From: Candidatus Kerfeldbacteria bacterium | GTDB taxonomy: Bacteria; Patescibacteriota; Patescibacteriia; UBA9570; XYC2-FULL-38-9 | Assembly: GCA_016182555.1 (NCBI GenBank) | Contig: JACPGJ010000002.1 | Coordinates: 1-48,039, forward strand | Direction: 5' to 3' | Length of the DNA: 48,039 nucleotides | In this document: piece after piece, positions 1 to 48,039 of the stretch | Numbering within the stretch: the stretch's first letter is position 1 | Layout: each line of letters opens with the position of its first letter | Translations under genes and position numbers: made by a program | The notes under the pieces: generated by a model | Databases searched by the model: none | What the model was told of the DNA's origin: nothing | What the model saw: only the letters and a program-made list of their open reading frames with translations

Positions 1-2
1 TG

Positions 3-473
3 GTAGCGACGACATCAACAGCTATTACAAATACTGCAGGTGTGATTGATTTAAATATCACCGCAGCAGACGCCGCAGTGGTTGGTTCAGATATTAATTT
101 GACCCAGGCTGATGGTGCAACAGCAGCTCGAGATGCGATTGCAGAAAATCTCACATTAACAGCTAATGATGCCGATGGAGACATGTTTGGTCTTCAAATT
201 ACTGGTACCGCAACAGTCAACGCAGCCGCAGGTTCATATACCGGTATCTTTATTGACAATGCAGAAAATATCGCTGACAGTATGTCCGATGCGATCTTAG
301 TGACAGCTAGTGGAGGCGATACGACCGTCACTGATGCGTTGGATGCTTCTGCTGCAAACATTGTGAATGCAGTAAACGTTGGCGCAAACACTATTACTGG
401 TACAACAGCAGTAGTAGACTTTACCGACTTTGATGTGGATGCCGATGGGTTATTAGCCTTTACGCAGTGGTAA
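3..473 (+). CDS. Repeat-rich surface protein, upstream part (5' partial, ends in a frameshift)
   Basis: This frame is open from the left window edge to a TAA at 471-473 and encodes Asp/Ala/Thr-rich repeat sequence, with motifs such as NDADGD, IDNAEN and DFTDFDVDADG that recur throughout the next reading frame. After about position 463 homology continues in the +1 frame (NADYQALVAS at 472 onward), so this is the upstream part of the same protein as 538-4383. Compared with the unit at 934-1035, several tens of bases of a repeat unit are missing at the break. The gene start is outside the window. The shift may be a real mutation or a collapsed repeat in assembly. Function is inferred only from the downstream part: a secreted or surface repeat protein. 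Confidence 0.7.
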   Translation, partial: VATTSTAITNTAGVIDLNITAADAAVVGSDINLTQADGATAARDAIAENLTLTANDADGDMFGLQITGTATVNAAAGSYTGIFIDNAENIADSMSDAILVTASGGDTTVTDALDASAANIVNAVNVGANTITGTTAVVDFTDFDVDADGLLAFTQW

Positions 474-3000
474 TGCGGATTACCAAGCATTAGTTGCAAG
501 CGCGACAACAACAGCGAGCACCAATACCGCAGGTCTTGTGGACTTAAACTTGAATGCAGGAGATGCCGCAGTGGATGTATTGAATATCGCGTTAACACAA
601 AATGATGGTGCAACCGGAGCAGTAGACGCAACAGCAGCAGAGATTTTGTTGACCGGTAATGATGCTGATGGCGATGTCTTTGGTCTGACCATTACTGGTG
701 CTGCAACAACAAACGCAGCCGCAGGAACATATACCGGTATCTTGATTGACAATGCAGAGAACGTTGCTGACACCATGTCGGATGCCATTTTAGTCACAGC
801 CACTGGAGGTGACACAACCGTTACTGACGGGTTGGATGTGTCAGCGTCAAACATTGTAAACGGTGTAAACTTAGGTGCCAATGTGTTAGCCATGACAACC
901 GGTACTATTGGTTCAAATGGTGCAGCAGTGGTTGATTTCACCGACTTTGATGTAGATGCGGATGGGTTAGTGACCTTTACAACAGACGGAGCCGGTGATC
1001 AATTGAACATGACTGGAAACAATGCGGATTATCAAGCATTGGTAGCGACGACATCAACAGCTATTACAAATACTGCAGGTGTGATTGATTTAAATATCAC
1101 CGCAGCAGACGCCGTGACCCAGGCTGATGGTGCAACAGCAGCTCGAGATGCGATTGGAGAAAACATTACACTGACAGCAAACGATGCTGATGGAGATATG
1201 TTTGGTCTTCAGATTACTGGAGCAGCAACAACGAATGCCGCAGCGGGTTCATATACTGGTATCTTGATTGACAATGCAGAGAACGTTGCTGACACCATGT
1301 CGGATGCCATTTTAGTCACAGCCACTGGAGGTGATACAACCGTTACTGATGGGTTGGATGTGTCAGCGTCAAACATTGTAAACGGTGTAAACTTAGGTGC
1401 CAATGTGTTAGCCATGACAACCGGTACTATTGGTTCAAATGGTGCAGCAGTGGTTGATTTTGCAGATTTTGATGTGGATGCCGATGGTCAGGTCGACTTA
1501 GCACCGGACAGTGCTGGCGATGCACTATCCATTGTGACTGCCGCAGGAGCTATTGAAGCAATTTCTGTCGATGCGCTTACTGCAGAAAATACTGATACAG
1601 ATGGTATTGTTGACCTCGATGTGGCTTCTCAAACTGGTGGAGCGGAAGGTGTTAACGTCAACTTTGATGTTGTAGATGACGCTGGCGCAGGAGAAGTCTA
1701 CCAAGGTGTGTATGTGAACATGGATAATAATGCTACAACAGCAGATGACACGGTATATGGTGTGACTGTAGAAACAGAAGATGGTGTTGCGGTTTCAGAT
1801 GCATTCCTGTTCTTGGACAATTCAGATACAAACACCACGATGGCTGATGGTATTTTATTCAACGATGATGGTGGTGCTATCACCGACGCGATTGATGCAA
1901 CAGATACGGGTATTGTGAATGCACTCAATGCAGCAACAAATACCATTGCTATTACCACTGGTACAATCGGTTCAAATGACGCGACAGTGGTTGACTTTGT
2001 AGACTTTGATGTGAGTGCAGATGGTATTACTACCTGGGCACCGGATGCTGCAGGAGATGTATTGACTGCAACATCAGCAGCAGGTGATTCACGTATTCTG
2101 GTTGCAGATGCAACAGCAGATACGACGAATACCTCTGGTGTGATTGATGTAAATGTTGATGCAGGAAACGCTGCAGTTGATGGTTTGAACATCGATATGG
2201 AACAGGCTGACGGTGCAGCAGCAGCTGTAGACGCAACAGCAGCAGAGATTTTACTCACTGGTAATGATGCTGATGGAGACATGTTTGGTTTGACGATTAC
2301 TGGAGCAGCAACAACGAATGCTGCAGCAGGTTCATACGAGGCTGGTATCGTGATTGACAATGCTGAAGAAACCGCTGCTTCAATGACTGATGGATTGTTG
2401 ATCAAAGCAACCACAGACACGGCAACGACCGACGGTGTGGATGTGTCAGACGCAGAACTCGTGAACGGTATAAACTTAGGTACAAACGTGTTGGCTATGA
2501 CAACCGGTACTATTGGTTCAAATGGTGCAGCAGTGGTTGATTTTACCGACTTTGATGTGAGCGCAGACGGTGCGGTTGTATTGGCTCCAGACACTGCAGG
2601 TAATGCACTGACGATCAATTTTGGTACAGCAGATCAAGATGACCAAGCATTGGTCGTAGATGCAGCAACAAATGATAACATTTCTACTGAAGGTGTGATT
2701 GACTTAGATATTGATGCCGGAAACGCCGCAGTAGATGGTATCAGTATTGATATGGAATCAGCCGGTACCATTACCGCTGCAACAGATATTACCGCGTTAG
2801 AAATTACTTCCACTGCAACAGATGTGGATGCGGATAACTTCGGTATCGTTGTCCTCAGTGCAGCAACAGCAGCTGTAGTCGGAGCAGATGACTATGAGGC
2901 AATGATCAAATTAGACAACATAGAAAATACGGCAGGAGTTGTAGCTGATGCAATCAACATTTCAAATTCTGGTGGTACCGCTTCGGCAATCACCACTGGT
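418..3000 (+). repeat. Long tandem coding repeats, unit about 516-545 nt
   Basis: Recognisable unit starts (DFxDFDV motif) lie near 418, 934, 1456, 1993 and 2538. Two stretches are almost identical: about 729-933 and 1254-1458, offset 525 nt, with only a few third-position differences over about 200 bases. The first 118 or so bases of the window recur at 1040-1157, except for an in-frame 24-base deletion near 1113. Later units are much more diverged. This indicates recent duplication or gene conversion in the 5' part of the visible gene. Confidence 0.8.
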
Positions 3001-4383
3001 TTGGACTTTGATTACGACGAAGATAACTTGATCGAATTTGGTGCAAATAATAACGCCAAAGTTGGTTGGGTTGCCGCAGGATTCGATGATGAAAACACCG
3101 ATCATGATGCGCTCGTCTTTGATGCAACAGCAGCCAATGACCAAGCATTTGTATTCCAAACTCGTGATGGTGCAGCAAATTGGGAAATGGCATTCGGTTC
3201 AGATATCAGTGAAAAAGAAAATGTTACAGTGAATGCTGCAGCAGATAACGCATTATTGGTGATCTCTGATGATACAAATAGCAATGACATCTTCATCATT
3301 AAAGAAGATGGTACATCGATTGCTGACGGTGCGCTTACCAGCACCGGTGCCGACCTTGCAGAGTACTACAATAGTCTCTCTGGATATGATTACTCATCTG
3401 GAACAGTCGTTTGTGCAGCTCCATCTAAAGAAGCTATCCGCCCATGTTCAAGAGAATATGATGCAAACGTGGTTGGTATCGTGCCAACACAACCTGGTGT
3501 GGTGATGGGTCATGGTAAAGGTGATGTAATGGTCGCGCTTGCTGGACGTGTTCCAACATACTTCGATAATCGTAACGGTGAAGTAAAACCAGGTGATCTT
3601 CTGACCACTGCACCAAACGGTAAAGCGATGAAGCAAATTAGTGCTGGAGCAACCGTTGGTAAAGCATTAGAAAACTCTACTGGAAAGAGCTCAATCATTG
3701 TCTTCGTTGCTGCTGGCTGGGATTCTCCAAACAGCTTAACAAAAGAAGATTTATCAGACTTGGCTGTTGAAGAAGTACTCTTCCGTGGAAACTTCACAGT
3801 GGCTGGTGATGTCGAATTTGGTGGTAAATTAGTTGTGGCTGGTGATGTGAAAGTTGGTGGTAACTTGGATGTGAGCGGTGCCTTGGTACAAGAATTCAAC
3901 GGTAAGAACTTGACGGTCGGTGATGTTGTCTACATCAGTGGTGCAAACGAAGTGAAGAAAGCACTGGCTGATGGTTCAACCGGACCAGCTATTGGTATCG
4001 TTGCTGCAATTGAAAAAGATGGTGTGGTGAAAGTCGCTGTGGGTGGTACGCTTGGTGGCCTGAAGAACTTGCAAGTGGGTCAAACCTACTACCTCGGTAA
4101 TGATGCTGGTAAATATAGCGTGAACGCTCCAACAGAAGCTGGACATATCGTACAAACTCTTGGTGTGGCGCGAGCAAAAGATGCATTACTCGTCATGCCA
4201 AGTCTGGATGTGCGGTACATTGAAGTAGATGAATCTCCGGCGCCAGCAGAAGATGCAGCGCCAGCAGAAGATCCATCAGAGGTATTGCAACCAGAAATTT
4301 CAGCTCCGAAAGTAGAAGCACAGAAAGCGCCGGTACAACAACCAGCGCCCAAGAAGCAAACAACAGAAAAGAAGAACAAATAG
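538..4383 (+). CDS. Giant surface repeat protein with a tail-fibre-like C-terminal region
   Basis: 1281 residues from the first in-frame start (GTG), but the coding frame runs back to about 466 and joins the segment ending at 473. Residues 1 to about 900 are degenerate repeats of about 175-182 residues rich in D, A, T, G and N with almost no Cys or Lys, resembling beta-solenoid or adhesin-like stalks. Asp-rich NDADGD and DVDADG turns could bind calcium. From about residue 940 the sequence changes: DLAEYYNS, then VMVALAGRVPTYF and VKPGDLLTTAPNGKAMK, a pattern I associate with C-terminal regions of phage tail-fibre-like and cell-surface proteins. This is followed by short beta-helix turns (VAGDVEFGGKLVVAGDVKVGG), a DUF2190-like module (VGDVVYISG, GQTYYLGN) and a Pro/Lys-rich tail. 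A hairpin terminator follows at 4408-4446. Role inferred: surface stalk or adhesin. No enzymatic motif seen. Confidence 0.75.
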   Translation: MDLNLNAGDAAVDVLNIALTQNDGATGAVDATAAEILLTGNDADGDVFGLTITGAATTNAAAGTYTGILIDNAENVADTMSDAILVTATGGDTTVTDGLDVSASNIVNGVNLGANVLAMTTGTIGSNGAAVVDFTDFDVDADGLVTFTTDGAGDQLNMTGNNADYQALVATTSTAITNTAGVIDLNITAADAVTQADGATAARDAIGENITLTANDADGDMFGLQITGAATTNAAAGSYTGILIDNAENVADTMSDAILVTATGGDTTVTDGLDVSASNIVNGVNLGANVLAMTTGTIGSNGAAVVDFADFDVDADGQVDLAPDSAGDALSIVTAAGAIEAISVDALTAENTDTDGIVDLDVASQTGGAEGVNVNFDVVDDAGAGEVYQGVYVNMDNNATTADDTVYGVTVETEDGVAVSDAFLFLDNSDTNTTMADGILFNDDGGAITDAIDATDTGIVNALNAATNTIAITTGTIGSNDATVVDFVDFDVSADGITTWAPDAAGDVLTATSAAGDSRILVADATADTTNTSGVIDVNVDAGNAAVDGLNIDMEQADGAAAAVDATAAEILLTGNDADGDMFGLTITGAATTNAAAGSYEAGIVIDNAEETAASMTDGLLIKATTDTATTDGVDVSDAELVNGINLGTNVLAMTTGTIGSNGAAVVDFTDFDVSADGAVVLAPDTAGNALTINFGTADQDDQALVVDAATNDNISTEGVIDLDIDAGNAAVDGISIDMESAGTITAATDITALEITSTATDVDADNFGIVVLSAATAAVVGADDYEAMIKLDNIENTAGVVADAINISNSGGTASAITTGLDFDYDEDNLIEFGANNNAKVGWVAAGFDDENTDHDALVFDATAANDQAFVFQTRDGAANWEMAFGSDISEKENVTVNAAADNALLVISDDTNSNDIFIIKEDGTSIADGALTSTGADLAEYYNSLSGYDYSSGTVVCAAPSKEAIRPCSREYDANVVGIVPTQPGVVMGHGKGDVMVALAGRVPTYFDNRNGEVKPGDLLTTAPNGKAMKQISAGATVGKALENSTGKSSIIVFVAAGWDSPNSLTKEDLSDLAVEEVLFRGNFTVAGDVEFGGKLVVAGDVKVGGNLDVSGALVQEFNGKNLTVGDVVYISGANEVKKALADGSTGPAIGIVAAIEKDGVVKVAVGGTLGGLKNLQVGQTYYLGNDAGKYSVNAPTEAGHIVQTLGVARAKDALLVMPSLDVRYIEVDESPAPAEDAAPAEDPSEVLQPEISAPKVEAQKAPVQQPAPKKQTTEKKNK

Positions 4384-4407
4384 TTACAGGTGAATAGATA
4401 GAAATAC

Positions 4408-4446
4408 GCGAAGGGATGGAGGAACCTTTCTCCATCCCTTTTGCGT
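4408..4446 (+). terminator. Intrinsic terminator after the giant repeat protein
   Basis: An 11-bp stem (AAGGGATGGAG at 4411-4421 with CTCCATCCCTT at 4430-4440), an 8-nt loop and a short T run at the 3' side. It lies 27 nt past the stop codon at 4383. Confidence 0.75.
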
Positions 4447-4471
4447 AAAAAAATATTAACGGCAATGATTT

Positions 4472-4939
4472 ATGGAACAATTTTCGCCTCAATCTGGTCG
4501 ATCCACCATGCTCGCTCCTTATCGCCAAACACTTATCGGTTTGGCAATGCTTCTTTTTATTTTTGTTGTGTTTTGGTTTATGGGGCAGAGAAAGACAGCA
4601 CAAGTCAATGAATCGATCGATACCTCGACCTATCAAATTGTCACGTTGGATTCCGGCAGAAGTTACTTTGGAAAACTGTCCGGCTTGGACGAAGAGTATA
4701 TCTTACTCGCCAATGCATTTTTTTTGAAAGCGAATGAACCGCAGCTCGATGAAAATGGAGAAGCAATAGAACCGGAAGAAGGGGACTTGCCGTTTACGTT
4801 GCAACGCATTGGGAATCAAGTATACGAACCGACAGACGACGTATACTTAAAATCGGAGCATGTATTGAGTTGGCAAAATTTGAATAAAGACTCTTCAGTG
4901 GTGACGGCGATAAATGAGTATTTGGAAACAAAAGAGTAA
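4472..4939 (+). CDS. One-TM membrane protein of unknown family, paralog 1 of 3
   Basis: 155 residues: a short cytoplasmic N-terminus, one hydrophobic segment at about 24-43 (IGLAMLLFIFVVFWFMG), then a soluble domain likely outside the membrane. It shares with the next two genes a conserved order: VTLDSGRSYFGKLSG, an aromatic AFFLK segment, a variable acidic loop, and a closing block with WQNLNKDSSVVTAINEY. I do not recognise the family. A later in-frame ATG at 4508 would also leave the TM intact. The gene follows the surface repeat protein and ends in its own hairpin (4941-4972), so it may be transcribed separately from paralogs 2 and 3. Confidence 0.75.
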   Translation: MEQFSPQSGRSTMLAPYRQTLIGLAMLLFIFVVFWFMGQRKTAQVNESIDTSTYQIVTLDSGRSYFGKLSGLDEEYILLANAFFLKANEPQLDENGEAIEPEEGDLPFTLQRIGNQVYEPTDDVYLKSEHVLSWQNLNKDSSVVTAINEYLETKE

Positions 4940-4940
4940 A

Positions 4941-4972
4941 TTATTTTTTAGCTAATTTTAGCCAAAAAATAA
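4941..4972 (+). terminator. Hairpin after paralog 1
   Basis: An imperfect 14-bp inverted repeat (TTATTTTTTAGCTA at 4941-4954, TAGCCAAAAAATAA at 4959-4972) with one mismatch and a 4-nt loop. It is AT-rich, with a T tract only in the ascending arm, so termination efficiency is uncertain. Confidence 0.5.
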
Positions 4973-4996
4973 ATCACAATTTTTCAATCATTGTTG

Positions 4997-5025
4997 TTGA
5001 CAGCTTATGAATATTTCGCTAATAT
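4997..5025 (+). promoter_or_regulatory. Consensus sigma-70-type promoter for paralogs 2 and 3
   Basis: TTGACA at 4997-5002, a 17-nt spacer, and TAATAT at 5020-5025. Transcription would start near 5032, giving a leader of about 34 nt before the ATG at 5066. Confidence 0.75.
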
Positions 5026-5065
5026 TAAAGAAGAATTTCTATCTTATCCACACTAATTAATTAAC

Positions 5066-5593
5066 ATGGAAAACGAAGAAAAATCTATGATGAACTCAAT
5101 GTCAAAAGAAATGGGAGGCATGATGCTGATGCGTCTTGCTGTCGCAGTAGTTTTTATCGTTGGAGGTATGTTCCTCTATCGAATGTGGGTGGTGACCCCA
5201 GCATTGCCAGATGATTTAGGCAATGGTGAAATTAAAGCCGTGTTCTTAGATAACGGTCAAGCGTACTTTGGAAAGATTTCATCGGCGAATAAGGATTTTT
5301 TAATCATTGATAAACCGTATTATTTGCAGAAACAAACCGTATTGCAAGAACCGGTACAAGATGGTCAAGAACCAAAAACAAAACAACAGCTTTCATTAAC
5401 AGCACTTGGCGGAAAAGGATTACAAATCCATGGTCCAGAGCGTTCGATGTATGTTCCTTGGGATACCGTGCTTTATATTGAAAATTTGCGTGATGATTCT
5501 GAAGTAGTGAAGCTCATTACGAATGACACGACAACAGATACACCAACAGATACCACTAATACGAACGCAGCAAACACCAACACGGCTCAGTAA
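5066..5593 (+). CDS. One-TM membrane protein of unknown family, paralog 2 of 3
   Basis: 175 residues. Met-rich N-terminus (MMNSMSKEMGGMMLM), TM segment at about 20-40, then the shared domain: VFLDNGQAYFGKISS, PYYLQKQ, a variable loop, and the closing block VLYIENLRDDSEVVKLI. The C-terminal tail is low-complexity Thr/Asn/Asp, like a linker. It sits 19 nt upstream of paralog 3 and shares the promoter at 4997-5025, so the two form an operon. Function unknown. Conservation of the YFG(K/D) block and of the final WENL/IENL-SxVVxxI block across the three copies suggests the extracytoplasmic domain is the working part. Confidence 0.8.
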   Translation: MENEEKSMMNSMSKEMGGMMLMRLAVAVVFIVGGMFLYRMWVVTPALPDDLGNGEIKAVFLDNGQAYFGKISSANKDFLIIDKPYYLQKQTVLQEPVQDGQEPKTKQQLSLTALGGKGLQIHGPERSMYVPWDTVLYIENLRDDSEVVKLITNDTTTDTPTDTTNTNAANTNTAQ

Positions 5594-5612
5594 AGATTAA
5601 TTATTTTCAACC

Positions 5613-6071
5613 ATGGATACTTCCCACACAACCTGCCAGTGTAAGCGCATGGGGTATATCAGCCTCATCGTCATTGCCGCGGCATTGGTGCTCATGCTTT
5701 TGATTGTGGTAGCAGGAGCAATGAAGATTAAACGCGAGGTGAATTTTGAACAATCGCAAGTGAAAACGGATACTACCCAAGCCGTATTCTTGAGTGATGG
5801 TCAGGTGTATTTTGGTGATATTACCGAAATCAATAAATCGACACTCGCTCTTGAGCACGTATTCTATTTGCAAGAAAATCAGAAATTGCAATCTGGAGAA
5901 TCTGAAACGCTTCCAGGTGATGCATCGAATTTTTCTTTGGTGAAGCTTGGCACCAGCGAATTGCACTTGCCACAAGATACAATGGTGATTAACCGCGATG
6001 AAGTGATGTTTTGGGAGAATTTGAAAACCGAATCGCCCGTGGTAAAAGCGATCACCAACTACAAACCATAG
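5613..6071 (+). CDS. One-TM membrane protein of unknown family, paralog 3 of 3
   Basis: 152 residues. A short N-terminus with two Cys (TTCQCKR), TM segment at about 14-37, then VFLSDGQVYFGDITE, VFYLQEN, a variable loop and VMFWENLKTESPVVKAITNY. It is clearly homologous to the two preceding proteins, but paralog 3 has YFGD where the others have YFGK. It lies 19 nt after paralog 2, and a strong terminator follows at 6104-6136. Function unknown. Confidence 0.78.
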   Translation: MDTSHTTCQCKRMGYISLIVIAAALVLMLLIVVAGAMKIKREVNFEQSQVKTDTTQAVFLSDGQVYFGDITEINKSTLALEHVFYLQENQKLQSGESETLPGDASNFSLVKLGTSELHLPQDTMVINRDEVMFWENLKTESPVVKAITNYKP

Positions 6072-6103
6072 TCTTCGGTATTTTCCGTTGATATAGTGTA
6101 TTT

Positions 6104-6140
6104 TTCAAAAACCCTCCTCACCCGAGGGTTTTTGAATTTT
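6104..6140 (+). terminator. Intrinsic terminator after paralog 3
   Basis: A 13-bp stem (TTCAAAAACCCTC at 6104-6115 region, GAGGGTTTTTGAA at 6124-6136) followed by TTTT. It separates the paralog operon from rnpB. Confidence 0.8.
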
Positions 6141-6151
6141 CGGACTAACCC

Positions 6152-6180
6152 TAGACAACGGTGAGTAAATATAGTATGTT
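6152..6180 (+). promoter_or_regulatory. Possible rnpB promoter
   Basis: TAGACA at 6152-6157, a 17-nt spacer and TATGTT at 6175-6180, about 30 nt upstream of the 5' end of rnpB. Both boxes are moderate matches. Confidence 0.4.
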
Positions 6181-6210
6181 ATTCACACTACAAAGAGTAG
6201 TCGTTTTCTC

Positions 6211-6669
6211 TTTTGTGGGCAGAAAAAATACTCCGAATAGCTGCTGTATAGTATTATACAGAGGAAAGTCCGAACACCAATGGGTGCGTATGCGCCCGGA
6301 AAGCGGCAGTTGCTAACGGCAACCCGGATATAAATGAACGTAGACGACCTTAAGACGTGTGCGTTCTAGTAAACCGAGGGACGAGTGCCACAGAGACAAT
6401 ACTCGGCTGGTGCGGCGTTCGCGTCGTCCGGTCAAAAGGTGAAAAGCGGTGTGGTGTGTATGTTTCGCTGTAACGGCGAGGCATGCGCTACACATCTTTC
6501 GCTCACGTGAGTGAGACGAATGGTAAACCCTGCCTGGTGCAACCTGGATAAAGGGCTTGAGGGTGACGGCAACGTCATTCCCAGATAGATAGCTATTGTT
6601 TCGTTGCTGATTTTTTCAGCGCGAGAAACAGAATTCGGCTTACACGAATGTTTTCCCCTGCCCACAAAA
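6211..6669 (+). ncRNA. rnpB: RNase P RNA (M1 RNA), bacterial type A-like
   Basis: Catalytic RNA of RNase P, which removes tRNA 5' leaders. The outer helix P1 is visible: TTTTGTGGGCAG at 6211-6222 pairs with CTGCCCACAAAA at 6658-6669. Conserved blocks occur in order: GAGGAAAGTCCGAAC at 6261 (CR-I), CCACAGAGACA near 6389, AAAAGGTGAAAAG near 6434, GGTAAACCCTGCCTGGTGCAA near 6521 and ACAGAATTCGGCTTAC near 6629 (CR-V). The length of about 459 nt is at the long end for bacteria. The first ATG of the next gene is only 7 nt downstream. No separate terminator is visible, so RNA maturation may depend on processing. Confidence 0.93.
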
Positions 6670-6675
6670 AAGTAT

Positions 6676-8100
6676 ATGAAAAAAGCTGAATTAATTTTTG
6701 GTGCAATCCTTGTACCAATCGATTATCTGATGCTTACCGCTGCAGGGCTCACGGCCTATTTTTTGCGTTTCAAGAGTCCGGTGACTGATTTTCAGCCAGT
6801 GCTCTATGAAATTCCGTTTCGCCAATATCTGGCGATGGCGAGCATTGTGGCGTTGGTATGGTTAGTCATTTTTGCTTTTTCTGGTTTATATCGTATTCGT
6901 GGTACACGACGCCTTATTGAAGAAGCGCGAAAAATTTTTCTCGCCTGTTCCACGGGAGTACTCGCGATCATTATTTTATTTTTCTTTCAACGTGATCTGT
7001 TTTCGTCGCGGTTTATTATTCTGGCGGCGTATGTCTGCGCCGTGGTCTATGTCACCATTGCTCGTTTTGTCGTTATTTACATTGAACGGGCATTATTTCG
7101 TCGTGGAATTGGCGTGCACCATGTTGTGCTCATTGGTCATACACGGTTAGCGAATATTATTGCCAGTGAAATGCGGCATAAACCGACGTTGGGTTTACAA
7201 GTAGTGGAACAATTTGATGCCTTTACCGATACAACCAAGAAACGCATTTTGTCTTTGATTGAACAGGGGCAGTTGGATGAACTTATTCAAACGAACCCCA
7301 ATACCACAAACGAAAAAAATGAAGAGATATCTGAATTTTGTGATGATCATCATCTGGTGTTCAAATACGCCGCGGCATTATTTGATACACAATCTGTTAA
7401 TATGGCCATCCAGCCTATTGCGGGCATTCCCATTGTTGAAATTCAAAAAACACCTCTTGATGGATGGGGGAGAATAGTGAAACGGACATTTGATATTGTT
7501 GGTTCACTGCTACTCATTATACTCACCTCACCCGTGATGCTTATCACCAGTCTATTGATTTATCTCGAATCCGGACGCCCAATATTTTATTCACGAGAAA
7601 ATGATGAAAAAAACGGAAAACGTTCCGAACGTATTGGTCAATATGGCAAACCATTCTTTTATTTTAAATTCCGCAGCATGCAACAGGGAAAACACAGGAT
7701 GCGCTATACAGAGTTGCAAGATAAAGATATTCGTAAAGGTTCTCCATTAGTAAAAATTATTGATGATCCCCGCATTACGCGTGTCGGGAAATGTATTCGA
7801 AAATTTTCCATCGATGAATTACCAGAGTTTTTTTTGGTGTTTAAAGGAGAAATGAGTTTAGTTGGTCCACGCCCGCATTTACCCGAAGAAGTTGCGAAAT
7901 ATAAGAAACACCATAAACGCGTGCTGAATATGAAGCCAGGCATTACTGGTTTGGCGCAAATTTCCGGTCGGTCCGACCTTGATTTTGAAGACGAAGTACG
8001 GTTAGATACCTTTTATATGGAAAACTGGGCATTATGGTTAGATTTAGTTATACTCATCAAGACCCCGTTTGTGTTATTTAAAAAACGTCGAGCCTTATAA
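6676..8100 (+). CDS. Polyprenyl-phosphate sugar-1-phosphate transferase (initiating glycosyltransferase)
   Basis: 474 residues from the ATG at 6676. An upstream in-frame start at 6604 would lie inside rnpB and is rejected. The N-terminal third carries four to five TM segments, followed by a CoA-binding-like cytoplasmic domain, another TM at about 280-300 and the bacterial sugar transferase domain. That domain shows KRTFDIVGS, FKFRSM, SIDELPEFFLVFKGEMSLVGPRP and PGITGLAQISGRSD, all hallmark blocks. By family (WbaP/ExoY type) it transfers a sugar-1-phosphate to undecaprenyl phosphate in the membrane to start surface-polysaccharide synthesis. It is the first gene of a run with two GT4 enzymes and a Wzz-like protein. 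The sugar donor cannot be read from sequence. Confidence 0.9.
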   Translation: MKKAELIFGAILVPIDYLMLTAAGLTAYFLRFKSPVTDFQPVLYEIPFRQYLAMASIVALVWLVIFAFSGLYRIRGTRRLIEEARKIFLACSTGVLAIIILFFFQRDLFSSRFIILAAYVCAVVYVTIARFVVIYIERALFRRGIGVHHVVLIGHTRLANIIASEMRHKPTLGLQVVEQFDAFTDTTKKRILSLIEQGQLDELIQTNPNTTNEKNEEISEFCDDHHLVFKYAAALFDTQSVNMAIQPIAGIPIVEIQKTPLDGWGRIVKRTFDIVGSLLLIILTSPVMLITSLLIYLESGRPIFYSRENDEKNGKRSERIGQYGKPFFYFKFRSMQQGKHRMRYTELQDKDIRKGSPLVKIIDDPRITRVGKCIRKFSIDELPEFFLVFKGEMSLVGPRPHLPEEVAKYKKHHKRVLNMKPGITGLAQISGRSDLDFEDEVRLDTFYMENWALWLDLVILIKTPFVLFKKRRAL

Positions 8101-8111
8101 CGTGTGCACAA

Positions 8112-9239
8112 ATGAATACTGTCCCACCTATGAAAATCGCTTTAGTTCATGACCACCTCGCTCAAGATGGAGGAGCGGAGATTGTTCTGCGCGCATTTGC
8201 CGAAATTTGGCCAGAAGCGCCGATTTTTGTATTAGTCCACAACCCAGAACAGGCGAATGCGTTTTTTGCGCAGCGTGATATTCGCACGTCATTTATTCAG
8301 CGAATGCCTTTGGGTTTGCGAAAATATCAATGGTTCTTTCCCTTGATGCCAGCAGCAATGGAAGATTTTGATTTATCTGGCTATGATGTGGTGCTCTCAT
8401 CGTCTTCTTCGTTTGCAAAAGGGATTGTGACACGGCCCGGGACGATGCATATTAATTATTGTCATACGCCAACGCGGTTTTTATGGAGCGACACCCATTC
8501 CTATGTTGATGAACTTGGTGTCAATCGCGTTGTGAAAAAAATTATTCCATTATTTTTGTCGCATATTCGCATGTGGGATCGTTTGGCGGCAGAACGTGCT
8601 GATGCGATGATCGCCAATTCCACAACGGTCGCAAAACGCATTGTTAAATATTATCATCGAGAAAGTACGGTGATCTACCCGCCAGTCAATACCAAAGATT
8701 TCACTGTTGCAGAACCCAGCGCCGTGAGAGAGTATTTTCTCGCGGGTGGGCGTTTAGTGCCATACAAACGGTTTGATTTGTTAGTAGAAGCCTTTAACAA
8801 ATTAAACCGTCCATTGAAAATTTTTGGCAATGGACCTGAGTGTGCAGAATTGAAACGCCAGGCGCATAGTAATATCGAGTTCGTCGGGCGTGTTTCAGAT
8901 GCGGAATTAAAAAAATTGTATGCGGAGTGTACTGCTTTTCTCAACCCACAAGAAGAAGATTTTGGAATTACGATGATTGAAGCCATGGCGGCTGGGCGAC
9001 CGGTTATTGCCTATAGCAAAGGAGGAGCAGCAGAAATTATTGAACACGGAAAAACAGGGTTGTTGATTGATTATCAAACCTGGGAAGATTTTGCTGATGC
9101 CGTCATTGGTTTTGACCATACGCAATTTGATCCGAAACACATTCGCAAACGTGCGCAGGATTTTGAACACGAAGTGTTTAAAGCACAGATCCGTACATTT
9201 GTGGAAAAAGAATGGCATACATTTCAAAAAAATTATTAA
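8112..9239 (+). CDS. GT4-family glycosyltransferase
   Basis: 375 residues. GT-B fold signs: N-terminal KIALVHDHLAQDGGAEIVL (nucleotide-fold start with a Gly-rich turn), YCHTPTRFLW, the C-domain strand AGGRLVPYKRFDLLVEAF and the EX7E donor motif EEDFGITMIEAMAAGRPV. It would add a nucleotide-activated sugar to a lipid-linked glycan on the inner membrane face. An in-frame ATG at 8130 (MKIALV) is an equally good start. It lies 11 nt after the sugar transferase and 15 nt before the Wzz-like gene, so the cluster is probably one operon. Confidence 0.88.
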   Translation: MNTVPPMKIALVHDHLAQDGGAEIVLRAFAEIWPEAPIFVLVHNPEQANAFFAQRDIRTSFIQRMPLGLRKYQWFFPLMPAAMEDFDLSGYDVVLSSSSSFAKGIVTRPGTMHINYCHTPTRFLWSDTHSYVDELGVNRVVKKIIPLFLSHIRMWDRLAAERADAMIANSTTVAKRIVKYYHRESTVIYPPVNTKDFTVAEPSAVREYFLAGGRLVPYKRFDLLVEAFNKLNRPLKIFGNGPECAELKRQAHSNIEFVGRVSDAELKKLYAECTAFLNPQEEDFGITMIEAMAAGRPVIAYSKGGAAEIIEHGKTGLLIDYQTWEDFADAVIGFDHTQFDPKHIRKRAQDFEHEVFKAQIRTFVEKEWHTFQKNY

Positions 9240-9254
9240 TCCTTCAATATATTT

Positions 9255-9860
9255 ATGGAATTACGTACGCATGCTCACATTCTGAAAAACGCTCGTTGGT
9301 TTTTGCTGATTAGCACGGTATTGGTTGGTTTGGCCGCATTTATTTTTGCGTTCTTACGCCCCATGTCCTATAAAGCCGTTGTTTCATTTGATGTGCATTT
9401 GGTGAACCGCCCGGCAACAGTCGATTACCAATATGGAACCTATTATGATTTGAAAGCTGCCGAATTGTATACGCAGCATTTAATGAGTCTCATGATTACT
9501 CCGGCAATCGTTGAAGAGGTGTATCGCACGGCTGGAGTTGGATATACCATTGATTCCATTGAACGGTTTACCCATCGTTTTCAAACAAAACAATATTCGG
9601 CTCAAAATTTTGTGGTTATTTTTCATGATATCAATCGTGAGAATGCAGAAAAGTTATCGAAGGGGATTAGTGCGGTGGTGGAAAAGCGTGCCGTGGAAGG
9701 TGTGAATATCAATGACCAAGCCGCATTTTCTGTGAATGCCGAACCGGCGGTGATTGCGGAAGCGAATGATAATGTTTGGATAGTGACCCTCGTCGGTGTC
9801 ATTGCTGGCTTTCTTCTCGGCGTGATATTGGTCTATTTACGAGAATATTTCCGAAATTAA
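9255..9860 (+). CDS. Wzz/YveK-like polysaccharide chain-length or co-polymerase protein
   Basis: 201 residues with a TM near the N-terminus (about 15-36, FLLISTVLVGLAAFIFAFL), an extracytoplasmic region of about 130 residues, and a second TM near the C-terminus (about 174-195). This two-TM topology around an outer domain is that of Wzz/chain-length-determinant proteins, and it sits between glycosyltransferase genes. It lacks the Pro-rich TM2 motif I could check reliably and has no kinase domain. A second protein of the same topology is at 41543. Role inferred from topology and context. Confidence 0.6.
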   Translation: MELRTHAHILKNARWFLLISTVLVGLAAFIFAFLRPMSYKAVVSFDVHLVNRPATVDYQYGTYYDLKAAELYTQHLMSLMITPAIVEEVYRTAGVGYTIDSIERFTHRFQTKQYSAQNFVVIFHDINRENAEKLSKGISAVVEKRAVEGVNINDQAAFSVNAEPAVIAEANDNVWIVTLVGVIAGFLLGVILVYLREYFRN

Positions 9861-9863
9861 TCC

Positions 9864-10991
9864 ATGCGCATCGGCATTGATTGTCGCAGTTTGCAGGAGC
9901 CACAACCAAGTGGTGTGTCGGTTTATACGCGGGAGCTGTTACATGCACTGGTACAGTTACCGGAAGCGGCGCAGCATGAGTTTGTCTTTTTTTTGAATGC
10001 CTATTCTTTACGCGGAGGTTCACCTCTACTGGCTTCGCTTCAAGCGGAGTTTCCACAATCGAATATTCACTGGTCGGTGCGAAATGTGCCGAGTAAATGT
10101 TTCACCCTTGCGCAAAGTTTTTTTTCGCGGCCATCCATTGCCTGGATGTTTGGAAATGTCGATGTGGTGTTTCTTTCAAATATCGATTTTTTTCCGGTGC
10201 GTGATACACGTGTACCTGTAGTACTCACCGTTCATGATTTATCATTTGAGAAATATCGCGAATGTTTTTCACTGAAAAGTCGATTGCGTTATCGGTATTT
10301 TTTGCACCCACGTCAATTCGTGAAACGTGCGGCGGCCATTATTGCTGTTTCGCAACATACAAAATCAGATTTGGTTTCTCTTTATAAAACACCAGAAGAA
10401 AAAATTTCCGTTATCTATCCTGGTTTACGCGAAGCCATGGTTCGACCATACAAAAATGAACAGAGGCAAAAATACATTCTCTCCATTGCCACCATTGAAC
10501 CACGAAAAAATTTTGACACGTTACTTGAAGCGTTTGCGCTATTACGTCAGAAACACCCAGTGATGCGATTAGTCATTGCCGGTGGGTTTGGCTGGAAATC
10601 CGCCCATACGTTGCGTCGCATGAAAGAAATTCCTGGTGTGGAATATTTAGGCTATGTAGATGATGCCAAAAAAGAGCAGTTATACGCTGGAGCATCGGTG
10701 TTTGTGTACCCCTCTTTTTATGAAGGCTTTGGATTTCCGCCGCTTGAAGCACAAGGTCGCGGTGTGCCGGTGATTGCTGGTTTGCATTCGTCATTACCAG
10801 AAGTTTTGGGTGAAAGCGCGTTGTATGCTGATGTTTTCGATGTTCATTCTTTGACCCGCGCCATGGATCATCTTATGACCGATCATAGCTTACGCACGAA
10901 CTATATCACAAAAGGTAAGGAAAACAGTAAACGGTTTTCCTGGCAGCAGAGTGCGCAGCAGACACTAGAATTATTAACTTCATATATATGA
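9864..10991 (+). CDS. GT4-family glycosyltransferase (mannosyltransferase-like)
   Basis: 375 residues. N-terminal MRIGIDCRSLQEPQPSGVSVY with a Gly-containing acceptor-domain turn, VLTVHDLSF, IIAVSQHTKSDL, then the donor domain ILSIATIEPRKNFDTLLEAF and the EX7E motif EGFGFPPLEAQGRGVPVI. These are typical GT4 features. The AxHDLSF/EPRKN pattern resembles WbaZ/mannosyltransferase-like members, fitting a GDP-mannose supply from manC at 23628, but donor specificity is inference. It starts 3 nt after the Wzz-like gene and overlaps the Nudix gene by 4 nt (ATGA), so translation is coupled. Confidence 0.88.
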   Translation: MRIGIDCRSLQEPQPSGVSVYTRELLHALVQLPEAAQHEFVFFLNAYSLRGGSPLLASLQAEFPQSNIHWSVRNVPSKCFTLAQSFFSRPSIAWMFGNVDVVFLSNIDFFPVRDTRVPVVLTVHDLSFEKYRECFSLKSRLRYRYFLHPRQFVKRAAAIIAVSQHTKSDLVSLYKTPEEKISVIYPGLREAMVRPYKNEQRQKYILSIATIEPRKNFDTLLEAFALLRQKHPVMRLVIAGGFGWKSAHTLRRMKEIPGVEYLGYVDDAKKEQLYAGASVFVYPSFYEGFGFPPLEAQGRGVPVIAGLHSSLPEVLGESALYADVFDVHSLTRAMDHLMTDHSLRTNYITKGKENSKRFSWQQSAQQTLELLTSYI

Positions 10992-11383
10992 TTCACAAAG
11001 CCGGTGGCATTATTGTGCGTACGAATCCCGCGGGTGAACGGGAAATTTATCTTATTCACCGTCCTCGCTATAATGATTGGTCTCTGCCCAAGGGCCACAT
11101 TGAAGCAGGGGAGACAAACGAAACGGCAGCGCTGCGAGAAATTGAAGAAGAAACAGGGTTCCGTTGCCACATGTTGCGCATGTTGCCACCGTATACCTAT
11201 GTCCTTCCATCTGGTGAAGGCGCTGAAGTTGCGATGATTGAAGTAGAAGTGGTCGCAGCAGATGCAACAAAAGATGACGAATCTGATGAAGGCGTTTGGA
11301 AAACTATTCCGCAAGCGATTGAACTCATTTCTTATCCATCATTGGCTGATTACATTCAACACGTCTATAGTATCATTTCTTGA
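10988..11383 (+). CDS. Nudix hydrolase
   Basis: 131 residues with a complete Nudix box, Gx5Ex7REUxEExGU, at residues 36-58 (GHIEAGETNETAALREIEEE then TGF). The RPRYNDWSLPKGHIE context is typical of (di)adenosine-polyphosphate or NDP-X hydrolases of the MutT/Ap4A type. Family members cleave nucleoside diphosphates linked to another moiety; the substrate is unknown here. It starts inside the stop of the upstream glycosyltransferase gene (ATGA), so it belongs to that operon. Confidence 0.88.
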   Translation: MIHKAGGIIVRTNPAGEREIYLIHRPRYNDWSLPKGHIEAGETNETAALREIEEETGFRCHMLRMLPPYTYVLPSGEGAEVAMIEVEVVAADATKDDESDEGVWKTIPQAIELISYPSLADYIQHVYSIIS

Positions 11384-11391
11384 AAGGCGTT

Positions 11392-11420
11392 TTGTGCAGA
11401 AGAAGCGTAGATGATATAAT
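11392..11420 (+). promoter_or_regulatory. Promoter for the 11425 membrane protein / Clp operon
   Basis: TTGTGC at 11392-11397, a 17-nt spacer and a perfect TATAAT at 11415-11420. Predicted transcription start is near 11427, which would favour the ATG at 11440 over the one at 11425. Confidence 0.55.
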
Positions 11421-11424
11421 CCCT

Positions 11425-11820
11425 ATGGAAATTATCCCTATGCTTTTTTTGAATACCATTCGCTTTATATTTACGGATCTTTTGTTGAGTGTTTTGTATT
11501 TTCCGATATGGTGGTATACCACGGGTGTGAAAAAAGTGGTGGAACTCATTGTTCATCATTCACGTGCACTGGCACACTCGCTCCGCATTGGTGTGTTGCT
11601 CCGTTTTCTCTTTCAACCCATGTTCGGCATGACGGATATATGGAGCCGTATGATTAGTTTTGGTGTCCGTGTTATCCATTTTCTCATACTTTCACTTGCA
11701 ACATTTCTGTATACATTGTTGCTGTTCGTTGGCCTCATTGTTTGGTTGTTGTTGCCGCCGTTTATTCTTTACAGTATTTCTTTTCATTTATCATTGGTGA
11801 ATATTGCAGATTATGTCTAA
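11425..11820 (+). CDS. Small integral membrane protein of unknown function
   Basis: 131 residues from ATG 11425 (126 from ATG 11440, which fits the promoter better). Three hydrophobic stretches at about 10-27, 50-65 and 85-120. The last is long and Leu/Phe-rich and may span twice. No recognised motif. Its stop overlaps the ATG of the Clp-type ATPase at 11813, so the two are translationally coupled and may work together at the membrane. Confidence 0.65.
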   Translation: MEIIPMLFLNTIRFIFTDLLLSVLYFPIWWYTTGVKKVVELIVHHSRALAHSLRIGVLLRFLFQPMFGMTDIWSRMISFGVRVIHFLILSLATFLYTLLLFVGLIVWLLLPPFILYSISFHLSLVNIADYV

Positions 11821-14590
11821 ACCGGTCAAAACAGAGTTAGAATTTTTTGACTGCCAGCAATGCAAAGGGTTTGGGTATGTGATGAATCCGGCGAAAGAAC
11901 ACGTGCCTTGTACGGTGTGCCACAACCACCCCAGCATGTATGCCATGCTTGATCAGCAGGTGTTATATTGGGGCACACAGATATCCGAAGCAGCAGTACG
12001 TCAGAGAAAAATTCAGCAGATCGTTCGTCATGTATTTCGCGGAGTGTTATTGTTGTGTGGTATTGGTGGTATGGTTACGCTTGTTTTTGCGGCGTATCAA
12101 TTTTACAACAGCAATGGTACGCTTTTGAATTTTTTTACCACACCGAATCGTTTGCTGGCCTTGTTTTGGTGTTCAATATGGACTGACCTCATTCTCTATT
12201 ATCATTTTGAACGAGAGGGTATTATTCGTCATCAGTTACGCTACACGGCAGAGGGTGCTGCGCATCAGCGCATAGCAAAACGTCCAGCAAACCCCACGTA
12301 TCCCAAATTTCATCAACTGCCGCGTCATGTGCGTATTGATATTGCACCATTTTTTACCCCAGATGCGTTGAGTGCCATTGAGTGGTCTGCAGCCATTGCG
12401 CGTAAACTTGGTCACCATCAAATAACGCCGTTGCATTTGTTTAGTGCGCTGTTGCGCACAAATGCGATAGCAACGATTATGACGCGACTTGGCATGAACG
12501 CGCAGGAATTATACGCCAAAATTGGGAGCGCCATGTCACGTGAAGGAATGGATAGTGGGCGCAGTTTGGATATGAGTGTTGAGTCGTACCGCGCATTGTT
12601 CTATGCATACGAAGAGGCGGTGCATGCTCGCCGTCGCCGTGTAGACACGATGGAGATATTAATTGCCCTCGTTCATGCTGATCCGTGGATTGCGCAAATT
12701 TTTGATGAGCTGAATATTACGGACCGCGTGTTGCACAATGTGATTGAATGGATTCATATTCAACGACGTTTAAAAGAACAGTACATGCGTTGGAAAGCAC
12801 AATCTGCTTCGAAGCCAAAAGGGGTCATGGATCGTGCGCTGACTGCACGCCCTTCGCCATTACTGCAATCCATTTCACAAGATTATACCGCGCTTGCTCG
12901 CCAAGGTGGTTTTTTCCCGCCAGTTGGCCGCGCTGCCGAAATGGAACAGTTGTTGCGTATCATTCAAGAACCCACTGGTAATGTCTTGCTTGTTGGCGCG
13001 CCTGGGGTAGGGAAATCCACCTTGCTGGAAGGATTGGCGCAGCGCATGACGGCAGAAGAGGTTCCGTCAGCGTTGCAAGATAAACGGTTAGTCGTGTTGG
13101 ACCCGGGTGCCTTAATTGCCGATGCCCGCGGCACGGGTGTATTGGAAGGTCGTATGCAGCGGATTATTCTTGAAATTGCGCAGGCAAAAAATATTGTCCT
13201 TGGCGTAGAAGATATTCATCACCTGTTGAATATGCGCTCTGGTAGCGGTTCAGAAGATGCAGGCAGTATGTTGATGAATGCGCTCTCGCGTGGGTTTGTG
13301 AAAGTAGTGGCCACGACCACAACACAAGAATATGAGCAGTTTATTCAAAATCACGGAGCATTTGTTCGCCGGTTTCAAGTGGTGAATGTTGCTGAGTTAA
13401 CCCGCGATGATGCTATTCTGGTTTTGGAAGCTCGGGCGGGTTCCATTGAATACAAGCATCGAGTATTTTTTTCGTATAGTGCATTGGAGTCCGCGGTGGA
13501 TTTGTCTTCACAATTTATTCAAGATCGGTTTTTGCCAGCCAAAGCGTTAGATGTGCTGACAGAAGCGGCGGCGTATGCGCACTCTGCGCGTGGCGATGAT
13601 GCGATTGTTGTTAAAGAAGATGTGGCGGAAGTTATTGCCGAAAAAACAAATGTGCAAGTGACTGCCATTAACGATGACGAACGGCAAAAGTTATTGAACT
13701 TGGAATCGATTATGCATGAACGCATTGTTGGGCAAGATGAAGCCGTGAATGCGGTGGCTGGGGCGTTGCGTCGCGCTCGAGAAGGTTTACGGCAAAGCGG
13801 CCGGCCGATAGCAAATTTTCTTTTCTTAGGTCCTACGGGGGTTGGAAAAACTGAAATGGCCAAAACCATTGCGGAGGTGTATTTTGGGAATGAAGAGAAT
13901 ATGATTCGGTTGGATATGTCAGAGTATCAGGAAGCGGCTGCGGTGCAGAAACTTATTGGCGGTTCCGGAGAACAAGGTCTGTTGACGCAAGCGGTGCGCC
14001 GAAAACCATTTGCATTGGTGTTATTAGATGAATTTGAAAAAGCGCATCCGCAAGTGTTGAATATTTTTTTGCAAGCGATGGATGATGGGCGTTTGACGGA
14101 TGGCACGGGCTATACCGTGGATTTGAGTAATGCCATGATTATTGCCACATCGAATGCAGCCACGCAGCAGATTCAGAATAGTATTGCGGCTGGTGTTTCA
14201 CAGGAACAAATTCGTACGCGCTTGTTGGAAGAATTTTTGCCTCATATATTCTCACCAGAATTGGTGAATAGGTTTGATTCGGTGGTGGTGTTTACGCCAT
14301 TGGGGCTGCCAGAAGTGGAATTGATTTCGCAGCGCTTGATTGCGGCTTTGGTAGCGCGGTTGGAAGCGGAGCGGGGGATTGTGTTGAATGTGTTGCCAGC
14401 GGCAGTGGCGGAATTGGCACGTGCTGGATATGACCCACTCTATGGTGCGCGCCCATTAAAGCGCGTGATTACTGAACGCGTGGAAGATGCAGTAGCGAAG
14501 TTATTACTCTCGCAGCAGGTGAACCGGCGTGATACGATCATCCTTGGCCCTGGTGGGCAGGTGACTATTGAGCACGCGGATCGGTTGTAA
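11813..14590 (+). CDS. Membrane-anchored Clp/Hsp100-type AAA+ ATPase with N-terminal zinc finger
   Basis: 925 residues. Order of parts: a four-Cys zinc-binding motif (C14, C17, C33, C36); two TM segments at about 72-97 and 105-130; a Clp N-like helical domain at about 180-320; AAA+ D1 with Walker A GAPGVGKST (395-403) and an RRF arginine-finger region; AAA+ D2 with Walker A GPTGVGKT (673-680) and Walker B LLDEFEKAH (737-745); and a C-terminal YDPLYGARPLKRVI block. Clp/Hsp100 proteins unfold substrates by threading. Here the D1 Walker B reads GVEDIH instead of the usual DE order, and the stretch after the D2 sensor (ATSNAATQQIQNSIAAGV) shows no (I/L/V)GF tripeptide for ClpP docking. I therefore infer a membrane-bound unfoldase or disaggregase rather than a ClpP partner. 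Confidence 0.85.
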   Translation: MSKPVKTELEFFDCQQCKGFGYVMNPAKEHVPCTVCHNHPSMYAMLDQQVLYWGTQISEAAVRQRKIQQIVRHVFRGVLLLCGIGGMVTLVFAAYQFYNSNGTLLNFFTTPNRLLALFWCSIWTDLILYYHFEREGIIRHQLRYTAEGAAHQRIAKRPANPTYPKFHQLPRHVRIDIAPFFTPDALSAIEWSAAIARKLGHHQITPLHLFSALLRTNAIATIMTRLGMNAQELYAKIGSAMSREGMDSGRSLDMSVESYRALFYAYEEAVHARRRRVDTMEILIALVHADPWIAQIFDELNITDRVLHNVIEWIHIQRRLKEQYMRWKAQSASKPKGVMDRALTARPSPLLQSISQDYTALARQGGFFPPVGRAAEMEQLLRIIQEPTGNVLLVGAPGVGKSTLLEGLAQRMTAEEVPSALQDKRLVVLDPGALIADARGTGVLEGRMQRIILEIAQAKNIVLGVEDIHHLLNMRSGSGSEDAGSMLMNALSRGFVKVVATTTTQEYEQFIQNHGAFVRRFQVVNVAELTRDDAILVLEARAGSIEYKHRVFFSYSALESAVDLSSQFIQDRFLPAKALDVLTEAAAYAHSARGDDAIVVKEDVAEVIAEKTNVQVTAINDDERQKLLNLESIMHERIVGQDEAVNAVAGALRRAREGLRQSGRPIANFLFLGPTGVGKTEMAKTIAEVYFGNEENMIRLDMSEYQEAAAVQKLIGGSGEQGLLTQAVRRKPFALVLLDEFEKAHPQVLNIFLQAMDDGRLTDGTGYTVDLSNAMIIATSNAATQQIQNSIAAGVSQEQIRTRLLEEFLPHIFSPELVNRFDSVVVFTPLGLPEVELISQRLIAALVARLEAERGIVLNVLPAAVAELARAGYDPLYGARPLKRVITERVEDAVAKLLLSQQVNRRDTIILGPGGQVTIEHADRL

Positions 14591-14604
14591 ATAGGTGGTG
14601 AGAG

Positions 14605-14634
14605 TTGACGGGGACATGAAGTTGGAGATATACT
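14605..14634 (+). promoter_or_regulatory. Promoter for the 14675 coiled-coil gene
   Basis: TTGACG at 14605-14610, an 18-nt spacer and TATACT at 14629-14634. Predicted start is near 14641, giving a leader of about 34 nt. Confidence 0.6.
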
Positions 14635-14674
14635 GGAATTCACCCAAATTAATCATTAAGTACCCATAGGGCGT

Positions 14675-15139
14675 ATGGATACTCAAACAACTGTGCAACA
14701 ACCAGATATGACCGTTGCGGAACTCGCTGGTCATATGAACGATTATGCCACTCATATTGAGGGCGAAATTGGTGTATTAAAAAGTGACGTGAGCGTGCTG
14801 AAAGGAGATGTCTCTTCATTAAAAAAAGACGTCTCTTCACTAAAAAAAGATGTTTCTTCATTGAAAAAAGACGTATCTTCACTGAAAGAAACGGTTTCTA
14901 CAATGGATGCTCGACTCATTAATGTTGAGCAAACCATGCTAACAAAGGATGAATTTCATCAAACGATAAAAAATATCTCTGATGATCTCTATACGATGTT
15001 AGATCGCATTTTAGTGAGTACGGAGACTCAACGCACCGAACAAGCTGCCGAGCAAGCAAAATATGGACGATATGATGAGCAATTAGAAAACCATCAAGGC
15101 CGCTTAGTGACTATCGAGCAGCATTTGCGAATTACATAA
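14675..15139 (+). CDS. Heptad-repeat coiled-coil protein, paralog of the 42602-43123 gene
   Basis: 154 residues, soluble. Residues about 25-80 are almost perfect heptads (VSSLKKD repeated four times after two degenerate copies), predicting a parallel coiled coil. A helical C-terminal region follows (TMLTKDEFHQTIKNI, then QLENHQGRLVTIEQHLR). No signal peptide or TM. The product at 42602-43123 has the same plan and a similar post-repeat segment (V.NVE.T, then a TK-D-- helix). Such proteins are usually oligomeric scaffolds. Function unknown. Confidence 0.75.
   Translation: MDTQTTVQQPDMTVAELAGHMNDYATHIEGEIGVLKSDVSVLKGDVSSLKKDVSSLKKDVSSLKKDVSSLKETVSTMDARLINVEQTMLTKDEFHQTIKNISDDLYTMLDRILVSTETQRTEQAAEQAKYGRYDEQLENHQGRLVTIEQHLRIT
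14789..14893 (+). repeat. Five tandem 21-nt repeats encoding coiled-coil heptads
   Basis: Units begin at 14789, 14810, 14831, 14852 and 14873; the last four differ at only a few positions. Each encodes one heptad (VSSLKKD or variant). Perfect in-frame 21-nt units allow slippage to lengthen or shorten the coiled coil without loss of frame. Confidence 0.85.
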
Positions 15140-15146
15140 ACAAAAA

Positions 15147-15163
15147 AAGCTGTGGTGCAGCTT
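15147..15163 (-). terminator. Intrinsic terminator for rdgB
   Basis: Read on the minus strand: AAGCTG, loop CACCA, CAGCTT, then a run of T (15142-15148). Located about 70 nt past the rdgB stop. Confidence 0.65.
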
Positions 15164-15181
15164 GTATAAAAGAATCAGATT

Positions 15182-15225
15182 GCGGCGCCGAGCAGGGGTT
15201 TCCTACTCGACGCCGCTTTCGTTTC
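15182..15225 (+). terminator. GC-rich terminator hairpin between convergent genes
   Basis: A 15-bp stem with few mismatches: GCGGCGCCGAGCAGG pairs with CCTACTCGACGCCGC, followed on the plus strand by TTTCGTTTC. It can end transcription of the 14675 gene and may also act on rdgB transcripts. Confidence 0.6.
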
Positions 15226-15233
15226 GCCCACCA

Positions 15234-15914
15234 TCACGCTACCTGGGTTTGAAGCCAGGCAACGAGCTGGTCGAGCGCGCGGGTTCGGTGAGTGCCGAGG
15301 GAGTTTTTTTCCTCCGTCGTCATCTCACCGAATGTCTTGGCCTGTCCGTTGGGTACAGTCAACGGGTCGTACCCAAATCCAAGTGACCCGCGAGCCTCAG
15401 TCACGATTGTGACTTTCAACTCGCCAGTCGTCTCGAATAGGATTTCCCCGCTGATGTCCACTAGGCACAACGCGGCTGCGTAGTGCCCAGTGCGTCGTGC
15501 CGTCGGAACGGCCGTGAGGAGCTGCAAAAGCTGGGTGTTGTTTGCCTGGGCAACGCCCATCGTCTCCTGCATCTCCTTCGGAGCGAACCGCTTCGAAAAA
15601 ACGCCAAGCTTGCCAGGCAGAGCGTAGACGAACAGCCCAGAATCTTCGGCAAGAAATGCGATTTCCCCGCCAAAGACTTGTCCGAGAACCGGACCGAGCT
15701 GTTTGTACCACCCCTCTGTCTTCAGCCAGGCGTTTTCCTCAAGGGTGTGGCCGTCTTCAACCACATTTGGAGCCGTGAGGCTCAGCCCGAAGGCCGAGTT
15801 AATCTCCTCAATGCTCCAGATTTTTGTACCTGCTACATTCCACCTAGCACGAATCTCGGCGATTTTACCCTCGTTATCCGTGCACAACAGAATGTTTACT
15901 GGCCTTTTTTCCAT
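15234..15914 (-). CDS. rdgB: XTP/dITP diphosphatase (RdgB/HAM1 family)
   Basis: 226 residues. Family motifs: LLCTDNEGKIAEIR near the N-terminus (the T/S-x-N-x-x-K substrate loop), AEDSGL (catalytic Asp), GFGYDPLT, and the C-terminal MTTEEKNSLGTHRTRALDQL. These enzymes hydrolyse ITP, dITP and XTP to monophosphates, keeping deaminated purines out of nucleic acids. It is longer than usual (about 195-200 aa) by insertions in the first half. A strong Shine-Dalgarno site (GGAGGTG) precedes the start, unlike most genes in the window. It is divergent from the IMPDH/GMPR-like gene at 16100, which acts on the same purine nucleotides. GC content is clearly higher than in flanking genes, suggesting transfer. 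Confidence 0.9.
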   Translation of the reverse strand: MEKRPVNILLCTDNEGKIAEIRARWNVAGTKIWSIEEINSAFGLSLTAPNVVEDGHTLEENAWLKTEGWYKQLGPVLGQVFGGEIAFLAEDSGLFVYALPGKLGVFSKRFAPKEMQETMGVAQANNTQLLQLLTAVPTARRTGHYAAALCLVDISGEILFETTGELKVTIVTEARGSLGFGYDPLTVPNGQAKTFGEMTTEEKNSLGTHRTRALDQLVAWLQTQVA

Positions 15915-16099
15915 AATCTACACCTCCCAAATAATGGTGTTGTTGACCTTATCCAATAAATTATGCAGTTGTCAACAATCTCGACGTTGCATGAAATAAC
16001 ACATGTGCTAAGTTGGTTTTGTTTTACGGTCTCTTTGAAATTTTCTTTTTTTTTCGAATCAACATCGCTGCGTTTCAGCAGCACAACCATGAGGTGCTC

Positions 16100-17434
16100 A
16101 TGAGCACAATTGAAGATCTCGAAAACATCCTTTGTCAACCCGGTAGACCCCTGTGGGAGCTTGCCGCTCTGGCTGCGCGTGACGGAATTGCACTTTCGTT
16201 CGACGACGTCACGCTCGAGCAGGGTATGAGTGACAGCACGAGCCGAGCCGACGTAGATCCGAGCACTTGGTTTGCTCGGGATATGCGCATGACCGGCGGC
16301 TTCATCTGCTTGGCACCCATGCCTGATCTCTCCTGGTTCAAGGCCGCGCGAGCGGCCGCGAAAGCAGGAATCGTAGCATGCGTTCATCGGATGCCTTTAG
16401 CAGACTGGTGGGACGGTGATGAGGCGGTGCTCAATCGGTTGTCCCAGGAGGATCTCGAGCGTGAAGTTATTCGTCGCCAGACCGATGGTTTTCAGGCGTT
16501 TCTCCAGGACGGATTCGATCCGCTGCAGATCTGCCTCTCAATTTCTCTGGCCACGTACCGGCGGGGACATGTGGATGCGCTCTGGGAAGTTGCTCATCGG
16601 GTTGGATATCCCGGACGTCTCTGCGTCCTTTTCGACACTGCGAATGGTGATAATACCTACATCTACGAGGCCATCACTGCCCTGCGACGGCGTTTTGGTA
16701 TGAGCATTATCCTCGGAGCTGGTAACTTCACGACAGGTCACGCGTTTCTCCGCGCTGCTCAGGCCGGAGCTGACTTCGCCCGCGGGCCGATCGGCACGGG
16801 AAATCTATGTACAACTACGAATGTTGCCGGAGTCGGTGTACCGGCGATCACTGTCCTGGCGCAGGGAATGACTATCCTGCGCAAGAATGATCTGCTCTTC
16901 CGCGAGAGTGGCAGAGGCATGACGATCATTCAGGATGGTGGAACCGGCGGCGAAGGAAACCGAATCAAGGGACTCTGCGCTGGTGCTGACAGCTCCATGC
17001 GCGGTACTTCCATGATGAGCGTTCTCGAGAGCGGTGCTCAGCGCATCGAACTCACCGACAACGATGGCAAGATTCGCCTCTATATTGTTGCCCGTGGTGC
17101 GGCGTCCGAAGAAATAGTCCGCTCGGTTCGGCCGAGAGACTATCATCGAATCGTCGCAGAAGGGGCTATAACGGCGTTTCGCGTCGACCCCGAGAATCCC
17201 GTGACTGTCGCGGACGTAGTCGCCCATAGCAATGGTGCTTTGGGCTCAACGTGCGGCTACTGGGGTGCTCGGAATATTACGGAGCTTCGCGAGAAGCACC
17301 GTGGATGGCGCGTTACTGGTCGGGGAGCCAAGCACGGCATCGCTCGGGCAGCGGTGGAGAATCCACTGCCGCCTGACGAAATCGCTGCAGCCCTTGCCGC
17401 TCGCAACGGCAGGGGTGGTCACGGCGACCACTAA
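16100..17434 (+). CDS. IMP dehydrogenase / GMP reductase family protein without CBS domains
   Basis: 444 residues from the ATG at 16100, chosen because GAGGTG at 16091-16096 is a good ribosome site and the homology begins there. TIM-barrel family blocks: ALSFDDVTLEQG (31-42), DTANGDN (179-185), AGNFTTGHAFLRAAQAGADF (207-226), the catalytic loop GPIGTGNLCTTT with the nucleophilic Cys at about 237, QDGGTGGEGNRIKGLCAGAD (278-297) and a C-terminal GALGSTCGYWGARNITEL. IMPDH makes XMP from IMP; GMPR makes IMP from GMP. The CBS pair of ordinary IMPDH is absent and the sequence is divergent, so which reaction it performs cannot be said. It is GC-rich with a strong SD, and divergent from rdgB. Confidence 0.8.
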   Translation: MSTIEDLENILCQPGRPLWELAALAARDGIALSFDDVTLEQGMSDSTSRADVDPSTWFARDMRMTGGFICLAPMPDLSWFKAARAAAKAGIVACVHRMPLADWWDGDEAVLNRLSQEDLEREVIRRQTDGFQAFLQDGFDPLQICLSISLATYRRGHVDALWEVAHRVGYPGRLCVLFDTANGDNTYIYEAITALRRRFGMSIILGAGNFTTGHAFLRAAQAGADFARGPIGTGNLCTTTNVAGVGVPAITVLAQGMTILRKNDLLFRESGRGMTIIQDGGTGGEGNRIKGLCAGADSSMRGTSMMSVLESGAQRIELTDNDGKIRLYIVARGAASEEIVRSVRPRDYHRIVAEGAITAFRVDPENPVTVADVVAHSNGALGSTCGYWGARNITELREKHRGWRVTGRGAKHGIARAAVENPLPPDEIAAALAARNGRGGHGDH

Positions 17435-17483
17435 CGAAAAACCGCGCGCCTCCGGCGGGAAGCGGAGGCTGGGAAGGAGATTT

Positions 17484-17690
17484 ATGGAATTTTGGAAATT
17501 GCCCGAGGGGGCAATATTCCGGTGGCGCGGTTACAAATACCGCAAAGTCGGCGGTACGGCAGAGCCGATAGATCTGCCGGGTAACCCCGAAATGATGTCC
17601 CCGTCCGATCTGGTCGACTACGGCACGCCGTCGTTCGACCACCTGTGCAGGGCGACCGATGCCCTGCTCAACGAGCTCAACGGCGTCTGA
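17484..17690 (+). CDS. Small hypothetical protein (68 aa)
   Basis: Start chosen at ATG 17484 because AAGGAG at 17474-17479 is an ideal Shine-Dalgarno site. A longer frame reaching back to 17232 overlaps the previous gene and is not supported. The product is a single soluble domain: MEFWKLPEGAIFRWRGYKY, a Pro-rich middle (IDLPGNPEMMSPSDLVDY) and a helical end (CRATDALLNELNGV). No family recognised. It shares the high GC and codon use of the IMPDH-like gene 49 nt upstream and is probably co-transcribed with it; an inverted repeat (17448-17469) lies between them. Confidence 0.6.
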   Translation: MEFWKLPEGAIFRWRGYKYRKVGGTAEPIDLPGNPEMMSPSDLVDYGTPSFDHLCRATDALLNELNGV

Positions 17691-17733
17691 GCCGCTCACT
17701 CCGCCAACGGCGGCTCGACGCAAGACAACCAGA

Positions 17734-17803
17734 CACCCCGCGTTTCGCGAATGTGTACGTCCACAAGACAAGCGCAATCACGATTCTCGGGGTGGTTTTT
17801 TTT
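17734..17803 (+). terminator. Candidate terminator closing the GC-rich island
   Basis: CACCCCG (17734-17740) can pair with CGGGGTG (17788-17794), followed by an uninterrupted T run at 17796-17803. The loop is long and contains a smaller CGCG-TTT-CGCG hairpin. From this point the sequence returns to the AT-richer style of the window. Confidence 0.45.
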
Positions 17804-17875
17804 GCACATTATTGACACTAATGTACCATTGCTGTTGAATGACCATAAACATTCACATCAAGAATTTTTATACCT

Positions 17876-18172
17876 ATGTCAAAGCCTAAGAAAAAAATTC
17901 CAAAATTTAAAAACGAAGCAGAAGAACGAAGATTTTGGGCAACCCATGATTCAACAGACTACCTTGACTGGTCAAAAGCAGAGAAGGTTTCTTTTCCAAA
18001 TTTGAAACCGTCCACCAAAACAATCTCTTTACGTTTACCGGAGCCACTCTTGAACCGCTTGAAAGTGGCTGCGCATAAGCAAGATATTCCGTATCAATCG
18101 TTTATTAAAGTGTTACTAGATTCACGAGTTAGTCAGCACACGAACCAAAAAAAGAGCAAACAGGTTTTCTAG
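17876..18172 (+). CDS. BrnA/CopG-like antitoxin, no partner toxin visible
   Basis: 98 residues. The N-terminal EERRFWATHDSTDYLDWSKA and the following TKTISLRLPEPLLNRLKVAA and IPYQSFIKVLLDSR are characteristic of BrnA-type ribbon-helix-helix antitoxins, which bind DNA and neutralise the BrnT RNase. No BrnT-like frame of about 90 aa lies just upstream or downstream on either strand, so this is an orphan copy or acts as a stand-alone regulator. The basic C-terminal tail (NQKKSKQVF) is not part of the RHH. It lies just outside the GC-rich island. Confidence 0.75.
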   Translation: MSKPKKKIPKFKNEAEERRFWATHDSTDYLDWSKAEKVSFPNLKPSTKTISLRLPEPLLNRLKVAAHKQDIPYQSFIKVLLDSRVSQHTNQKKSKQVF

Positions 18173-18209
18173 CATCCAAACGTTGCTTTTCGCATAGGCA
18201 ATAATTTGG

Positions 18210-18215
18210 TATAGT
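18210..18215 (+). promoter_or_regulatory. Possible -10 box just ahead of the 18223 start
   Basis: TATAGT with only 7 nt before the ATG at 18223. The -35 region (TTTTCG at 18187-18192, 17-nt spacer) is a poor match, so the assignment is tentative. Confidence 0.35.
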
Positions 18216-18222
18216 AGACAAC

Positions 18223-21153
18223 ATGCGTTCAATCAACAACAGTTATTTTTTGTTACAAAAGAATATACAGCAGAGTAGAGTGCTCACGGCTATTGTTTTT
18301 TTGCTCATCATTGCCACCGCCACAGGATTGATCACCCGCAACACGCCAACGGCACATGCGGCGGCAACATATAGCTACTCCGGTTGTTTTGAGCGTGAAA
18401 ATACCGGCACCAGTGCAACACTGTGGATGCAAGCGCCGCGTTGTACGATTCATTTCACCAACAGCGAAGCCACCACCTTTTCCTACCCATTCACTATTCT
18501 CAACCTCGACCCACAACAATATATTGTCACTAATAGCAGCGGCGAACAAATCAGTGTCACTCGTAACGAAACATCCCTTTCCTTTTACGCAACCATTGCC
18601 GCGCAAACAACCGAAACCCTCACCATCACCCCGTGGGATTATGATCCGAACGCGACCGATTTTTGGTTCGGTGCTATTTCTGACCCACAATCTCAACCCG
18701 GTGGCGACAAACCCAACCCGATTTTCGTAAAAATTATGAACCAAATGGAAGTGTTTCACCCACGTTTTGTTACAGCATCTGGCGACATGATTGGTGGTGA
18801 TGAGGAAGACCCGGCCGAACATGAATTAGAATATGAACTCTATGATCTGGTCTATCAAGGGTTTGAAGGCACAACGATGGCTGTGCCAGGCGACCATGAT
18901 GCGAAACAATCAATTTCTGATTATTACGAACATTTTTATGGGCCGGATTATTACACGTTTACTTATGGCAATACCCGCTTTATTGGATTAGATGATTCCG
19001 AAACTCTCGAAAGCGAAGGCACGATTTCTGATGAACAAATGGCGTGGCTGGAAACAACTCTCGCCGCCGCCACCGAAGAACATATTATTGTATTCATGCA
19101 GCACCCTATTATTCCTCCAACCTGGTCGAATTCCCAAGGAATTGACGAAGAATACCGCTTGCCGATTGCCCAATTATTTACGCAATATGATGTCGAGCTC
19201 GTTCTCTGCGGAGATGCACATGGATACGACGACATGATGATCAACAGTGATGTGCTTCCTGGCCTTACGGGCAGTTATCGCCAAGTGGATGTTGCCGGAG
19301 CGGGTGGAAAATATAATACCTACGATGGTGATCATTTTTTTGTTATGGTGCATGTCAGCGACGATATCATCGAGCATTACAAGTTTGATTATTCCGATGT
19401 TGATGTGACGACGGATTACACCAGCCTGAACGATGGTTCAGAAACTGAAGTCAGTTTTACAGCGACCAACAAGAGTGCTGTTGCTATTCCCTATATTCGG
19501 GCTAAATTCAATGTACAAGCATCGAAAAAATTATATGCAATGACGACCGCGGGTGATTTCCTGCCCGTGACTTCCGCTGATATTGATGGTGTGCGGCGTG
19601 GATATGTCACACTCAGTTTGAATCCGGGAGAATCGCTTGGTATTATCGTGAAAGAACGGACGAAGATATTGACGAATACAAAAAATATTGTGGATACTGA
19701 TGGATTGATTACTTTTCCCAATTTACCCACTGCCACTTCACAAGAAACCGAACTGAAAGTACAATCCGCAAAATATACATCGACCATCGAAATATTGAAT
19801 TGGGATGCGATGGCAGAGAATCGACAATGGCACGAGACAACAGTGCAAGGTGCACGAACCAATTTTACTATTTCGGGCATGATTCCTGATCGGGAATATA
19901 TTGTGTATGTTGGTGACACACCGCGGTATCGAGTGGCATCGGACGAAGAAGGCATGCTCACATTTTCCCACCGCGAACATGCGGCAATTCGTCAATATCA
20001 TCTGAAGCGTTTAGACCAACAGCCGATCAAGAATATTGCGGTGCTCCCAGCGTCTCGTGGAGGTGCGCAAGTCCGTATATTTAATAAAAAAGGGGAAGTC
20101 ACTGATTCTTTTTTTGCATACGATACCGACTTGAATCATGGATTTCATTCTCTATGGGCTGATATTGATGGCGACGACGTATTAGAGCTCATCACCGTTC
20201 CAGAAACTGGTGCGATTGGTCATGTGCGTGCATTTGAAGAAAATGGAGAAACTCTTGCCGGCGTATTTCCCTTTGGTAAAGCATTTACCGGTGGTGTCAA
20301 TATGATGGCTGCCGACGTAGATAACGATGGTATAGATGAGTTAATTGTTTCCCCGCAAGCAAAAAAAAATCCGGAAGTGCGAGTGTATCGTTATCAAGCG
20401 AGTGCGAAAAAATTTACGCTCATCGATTTATTTGAGGTTTTTGATAAACACTATATTGGTGGTGTGAATATCGCTGTTGGCAATATCGATGGTGTGCGTG
20501 GCGAAGAAATTGTGGTGGGTGCTCGCAGTGAAAAACCGGTCATTGCAGTCTATCGCTGGTCTGAAAAAACGCTGCAAATGGAAGAGTGGTTGCGGAAACG
20601 CGCCTATGACCCAATCAATACCGATTATTATACCGGCGGTTTTTCTCTCGCAACCGGCGACATGAATTTCGATGGACGTGATGAGGTCATTATTGGGTCA
20701 TGGAGTGGTGGCAGTCTCATTCGAGCATTCGCGTACCAGCCCAAGAAACAACGTCTACACCTGGCCAATGAACAGCAAGCCTTTGAAGACACATTTAGCG
20801 GTGGAGTATATGTTACTACCGGTAATGTGAATACTACTCCGCAAGAAGAAATTATTGTGTCACCACGTTCAACTCACGCAGAGGAGAGCCGCATTCGTAT
20901 TTTTACTAAACCAACACAGAAGAAAAAAATGCGCATGATTGCTGACACCGCGCCTGTTACTGGCTATACTGGTGGCTTGCATATCAGCGTCGTTGACCCA
21001 AACGGGGATTGGAAGCAAGAATTGGCGGTTACTCAAGATACCGGTTCTTCCTATATTTTTGTCTATGCCAAACGAAAAATAGGATTGAAGAATACCGCAA
21101 CCTATTTGGCCTATGACCGAGCATTTACCGGCGGTCTTACTCTTGCTCAATAA
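18223..21153 (+). CDS. Secreted calcineurin-like metallophosphoesterase with C-terminal VCBS/FG-GAP repeats
   Basis: 976 residues. Signal-anchor at about 19-45 ending in AHAAATYS. A beta-rich domain runs to about 145. The phosphoesterase domain shows ISDPQS (DxH position, His replaced by Gln), TASGDMIGG, VPGDHDAKQ (GNHD-like), FMQHPII and LVLCGDAHGYDD (GHxH-like). Residues about 400-600 are beta-rich linker domains. Residues about 610-976 hold repeated DIDGDD-LELI, DVDNDGIDELIVS and DMNFDGRDEVIIGS blocks, Ca-binding integrin-like repeats expected to form a propeller. Family members hydrolyse phosphate esters or nucleotides. The altered DxH and GNHD/GHxH motifs make activity uncertain. Similar repeats occur in the L,D-transpeptidase at 26494. 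Confidence 0.82.
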   Translation: MRSINNSYFLLQKNIQQSRVLTAIVFLLIIATATGLITRNTPTAHAAATYSYSGCFERENTGTSATLWMQAPRCTIHFTNSEATTFSYPFTILNLDPQQYIVTNSSGEQISVTRNETSLSFYATIAAQTTETLTITPWDYDPNATDFWFGAISDPQSQPGGDKPNPIFVKIMNQMEVFHPRFVTASGDMIGGDEEDPAEHELEYELYDLVYQGFEGTTMAVPGDHDAKQSISDYYEHFYGPDYYTFTYGNTRFIGLDDSETLESEGTISDEQMAWLETTLAAATEEHIIVFMQHPIIPPTWSNSQGIDEEYRLPIAQLFTQYDVELVLCGDAHGYDDMMINSDVLPGLTGSYRQVDVAGAGGKYNTYDGDHFFVMVHVSDDIIEHYKFDYSDVDVTTDYTSLNDGSETEVSFTATNKSAVAIPYIRAKFNVQASKKLYAMTTAGDFLPVTSADIDGVRRGYVTLSLNPGESLGIIVKERTKILTNTKNIVDTDGLITFPNLPTATSQETELKVQSAKYTSTIEILNWDAMAENRQWHETTVQGARTNFTISGMIPDREYIVYVGDTPRYRVASDEEGMLTFSHREHAAIRQYHLKRLDQQPIKNIAVLPASRGGAQVRIFNKKGEVTDSFFAYDTDLNHGFHSLWADIDGDDVLELITVPETGAIGHVRAFEENGETLAGVFPFGKAFTGGVNMMAADVDNDGIDELIVSPQAKKNPEVRVYRYQASAKKFTLIDLFEVFDKHYIGGVNIAVGNIDGVRGEEIVVGARSEKPVIAVYRWSEKTLQMEEWLRKRAYDPINTDYYTGGFSLATGDMNFDGRDEVIIGSWSGGSLIRAFAYQPKKQRLHLANEQQAFEDTFSGGVYVTTGNVNTTPQEEIIVSPRSTHAEESRIRIFTKPTQKKKMRMIADTAPVTGYTGGLHISVVDPNGDWKQELAVTQDTGSSYIFVYAKRKIGLKNTATYLAYDRAFTGGLTLAQ

Positions 21154-21171
21154 TTATTGATTGATAGAACG

Positions 21172-22371
21172 ATGATTTTTGCTCATGGCCCCCTCGGATT
21201 TGTTACCACGCTGACGCTACGCAACGCATGGATAAAACGCTATCCCAAGAAGCGCCGTTTTGGTTATTGGTTGTTAGCTATTGGTTGGTTCGGCGCGATT
21301 TTTCCTGATGTCGACCTGTTATATTTTTACTTACATAATGCCTCTGGTTCGCACCGTGATTTTATTACCCATACGCCAATACTCTATCTAGGTGTATTGG
21401 TTGTTGGTTGTCTCATTGCCTGGCTTACGAAAAATACGAAGCTGTTGTTTGCCACATTCGCATTCACGCTTGGCACGGCTACGCACCTCCTCACCGATAC
21501 CGTTATTGGTCAAATAAAAATTTTCTACCCGTTTTCTTATGAATTTTATGGTATTGCAGATTTCCATCGTTTTAGCATTACCACCAACCTGCTCTTTTTC
21601 AATTTTTTGTTAGAAGGAATCTGTTTCTTTTTTTTCTTCTATGCTTGTCTTCGTTTATTTGTGCACAACCGCCGTACGTACGCTATTGTACTCAGCGTTT
21701 TACTACTGGTGTTTGCCGCAGGCGTATGGTCATTGATGCAATTGAATAACCATGTGTACCATGGGCCACACAATGGTTATTTTGATGATAGCGATGCAGA
21801 TGGCCAAGATAATTATGTTGATCTGGATATGGATGGTGATGGCGTTCGCAATACGGATGATATCGATAGTGATGGTGACGAAAAATCTAATGCACAGGAG
21901 ATTATTGAAAATAGCCAATGGTTTTTGCCGGTATGGTACGATAAAAGTGAAGGTGGATTTATTCAAATACCTGAACGTCTTGGGTTAATCACCACTATTG
22001 ATATGCCATCTCGGTTGTATGGAACCGTCGGTGTGTATATAAAAGAAGAATTGCAAGATGATTATGCCCATAATCCCAATGGCTATGTGCTGCCACCAAC
22101 AGATGAAAATTTTGATCGCAATAGTGAAAATTTTCGTACGTGGTTTGCCCATCGCGGCCGGTTAGAAACCGAACCAATGGCTGGTCGAAATCAAATTGGT
22201 GATATGCTTTTTTTGCAGAGTGGTCATATCGTTGTGGTGAGCGGCTTCACGCTAACAGGTGAAACATTGGTTCTTGATGTGCACAAAAATCGCGACATCC
22301 ATGAAGTATCATTAGAATCCCTAAATGATCAAGTTATTGCCCGCGGTAAAATGTTTTTAACGCAGCAGTAG
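21172..22371 (+). CDS. YdjM-like integral membrane protein fused to Ca-binding TSP3-like repeats and a DUF1287-like outer domain
   Basis: 399 residues from ATG 21172; a TTG at 21157 is less likely. The N-terminal 200 residues carry about five TM segments with polar motifs FPDVDLLYFY and SHRDFITHTP, resembling membrane-bound metal-dependent hydrolases of the YdjM family. Residues about 204-246 are Asp-rich (DDSDADGQDN, DMDGDGVRNTDDIDSDGDE), like thrombospondin type 3 Ca repeats. The C-terminal 150 residues include PTDENFDRNSENFRTWF and GDMLFLQSGHIVVVSGF, which remind me of DUF1287 (NlpC/P60-like), but no catalytic Cys is seen. The fusion is unusual. It overlaps the convergent DUF212 gene by 15 nt at the 3' end. 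Confidence 0.65.
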   Translation: MIFAHGPLGFVTTLTLRNAWIKRYPKKRRFGYWLLAIGWFGAIFPDVDLLYFYLHNASGSHRDFITHTPILYLGVLVVGCLIAWLTKNTKLLFATFAFTLGTATHLLTDTVIGQIKIFYPFSYEFYGIADFHRFSITTNLLFFNFLLEGICFFFFFYACLRLFVHNRRTYAIVLSVLLLVFAAGVWSLMQLNNHVYHGPHNGYFDDSDADGQDNYVDLDMDGDGVRNTDDIDSDGDEKSNAQEIIENSQWFLPVWYDKSEGGFIQIPERLGLITTIDMPSRLYGTVGVYIKEELQDDYAHNPNGYVLPPTDENFDRNSENFRTWFAHRGRLETEPMAGRNQIGDMLFLQSGHIVVVSGFTLTGETLVLDVHKNRDIHEVSLESLNDQVIARGKMFLTQQ

Positions 22372-22815
22372 AAAGAATACCAAAGTGAGTATCGTTCCAG
22401 TCACTGCACCCGCAAACGCTTCTTTGTAGGTATGCCCAAGCCGTTCTTCTAATTGTTTGGGAAATGTCGCACGCACATCGGGTGGCAAAGTATGAATCAA
22501 ATGATTTAATACTTTTCCATGAAAGCCCAGTGCCCAGCGGATACCTACGGCATCGCGAATAAATGTCAGCGAGACAAGTGCGGTAACGGCAAATAAGGCA
22601 GTCGAAAAACCATGAATGAGCCCAACGCTTAAGGTGAGCGAAACAAAGCCAGCAGTGTGAGAAGAAGGCATGCCACCATAACTATTAAACCGTTTCCATT
22701 CAATACGGTGTTGTGGGTGTTGGCGCGCATCTAGAACGACTTTGATAAATTGTGTTATAATCACGACCAGTATTGGAATCGCCAATACCCAGGATTCATG
22801 TAATGTATTATTCAT
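22357..22815 (-). CDS. DUF212 / divergent PAP2-family membrane protein (YuiD-like)
   Basis: 152 residues from the ATG at 22813-22815. Family hallmarks: FNSYGGMPSSHTAGFVSLTL (the PAP2-like phosphatase core GGMPSSH), FIRDAVGIRWALGFHGKVLN, and a C-terminal LGHTYKEAFAGAVTGTILTL. Four TM segments. Members are relatives of acid phosphatases/phospholipid phosphatases of unsettled function. Its start codon touches the start codon of uppP on the other strand with no base between. A promoter on the minus strand (22825-22854) lies inside uppP and predicts a nearly leaderless mRNA. Confidence 0.85.
   Translation of the reverse strand: MNNTLHESWVLAIPILVVIITQFIKVVLDARQHPQHRIEWKRFNSYGGMPSSHTAGFVSLTLSVGLIHGFSTALFAVTALVSLTFIRDAVGIRWALGFHGKVLNHLIHTLPPDVRATFPKQLEERLGHTYKEAFAGAVTGTILTLVFFLLLR
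22753..22761 (+). promoter_or_regulatory. Extended -10 promoter for uppP, inside the DUF212 gene
   Basis: TGTTATAAT, a perfect -10 with the TGn extension. No good -35 (AGAACG at 22733-22738). Predicted start is about 48 nt upstream of the uppP ATG. Confidence 0.45.
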
Positions 22816-23631
22816 ATGCTTAGCATTATAGCGGTTATTTTCGGAATTGTTCAAGGGCTAACTGAATTTATCCCTGTTTCTTCGTCTGGCCACCTGTTAT
22901 TATTGCACAAACTTTTTCCTCAATTTGTATTACAAGATGAAGTTGGTTTTGATGTCGCGCTCCATATAGGCACTCTCGCCGCGCTCTTGGCGGTCTTTTG
23001 GAGAGATTGTTTCGTCTATATTCAGGCTGTATTTGTGCAACCGAGCACACCAGAAGAGACAATGAATCGCCGTGTGGCTTGGCACATTATTCTTGCTATT
23101 ATTCCGGCAGGTCTGGCTGGTTTGTTATTTGAACATATCATCGATACGCATTTGCGTTCTCCATTGATAGTGGTGTGTATGTTGATTATTGTTGCTCTTT
23201 TGTTTTTTGTCATTGAAGCGATGCCAAAAGAAAAATTTCGAACCTCTATGAATGAGATGAAATGGAAACAGGCGTTGGCAATTGGTCTGGCACAAATGTT
23301 GGCCCTTATTCCGGGTACTTCGCGATCTGGTATTACCATGGCGGCAGGTATGGCCACTGGTTTAAAACGTGATCAAGCCGCTCGTTTTTCCTTCCTTATT
23401 GCTATTCCGATTATCGCTGCGGCAGGATTGAAAAAAATGATTGATATGCTTTCTGCCGGAATCGCGACAGCAGAAATCCCGCTCTTTCTCATTGGCATGG
23501 TATCGTCGGCTGTGGTTGGCTATTTGGCCATTCAATTTTTGTTGAAATTTTTAAGCACGAATACCTTGCGTCCATTTGCGGTGTATCGTATTCTATTGGC
23601 ACTGATTGTATTAGCCATTTTTTATATATGA
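22816..23631 (+). CDS. uppP: Undecaprenyl-diphosphatase (BacA/UppP)
   Basis: 271 residues, eight or so TM segments. Signature blocks: GIVQGLTEFIPVSSSGHLLLL (23-residue N-terminal active region, given here to its first 20) and the second LIPGTSRSGITMAAGM motif with the catalytic Ser/Arg. UppP dephosphorylates undecaprenyl diphosphate to regenerate the carrier for peptidoglycan and surface glycans, at the outer face of the membrane. Its stop overlaps the manC start (ATGA), coupling lipid-carrier recycling to GDP-mannose synthesis. The start at 22816 is fixed by family length. Confidence 0.93.
   Translation: MLSIIAVIFGIVQGLTEFIPVSSSGHLLLLHKLFPQFVLQDEVGFDVALHIGTLAALLAVFWRDCFVYIQAVFVQPSTPEETMNRRVAWHIILAIIPAGLAGLLFEHIIDTHLRSPLIVVCMLIIVALLFFVIEAMPKEKFRTSMNEMKWKQALAIGLAQMLALIPGTSRSGITMAAGMATGLKRDQAARFSFLIAIPIIAAAGLKKMIDMLSAGIATAEIPLFLIGMVSSAVVGYLAIQFLLKFLSTNTLRPFAVYRILLALIVLAIFYI
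22825..22854 (-). promoter_or_regulatory. Promoter of the DUF212 gene, inside uppP
   Basis: On the minus strand TTGAAC (22849-22854), an 18-nt spacer and a perfect TATAAT (22825-22830). Only 9 nt separate the -10 from the ATG, so the mRNA would begin about 2-3 nt before the start codon. Confidence 0.65.
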
Positions 23632-24713
23632 ACATTGTGATCCGTGCGGGGGGCGTTGGTTCTCGTTTATGGCCAGTAAGCCGCGAACACCACGCCAAAC
23701 AATTTCACGCATTAACCAGTGAAAAAACGATGCTGCAAGAAGCGGTCGACCGTGTGCAACCGATTGCGGCAATGAACGATATTTTTATCTCTACTCAGGC
23801 CGCTGGCGCAGCGCTGGTTCAAGAGCAGTGCCCGGATATTCCGGTTGAAAATATTATTGTGGAACCGGCGCGTAAGGATACGGCGGCAGCAATTGGTTTG
23901 GAATCGATCATGATTTATAAACAAAACCCGGAAGCCATTGTTGCAAGCCTTGGTTCAGATCATTCTGTTCGGCGTGTGGGTGAATTTCAACGCATGATTC
24001 AATTAGCAGAAGAGTTCGTACGCCGCCACCCGGAATATATTATTCCGATTGGGATTCGTCCCACACAACCAGACAGTGGGTACGGTTATATTCAATATGG
24101 TGAAGTGCTCGATACATTAGAAGGAAAAAATTTATGGAAAGTGAAACGCTTTACTGAAAAGCCATCTGTTGAAGAAGCAAAGCGGTTTTTACAGGAAGAG
24201 AATTTTTTGTGGAATGCGAACATGTTTGTGTGGAAGGTTTCCACCATTTTGGATTTGTATAAACAGCATTTACCACAAATGTACGAACAACTCATGCAGA
24301 TTCATGTTGCTTTGGGTACACCGCAACAGCAAGAGGTGATTGAGCGCGTATATCCCACACTGCAGCAGATTGCCGTCGATTATGCCATTATTGAAAAAAC
24401 AGAGAATATTGCGGCCATGAGTGCGGATATTGGTTGGAATGATATTGGGGATTGGGCACGGTTGAAAGATGAATTGGCTGATAGTGAACTGGATAATGTG
24501 GTCATTGGTGCTGAACATTTGGGCATTAAAACCCGCAACACATTGATTTATAATAATACGGATGCAAAAAAAATGATTGTGACGATTGGCGTAGAAAATA
24601 TGGTGATTGTGGAAACAGAAGATGCACTGCTCATTTGTGATAAGTATCATTCTGCCGAAGTGAAAGATGTGGTGCAGAAACTGCATGACCGAAAAAAGGA
24701 TCATTTATTGTAA
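23628..24713 (+). CDS. manC: Mannose-1-phosphate guanylyltransferase
   Basis: 361 residues. Nucleotidyltransferase signature RAGGVGSRLWPVSREHHAKQF (first 20 conserved positions) with the catalytic Arg/Lys pair, then SDHSVRR, GYGYIQYG, KVKRFTEKPS, LWNANMFVWK and DIGWNDIGDWARL, all typical of GDP-mannose pyrophosphorylases. It makes GDP-mannose from GTP and mannose-1-phosphate. The length shows it lacks the C-terminal isomerase domain of bifunctional ManC/AlgA. It overlaps uppP by 4 nt. The likely use is the GT4/sugar-transferase cluster at 6676-10991. The symbol manC is used in the monofunctional sense. Confidence 0.9.
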   Translation: MNIVIRAGGVGSRLWPVSREHHAKQFHALTSEKTMLQEAVDRVQPIAAMNDIFISTQAAGAALVQEQCPDIPVENIIVEPARKDTAAAIGLESIMIYKQNPEAIVASLGSDHSVRRVGEFQRMIQLAEEFVRRHPEYIIPIGIRPTQPDSGYGYIQYGEVLDTLEGKNLWKVKRFTEKPSVEEAKRFLQEENFLWNANMFVWKVSTILDLYKQHLPQMYEQLMQIHVALGTPQQQEVIERVYPTLQQIAVDYAIIEKTENIAAMSADIGWNDIGDWARLKDELADSELDNVVIGAEHLGIKTRNTLIYNNTDAKKMIVTIGVENMVIVETEDALLICDKYHSAEVKDVVQKLHDRKKDHLL

Positions 24714-24769
24714 CCGCATGCCGCACTCGCACCCAGAATTGCAACCGTTAGATAAAAGAGGAATCACGT

Positions 24770-25789
24770 ATGAATAAAAAACGTATCATTATTATTTGCG
24801 TTGCGATTGTTGGGGTAATGTGTATGGCTGTTTCGTGGTTTGCGGTGCAAATATATGTGCCAAAAAACGATACTGATGCTGTTTCGATTACCCGTATTCA
24901 GATTACTTCTGGGAGTAGCGTGTCAATGATTAGCCACGATTTACAAGCAGCTCACATTATTCGTAGCCCGCTTGCATTTCGAATGTATGCCATGCTCTCT
25001 GGAAAGAGTCAACAGTTGCAAGCAGGAGTGTATGAAGTTTCTGACCATCAATCGGTGCGTGATTTGGTTGACCTCATCGCTGCGGGCAAGGTTATTGATA
25101 CACAGGTGAAGGTAACGGTTGTTGAAGGGAAAACAGCTGCCGATATTGAAGAGAAATTGAGCCAGTCTTTTTTATTCGTTGATAATTTTGATGAAATTAT
25201 TGAAGCGGGTGACACGGAAGGTTCTTCCTCGATCATCTTTCAAGGCAAACCCAAAAAAGCATCGTTTGAAGGGTATCTGTTTCCAGAGACCTATAAATTT
25301 TTTCCAAATGCCACGAGTCACGATATTGTGTGGAAAATGATCAATACCCTTGATGAAAAAATTACTGATGAAATGCGTACGCAAATCGCGCAATCGGATT
25401 TATCGTTTTATGAAATTTTGACGCTCGCTAGTATTATTGAAAAAGAGGTGCGCACACCGGAGGAACGTCGGGTAGTTGCGGGTATTTTTTTACAACGACT
25501 TGCTGACAATTATCCTCTCGAATCTGATGCGACAGTGAATTATGTGACACATAAAGGAACAACTCGTCCGTCACACGATGACCTACTTGTGGAATCTTTG
25601 TATAATACGTATACTCATGCAGGGTTACCGCCGGGACCTATTTGTAATCCGGGGTGGAGTGCCATTACCGCCGTTCTCGATCCGGTGGAGTCTGATTATT
25701 ATTTTTTTCTCACTACTCCAGATGGTATTGCTGTGTTTTCTAAAACGTATGAAGAACATCTACAAAATAAAGCCAAATATTATCCATAA
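24770..25789 (+). CDS. mltG: Endolytic murein transglycosylase MltG (YceG-like)
   Basis: 339 residues, preceded by an AGAGGA ribosome site. One TM at about 5-28, then a LysM-like region (SGSSVSMISHDLQAAHII), FEGYLFPETYKF (166-177), and the catalytic block TLASIIEKEV with the active Glu at about 224. Further family motifs are LESDATVNYV and GLPPGPICNPG. MltG cleaves nascent glycan strands at the outer membrane face and sets strand length. It lies 3 nt upstream of the UMP kinase gene, so both are probably co-transcribed. Confidence 0.92.
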   Translation: MNKKRIIIICVAIVGVMCMAVSWFAVQIYVPKNDTDAVSITRIQITSGSSVSMISHDLQAAHIIRSPLAFRMYAMLSGKSQQLQAGVYEVSDHQSVRDLVDLIAAGKVIDTQVKVTVVEGKTAADIEEKLSQSFLFVDNFDEIIEAGDTEGSSSIIFQGKPKKASFEGYLFPETYKFFPNATSHDIVWKMINTLDEKITDEMRTQIAQSDLSFYEILTLASIIEKEVRTPEERRVVAGIFLQRLADNYPLESDATVNYVTHKGTTRPSHDDLLVESLYNTYTHAGLPPGPICNPGWSAITAVLDPVESDYYFFLTTPDGIAVFSKTYEEHLQNKAKYYP

Positions 25790-25792
25790 ATT

Positions 25793-26470
25793 ATGCAAAA
25801 AGTTATTTTGTCGCTCGGTGGTTCGCTTATTGTACCCGATGCTATTGACGGCGTATTCTTGAAACGGTTTCGTGAATTGATTTTCGAAAAATTATCTACT
25901 TTTCAGTTTGTTATTTTTGCTGGCGGAGGCAAAGTTTGTCGAAGGTATCAAGAAGCCGGCAAAGAGATTGTACCAATTAGTGATCGTAATTTAGATTGGA
26001 TCGGTATTTACGCTTCTCGTCTCAATGCGCAGTTGTTACGGAGTATTTTTGCGGAACATGCGCCCGAAGAAATTATTGTTGATCCGTCCCGTAAAATGGA
26101 AAACGATACACCATTGGTGTTTGGTGGCGGGTGGAAACCGGGTTGGTCTACCGATTTTTGTGCCGTGCAGTATGCTGTCGCGAATGGATTTTCGCGTGTG
26201 GTAAACTTGTCGAATATTCAGTATGTCTATGACAAAGACCCAAAACAGTTCCCGGATGCAGCGCCTATCAAAGATATCTCATGGGCCGATTTTCGCAAAC
26301 TCGTTGGTGATGAATGGAAGCCCGGCCTCAACGCGCCGTTTGATCCAATTGCCAGCAAGCTTGCCCAAGAACATGGTATTGAAGTGGTTATTGCCGATGG
26401 AACAAATATTCAAAATGTGCGTGCAATTCTAGAAGATCAACCGTTTACGGGCACACTGATTCACAACTAA
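25793..26470 (+). CDS. pyrH: UMP kinase, archaeal-type amino-acid-kinase fold
   Basis: 225 residues. Amino-acid kinase fold: LSLGGSLIVPD at the N-terminus, IFAGGGKVCRRYQ, LDWIGIYASRLNAQLLR (the UMP-binding D-x-x-G-I--(T/S)R-N-A pattern of archaeal UMP kinases), VFGGGWKPGWSTD, NLSNIQYVYDKDP (in place of TNVDGVYDKDP) and FDPIASKLA. It phosphorylates UMP to UDP in pyrimidine synthesis. The archaeal-like form, about 225 aa, differs from the bacterial hexameric PyrH. It follows mltG by 3 nt. Confidence 0.85.
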   Translation: MQKVILSLGGSLIVPDAIDGVFLKRFRELIFEKLSTFQFVIFAGGGKVCRRYQEAGKEIVPISDRNLDWIGIYASRLNAQLLRSIFAEHAPEEIIVDPSRKMENDTPLVFGGGWKPGWSTDFCAVQYAVANGFSRVVNLSNIQYVYDKDPKQFPDAAPIKDISWADFRKLVGDEWKPGLNAPFDPIASKLAQEHGIEVVIADGTNIQNVRAILEDQPFTGTLIHN

Positions 26471-26493
26471 TAGTCTGATCAGCCAGGGCGTTT

Positions 26494-27942
26494 ATGAAAA
26501 ATGAATTTGTTTATTCGGTGCGTGCGATTTCTTTCTTTTTTATTATTGGCTCTGCATTGTACGCACATAGTGCCGCGGCCGCATTGACCAGAAATACCGA
26601 AATTCAACGATATAGTGTGTCAGAACAAGGTACTCGTGTAGCCTATGATCAATCCATTTTTCCTTTTGGCAAAGCAGCAACACAAGGAGAAGCGGTTGCC
26701 CTTGGTGATCTCAACGGTGATGGTACTGATGAAATTATTGTGTCTCGTGCAAACGGAGAACAGCCCTCTATTCAGGTCTTTAGTCCGAATGGCATATTGA
26801 CTGCCCAATTTTTAGCATTCCCCGAAAACATCACTATTGAATTGCATCTGGCTACCGGTGACCTGAATAACGATGGCCGGGATGAAATTATTGTTGGTGC
26901 AGGAGAAAAAGGCGGGCCGGCGATTCGTGTATTCAATGGCAAGGGAAAGCAGGTGTTGACCCCAGGTTTTTTTGCCTTTGATCAACAGGCACGCGGTGGT
27001 GTCTTCGTTGCGGCTGGCAATGTAGATGGAAAACCTGGCGATGAGATTATTGCCGGTAGTGGTATTGGTCAAACACCACTAGTGCGCGTGTTTTCCGGTA
27101 CTGGCACATCTTTGAATATGGAATTTGTCCCATTTGTGCCAACGGATACCCATGGAGTCACGGTCGCTGCGGCAAATGTCGATGGCGGTAAAAGAGATGA
27201 ATTGATTATGAGTAGCTATACGCATGGTGGAATAGTCAAAATATATCGAACGAATAAAAAGCGAACATTGTTGGCAGACGTGAAACCATACGGGAATTTT
27301 TATGGCGGTTTGAATGTAGCGCGCCTTGGTGATGTGAATGGCGATGGGAAAGAGGAATTATTGGTATCGCCGCGAAGTATGTTGAATGGAGCAGTAAAGC
27401 TGCTCACCGGTTTGGGGCAAGAGTTTAATACCGTGCAGGTGTATGAAGATACATTTACCGGTGGAGTGAGCGTTGCTGGTGGTAATCTAGATTCGGATTC
27501 ACAACCCGAATTTGTGGCTTTACCGCAACAGGGCAAAGATTGGGGGCCGCGCCCGGATTTAACAAAATATATTGAAGTCGATCTTTCGGAGCAAGTATTG
27601 CGGGCATATAATAATGGCCATAAAGATTTGGAGTTTCTGGTCTCCACCGGTCGCCCAGGTTTTCCAACTCCCCAAGGCACCATGCCGATTACCGCGAAGT
27701 TGCCTCTGCATGATTACAAGTGGAATTGGGACCCAGGGAATCCGGATAGTCCAGATAATTATGATGTAAAAGATGTGAAATATAATTTACGTTTTCAGCC
27801 GCATTATTATATTCATGCCGTGACTTGGCATAATCTGTTTGGCCATGCCGTGAGCCACGGTTGCGTGAATGCCAATGTTCCAAACGCCAAACTCATTTTT
27901 GACTGGGCTGAGGTCGGCGATTTGGTGTGGATTCATCCATAA
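26494..27942 (+). CDS. L,D-transpeptidase (YkuD) with N-terminal FG-GAP/VCBS repeats
   Basis: 482 residues. Signal peptide at about 1-30 (ISFFFIIGSALYAHSAAAA). Residues about 60-350 are integrin-like repeats (DLNGDGTDEIIVS, DLNNDGRDEIIVGA, DVNGDGKEELLVS), likely a Ca-binding propeller. Residues about 365-482 are the YkuD domain: YIEVDLSEQVLRAYNNG, STGRPGFPTPQGTMPI, and the catalytic H-x6-SHGCVN motif with Cys at about 457. LDTs make 3-3 peptidoglycan cross-links or anchor proteins to peptidoglycan with a Cys thioester. The propeller in front of the enzyme resembles the one in the 18223 metallophosphatase. Placement with mltG supports a cell-wall role. Confidence 0.88.
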   Translation: MKNEFVYSVRAISFFFIIGSALYAHSAAAALTRNTEIQRYSVSEQGTRVAYDQSIFPFGKAATQGEAVALGDLNGDGTDEIIVSRANGEQPSIQVFSPNGILTAQFLAFPENITIELHLATGDLNNDGRDEIIVGAGEKGGPAIRVFNGKGKQVLTPGFFAFDQQARGGVFVAAGNVDGKPGDEIIAGSGIGQTPLVRVFSGTGTSLNMEFVPFVPTDTHGVTVAAANVDGGKRDELIMSSYTHGGIVKIYRTNKKRTLLADVKPYGNFYGGLNVARLGDVNGDGKEELLVSPRSMLNGAVKLLTGLGQEFNTVQVYEDTFTGGVSVAGGNLDSDSQPEFVALPQQGKDWGPRPDLTKYIEVDLSEQVLRAYNNGHKDLEFLVSTGRPGFPTPQGTMPITAKLPLHDYKWNWDPGNPDSPDNYDVKDVKYNLRFQPHYYIHAVTWHNLFGHAVSHGCVNANVPNAKLIFDWAEVGDLVWIHP

Positions 27943-27947
27943 ATTAT

Positions 27948-28679
27948 ATGCAACGAGAAGCACTCCTTCGAGTAGGCGCACAGCAGCTATCCATTCATTT
28001 CAGCGACGAGCAGATGAAGCAGCTTTTGCGTTATGTTGATTTGCTCCAAGAATGGAATCAGCGCATGAATTTGACGGCGATTACGGATACGCAGGAAATT
28101 ATCACCAAACATTTATTGGATTCGTTGAGTGTGACCAGTGTGCAAGCATTCTCGGAAACCACGCGCGTGATTGATATTGGTACTGGCGCTGGCTTACCAG
28201 GAATTCCGCTAGCCATTCTGTATCCGCAAGTGCAGTTTACGTTGCTTGATGCTGTACGCAAAAAAATCACTTTCTTAGAAGAGGTCAAAACACAATTATC
28301 GCTCCAGAATGTCCACGCCATTCATGGTCGAGCAGAGGACTATGCACGCCAGTTAGAACACCGTGAACAATATGACTTGGCGCTTTCTCGTGCGGTTGCT
28401 TTACTTCCTACGCTCGTAGAATATGCCCTGCCATTTGTCCGCGTTGGTGGTTTTTTTATTGCCTATAAAGGCGAAACCGTTTTTCAAGAAATCGAACAAG
28501 CGACACCAGCAATAGCGTTATTCGGTGGAACGCTGGATGCCGTACACGCTGTTCGCACTCCTACAGACAAACTCCATTACCTGGTCGCCATTAGAAAGAT
28601 ATCCACAACGCCGGAAAAATACCCAAGAAAAGCTGGAAAACCGAGTAAACAAGCCTTATTGAGTGCTGCGCGTGAATAA
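27948..28679 (+). CDS. rsmG: 16S rRNA (guanine527-N7)-methyltransferase RsmG
   Basis: 243 residues from ATG 27948; an in-frame GTG at 27927 lies inside the preceding gene. Class I methyltransferase: YVDLLQEWNQRMNLTAI (typical N-terminal block), ITKHLLDSLS, the SAM loop IDIGTGAGLPGIPLAIL, LLDAVRKKITFL, HGRAEDYA and DLALSRAVALL. RsmG methylates N7 of G527 in 16S rRNA using SAM. The C-terminal tail (TTPEKYPRKAGKPSKQALL) is the usual RsmG ending. Confidence 0.93.
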   Translation: MQREALLRVGAQQLSIHFSDEQMKQLLRYVDLLQEWNQRMNLTAITDTQEIITKHLLDSLSVTSVQAFSETTRVIDIGTGAGLPGIPLAILYPQVQFTLLDAVRKKITFLEEVKTQLSLQNVHAIHGRAEDYARQLEHREQYDLALSRAVALLPTLVEYALPFVRVGGFFIAYKGETVFQEIEQATPAIALFGGTLDAVHAVRTPTDKLHYLVAIRKISTTPEKYPRKAGKPSKQALLSAARE

Positions 28680-28820
28680 TGTGAGACGGCTCTAAGGGAT
28701 GGGATTTTTTGGATAAAAATATTAAAAAATTGCTAAGGTAAGAGAAAATTTGAATATTGGCGAAATAGAGACGGCTATATACAATGCTGTGTATAATCGC
28801 TGAGTACTGTTTTTTAATTG

Positions 28821-28829
28821 TGCTATACT
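28821..28829 (+). promoter_or_regulatory. Extended -10 promoter for the 28861 gene
   Basis: TGCTATACT, a -10 box with TGn extension, 31 nt before the ATG. No convincing -35. Confidence 0.45.
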
Positions 28830-28860
28830 ATAGACAAGTTAATTATTATTGGCAAAACTT

Positions 28861-29577
28861 ATGAAAATGGGCGTCTTCTCAAAAGTGCTGTCGAGTGTGA
28901 TGGTGCTGTCAGTGGTTTTTATCAGCGTTGCACCACAGTTAGTGCAAGCACAAGAATTGAGTGCGGAAGGTACAAACGAATCACCTGCTGTTATAGAATC
29001 GGTAGATTCAACAGCATTAGAAACAGAGCCGGAAATTACTGTTCTCGAACAAGCGGATACAGATCATTCGATGAACGTATCGAAAGTAGAAGTAAAAGAA
29101 GCATTATCAAGTTTATCTGGTGTGTTAGAAACTTCTGAAGATATTGTGGTTGACCGGGATGCAGATTCAGCGATTATCACTTCCACAGAAGACGGAACAA
29201 CCGTCGATATTCCGAAAAATCCAGAAGATGGCGTGACATTAGGAACTAACAATGGAACAACGATTGAGATCGGGCTGCCTAATGCTGACGAAGCCAAAAA
29301 CGCAAAAAGAATCGCTGACGGCGTTGTGGCGTATCCAGCAAAAGACGGTTCAGCGAATGCGGTGCAAGCCGACGCCGACGGTGGAATACGAATGCTGACG
29401 GTGATTGACAACCAGGAAGCACCAGCAGAATATGTTTATACCGTGACCGTTCCAACTGGTGGACACATTGAAATAACTCAAGAGGGTGGTGCTGTCGTTG
29501 TTGATGATGCAACTGTTTCGCCCATTGCATTTGTTAATATCCCATGGGCCAAAGATGCCGCCGGTAATTCTTCATAA
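28861..29577 (+). CDS. Secreted protein of unknown function, likely truncated by a frameshift
   Basis: 238 residues from ATG 28861. Signal peptide at about 1-30 (FSKVLSSVMVLSVVFISVAPQLVQAQE). The mature part is acidic and Ser/Thr/Glu-rich, then a beta-rich domain ending INIPWAKDAAGNSS (written here NIPWAKDAAGN). In proteins I know from Gram-positive and CPR genomes, a PWAxDAxG block is followed some tens of residues later by a YPVxADP block. Here YPVTADP appears in the next frame right after the stop (29598 onward). The frame therefore seems to break at about 29565-29577 by a net +1 change. Full gene would span 28861-29881. Confidence 0.7.
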   Translation: MKMGVFSKVLSSVMVLSVVFISVAPQLVQAQELSAEGTNESPAVIESVDSTALETEPEITVLEQADTDHSMNVSKVEVKEALSSLSGVLETSEDIVVDRDADSAIITSTEDGTTVDIPKNPEDGVTLGTNNGTTIEIGLPNADEAKNAKRIADGVVAYPAKDGSANAVQADADGGIRMLTVIDNQEAPAEYVYTVTVPTGGHIEITQEGGAVVVDDATVSPIAFVNIPWAKDAAGNSS

Positions 29578-29881
29578 TGTTGAAGGCATAACCTACCCCG
29601 TCACTGCTGATCCTCGAATTAGAAAATGGTATGGTTGGGATTTTGAATTAAGTCGTAGTCAGACGAATGATCTCATGCAAAGGGTATCTACTGGTAGTGC
29701 AGGAGTCATACTCTCTACATTTTTTATTCCTGCGTACGTTACAATTCCTATAGCTGCATATCTTCAATATTATGCAGGGCATTTTAATTGGGTATATAAT
29801 CGCGGCGGTTGTATAAAAATATCTGTTGGATACGTCGGAAATACATGGACTTCAGATTATTATGGCGGGAATTGCCGATAA
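29570..29881 (+). pseudogene. Out-of-frame 3' remainder of the secreted protein
   Basis: Frame 2 continues with LHNVEGITYPVTADPRIRKW, then a hydrophobic segment (VILSTFFIPAYVTIPIAAYL) and a Cys-containing end (NRGGCIKISVGYV, YYGGNCR). The YPVTADP block belongs with the upstream frame, so this is the disconnected C-terminal part. A start at 29486 is possible for independent translation but would give a nonsense N-terminus. Whether this is a sequencing error, a true mutation or a recoding event cannot be decided from sequence. Confidence 0.6.
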
Positions 29882-29884
29882 ATT

Positions 29885-30043
29885 ATGTCAATCGGCATTC
29901 GCAAAAATAAATTAAGATATCTTATTGGTTTGTTGATTAGTATGACTGTTGTTATATTATGGTTGATTGATTTTAAATGGCTCATGATTCCGGTTGCTTT
30001 GTCGATATTGATATTGAATGAATTATTACCATTTAAAAAATAA
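29885..30043 (+). CDS. Small two-TM protein (52 aa)
   Basis: A short frame starting 3 nt after the previous stop: a basic N-terminus (MSIGIRKNKLRY) then two hydrophobic segments (LIGLLISMTVVILWLI and WLMIPVALSILILNELL). The tight spacing and clear hydrophobic pattern suggest a real gene coupled to the preceding secreted protein, possibly an immunity- or anchor-type partner (inference). A terminator follows at 30094-30122. Confidence 0.5.
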   Translation: MSIGIRKNKLRYLIGLLISMTVVILWLIDFKWLMIPVALSILILNELLPFKK

Positions 30044-30093
30044 ACCAGCGTGATATTCTGTTTCAGCTCACATATCACACTTGATGAGAAAGT

Positions 30094-30122
30094 GAAAACA
30101 GGCTCGCACGGAGTCTGTTTTC
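30094..30122 (+). terminator. Intrinsic terminator before the rplJ promoter
   Basis: A 12-bp stem with a single G-T pair: GAAAACAGGCTC (30094-30105), loop GCACG, GAGTCTGTTTTC (30111-30122). Confidence 0.75.
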
Positions 30123-30150
30123 ATTTATGTATAAGTGGTTAGCCATTGGC

Positions 30151-30179
30151 TTGACACCCAGAGCGTTCTTTTGTATTGT
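30151..30179 (+). promoter_or_regulatory. Promoter of the rplJ-rplL operon
   Basis: A perfect TTGACA at 30151-30156, a 17-nt spacer and TATTGT at 30174-30179. Start predicted near 30186, which gives a leader of about 175 nt. Confidence 0.65.
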
Positions 30180-30185
30180 ACTAAT

Positions 30186-30361
30186 ACAAATTGAGTTTTC
30201 CACAGACCGTAGGCGGCGTTTGAGGCTAAAAACCACATCGCAATAAGACCTCCGTAGGAGAATAGACCCCGCACCCGTTGTGAGCGTGTGCACTCTACCT
30301 TCGTTATATTGTCTGCGGAAAACGCAGATTTTTTGATAAATCGCTAAATAAGCGGACAACA
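30186..30361 (+). promoter_or_regulatory. Ribosomal protein L10 leader with transcription attenuator
   Basis: The untranslated leader of rplJ contains several short stems and an intrinsic terminator at 30312-30334 (TCTGCG, GAAAA, CGCAGA, then six T). CCACAGAC at 30200-30207 is complementary in seven of eight positions to GTCTGCGG at 30311-30318, so it can form an antiterminator that destroys the terminator. In other bacteria excess L10(L12)4 binds such leaders and represses rplJL. Here the binding-site shape is inferred from position and fold, not from a covariance search. Confidence 0.65.
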
Positions 30362-30889
30362 ATGGCAAAAACACGTCAACAGAAAGAACAAGAGCTTACT
30401 GTTCTATCAGAAAAGCTCGATCGCAGTAAGGGCGTGGTCTTTGCTCGCTACATGGGTTTAAGCGTGAATGAGGTACAAGAATTGCGACGAGAATTGCGAA
30501 AAGAAGAGAATGAGATGGTCGTTGCAAAAAAAAGCCTTGTTGGGCTCATGTTAGAAAAAGCTGGTCAATCCAAGGACCAAACCGCACACATGGACGGCGC
30601 TGTGGCAGTGGTATTCGGCTACAAAGACGAAGTATCACCAGCGAAAGTGCTTGCCACTTTTGCTAAAAAGCATGAGTTAGTCGGTTTCCATGGCGGTCTA
30701 TTGGAAGGAAATTATATCAGCATTGAGCAAGTGACTGCACTCGCGAAATTACCATCACGTCAAGAATTGTTGGCGAAGATGGTTGGTTCGATGAAAGCGC
30801 CGATCTCCGGATTCGCCAATGTTCTGGGTGGCAACCTTCGTGGTTTGGTTCAAGTATTGAATCAAATTTCGGAAAAAAAAGCAGCATAA
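30362..30889 (+). CDS. rplJ: 50S ribosomal protein L10
   Basis: 175 residues. Conserved L10 blocks: KEQELTVLSEKLDRSKGVVF, YMGLSVNEVQELRRELRKE and VAKKSLVGLMLEKAG, then AVVFGYKDEVSPAKVLATFAK and GGLLEGNYISIEQVTALAKL. L10 forms the base of the ribosomal stalk and binds L7/L12 dimers through its C-terminal helix. The usual partner rplL follows after 27 nt. No Shine-Dalgarno site is visible, although this should be a highly expressed gene. Confidence 0.95.
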   Translation: MAKTRQQKEQELTVLSEKLDRSKGVVFARYMGLSVNEVQELRRELRKEENEMVVAKKSLVGLMLEKAGQSKDQTAHMDGAVAVVFGYKDEVSPAKVLATFAKKHELVGFHGGLLEGNYISIEQVTALAKLPSRQELLAKMVGSMKAPISGFANVLGGNLRGLVQVLNQISEKKAA

Positions 30890-30916
30890 CTAATTAATAG
30901 ATTCTTTATTACAACT

Positions 30917-31330
30917 ATGTCAGAAGAAACAACAGAAAAGACACCAGTCGAAGTACCAGAAAAATTCAAAGCGCTCGTAGAACAAATTGAACAAATGAGC
31001 GTGTTGGATCTTTCGGAACTCGTGAAGATTCTTGAAGACAAATTCGGCGTATCTGCCGCTGCTCCAATGATGATGGGCGCAATGCCAGGCGCAGCTGCCG
31101 CAGAAGCTGCTCCAGAGAAATCGACTTTCACCGTTGAGCTCACTGCCGCTGGTGCAAACAAAATTGCGGTCATTAAAGCGGTTCGTGAAGTGACTCAACT
31201 TGGTTTGAAAGAAGCAAAAGATTTAGTAGACAAAGCCCCTTCGGCTGTTGCAGAGAACTTAAAGAAAGAAGATGCAGAAGCGATGAAAGCAAAATTGGAT
31301 GCTGCTGGTGCACAAGTGACTTTGAAATAA
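30917..31330 (+). CDS. rplL: 50S ribosomal protein L7/L12
   Basis: 137 residues. N-terminal dimerisation part [20 protein letters not shown], an Ala-rich flexible hinge ([16 protein letters not shown]), and the C-terminal factor-binding domain with [20 protein letters not shown] and [20 protein letters not shown]7/L12 recruits translation GTPases. It is somewhat longer at the N-terminus than the E. coli protein (about 121 aa). It has no evident SD and ends at a strong terminator (31344-31375). Confidence 0.96.
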
Positions 31331-31343
31331 CATTTGCAGTCGT

Positions 31344-31378
31344 AAAAAGATCCACCTCCTCAGGTGGATCTTTTTATT
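31344..31378. terminator. Bidirectional terminator between rplL and the convergent 31464 gene
   Basis: A 14-bp perfect stem: AAAAAGATCCACCT (31344-31357), loop CCTC, AGGTGGATCTTTTT (31362-31375). T tracts occur on both strands, so it can end rplL and the minus-strand gene. Confidence 0.85.
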
Positions 31379-31463
31379 TGAGCAGATATTGTTCGCGAAT
31401 CCCCGTAAGCGTGGCGCCCCGATTTGTGAGAGATGCGTTGCTGCGGAGTAGCAAGCCTACAGT

Positions 31464-33908
31464 TTAAGCATTTTCTGAAGAGGGTACTGATGAGGCTTGT
31501 TCCGTCGGTGCGTCTTGTAATTGCACTTCATACACTTGCGCGTCATTCAACAGATACATTTTCTTATTTGTTTCATCAACAATCATATCTTTCAAGTTAG
31601 TAAATGTTGAAGAGGTATATTGCGCCACCAATTTGCCGTTTTTATCAAATACGATGACGCGTTGTCCTTTCGCATCCAACACATACAGGTTCGATGTATT
31701 TTCGTCAGTGTACATTTTTTCTGCGCTGGTGAGCGCTGGGTCAATTTGCGCGAGGGCAAAATCTTTTTTGGCACCACCCGCTAAACGTGTGACGGTTGCA
31801 TCACTGTTCAACACGAATATTTCGCCATCAATCGCAAACGAAACCGCATTGCGAATATCAATATTATCATCATCAATCCACGGAATTGCTTCTCCAAATA
31901 TGCCATTGGTTGGGGAGTGGCGGAAAATTTGGTTGCTCTTTGTATCCAGCGTATACAAGCGCGTACCAAAGACGCGAATGTCGGTAAAGGTGTGGTCTGC
32001 CGCGTTTTTATATTTTAAATCTAAGGGGTTCAACGCTTCTTCTACCGGGTTAAATATCGCAAAGGTATTATTTGAGAGGGTGGTCACACCGGTTCCCAGA
32101 GATGCCTTTGCCGCAGCAGTGACCCGGCCGCCAGTGCTGCTATCAGAAATAGTCACTGACACCCCTTTATCTTCTAAGTTTCCCCGGTAGGCTGAAGCGC
32201 TATTTTGGTCAAATGCATAGACGCTGGCTCCTAACAGAATGGTGTGGCCAAGCTGAATGCTCGGGTGGATTTTTGTGAAATCCAGCACCGGGGTTGGGTT
32301 GTCGAGTGTGATCACGTTATTCACGCGTTTCAATTGGCTGCTAATGACATTGGCCAACTCTTCACCCCGTTGTTTGTACGTATCTGAGTCTTTCGGAATT
32401 TGATCCAACATGGTGCGTGCTTCTAAGAACAGATTTCGTGCAGATTCGCTGTCATATAATACCGCCGCTTTGCCTTCATTAATTTTTAAGTCAATGCTGC
32501 TGAGTGTTTCACCATATTGTGTTTCCTGTTCTTTGCTTGTTTTCTGTTCTCCTCGATTCACGACAGATTGCGCAAAAATCAATAGCACGATAATAGCAAC
32601 AATAAAGAATGCACGCTGCATCAAGCTCAGTGATTTGAACCATTGGCCGAGCCGAGTAAACCATTTACTCACCATGGCAATAGGGGAACGTTGTTCACGC
32701 CGTCGATGGGCGTATGTGGCGGTATTCCCATTATGAGTTCCTCCAGATTTTTTACGGAGCCGTTGCACGAGCTGCATCACCCCTGATTGTAGGGCACCCG
32801 CTGCGGCAACTAATCCTGTGCCAATCATTTTCATTATCTTCAAGGCAGTTTTTTGCACTTGCGCCATGGGCGTTTGTTCCTTACGTGCGCGGCTATTCTG
32901 TAATACACTGCGAGCGGGAGTCACGGATTCATGTTGTAGATTGCCTTCTCCAAGAATATCATCGGTATCCAAATTTAATGCATCATCTTCAACTCTATTC
33001 ACGCTGGTCAACGGTTTCCGTGGAGCAGGTTTCTCTGGTTGCTCTTGTCGGCGGAAGGTGCTTTCCATTTTTCTCTGCAGCGCTTTTTTAATACCCGGCC
33101 AAATAGAAGAGGTTAATAATTCTTCTGTTTCTGTCTGTTTACCAAGCAGGGTGGTCATCGAATCCCGTTGTTCGTTCAATGGTGCTGGTCGGTTGATAAC
33201 CGGAATTTCGGTGCGTGTGGATTCATTCACGGTTTGGCGTTCACGCTGCATAATCAGCGTGGCAAAATTGTTGTTCGTTGTATTATCAGCGAGTAGGTTA
33301 TATAATTCTTCACTGGCTTCACGTGGTTTTTTCTCCACCACAATTCGTTTTATTTTTTCTTTCGAAAGATAATCTAAAATGGTTTCTGTGGAGAAAATGA
33401 CAATACTTTGGTCAACCAGTTTTCCGGAAACAATATTGCTAAATACTTTTAGTGGGTTAATCTCTTGTGCTTTGGCTTTTGCGGTATCAAGAATATCAAT
33501 AATTTTGCCGTGGTGAATCATCAACGCAATCACGCGGCCAATATTTGCAAAAATGAGTCGGTCACCTTTATGCACGCCCAACACCATATTCGCTTGGTCT
33601 AACCAGGTGTCTCCAATTTCGGCAATCACTTCTTGAATTTTTTGATTCGCTTTTTGCAGTGCGTATTCAAACGCTGCTTCCAGTTCAAATGTTTCGGATT
33701 GATAGTATTGGTTATTTAACTCTTCGGTGAGAATATTCAAAATGTCTTCACACACCGGGTCTTCGGATTCAATTTCTAGAACAGCAAAAAGATTCCCCAA
33801 GTTTTTTTCTTCAAGGGGTGTCGGGGAAGAGAGAAAAATGCGCACCGCCGAACGACCGTCTTCTTTGGCAATACACAGGTCAGAGACAATGCTACGCGAT
33901 TCCGTCAT
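31464..33908 (-). CDS. Membrane protein with degenerate PP2C-like domain and C-terminal beta-propeller
   Basis: 814 residues. Residues about 1-225 follow the PP2C pattern (NLFAVLEIESED at the fvVaDGmGG place, an ELEAAFEYALQKANQKI helix, GDRLIFANIGRVIALMIHHG for the vGDSRay strand, SIVIFSTETILDYLSKEKI for LcSDGLtd.l), but the metal-binding Asp residues are missing. A long basic/Pro-rich linker follows, a hydrophobic stretch at about 355-380, and a clear TM at about 418-440 (RAFFIVAIIVLLIFAQSVV). The outer C-terminal half (about 520-790) has NHL-like repeats (NLYVLDAKGQRVIVFDKNGK). I infer a transmembrane sensor with a catalytically dead phosphatase fold. The -10 box lies 8 nt from the ATG. Confidence 0.65.
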   Translation of the reverse strand: MTESRSIVSDLCIAKEDGRSAVRIFLSSPTPLEEKNLGNLFAVLEIESEDPVCEDILNILTEELNNQYYQSETFELEAAFEYALQKANQKIQEVIAEIGDTWLDQANMVLGVHKGDRLIFANIGRVIALMIHHGKIIDILDTAKAKAQEINPLKVFSNIVSGKLVDQSIVIFSTETILDYLSKEKIKRIVVEKKPREASEELYNLLADNTTNNNFATLIMQRERQTVNESTRTEIPVINRPAPLNEQRDSMTTLLGKQTETEELLTSSIWPGIKKALQRKMESTFRRQEQPEKPAPRKPLTSVNRVEDDALNLDTDDILGEGNLQHESVTPARSVLQNSRARKEQTPMAQVQKTALKIMKMIGTGLVAAAGALQSGVMQLVQRLRKKSGGTHNGNTATYAHRRREQRSPIAMVSKWFTRLGQWFKSLSLMQRAFFIVAIIVLLIFAQSVVNRGEQKTSKEQETQYGETLSSIDLKINEGKAAVLYDSESARNLFLEARTMLDQIPKDSDTYKQRGEELANVISSQLKRVNNVITLDNPTPVLDFTKIHPSIQLGHTILLGASVYAFDQNSASAYRGNLEDKGVSVTISDSSTGGRVTAAAKASLGTGVTTLSNNTFAIFNPVEEALNPLDLKYKNAADHTFTDIRVFGTRLYTLDTKSNQIFRHSPTNGIFGEAIPWIDDDNIDIRNAVSFAIDGEIFVLNSDATVTRLAGGAKKDFALAQIDPALTSAEKMYTDENTSNLYVLDAKGQRVIVFDKNGKLVAQYTSSTFTNLKDMIVDETNKKMYLLNDAQVYEVQLQDAPTEQASSVPSSENA

Positions 33909-33916
33909 ATTGTATA

Positions 33917-33945
33917 CTTATACAATATATTGATAAATAATACAA
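33917..33945 (-). promoter_or_regulatory. Promoter of the 33908 gene (near-leaderless)
   Basis: On the minus strand TTGTAT (33940-33945), a 17-nt spacer and TATAAG (33917-33922). Only 8 nt lie between the -10 and the ATG. Confidence 0.5.
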
Positions 33946-33978
33946 GTTGCTGTGGTAGACCCTTGGTTTCCGCTAACT

Positions 33979-34554
33979 ATGGGGATAATTATTATTGACA
34001 GTGGAGTTGCGTGTACGTTAGTATGGAGTCTCCGAAGAAGGCAGCTGGCCGTGGAAACGTTGATTGGCGGCACTGAAGGGCCAATGAACTACAGATGTTT
34101 TTTTCGGGAACTTGTTCGACAATCACAGCGTCAATATCGCCGTGGAGGGGCTATGAATTTTTTTATTGTTGATGCGGCGATGTTCATCGCCGTCCGTGAT
34201 TTGGTTTGTGATGATAAACGAGCGTTTTTAACGCTCTACACTGCGGGGGAGTACTACGCAAAACAAACGCGTTTGTACTTGTCTGCGGACCAGCTCTCTG
34301 GTTTTGGGGTGAACCCAAACGGAGAGATTATTTCGGTTTTCTCACTTATCCCCGGGCGAGGGCAGGCACTCACCACCGCGGCAGTTCGCTGTGGCGGAAC
34401 TCGCCTCGATTGCCTGGGCGAGCACCTCCGTGCTCTATATGAGAGCTGCGGGTTGCGAGTGGTCGAAATCCTGGCCTGGGCAGAGGAGTATGCGCCCGAA
34501 GGCTGGGACTACGCTCGCTATGGGCGGCCGAATTTTTACGCCATGACGATTTGA
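33979..34554 (+). CDS. Unknown protein with GNAT-like C-terminal region; start uncertain
   Basis: 191 residues from ATG 33979. Other in-frame starts are GTG 33952, ATG 34084 and ATG 34153 (the last with GGAGGGG just upstream). The C-terminal part, SGFGVNPNGEIISVFSLIPG followed by LDCLGEHLRALYESCGLRVV and APEGWDYARYGRPNFYAM, resembles hypothetical proteins often met in phage or mobile contexts that I take to have an acetyltransferase-like fold; this is a memory-based resemblance, not a search result. It is more GC-rich than its neighbours. No signal peptide. If the first start is used there is an N-terminal hydrophobic segment. Convergent with the amidohydrolase gene (12-nt gap). Confidence 0.5.
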   Translation: MGIIIIDSGVACTLVWSLRRRQLAVETLIGGTEGPMNYRCFFRELVRQSQRQYRRGGAMNFFIVDAAMFIAVRDLVCDDKRAFLTLYTAGEYYAKQTRLYLSADQLSGFGVNPNGEIISVFSLIPGRGQALTTAAVRCGGTRLDCLGEHLRALYESCGLRVVEILAWAEEYAPEGWDYARYGRPNFYAMTI

Positions 34555-34566
34555 CGGGTGCGAACG

Positions 34567-35406
34567 TTAGTTTGTCCCCGTTTTTTCTTTTACCCGATCT
34601 TCAATTTGCGCCAAACAATTTTGTATCTGGTTTTGCAATGTATGAAATGAAGCCTTCTTTGTGAACTCATGTTCATCCATATACAGTTTCCGGTTTATTT
34701 CCAGCATGATGGAATGCATTTTTCCTTTGTATGCCTCTTGCTTCACTAAATCATTGGGTAAAATCGTACCGCTAAAGGGCGTGTCCAGTTTTACGCTGTA
34801 GTTCTGCGAAGAAAAATAGGTTGTGCACAGTTCAATGGACCAGTCTGGCGTAAATTCCGGAGCATAGCCTTTTGTGGTGCCTAAACAAATATCTGGTCGA
34901 TTCGGTGTTTGGTCTTCGTAATAGCGTGGCTCAGACGGAAATGAATGACAATCAATAATAAAACAATACCCGAAACGATCAATGCAATCTTGAATCAATG
35001 CATTCAATGCAGCGTGATAGGGGCGAAAAATGGTATGCAAATATTCTTCACGTCGCTGCGCAGAAAAAGATTTCATCCATGCTCCGTTGCTGGTTTTTTC
35101 ATATACAGCACCCATGCCATACGCACTCATGCCTTCTTTTGCATCATCTTCAAACCGTTCAACATCAACGACTAAACGAGAAATTTGAGAGGTGAGGGTA
35201 TAATATTTGCGTGATGTATTAAAAAATAATTCATCTGTGTACAAATCACCCATCCATTGGGCTTCGTGCGCAAGTGCTTCGGAAGAAATAACAAAATCGC
35301 TTTTCCACTCTTCTGGAATACGCACCGACGAGTGCGGAATATGGAGAAACACCGGTGTTTCTCCACGAGTAAAAGAAAAATAGGGAGCATGAGCTTTGTG
35401 TATCAT
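34567..35406 (-). CDS. N-formylglutamate amidohydrolase-like protein
   Basis: 279 residues from the ATG at 35404-35406. Upstream in-frame starts exist but cover the divergent regulator and carry no homology. Family features: PVFLHIPHSSVRIPEEWK near the N-terminus (PHSG/S pattern), DLYTDELF, RLVVDVERFEDD, RPYHAALNALIQ, FIIDCHSFPSEP (metal-binding DCHS), DICLGT, and MHSIMLEINRKLYMDE. Family enzymes hydrolyse N-formyl-Glu or related acyl amides with a metal. As no histidine degradation genes are nearby, the real substrate here is unknown. Confidence 0.82.
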   Translation of the reverse strand: MIHKAHAPYFSFTRGETPVFLHIPHSSVRIPEEWKSDFVISSEALAHEAQWMGDLYTDELFFNTSRKYYTLTSQISRLVVDVERFEDDAKEGMSAYGMGAVYEKTSNGAWMKSFSAQRREEYLHTIFRPYHAALNALIQDCIDRFGYCFIIDCHSFPSEPRYYEDQTPNRPDICLGTTKGYAPEFTPDWSIELCTTYFSSQNYSVKLDTPFSGTILPNDLVKQEAYKGKMHSIMLEINRKLYMDEHEFTKKASFHTLQNQIQNCLAQIEDRVKEKTGTN

Positions 35407-35419
35407 AGATTGCACCAAT

Positions 35420-35448
35420 ATGATATATGAAATGGTCTTACGCAGCAA
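35420..35448 (-). promoter_or_regulatory. Promoter of the amidohydrolase-like gene
   Basis: On the minus strand TTGCTG (35443-35448), a 17-nt spacer, TATCAT (35420-35425). The -10 is 13 nt from the ATG, so the leader would be only about 7 nt. Confidence 0.45.
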
Positions 35449-35483
35449 TAGAGAGTGCTCAATAAAGCAGCTGAATACAATAG

Positions 35484-35512
35484 TTGCACAAAGAAACAAG
35501 ATTTCGTATAAT
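35484..35512 (+). promoter_or_regulatory. Promoter of the 35519 regulator (leaderless)
   Basis: TTGCAC at 35484-35489, a 17-nt spacer and a perfect TATAAT at 35507-35512. The expected start (7 nt after the -10) is the A of the ATG at 35519. Confidence 0.65.
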
Positions 35513-35518
35513 GCGAAC

Positions 35519-36079
35519 ATGCTCGAAAAAATATTTGGTTCACGTACTCGCGTCAAATTATTCCGTTTATTTCTCACCCATCCTGAAGAACGGTATTTTG
35601 TTCGTGAGTTGAGTCGCGCTATCAACGAACAAATCAATTCTGTCCGCCGTGAGCTGAATAATTTGGAAGAAATTGGCATGCTGGTCAGCGTGGAGCAGGA
35701 TAAAAAGAAGTATTACACCATCAATCAAGATTTTATTTTGTATCCAGAATTACGTTCACTCATATTAAAATCCCGCCTGACACTCGAAAAACGTTTCATC
35801 GAAGCGATTAGAACCTGTGGCAGTATTCAGTATCTTGCGCTCACTGGCTATTTTGTGAATGACGAACAAGTGCCGGTGGATTTGTTGGTGGTGGGCAATG
35901 TGAACCGTGGTAAGCTAGATAAACTCCTCATCAAATTTAAAGAAAGTTTCGGCACGCAATTACGCTTTACCGTGATGACTGCCGATGAATACCGTTACCG
36001 CCGCGATATTACCGATAAATTTCTCTACGGTATTATCAACGGCAAAAAAATTGTGGTCATCAACAAAATGGGGAAATAA
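35519..36079 (+). CDS. Winged-helix transcriptional regulator with nucleotidyltransferase-like C-terminal domain
   Basis: 186 residues from ATG 35519, chosen because homology begins there and a TATAAT lies just upstream. The N-terminal 75 residues, RVKLFRLFLTHPEERYFVREL then INSVRRELNNLEEIGMLVS, form a winged helix. The rest (SIQYLALTGYFVNDEQVPVDLLVVGNVN, shown in part) resembles a minimal nucleotidyltransferase fold (VDLLVVG strand), probably used for dimerisation or ligand sensing. Such wHTH-NTase proteins are common in CPR and archaea as regulators. Divergent from the amidohydrolase-like gene. Confidence 0.72.
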   Translation: MLEKIFGSRTRVKLFRLFLTHPEERYFVRELSRAINEQINSVRRELNNLEEIGMLVSVEQDKKKYYTINQDFILYPELRSLILKSRLTLEKRFIEAIRTCGSIQYLALTGYFVNDEQVPVDLLVVGNVNRGKLDKLLIKFKESFGTQLRFTVMTADEYRYRRDITDKFLYGIINGKKIVVINKMGK

Positions 36080-36086
36080 CCCCATA

Positions 36087-36115
36087 TTGTTTTTCGTTCC
36101 AATATTCAGTATACT
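36087..36115 (+). promoter_or_regulatory. Promoter of the SPFH operon
   Basis: TTGTTT at 36087-36092, a 17-nt spacer, TATACT at 36110-36115, with a leader of about 20 nt before ATG 36142. Confidence 0.5.
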
Positions 36116-36141
36116 AGAAGGGTAATTATTAACTCATAATT

Positions 36142-36924
36142 ATGTCGTTTATCCTAGCTGGTTTTATGCCCCTTATTATTATTGTTGGTATTATTTTGCT
36201 TGGCAGCATTAAGCAGGTCGATCAATTTCAACGCGGTTTGGTGCTTACGATGGGCCGGTACACCAGCACGCGCAACCCCGGTTGGCGTATTGTGTTGCCG
36301 GTTTTTCAACGCATGATTAAAGTGGATATTCGTGTTCGTACCGTCGATGTGGCAGACCAAGAGGCGATTACTCAAGATAATGTTTCCATTCGCATTAACG
36401 CCGTTATTTATTATAAAGTGGCCGTACCGGAAAAGGCGATACTTGAAGTAGAAGATTTTGTATATGCGATTGCACAGTTGGCGCAAACCACGATGCGCAA
36501 TGTGGTGGGTGAAGCACCGCTCGATGATGTCCTGGCCAAGCGCGAACAGCTGTCTGAACGTATTCTGAGTATTATCGATAAAGCGACTGACCCGTGGGGT
36601 GTAGATGTCGTTTCTGTGGAACTCAAAGATATTGTGCTGCAAGAAAACCTGAAACGCACCATGGCAAAGCAAGCTGAAGCCGAACGTGAACGCCGGGCTA
36701 ATATTATCAATTCAGAAGGCGAGGTGGTTGCGGCAAAAAATTTGGCAGAAGCCGCACAAATTATGGCTACATCACCAGGAGCCATGCATCTTCGTACACT
36801 GAATTCCATTAACGACATTTCTTCTGATCAATCAAACACCGTTGTGTTCACTGTACCAATGGAAGTGCTCAAGAGCTTCGAAGGTTTTTCAAACTATATG
36901 GCTCAAAAAATCACAAAAAAATAA
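36142..36924 (+). CDS. SPFH/Band 7 (stomatin/slipin-like) membrane protein
   Basis: 260 residues. N-terminal TM (FMPLIIIVGIILLGS), then the SPFH domain: VDQFQRGLVLTMGRYTSTRN, RIVLPVFQRMIKVDIRVRT, ITQDNVSIRINAVIYYKV, ALQT-like AQLAQTTMRNVVGEAPLDD, and VVSVELKDIVLQENLKRTMA. A coiled-coil C-terminal AEAERERRANIINSEGE follows. These proteins form oligomeric membrane microdomain rings, often with a NfeD partner. No NfeD is visible in this window. It is first in a run with two membrane/lipoprotein genes and an HtrA-like protein. Confidence 0.92.
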   Translation: MSFILAGFMPLIIIVGIILLGSIKQVDQFQRGLVLTMGRYTSTRNPGWRIVLPVFQRMIKVDIRVRTVDVADQEAITQDNVSIRINAVIYYKVAVPEKAILEVEDFVYAIAQLAQTTMRNVVGEAPLDDVLAKREQLSERILSIIDKATDPWGVDVVSVELKDIVLQENLKRTMAKQAEAERERRANIINSEGEVVAAKNLAEAAQIMATSPGAMHLRTLNSINDISSDQSNTVVFTVPMEVLKSFEGFSNYMAQKITKK

Positions 36925-36934
36925 ATAATGATCT

Positions 36935-37420
36935 ATGCCCATTAACGAAGAAGCTGTTCATACTTATTTGAGAAAAATGAACCGTTTAAATACGGTGTTG
37001 GCCCTGTTGAGTTTATTTGCGGTGCTTGTTCTGTATGGCTGGCTCCGTTTTTCCGATGGAAAAAAGCAAAACATGAATACCGCAGAAAAAGAATCCGTGG
37101 AACGCTCAATATCGCAACCCTCTTCTACCGCAACGACGAACACCAATACTAGTGCGAGTGAAGAAACAACCGCAGAATTGACGAATGACTATCGCAACCA
37201 GGTAAATTCAATCTTGGCTGGTTTTGCATTCGATGATTCCGCCACCGCAGAAACATTGCTGTATCACGTATTGGAATTGCGCGTGCCAACAGACTTAAAA
37301 CAAACTCATTTACAAATCGTCACTGCCCTCAATGACGCTAAAGAAGGAAATTATGCATCTGCACAACAACGTATCGGAAGCGTTCAAGCCACATCCAGTT
37401 GGTTTCTCCCACAAGAGTAG
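36935..37420 (+). CDS. One-TM hypothetical protein
   Basis: 161 residues. N-terminal cytoplasmic tail, TM at about 19-39 (VLALLSLFAVLVLYGWL), a Ser/Thr/Asn linker (SSTATTNTNTSASEETT) and a helical outer domain (LLYHVLELRVPTDLKQTHLQ). It starts 10 nt after the SPFH gene and overlaps the following lipoprotein gene. No family recognised. Confidence 0.65.
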   Translation: MPINEEAVHTYLRKMNRLNTVLALLSLFAVLVLYGWLRFSDGKKQNMNTAEKESVERSISQPSSTATTNTNTSASEETTAELTNDYRNQVNSILAGFAFDDSATAETLLYHVLELRVPTDLKQTHLQIVTALNDAKEGNYASAQQRIGSVQATSSWFLPQE

Positions 37421-38534
37421 GCGAATCATCTTTATGGCTGCCCTCATCGCGTTTGGTAGTTTTGGTTGTGCCACAACGTCATCAACAATGCCAAACTCAC
37501 CCCAGGCTTCGCTGAAAGACGAAGTGCTGAATGTTTCTGGCGCGGCCTATGATGCGTCTTCTATTGTGGAAGGGCCAGTCGTGTTGTATGCCACAGATCA
37601 ATCAATTGAAGTACAAATTTTACCCACGGTGGAACAGACGCAAAATCAACATCTGCTCACCATTCCGGCCAACAAACCGAGCGAGATTCAATGGGATACC
37701 AGCCGCAGTATTTTTTGGGTAGAAACAACTCCACTTGAACAAAATTCCGCCAAAAATATTTATACGCTCTATGCGTATACTCTCGAAACCGGCGAGCAAC
37801 AGCAGTTGTATGCATCTACGGAGCGTATTCATCATATTGGTTCCTCCAGCAACGGTGAGCTACTCAGTTTTATTGAACAGGATGCGCTGTATACCGTAAA
37901 TCCAGATAACAAGCAGGTGCATCGCCTGGCGCAAGATGTGACGGAATATGCTTGGTCTCCAAATATAGTATCAGTAGTGTATTCCACAAGCGCATCGACC
38001 ATGCATGTCAATTTTGCTGCGAATACATCGGTGGCATCTACGGTTGATGTGCTGGATGAAGCGACCAACCCGCTTCAGGGCGCCGCGTTTATGAACCAAC
38101 AAACGCTTGTCGGTTTTATTTCGTCCATGGAAGACACTACGGCACAATTCCTCACTATTGACTTAACGGCAGGAACACGCGAAGATATTGCGCAGTGGAA
38201 AAAAACAGAGGAGCGCTTCACTACCACCATTTCACCAGACGGTAAAAAAGTGGCTGTTCAACAATGGAATGAAAACGATGAGTTTGGTACACTGGAATTC
38301 TATACGTTTCAAACTGGTACGCATGAAAAATTGGATTCTTCTATCGCCGGTGTTCGTGTTCTTGGTTGGGCAAATGAAAAAGCGTTGGTCATCGCCACGC
38401 CTGCCGCAGATACAAGCACGACCGATGACCGTGTGGATATTCAATTATATTCACTCACAGATGGTACGGCACAATTGATTGTTTCCGGCGTTCGCACCGC
38501 CGTATTTATTGACCCAACAAATTATCGTTTATGA
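37353..38534 (+). CDS. Lipoprotein with WD40/TolB-like propeller
   Basis: 393 residues from ATG 37353 (AAGGAA precedes it). A shorter start at 37434 would leave no basic n-region. The signal sequence KSRRIIFMAALIAFGSFGC ends in a lipobox-like GSFGC, so Cys is probably acylated. The rest is beta-rich, with repeated strands such as SEIQWDTSRSIFWVET, NGELLSFIEQDALYTVNPDN, TISPDGKKVAVQQWNEND and WANEKALVIATP, like WD40/TolB blades. It overlaps the upstream gene by 68 nt, and its stop overlaps the next start (ATGA). Role unknown; it may be a surface-bound binding protein. Confidence 0.68.
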   Translation: MHLHNNVSEAFKPHPVGFSHKSRRIIFMAALIAFGSFGCATTSSTMPNSPQASLKDEVLNVSGAAYDASSIVEGPVVLYATDQSIEVQILPTVEQTQNQHLLTIPANKPSEIQWDTSRSIFWVETTPLEQNSAKNIYTLYAYTLETGEQQQLYASTERIHHIGSSSNGELLSFIEQDALYTVNPDNKQVHRLAQDVTEYAWSPNIVSVVYSTSASTMHVNFAANTSVASTVDVLDEATNPLQGAAFMNQQTLVGFISSMEDTTAQFLTIDLTAGTREDIAQWKKTEERFTTTISPDGKKVAVQQWNENDEFGTLEFYTFQTGTHEKLDSSIAGVRVLGWANEKALVIATPAADTSTTDDRVDIQLYSLTDGTAQLIVSGVRTAVFIDPTNYRL

Positions 38535-39295
38535 TTCTCCTCCGTCGCATTATTCCGTTTTGTGCCTCACTCTACCTCATTGCACTTTTTTTTGGTTTAT
38601 TCTTGCGTGGGTATGAATGGCGAGTGTGGGTTGCTCAAATGGCGGCGCTGATCATTCTTTCTATCGGCAGCATGGTTGAATGGAAGTTTCGTTCAAAAGA
38701 TTTTTGGCTTCTCGCATTTCCGCTGGTATCGTTACTCGCTGGCGGAGTGGGGTTACTCTTTTTTCTCAACACCACACTCACGATTGTCATTCTCGCTTCC
38801 GCGCTGGTGATCGCTTTCGGTGTGTATTTAGAAAGTGTTTTTACCTATCGATATCAACCGCAAAAATATACGCAACTTTCGTTGCCAAATATTTCCTTAT
38901 TCATCAATACTTTTTCTGGTTTTTCTATTTTTGCTACGGCGTATGCAGTGAACCTGATTAACTTGTTGCCCGATTGGGCCATTCCTCTTATCGCATTTGG
39001 GTTTACGCTGGCGATGATGATTCATATTTTTTGGGGATACAAAATTGAATACCGTCCGTATATCGGCACCATTTTTTTGGTGGCGCTGCTTATGGCCGAA
39101 CTCACGTGGGTGCTGCATTTTTGGCCGACCACTTTTTTTGTTAACGGTATTATTATGGCGATCGCACTCTACAGCGTTCCTTCATTGATTCATTTACGCT
39201 TACGTGAGATCTTGACGAAACAACTGGTTATTCAATATAGTATCGTGAGTTTATTGGCAATATTGTTTGTCATGATGACCAGCCAATGGATTTAA
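38531..39295 (+). CDS. Polytopic membrane protein of unknown function
   Basis: 254 residues, seven or eight hydrophobic segments covering nearly the whole length (for example FCASLYLIALFFGLFL, LVSLLAGGVGLLFFL, AIPLIAFGFTLAMMIHI and IVSLLAILFVMM). Short loops carry few charged residues. I recognise no family motif; it could belong to a DUF known from CPR genomes. It is translationally coupled to the lipoprotein gene (4-nt overlap) and sits before the HtrA-like gene, so it may be part of the same envelope complex. Confidence 0.65.
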   Translation: MILLRRIIPFCASLYLIALFFGLFLRGYEWRVWVAQMAALIILSIGSMVEWKFRSKDFWLLAFPLVSLLAGGVGLLFFLNTTLTIVILASALVIAFGVYLESVFTYRYQPQKYTQLSLPNISLFINTFSGFSIFATAYAVNLINLLPDWAIPLIAFGFTLAMMIHIFWGYKIEYRPYIGTIFLVALLMAELTWVLHFWPTTFFVNGIIMAIALYSVPSLIHLRLREILTKQLVIQYSIVSLLAILFVMMTSQWI

Positions 39296-39317
39296 TTTAT
39301 AAAAGCGGCACGTATAT

Positions 39318-40487
39318 ATGAAACAACAAGTCGTTCCTACTTCACCAAAATCTGCAAATTTTCAATCGCAACAAGAGCGCCAACAAGGTCGCGCACTACA
39401 CCCACACCTGCCGTTTGCGGTTCTTGTTCTATCCATTACCTTGGGCACGGTTGCTGGTTTTTTGGGGTTCTTCATCTCCACGGCTATTCCACCAGAAATG
39501 CCAGTGCTCGGTCAATTTAATGTTTATTCGTTATTTAAACAGCAGCGCAATACCGTTTTTCTTTCCAGCCACACTACTCGTGAATCGGTGGTGCTTCAAA
39601 CTCCCGAAGTATTGAACGAGATTGCTTCATTGTATTCCGCCGCACCCAATATTGAACATGATGCCGACCAACCAAGCGAATTTTTGGCAAATGCCGTTAT
39701 TCTTACTGCAGATGGATGGATGGCCGCACCCACCGCTGTTTTTGGCAGCCGGGATATGGCTGATTCAGCACAGCGCCCGGTGGTGATTTTACCGAATGGC
39801 CGCGTGAATACTATTCAACGTGTTTTGGATGATCCCTTTCTTGGTATCACATTTTTTCAAGTGGATGCACAAGAATTAAGTGTTGTCCGTTTTTATGATT
39901 CGGCTGAACTAACGGTTGGTCAGTTGTATTCATTTATTGAAAAACAGATTGGCGGGTATGCCATTACAGAACGCCGTATTGCTGGCGAAACAATGAACCA
40001 GCAGCGCGTACGTTCAACTCTGCGTTTTGAGCACCAACCAGTGATCGACCAAACCACGTTTGACTTGAATCGTATTGGCTCGCCGCTGTTCCATGATAAT
40101 GGTTCTTTAGTGGGCGTGCTTAGTCAACATGGCACCATCATTCCTGGTCTGTTTATTTCCACGGATTTGCAAAGTATATTAGCAAGTGGAGCAGCCAGTC
40201 ACTCTACACTCGATGTATTCTATGTGAATGTGCACCAGCTCACCCAACAAGAGCGTGAACAGCGCCATTTGCCAGAAAGTGGTATGTTGGTGATCGCTGT
40301 TCCAGAACAATCTGGCGAAGCAATATTTCCACTACACGCTGGCGATATTATTACAGAGATAAATTATCGTTTAGTGACCGATGAAGACGATTTAGCTACG
40401 ATGATCCATTCGCAACCCGTTGGTTCAACGTGGTATATCACGGTTCAGCGTGGCGGTGTTGAAAAAAATATTGAACTGCAATCGTAA
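39318..40487 (+). CDS. HtrA/DegP-like pseudoprotease with PDZ domain
   Basis: 389 residues. Cytoplasmic tail, TM at about 31-56, then a trypsin-like fold with a PDZ domain (about 320-388; HAGDIITEINYRLVTDEDDL, ITVQRGGVEKNIEL). Manual alignment to the HtrA motifs: the His position (TNAHVV) reads AAPTAV (about 136-141), the Asp position (TDLAVLKV) reads LGITFFQV, and the Ser motif GNSGGP reads NRIGSP (251-256). All three catalytic residues therefore seem lost while the strand pattern (PLFHDNGSLVGVLSQHG) remains. It probably binds peptides or proteins without cleaving them. It follows the SPFH, lipoprotein and membrane-protein genes. Confidence 0.75.
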   Translation: MKQQVVPTSPKSANFQSQQERQQGRALHPHLPFAVLVLSITLGTVAGFLGFFISTAIPPEMPVLGQFNVYSLFKQQRNTVFLSSHTTRESVVLQTPEVLNEIASLYSAAPNIEHDADQPSEFLANAVILTADGWMAAPTAVFGSRDMADSAQRPVVILPNGRVNTIQRVLDDPFLGITFFQVDAQELSVVRFYDSAELTVGQLYSFIEKQIGGYAITERRIAGETMNQQRVRSTLRFEHQPVIDQTTFDLNRIGSPLFHDNGSLVGVLSQHGTIIPGLFISTDLQSILASGAASHSTLDVFYVNVHQLTQQEREQRHLPESGMLVIAVPEQSGEAIFPLHAGDIITEINYRLVTDEDDLATMIHSQPVGSTWYITVQRGGVEKNIELQS

Positions 40488-40523
40488 CGATAAGACGAAG
40501 AAATTTTTTCGAAACCGCACTAC

Positions 40524-41219
40524 TTACGGAATATTCAAAAATTGTTTAGTAATTTTTGGTATTTCACGCCGGAAATATTCTTTTACTTTTTTCCACGAAG
40601 TATCAAAATGTAATTTGGGCATTGGATCTTCTTCTGCATCTTCAAAATAGGTTAAACTTTTCAAGAAATGAGGAAGATTATGCTCTTCTTTGGGGTATTG
40701 GTCTAATACACGGTAGATAATATTCACCAACGAATCAGATTGATGAGTGCAGTACCAATACAAATCCACAAAATCACGTTTTCGTCCTCGCTGGCTAATC
40801 GCAATAATTTTCATGACCGCAATATCTTTTGGAAGAAGAATACGTATGCTTCCACAATGTAATTGCTCACGTGAAGGAACAAAAAATGGATAAGAAATGA
40901 AACTCATTTTTGCTTTATTGAATGCACCATATAATGTTCCGGCATCTTGCAATGTTTTTTTCCACTGGCCGGTGTTTGCAAGATGGTTTTCTATTTTGTT
41001 GATCTGTGGTTTTTTTTGTGTGGTAAAAAAATCTAAGTCGACCGATTCACGGTGACCAACTTGTAAGGCTAATGCAGTACCACCAGCAAGGTACCACCCT
41101 GATTTTGCCAAGAAAGGAAATTTTGTGGCAGCAAGAAAAGCTTTTTGTGTTGCTGCAGGTAAAACATTCAAGTGCAAATTTTTTTGATCCATTGATTTTA
41201 TCGAAAAATGAGCGTCCAT
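40524..41219 (-). CDS. AbiEii/AbiGii-type nucleotidyltransferase toxin
   Basis: 231 residues (222 if the start is ATG 41192, which avoids overlap with the upstream gene). The NTase motif GGTALALQVGHRESVDLDFF (46-65) has the G-G-T and D-x-D residues (D61, D63) that bind metal and nucleotide. The later blocks LPKDIAVMKIIAISQRGRKRDFVDLYWY are typical of the DUF1814/AbiEii family. AbiEii-like toxins modify tRNA or other acceptors and are blocked by a partner. The partner-like gene at 41198 lies directly upstream on the same strand. Confidence 0.82.
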   Translation of the reverse strand: MDAHFSIKSMDQKNLHLNVLPAATQKAFLAATKFPFLAKSGWYLAGGTALALQVGHRESVDLDFFTTQKKPQINKIENHLANTGQWKKTLQDAGTLYGAFNKAKMSFISYPFFVPSREQLHCGSIRILLPKDIAVMKIIAISQRGRKRDFVDLYWYCTHQSDSLVNIIYRVLDQYPKEEHNLPHFLKSLTYFEDAEEDPMPKLHFDTSWKKVKEYFRREIPKITKQFLNIP

Positions 41220-41464
41220 AGCGACAGAGATTTTTTATGAATGGGTGTTCGAGATAATCTAATTGTTTTTTTTATTTTTTCAGTGGTATAGTAGCTCACG
41301 AGCCATCTGAGCTCGTCTTCACTGCCATAGTCCAAAATACGTTCAATAATGTAACGAGCATGTTTTTTGGGGTCAATCGTTTTCGGGTCAACGTCCCAAA
41401 ACAGGCTTTGACGCCGTGGCATATTTTTTATTGTTGCTTTTACCTTTGTGCGTTTTTTCTTCAT
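41198..41464 (-). CDS. Probable antitoxin partner of the AbiEii-like toxin (DUF6922-like)
   Basis: 88 residues from ATG 41462-41464. An internal ATG at 41420-41422 is also possible. It has a basic N-terminus (KKKRTKVKATIKNMPRRQ), then SLFWDVDPKTIDPKKHARYI, IERILDYGSEDELRWLVSYY, and TEKIKKTIRLSRTPIHKKSL. The LFWDVDxxxIDxxxHxxyIIER pattern is often encoded next to AbiEii-type NTases. It overlaps the toxin frame by 22 nt or leaves a 5-nt gap, depending on the toxin start, so the two are co-expressed. Confidence 0.68.
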   Translation of the reverse strand: MKKKRTKVKATIKNMPRRQSLFWDVDPKTIDPKKHARYIIERILDYGSEDELRWLVSYYTTEKIKKTIRLSRTPIHKKSLSLWTLIFR

Positions 41465-41504
41465 AGATATACACATTTTAGCATATTTTACGGGCTTTCG
41501 CAAT

Positions 41505-41533
41505 TTGATTTTTTTCCGGATAAATGATATAGT
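41505..41533 (+). promoter_or_regulatory. Promoter of the 41543 gene (near-leaderless)
   Basis: TTGATT at 41505-41510, a 17-nt spacer and TATAGT at 41528-41533, 9 nt before ATG 41543. The leader would be about 3 nt. Confidence 0.6.
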
Positions 41534-41542
41534 CCATTTTAT

Positions 41543-42598
41543 ATGAATAATGCGGGCATGGGGAAGAAACTTTGGAAAAAAGCAGCATTGGTTGCAGGAA
41601 GTGCAATTCTTTTTGGTTTATTAGTGGTTGGTTTGTTGTGGCTCATTTTCCCCCATGAATACAGTTCCACCATGCGCATTTTGGTGGTACAGAAATATAC
41701 ATTCACCGATAGTTATACTGCCGCAAAAAACGCGGAAAAAATTAGCCAAGGTCTCTCTGCTGTGGTTCATACCTCTTCGTTTCTTGATCAAGTCATAAAA
41801 ACTGGAGAAGTGCAGCTTGATGATCTAGCGAAACTGTCTGAAGAAGATAAACGCGATGAATGGAAAAAGAAAGTTTCTGCGCGCATTGTACCAAACACAT
41901 CTATTTTAGAAATTGTGGCGTATGATACCAACCCAGACCAAGCCACCACATTAGTGCAAGCGATGTCTACAGTTATGCTTACGCATGGCGCCGATTACCA
42001 TGGAGCAGGGGATACTATTGAATTGCGTGTTGTGGATTCGCCGCTCACCAGTACGCGGCCAGTACGCCCAAATATTTTCCTTTACGGTTTTGCTTCGGCG
42101 CTGCTTGGTGCTATTGCTGCAGCAGTTTGGATGTTTCTGCACCCCAGCTCTTCGTTATCTGTGACCAAAAAAATAACATCTACCATTAGCACCACCGCCA
42201 ATACGCTCACCGATGCCGCACAAGATTTAACCCATACGATTACCGACAAATTAGGAAGCCCGGGCGTTTTTTCACAAGAATTTTCCCAAAAACAGGATAT
42301 GGCAATGCAAACACCAGCAGAGATGTTCCGCTCGCAAAACCAGGTTCAACGACAGCCCGAAGACCAGGTGCCAGGTGGATATACGCAGCCATCCTATTCC
42401 AATTCGGTGAATTCGGCTGAAGAGTACGCCGTCCTTCACCCGGAGAATTTTACCCAACAAGTGGACCGCGCTCATGAACGGGGATCGTTGAATGAAATGC
42501 AACCCATGATGCAAACGATGCACAATCATTACCGCCCAGCTGCTGCTGCATCTGCTGAAATACAATCTCCTCAAAGCAATCAACAACAGCAAGGGTAA
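41543..42598 (+). CDS. Wzz-like membrane protein with long Gln-rich tail
   Basis: 351 residues. TM1 at about 14-36 (ALVAGSAILFGLLVVGLLWL), outer domain of about 140 residues (MRILVVQKYTFTDSYTAAKN, VSARIVPNTSILEIVAYDTN), TM2 at about 177-199 (IFLYGFASALLGAIAAAVWM), then a cytoplasmic tail of about 150 residues rich in Gln, Pro and Ser. The two-TM layout with an outer domain matches polysaccharide co-polymerases; the Pro before TM2 (SPLTSTRPVRPN) fits the conserved Pro-rich region of Wzz. The tail is unusual and could interact with cytoplasmic partners. It ends 3 nt from the stop of a convergent gene. Confidence 0.6.
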   Translation: MNNAGMGKKLWKKAALVAGSAILFGLLVVGLLWLIFPHEYSSTMRILVVQKYTFTDSYTAAKNAEKISQGLSAVVHTSSFLDQVIKTGEVQLDDLAKLSEEDKRDEWKKKVSARIVPNTSILEIVAYDTNPDQATTLVQAMSTVMLTHGADYHGAGDTIELRVVDSPLTSTRPVRPNIFLYGFASALLGAIAAAVWMFLHPSSSLSVTKKITSTISTTANTLTDAAQDLTHTITDKLGSPGVFSQEFSQKQDMAMQTPAEMFRSQNQVQRQPEDQVPGGYTQPSYSNSVNSAEEYAVLHPENFTQQVDRAHERGSLNEMQPMMQTMHNHYRPAAAASAEIQSPQSNQQQQG

Positions 42599-42601
42599 TT
42601 A

Positions 42602-43123
42602 TTATTGCTGACCCAACCCGACATGTAGTTTAATTTTTTGAATATCTTTTTCGTGACATGCAATGACTGAATCTGTTCTGTCGTGATACGCAACTGCCAT
42701 CACTTGTTCCTGTTTTACGGCTTGTATTTCTGTCGCGTACCGGTCTAATGTTTTTTGCATTTCATGCATATCGGTTTTTGTGGCCATTTCATTCTGTATG
42801 GTGCGTAGTGTGTCTTGAATGTCGACTACGGCTAATACTAGCCGTTCAGTGGTTCCCTCTACGTTCGTTACTCGACCGTCAAGAGAAGAAACATTTTTTT
42901 TCAAAGAACTAACGTCTTTTTTCAAGGACCCAATATCTTGTTTCATCGAGCTCATATCTTGTTTCATTGAGCCCATATCTTGTTTCATTGAGCCCATGTC
43001 TTTTCTCAACGACCCTATGTTTTTTTTCATCGAGCCCATGTCTTTTCTCATCAAATCTAAAATTTGACGGTTGGTCACTGGCGTTTTCCGCACTGTTTTT
43101 GAACGTTTTTTTGTTGTGTTCAT
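42602..43123 (-). CDS. Heptad-repeat coiled-coil protein, paralog of the 14675 gene
   Basis: 173 residues. A basic N-terminus (KKRSKTVRKTPVTNRQILD), then about ten heptads (MGSMKQD, IGSLKKD, VSSLKKN and similar) predicting a long coiled coil, then a region like the C-terminus of the 14675 product (DGRVTNVEGTTERL, TKTDMHEMQKTLDRYATEIQ). Met-rich heptads here replace the Val-rich ones of its paralog. No signal peptide or TM, so it is cytoplasmic. Transcribed from a consensus promoter through a folded leader. Confidence 0.75.
   Translation of the reverse strand: MNTTKKRSKTVRKTPVTNRQILDLMRKDMGSMKKNIGSLRKDMGSMKQDMGSMKQDMSSMKQDIGSLKKDVSSLKKNVSSLDGRVTNVEGTTERLVLAVVDIQDTLRTIQNEMATKTDMHEMQKTLDRYATEIQAVKQEQVMAVAYHDRTDSVIACHEKDIQKIKLHVGLGQQ
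42886..43060 (-). repeat. Tandem 21-nt repeats encoding heptads
   Basis: About eight units of 21 nt (for example three near-identical copies reading on the plus strand TGAGCCCATATCTTGTTTCA near 42950-43010) encode successive MGSMKQD-type heptads. The pattern matches the repeats at 14789-14893 in size and reading frame. Confidence 0.75.
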
Positions 43124-43129
43124 GGGTAT

Positions 43130-43176
43130 ACCCCGTTAAATAAATAAACATGGTCAATCATTGCTGACCACGGGGT
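43130..43176 (-). promoter_or_regulatory. Folded 5' leader with an inverted repeat before the 43123 start
   Basis: In the leader of the minus-strand gene, ACCCCGT (43170-43176 on plus) pairs perfectly with ACGGGGT (43130-43136), closing 6 nt before the ATG. Nested inside is TGGTCA/TGACCA (43151-43156 and 43165-43170). Predicted transcription begins near 43178, so the whole leader could fold. It could also be a protein-binding operator. Confidence 0.5.
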
Positions 43177-43184
43177 GGATTCAT

Positions 43185-43213
43185 AGTATATACTTCCAAT
43201 TATACGGTGTCAA
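43185..43213 (-). promoter_or_regulatory. Consensus promoter of the 43123 coiled-coil gene
   Basis: On the minus strand a perfect TTGACA (43208-43213), a 17-nt spacer and TATACT (43185-43190). Confidence 0.7.
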
Positions 43214-43251
43214 AAATAAGTCATTATGGGCAGTTTTTTTTCTCGCTCACC

Positions 43252-43280
43252 TTGACTTTTTCGGAAAAATAGTGTATATT
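43252..43280 (+). promoter_or_regulatory. Promoter of the 43312 gene
   Basis: TTGACT at 43252-43257, a 17-nt spacer and TATATT at 43275-43280, with a leader of about 25 nt. Confidence 0.65.
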
Positions 43281-43311
43281 TTTTGTAATTATTAAATTCA
43301 ATACACAACGT

Positions 43312-43611
43312 ATGAAAAATACTGCGCTTCCACGAAACATTTTTGAACAATTAGGACTTGCTGACTTACCGGAACAAGAAAAAATGGATTTATTAACAAC
43401 GATGACTGAACTCATTTTGAAGCGCACAATGGTGCGTGTTGGCGAGCGTTTAGATGCATTGAATCTTTCAGAACCGGAGCGGAAAAAAATTATGGAAGTG
43501 GTAAGCGATGAAGAACGGTTCGTTACTATTCAACAATATGTCCCCGAAATGCCAGACATCATGCAAGAAGAAATTGTGCGTTTGCGCGAAGAAATGGCTG
43601 CCGTGAAATAA
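43312..43611 (+). CDS. Small helical protein (possibly DUF5663-like)
   Basis: 99 residues, soluble, mostly helical: IFEQLGLADLPEQEKMDLL, TELILKRTMVRVGERLDAL and FVTIQQYVPEMPDIMQEEIV. The pattern recalls small CPR proteins annotated DUF5663 (from memory, not verified). No catalytic motif. It is followed after 12 nt by the large 43624 gene, so it is probably in the same operon. Confidence 0.68.
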   Translation: MKNTALPRNIFEQLGLADLPEQEKMDLLTTMTELILKRTMVRVGERLDALNLSEPERKKIMEVVSDEERFVTIQQYVPEMPDIMQEEIVRLREEMAAVK

Positions 43612-43623
43612 TACTGATTATAT

Positions 43624-46600
43624 ATGGAATTGTTTAAGCGCCAAAAGAGAGTTGAATCAATACCCCCGCGTGAATATGAAGGCCACTATGAAGTATTAAA
43701 AAATGGAGAGAGCAGACGAGTTTTTCAGAATGTTGTAGAGCATAGCAACGCCGCAGATATTCCGAGAGAAAAACGTGAAAGCCATGTGCGTACACCGCAT
43801 ATATACCTTGATGCACGTTCCGATTACGGTGGCCCGGGTTCAAATGATGGGGAAAATCAAGACAGTATGTTTGTTGGTGTTTCCGAAAATGGCACGCGTA
43901 GTTATTTTGGTGTTGTGTATGCCGCCGGTGCCATTGAAAAATTTCCAGATAAAGTTTTGCCTGCTGGTTTGAGTGCAAATTATACTCTGAATGAAGCATT
44001 GAAAAATGGAAAATCATTAGATGAGGCTATACAAGAAACCGCAACTGACTTGAAACAATTTGATGCAGATGCTTTTGGTGTTATTGCAACTATAGATGAT
44101 CGTTTACATGTGGGTGTCATTTCTTTCGGTTATTCACAGTGTTTAACTTTCCGCAAACAACCTGTTCAATCAGAAGAGAGTTTCTCATTGATGTATCAGA
44201 TACCTGATAAGTATGCCCTTTTTCCTAAGGGAACAACTGGTGGGCATAATCTGCCAGGGAAAAGCTTTGAATTTGAAGCTCAAGAAGGAGATATTATGGT
44301 TTTTGTTTCCGATGGCGTGAATGATTTGGTTACGCAATATGAAATTCAGCAAATTGTCGCGGCAGGTAATGGTGACACAAAAAAAATTCAAGAAGATTTG
44401 TTTCAGTTAGCGTATAATCGTAATAATAGTTCCGGCCCGATTGATGCGAAATATGGTGAAAATGATCCGTTAACTATCGATCATGCACAAGGCCAAGGAG
44501 ATAATATTACTGTTCAAGTGGTACGTGTTTCTCGTCCAACACAAAAACCAGAACCGCAACAGCAAAAAACTAAACCAGAAGTTGAATCTGAACCAGCAGC
44601 ACCGGAAACCACAAAACAACAGCAAGAAGTTACCCCTCCAGCAGAAGAAAAAAAACTAAAAAGGCGTTTGAGATTATTGCCCAGTGTCGATTCCGAAGCA
44701 CCAGTAAAAAACGATTCTCGGATAACAGGTTGGAAAAATAAATTGCATGAACTCCGGAAAAAAGCTCGCTCTGCGCAGGCAACACAAGATACACGAGATA
44801 TGCAACAAGCAACATTACGAGCAGAAATTGCCGAATTAGAAACTGCATATACAACGGAATTGTCTGCACGAGGAAAGCAAGTGCGAGAGCTATTACAAAT
44901 GCGAATAGATTCACTGAATAAACAGATTCAATTACGAAGAGAATCGTCGGGCGCTTGGACGGAGTGGCGCGTGTGGATTGATACTCAATGGCAAGCATTG
45001 GGTGAAATAAATCTCGCGAATGTTATTCAGCTGAAGAAATACGCTTCCGAAGATAATGCTCATTGGTTCAGGAAATTTTGGAATCCAGCAAATAGCGAAA
45101 CCGTCAATTTTGCATTGCGTAATATGTCGTGTCGAACGGGGATAGCTTTGTCACTCGGCGTTGGTGCCTCCGCTCTGAGTTCTGCCACGCTCCTTGGTAC
45201 GGCATTGTTGGTAACACAAAAAGTGTTGAGCCACATTGCGTCGTATGGAGCCGTGGACGCGCTTTCGACCGGTTGGCGGTTTACTCGTGCGGAGAAAGAT
45301 GTTACAAAAGCTTTGCGACAACGCGAACATGTGCAGAAGCCGGTATCAATGGCGGAAGTGAAGAGGTTAGGAGTAACGATTGCTACATTTGAACAATTTT
45401 GCTTATTGGTTGGGCGTAATCCGATGGAAAGTAGCGCGTACCAAAAAGCGATTAAACAGTTAGCAACAGATATTGAAACCCGCACTAAGGCTGACAGTGG
45501 TGCGGGCACGCTAGATGTTCTTCAAGCTCAACAGGCTCGCCTTGTCGTTCAGCAGATGTGCTATCTTCAAGAGCAATCAGTGAAAGCATCTAAGAAATTA
45601 GGTACGTATGATGCTTTGTGGATTTTTGGAAAAAATCTCACCGCCGCAGCAGTGGGTTCGGGATACTTGGCAAATGAAGTAGTTCCATATCTACGAGAGT
45701 TATTTGGTTTATCTGAAGATTCGGCGGTTAAGTTTACAGAAGGTATTGCTCGTTTTGTGCATGGCGGCGCTGGTGAAAGTATTCAACACGGCATAGAAGC
45801 GTTACGACAATATATTGGTGATGGAGAACCTACGCCTACACCTGCGTCAAGCGTACATCCAGCAGTAGCTGATTCGCACACAACAACCAAGCTCTCATCA
45901 GAAAGTACTGGTAGTGCCTCAGCTCCTGTAGTACCGAAGGATACTCCTCCCGCACCTTCACCAGCTCCTTCGCCTGTTCCTGAATCAACAGCACCAGAAT
46001 CTTCACCTGCGCCTTCTGTTGCGCATGACAGTAGCACCCCACAACCAGTTGCTCCGGAACCCGCGACGCCAGCAGCAGAGCCCGTTCCAGCACCAGCTGT
46101 TCCACCAGAAACTCCACCAGCAACGGCATTTGGTTTACACGAAGGCAAGTGGCATACTCCGATAGGTGATTTTACTCCACTGCAGTGGGAAAATATGACG
46201 GTGGGTAACGAAGAAGGTATATCAACTGTTCTTGATGATCCAAAATCAGCAACTGTGCGAGAACTCATGATGCATAAACAGATGACCATCAATGGTCAAA
46301 CCCATGCGGTGTGGGAAGGGCGCGGTTCAGGGAAAATGCAAGTATGGGTCATAAAGGCAGACACCGTGGTAGCTACGGAACACAATGGCAAACTCGAATT
46401 TTTGAATGCCAAAAATGGTCATATTATTCCGCCAGAAGAGTATGGTAAATATTTTGAATTTAAACCGACGGCATTGAATTTGCCCTCAACCGTTGCTGAT
46501 GCCACTCCCGCTGCTGCACAAAACCCCATAGAACCCACCTCCGCCGTAACGAGTAGCCCAACGGGTACTGTAGCTTCTGTGGAAACCGCTCCAGCAATTA

Positions 46601-47376
46601 TTGAACCGCATGTAGGAAGTGTGGTTGAACCAGCAATTGTCGTACAAGAATCCGGATCCACTACAGAGGTTTTTACTCCAGCAGAGCCAGTGTATGTTGT
46701 ATATGATAATGCAATTTCACCAGTACTTCCGCAAGTAAAAGGACTTAGCACAGAAATGTATGTGAGTGATTCACACGGTGATCCACACAGTATTCAACAG
46801 GTAACAGTGGATGGAAAGCAAACATATTTTTATGAAGCCAGCGGCAAACGAGTGGAAGTATCTACTGAACAAGTGCAAAGGTTGCAAACAGAATATCAAG
46901 AATTAAAACGGTTTAAGCAATATGAACTTTCACCAACGGCGCTTGCAGCGTATGACCCGTTGGAACGCCCGGCAGTTATTCGCCACATGTGGTTATTAGA
47001 TGAACAAGTGCAGGCGGCGGAAGACTATTACAGAAGCATGAGAGGCATAACCACAGAACAACAGACACTGATTGAACGATATATTCGGGCATTGCGTGAA
47101 CAAAATACAACGATGATCTTGGATTACGTGAGTGGAACAGCTGATATCAGCCAACAACCAGAGGGGAGTATAGCGTTGAATAATTATCCAGATACACTTT
47201 TTAGAAAAGAAACAACCGGATTATTTGTTCGTTCCGAAATGGCTGATGTCACACCCTTAACTGTCGCTAATGACATTAATGCCTCTGCCGCACGTGAGCG
47301 TTTACAGATTGGCGCACACAATGCGTTTGCTTTCTTGCTGGATCCAGGTAATAAGCGGTTCATCAAAAACACGTAA
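43624..47376 (+). CDS. Giant membrane protein with degenerate PP2C-like phosphatase domain
   Basis: 1250 residues. Residues about 60-300 follow the PP2C fold: GENQDSMFVG (77-86), FGVVYAAGA (95-103), IDDRLHVGVISFGYSQCLTF, DIMVFVSDGVNDLV (223-236) and GQGDNITVQVV (290-300). The SDG and GDN Asp residues remain, but the first metal-binding DG is replaced by YAAG, so activity is doubtful. Then a charged helical region (about 360-470), a hydrophobic segment at about 505-530, a second at about 665-690, a long Pro/Ala/Ser/Glu linker (about 740-835) and a C-terminal part with no family I recognise. Topology suggests a cytoplasmic phosphatase-like domain linked to an outer or membrane-associated part. 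Co-transcribed with the 43312 gene. Confidence 0.65.
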   Translation: MELFKRQKRVESIPPREYEGHYEVLKNGESRRVFQNVVEHSNAADIPREKRESHVRTPHIYLDARSDYGGPGSNDGENQDSMFVGVSENGTRSYFGVVYAAGAIEKFPDKVLPAGLSANYTLNEALKNGKSLDEAIQETATDLKQFDADAFGVIATIDDRLHVGVISFGYSQCLTFRKQPVQSEESFSLMYQIPDKYALFPKGTTGGHNLPGKSFEFEAQEGDIMVFVSDGVNDLVTQYEIQQIVAAGNGDTKKIQEDLFQLAYNRNNSSGPIDAKYGENDPLTIDHAQGQGDNITVQVVRVSRPTQKPEPQQQKTKPEVESEPAAPETTKQQQEVTPPAEEKKLKRRLRLLPSVDSEAPVKNDSRITGWKNKLHELRKKARSAQATQDTRDMQQATLRAEIAELETAYTTELSARGKQVRELLQMRIDSLNKQIQLRRESSGAWTEWRVWIDTQWQALGEINLANVIQLKKYASEDNAHWFRKFWNPANSETVNFALRNMSCRTGIALSLGVGASALSSATLLGTALLVTQKVLSHIASYGAVDALSTGWRFTRAEKDVTKALRQREHVQKPVSMAEVKRLGVTIATFEQFCLLVGRNPMESSAYQKAIKQLATDIETRTKADSGAGTLDVLQAQQARLVVQQMCYLQEQSVKASKKLGTYDALWIFGKNLTAAAVGSGYLANEVVPYLRELFGLSEDSAVKFTEGIARFVHGGAGESIQHGIEALRQYIGDGEPTPTPASSVHPAVADSHTTTKLSSESTGSASAPVVPKDTPPAPSPAPSPVPESTAPESSPAPSVAHDSSTPQPVAPEPATPAAEPVPAPAVPPETPPATAFGLHEGKWHTPIGDFTPLQWENMTVGNEEGISTVLDDPKSATVRELMMHKQMTINGQTHAVWEGRGSGKMQVWVIKADTVVATEHNGKLEFLNAKNGHIIPPEEYGKYFEFKPTALNLPSTVADATPAAAQNPIEPTSAVTSSPTGTVASVETAPAIIEPHVGSVVEPAIVVQESGSTTEVFTPAEPVYVVYDNAISPVLPQVKGLSTEMYVSDSHGDPHSIQQVTVDGKQTYFYEASGKRVEVSTEQVQRLQTEYQELKRFKQYELSPTALAAYDPLERPAVIRHMWLLDEQVQAAEDYYRSMRGITTEQQTLIERYIRALREQNTTMILDYVSGTADISQQPEGSIALNNYPDTLFRKETTGLFVRSEMADVTPLTVANDINASAARERLQIGAHNAFAFLLDPGNKRFIKNT

Positions 47377-47395
47377 TATAAGTTACCATAATAGC

Positions 47396-47449
47396 TTGAC
47401 AACTAAACAGATCGTTATATCATGCTTATGAACTAATTAATTCAAGCAT
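47396..47449 (+). promoter_or_regulatory. Promoter and palindromic operator of the Phd/PIN module
   Basis: TTGACA at 47396-47401 with TATCAT at 47418-47423 (16-nt spacer), followed by an imperfect palindrome: ATGCTT (47422-47427) and AAGCAT (47444-47449) around GAACTAATTAATTC (47430-47443). Phd-type antitoxins repress their own operon through such palindromes; the assignment is inference. Confidence 0.5.
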
Positions 47450-47457
47450 TTTAAAAT

Positions 47458-47748
47458 ATGGTGACAAAAACAGTTTCTGCTCTCACTGCCAGAACACAAT
47501 TTGGACAAATTATGCAACGAGCAAAACAGAAAGATGAACGATTTATTGTTGATCGTCGTGGAGAGCCTCAGGTGGTTATTTTAAGCATCCGTGATTATAT
47601 CAACGCTATTGCTCCAGCTTCTGTTATTGCGCAGTCCATGCGTAAAAGTGCAAAGCGTAAAGGCTTAAACAGACTCACCATGCGTCAAATCAATTCAGAA
47701 ATACGCGCTGTTCGAAAAGAAGCAAGCAAGAAACGTAAAAAAAAATAA
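47458..47748 (+). CDS. Phd/YefM-family antitoxin
   Basis: 96 residues. The N-terminal half KTVSALTARTQFGQIMQRAK, then RFIVDRRGEPQVVILSIRDY, is the standard Phd/YefM DNA-binding and dimerisation fold. The C-terminal part (residues about 60-96) is very basic and ends in KKRKKK, and would be the toxin-neutralising tail. The gene stops 6 nt before a PIN-type toxin start, the usual antitoxin-toxin order. Confidence 0.85.
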   Translation: MVTKTVSALTARTQFGQIMQRAKQKDERFIVDRRGEPQVVILSIRDYINAIAPASVIAQSMRKSAKRKGLNRLTMRQINSEIRAVRKEASKKRKKK

Positions 47749-47754
47749 ATTTTT

Positions 47755-48039
47755 ATGTTTGGCGTCGTTTTAGATACCAACATTGTTGTTTCTGCACATG
47801 TGAATCCGGATGGGTGGGAAGCATTGGTTTTTGATTTAGTACTGAGCAAGCGCGTAGAATGCTTCATTACCCCAACCATCTTAAAAGAATACGAGTTTGT
47901 TCTTCGGCGTAAAAAATTCTCTTTTGATCCGTCACTTGTCACGCGCTCTGTTTCCACCATAAAAAGTGTCGCTCACGTGGTTCATCCAACGCGCAAGATT
48001 TCTATTTACCCAGACGAAGAAGATAATCGATTTTTGGAA
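47755..48039 (+). CDS. PIN-domain toxin (3' partial, runs off the window)
   Basis: At least 95 residues from ATG 47755 with no stop before the edge. The opening VVLDTNIVVSA carries the first PIN catalytic Asp (D7), and ITPTILKEYEFVLRRKKF gives the conserved Glu region. The last visible part, YPDEEDNRFLE, contains the D-x-x-D-N motif seen in COG1569-type PIN toxins. PIN toxins are metal-dependent RNases, held inactive by the antitoxin encoded just upstream. Confidence 0.85.
   Translation, partial: MFGVVLDTNIVVSAHVNPDGWEALVFDLVLSKRVECFITPTILKEYEFVLRRKKFSFDPSLVTRSVSTIKSVAHVVHPTRKISIYPDEEDNRFLE

Follow-up and report, generated by a model that had tools for sequence, protein, structure and literature searches.

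Divergent genes with overlapping promoters are already known as a kind of arrangement, and the uppP/DUF212 locus described here is a variant of it. In Streptomyces coelicolor, the promoters of the divergent genes scbA and scbR overlap by 53 bp (PMC7384680), and in excludons the overlapping mRNAs of opposite neighbours can repress each other via RNase III or transcription interference (PMC7154746). In the portions of these papers available to us, such geometry is explained by collision, occlusion or RNA pairing (PMC7384680, PMC7154746). Like scbA/scbR, our pair would have facing promoters, a possible polymerase collision and complementary mRNA 5' ends, with an overlap of about 50 nt that is here predicted from the positions of the -10 elements. 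The two cases differ in that one scbA/scbR product is, in the available account, a regulator with a signalling molecule, with bistability discussed there, whereas uppP and DUF212 both look like genes for lipid-phosphate proteins and a promoter lies within the opposite coding sequence. The likeness to an excludon consists in opposite neighbour genes with overlapping mRNAs (here predicted); as presented in the accessible text, however, an excludon is defined by RNA and involves a long mRNA, while the overlap between uppP and DUF212 is short, predicted and forced by the abutting starts.

In Escherichia coli, BacA and PAP2 enzymes of the PgpB/YbjG type are unrelated isozymes of undecaprenyl pyrophosphate phosphatase. 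The present pair recalls that set, as uppP is a clear BacA gene and DUF212 is a PAP2-related family; to our knowledge, no head-to-head pairing of BacA-type with PAP2-type genes is known. On balance, we favour a reading in which this conserved pair has face-to-face promoters and transcripts overlapping at their 5' ends, and in which uppP and DUF212 are coupled by interference. If true, an uncultured class with small genomes ties two lipid-phosphate proteins together via a promoter in the neighbour's codons, an instance of regulation by geometry, without a regulator.

The window, the whole 48,039-nt stretch of DNA that was analysed, comes from a genome of 1.38 Mb in 8 contigs. Its close relatives in the genome collection are Patescibacteria, the nearest being Candidatus Kerfeldbacteria (Patescibacteria group in NCBI), and we take the class to which the window and its relatives belong to be ABY1 in GTDB naming. 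The DUF212 gene (divergent PAP2 family, 152 aa) occupies 22357..22815 on the minus strand, with its ATG at 22815-22813, and its product matches the curated family model PF02681 at 5.3e-32 (111.1 bits vs a cut-off of 26.5). On the plus strand, uppP (bacA), encoding an undecaprenyl-pyrophosphate phosphatase of 271 aa, occupies 22816..23631 with its ATG at 22816. Its product matches PF02673 (BacA) over the full length 1-257 at 1.4e-81 (274.4 bits vs a cut-off of 33.4) and carries QGLTE and PGTSRS; the motifs of the UppP/BacA family are QxxxE and PGxSRS, and both family model and motifs thus place it in that family. The original prediction had the two ATG codons abutting on opposite strands at 22816/22815, and the letters confirm this: CAT at 22813-22815, the DUF212 start on the minus strand, is followed directly by ATG at 22816-22818, the uppP start, with 0 bases between. 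The resulting CATATG junction (22813..22818) is identical in G001. An alternative DUF212 start, TTG at 22854, is present, yet an ATG in the range fitting 22815 was found in 57/57 pairs listed. DUF212 appears as an inverted gene squeezed into a run of plus-strand genes, lying tail to tail with a YdjM-like membrane protein gene (21157..22371, plus strand) and overlapping it by 15 nt (22357-22371). Beyond uppP, a mannose-1-phosphate guanylyltransferase-like gene with NTP_transferase and ManC beta-helix domains (23628..24713, plus strand) overlaps the uppP end by ATGA.

Conservation of this arrangement in relatives is strong. Our class sample comprised 380 genomes, with DUF212 found in 153 and BacA in 269; of the 153 DUF212 genomes, 148 had a listed DUF212 position (the other five were left out), and 131 of these 148 also had a placed BacA. 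The two genes were divergent and adjacent in 86 of the 131. Among the remaining 45, one genome had them in tandem and 44 had them apart or on different contigs, and contig breaks can hide a pair (possibly in G295 and G150). Since 45 of the 131 class genomes that carry both genes lack the linkage, it is not essential. From other classes of the phylum we checked 73 genomes in which DUF212 passed the cut-off; BacA was present in 68, and 0/68 had the genes head to head. This makes the head-to-head pair a class trait, and the measured pairs span 28 families. BacA was over the cut-off in 131/148 genomes with a placed DUF212 as compared to 137/232 others (odds ratio 5.3, p 2e-10), a co-occurrence that we count for a functional link between both genes. 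The tandem case (G037, locus L018), with both genes on one strand and DUF212 first, represents a second kind of linkage.

The distance between the two starts was measured in 82 of the 86 pairs, three (G368, G271, G155) being dropped by the motif rule and one (G289) excluded for a partial uppP. The DUF212 start was set as the ATG nearest to 40 codons before the motif (at 46 in G000, G006, G007 and G008), and the uppP start sits 18-21 codons ahead of the PxSSSGH proline in 65 pairs. The median start-to-start gap was 25.5 nt, with 26 pairs at 10 nt or less: -2 nt in 6, 0-10 in 20, 11-30 in 17, 31-100 in 34 and more than 100 in 5. Members of the window's order (G001, G005-G009) have gaps of -2 to 1 nt, and the start codons overlap by 2 nt (CATG) in G005, G007, G008, G009, G111 and G186. 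Such closeness might reflect compaction only, a pair inherited from the class ancestor whose space was squeezed by genome reduction, with an overlap that regulates nothing. This is possible, though we doubt it. In the same kinds of genomes other divergent pairs are less tight: when a single crude gene caller was run on the window plus 80 named loci, the gap did not exceed 30 nt in 20/43 cases of this pair vs 6/42 of other divergent pairs (p 0.002). The pair is also found in 28 families, though 45 of 131 genomes do without it, and a promoter appears to be kept in another gene's codons. Compaction does agree with the small genome (1.38 Mb), with the overlaps of DUF212 with its other neighbour (15 nt) and of uppP with the next gene (ATGA), and with a DUF212-side box that shows no extra constraint; gaps ranging from -2 to 224 nt likewise indicate that no fixed geometry is kept. 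Coupling through the shared start, which we prefer, turns on where the promoters lie. A gap of a few bases leaves no room for a promoter, which must therefore sit in the opposite gene or beyond.

The original prediction placed a plus-strand uppP promoter within DUF212. We confirmed TGTTATAAT at 22753-22761 on the plus strand, and the longer TGTGTTATAAT (22751..22761, plus strand), formed by the I-I-T-Q codons of DUF212 read backwards, is the predicted extended -10 of uppP; the extended -10 consensus is TGnTATAAT. No -35 for TGTTATAAT was seen among the promoter-like sites found in the 1.4-kb region. Because 15 of 100 shuffles reach the 4 occurrences of TGNTATAAT counted in the window (1.9 expected), the motif alone is not beyond chance, and its weight comes from conservation. 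In the first 25 DUF212 codons, antisense TGnTATAAT occurred in 18/65 pairs vs 1.43 expected when codons were redrawn synonymously for the same protein, a count reached by 0 of 20000 simulations. Across all measured pairs it occurred in 18/82 (1.86 expected), with 12 occurrences beyond the window's order; the 18 come from 7/28 families, and the counts and shuffles ignore kinship and concern a pattern chosen after viewing the window and its relatives. The looser TGnTAnnnT occurred in 29/65 pairs (12.2 expected). By comparison, TGnTATAAT was found in 0/32 DUF212 genes not head to head with uppP, where 0.28 was expected. These controls were drawn from 35 DUF212 genes in the 62 of 148 placed-DUF212 genomes without a head-to-head pair; three were unusable (G325 failed the motif rule, and no ATG fell within range in G162 and G221), and the set includes the tandem genome G037, some genomes without BacA and some genes near contig ends.

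Codon usage under the box points the same way. TGnTATAAT lies at the matching place in G001, G005, G007, G008 and G009, and the peptide beneath it is I-I-T-Q in the window's order (I-I-S-Q in G001), I-I-A-Q in family f11 and I-I-P in four other families, so the box is not tied to one inherited peptide position. In a seven-member alignment of the order, in which G006 has no Ile pair, the two Ile codons are ATT in 6/6 and ATA in 6/6, against a mean pairwise codon identity of 0.37 over 46 conserved DUF212 columns; ATA makes up 21% of the other Ile codons, giving a P of about 1e-4 for 6/6. Further fully conserved codon columns number one in DUF212 and six in uppP, all of them two-fold codons. Two genomes of the window's own family have no uppP next door: G002 has GTA-GTC with no box left, and G004 has ATT-GTA with the box TGATACAAT, one mismatch away, so only in G002 has the box clearly disappeared along with uppP. 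The remnant in G004 could serve its new neighbour, a manC-like gene. From these codon patterns, the predicted extended -10 of uppP is held in DUF212 beyond protein constraint in part of the pairs, including the window, and its conservation at synonymous positions strengthens the claim from which we started. The 64/82 pairs without a full TGnTATAAT would need less perfect uppP promoters.

Transcription of uppP could also come mainly by read-through from the plus-strand genes at 18223-22371, with DUF212 inverted inside, as in the non-contiguous operons described in the available part of PMC7154746. The conserved extended -10 directly upstream of uppP makes this very unlikely, even though the plus-strand gene upstream ends within DUF212 (22371) and the search for plus-strand terminator-like sites from there to uppP was negative. 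Least probable of all is that the antisense motif is a regulator's site or an aid to DUF212 translation (e.g. ATA near the start) and not a promoter: sequence conservation by itself and the status of ATA as a minor codon speak for it, but the motif equals the extended -10 consensus and lies on different peptides in different families, and a translational role does not predict its absence from 32/32 DUF212 genes not head to head with uppP.

On the other side of the junction, the evidence for a promoter is more local. The predicted -10 of DUF212, TATAAT (22825..22830, minus strand), lies within uppP codons 4-5 and starts at -15 from the DUF212 ATG; the predicted -35, TTGAAC (22849..22854, minus strand), stands 18 nt from it and corresponds, read in reverse, to the Val-Gln codons (GTT CAA) in the uppP GIVQG motif. 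Together, TTGAAC-18-TATAAT at 22854..22825 matches the consensus at 10 of 12 positions. The 1.4-kb region holds 6 promoter-like sites where 3.3 are expected, so one site alone proves nothing. The site exists as originally predicted, but it is confined to 2/82 pairs, the window (G000) and G001, its nearest relative with the pair, at the same offset; five other pairs, with gaps of 39-62 nt, have TTGAnn 16-19 nt from TATAAT. The idea that uppP contains a conserved DUF212 promoter was rejected, as the boxes did not exceed synonymous codon nulls (11/65 vs 7.95, p 0.14; 7/23 vs 5.23, p 0.20). Counted raw and uncorrected for composition, -10-like boxes before DUF212 peak at -24..-11, where the 7-nt bins hold 29 and 30 of 82 pairs, compared to 3-11/82 per bin more than 38 nt upstream.

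The position of the -10 at -15, together with an absent Shine-Dalgarno, suggests that the DUF212 mRNA is leaderless or nearly so, which fits what had been proposed for it. In the two genomes without uppP at the locus, the DNA upstream of DUF212 is quite different; in G002 TATACT stands 10 nt before the DUF212 ATG, in G004, which has two ATGs, TATAAT stands 7 nt before the second, and these spacings (TATACT-N10-ATG and TATAAT-N7-ATG) would fit a leaderless mRNA as well. A missing Shine-Dalgarno was considered as a special feature of the pair and rejected. In a scan of 36 listed ORFs of at least 150 aa plus DUF212, taking the first start codon, just 5/37 window ORFs had one, so its absence looks like a genome trait; among 65 pairs, 4 uppP and 2 DUF212 genes had one.

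Taken together, the two predicted -10 elements suggest how the shared start might work. Polymerase would transcribe uppP from the extended -10 inside the first 25 DUF212 codons, starting at about 22768 on the plus strand, and DUF212 from the -10 about 15 nt before its ATG, starting at 22815-22818 on the minus strand and yielding an mRNA with little or no leader. With about 60 bp between the facing -10 elements, an RNA polymerase leaving either promoter would have to cross the other one, and the mRNAs would be complementary over their first ~50 nt. A 5' overlap was indeed predicted earlier, at about 60 nt; the -10 positions support the overlap and put it at about 50 nt (22768..22818). Occlusion or collision at the shared start would couple both genes, with sense-antisense pairing as a second layer, and the coupling would set the ratio of UppP, which by its family converts C55-PP to C55-P, to the PAP2-like DUF212 protein. 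The architecture of the pair is well supported; interference, which is only one possible outcome of facing-promoter geometry, and the activity of DUF212 are what we infer, and mutual control of uppP and DUF212 is suggested in the same way. A 7-bp hairpin, GTATTGG-CCAATAC, lies at 22770-22788, where the uppP mRNA is predicted to begin. In the window, the 93-nt fold computed for the predicted uppP leader was no better than shuffles (z 0.69).

The link of both products to lipid phosphates, part of the original prediction, holds for UppP by family and for DUF212 through HMM matches, motifs and a weak fold similarity. PAP2 phosphatases carry the motifs KxxxxxxRP (motif 1), PSGH (motif 2) and SRxxxxxHxxxD (motif 3). 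In 78 aligned DUF212 proteins, K25, Y46, G48, M49, P50, S51, H53, R93, H128 and G136 are invariant. Motif 2 is present as PSxH, with P50, S51 and H53 invariant and a third residue that varies (S, A, G and others). Motif 1 is absent from the 78 proteins as such: K25 is invariant, but no conserved RP follows it. In the region of motif 3, the invariant H128 lies in ERxGHTPxE, where E replaces D and the spacing is shorter. K25 and H128 could act as the motif 1 lysine and the motif 3 histidine. The window's DUF212 protein had no match to PF01569 (PAP2) at 1e-3, and in 3 of 17 genomes searched PF01569 matched the DUF212 locus, at 4.8e-6 (G341), 2.6e-4 (G369) and, under the cut-off, 7.7e-4 (G240). 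The DUF212 structure was predicted with a pLDDT of 91. In VIA-align, three entries of human LPP1 (Z 7.6, 7.5 and 5.7) and three bacterial acid phosphatases (Z 7.0-7.1) were among its matches; PAP2 enzymes held ranks 2-6, all with Z below 8, the tool's safe level, and an unrelated designed protein came first at 8.1. Foldseek gave no match of the model in the PDB at E 0.001, and a profile search of PDB sequences with DUF212 had a best E of 0.87. DUF212 resembles PAP2 phosphatases by HMM matches, motifs and, weakly, fold, the structural likeness being no more than suggestive. Our literature search, whose scope left out most subscription papers and preprints, returned no paper title on the function of DUF212 or divergent PAP2 proteins, and no paper on undecaprenyl-diphosphatase in the candidate phyla radiation.

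We also considered a bolder, rather unlikely proposal: that DUF212 is a second, PAP2-type Und-PP phosphatase, that the shared start selects the isozyme dose without a protein regulator, and that DUF212 alone recycles the carrier where BacA was lost. In seventeen class genomes DUF212 is placed but BacA does not exceed the cut-off; MraY was matched in 16 of them (14 over the cut-off). A PAP2 match outside DUF212 was found in 10/17, and in G240 the sole PAP2 match is the DUF212 gene itself. Six of the 17 had no PAP2 match (G039, G105, G162, G195, G183 and G130), with completeness of at least 90% only for G039, G105 and G162. These three have MraY, and of BacA, PAP2 and DUF212 only the last exceeds its cut-off, with a trace of BacA at 5.6e-4 in G162. 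They are candidates for DUF212 acting alone in lipid-carrier recycling; as 10/17 genomes have another PAP2 match and drafts may lack genes, the idea is a lead, not a test. Gene-neighbour evidence nonetheless points DUF212 to the undecaprenyl phosphate cycle and offers an enzyme-assayable handle on this family. In the two genomes of the window's own family in which uppP is gone from the locus (G002, locus L017; G004, locus L027), DUF212 and the manC-like gene now form the head-to-head pair; BacA lies on another contig in G002, and none was found in G004 (92% complete).

Elsewhere in the window, TGATATAAT occurs at three more sites, 11412-11420 on the plus strand and 30711-30719 and 47594-47602 on the minus strand, which are possible extended -10 promoters. 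YchF and leaderless mRNA are treated in the available part of PMC12641178. The genes at 18223 and 41543 have TATAGT 13 and 15 nt before their ATG, and leaderless starts may be common in this genome.
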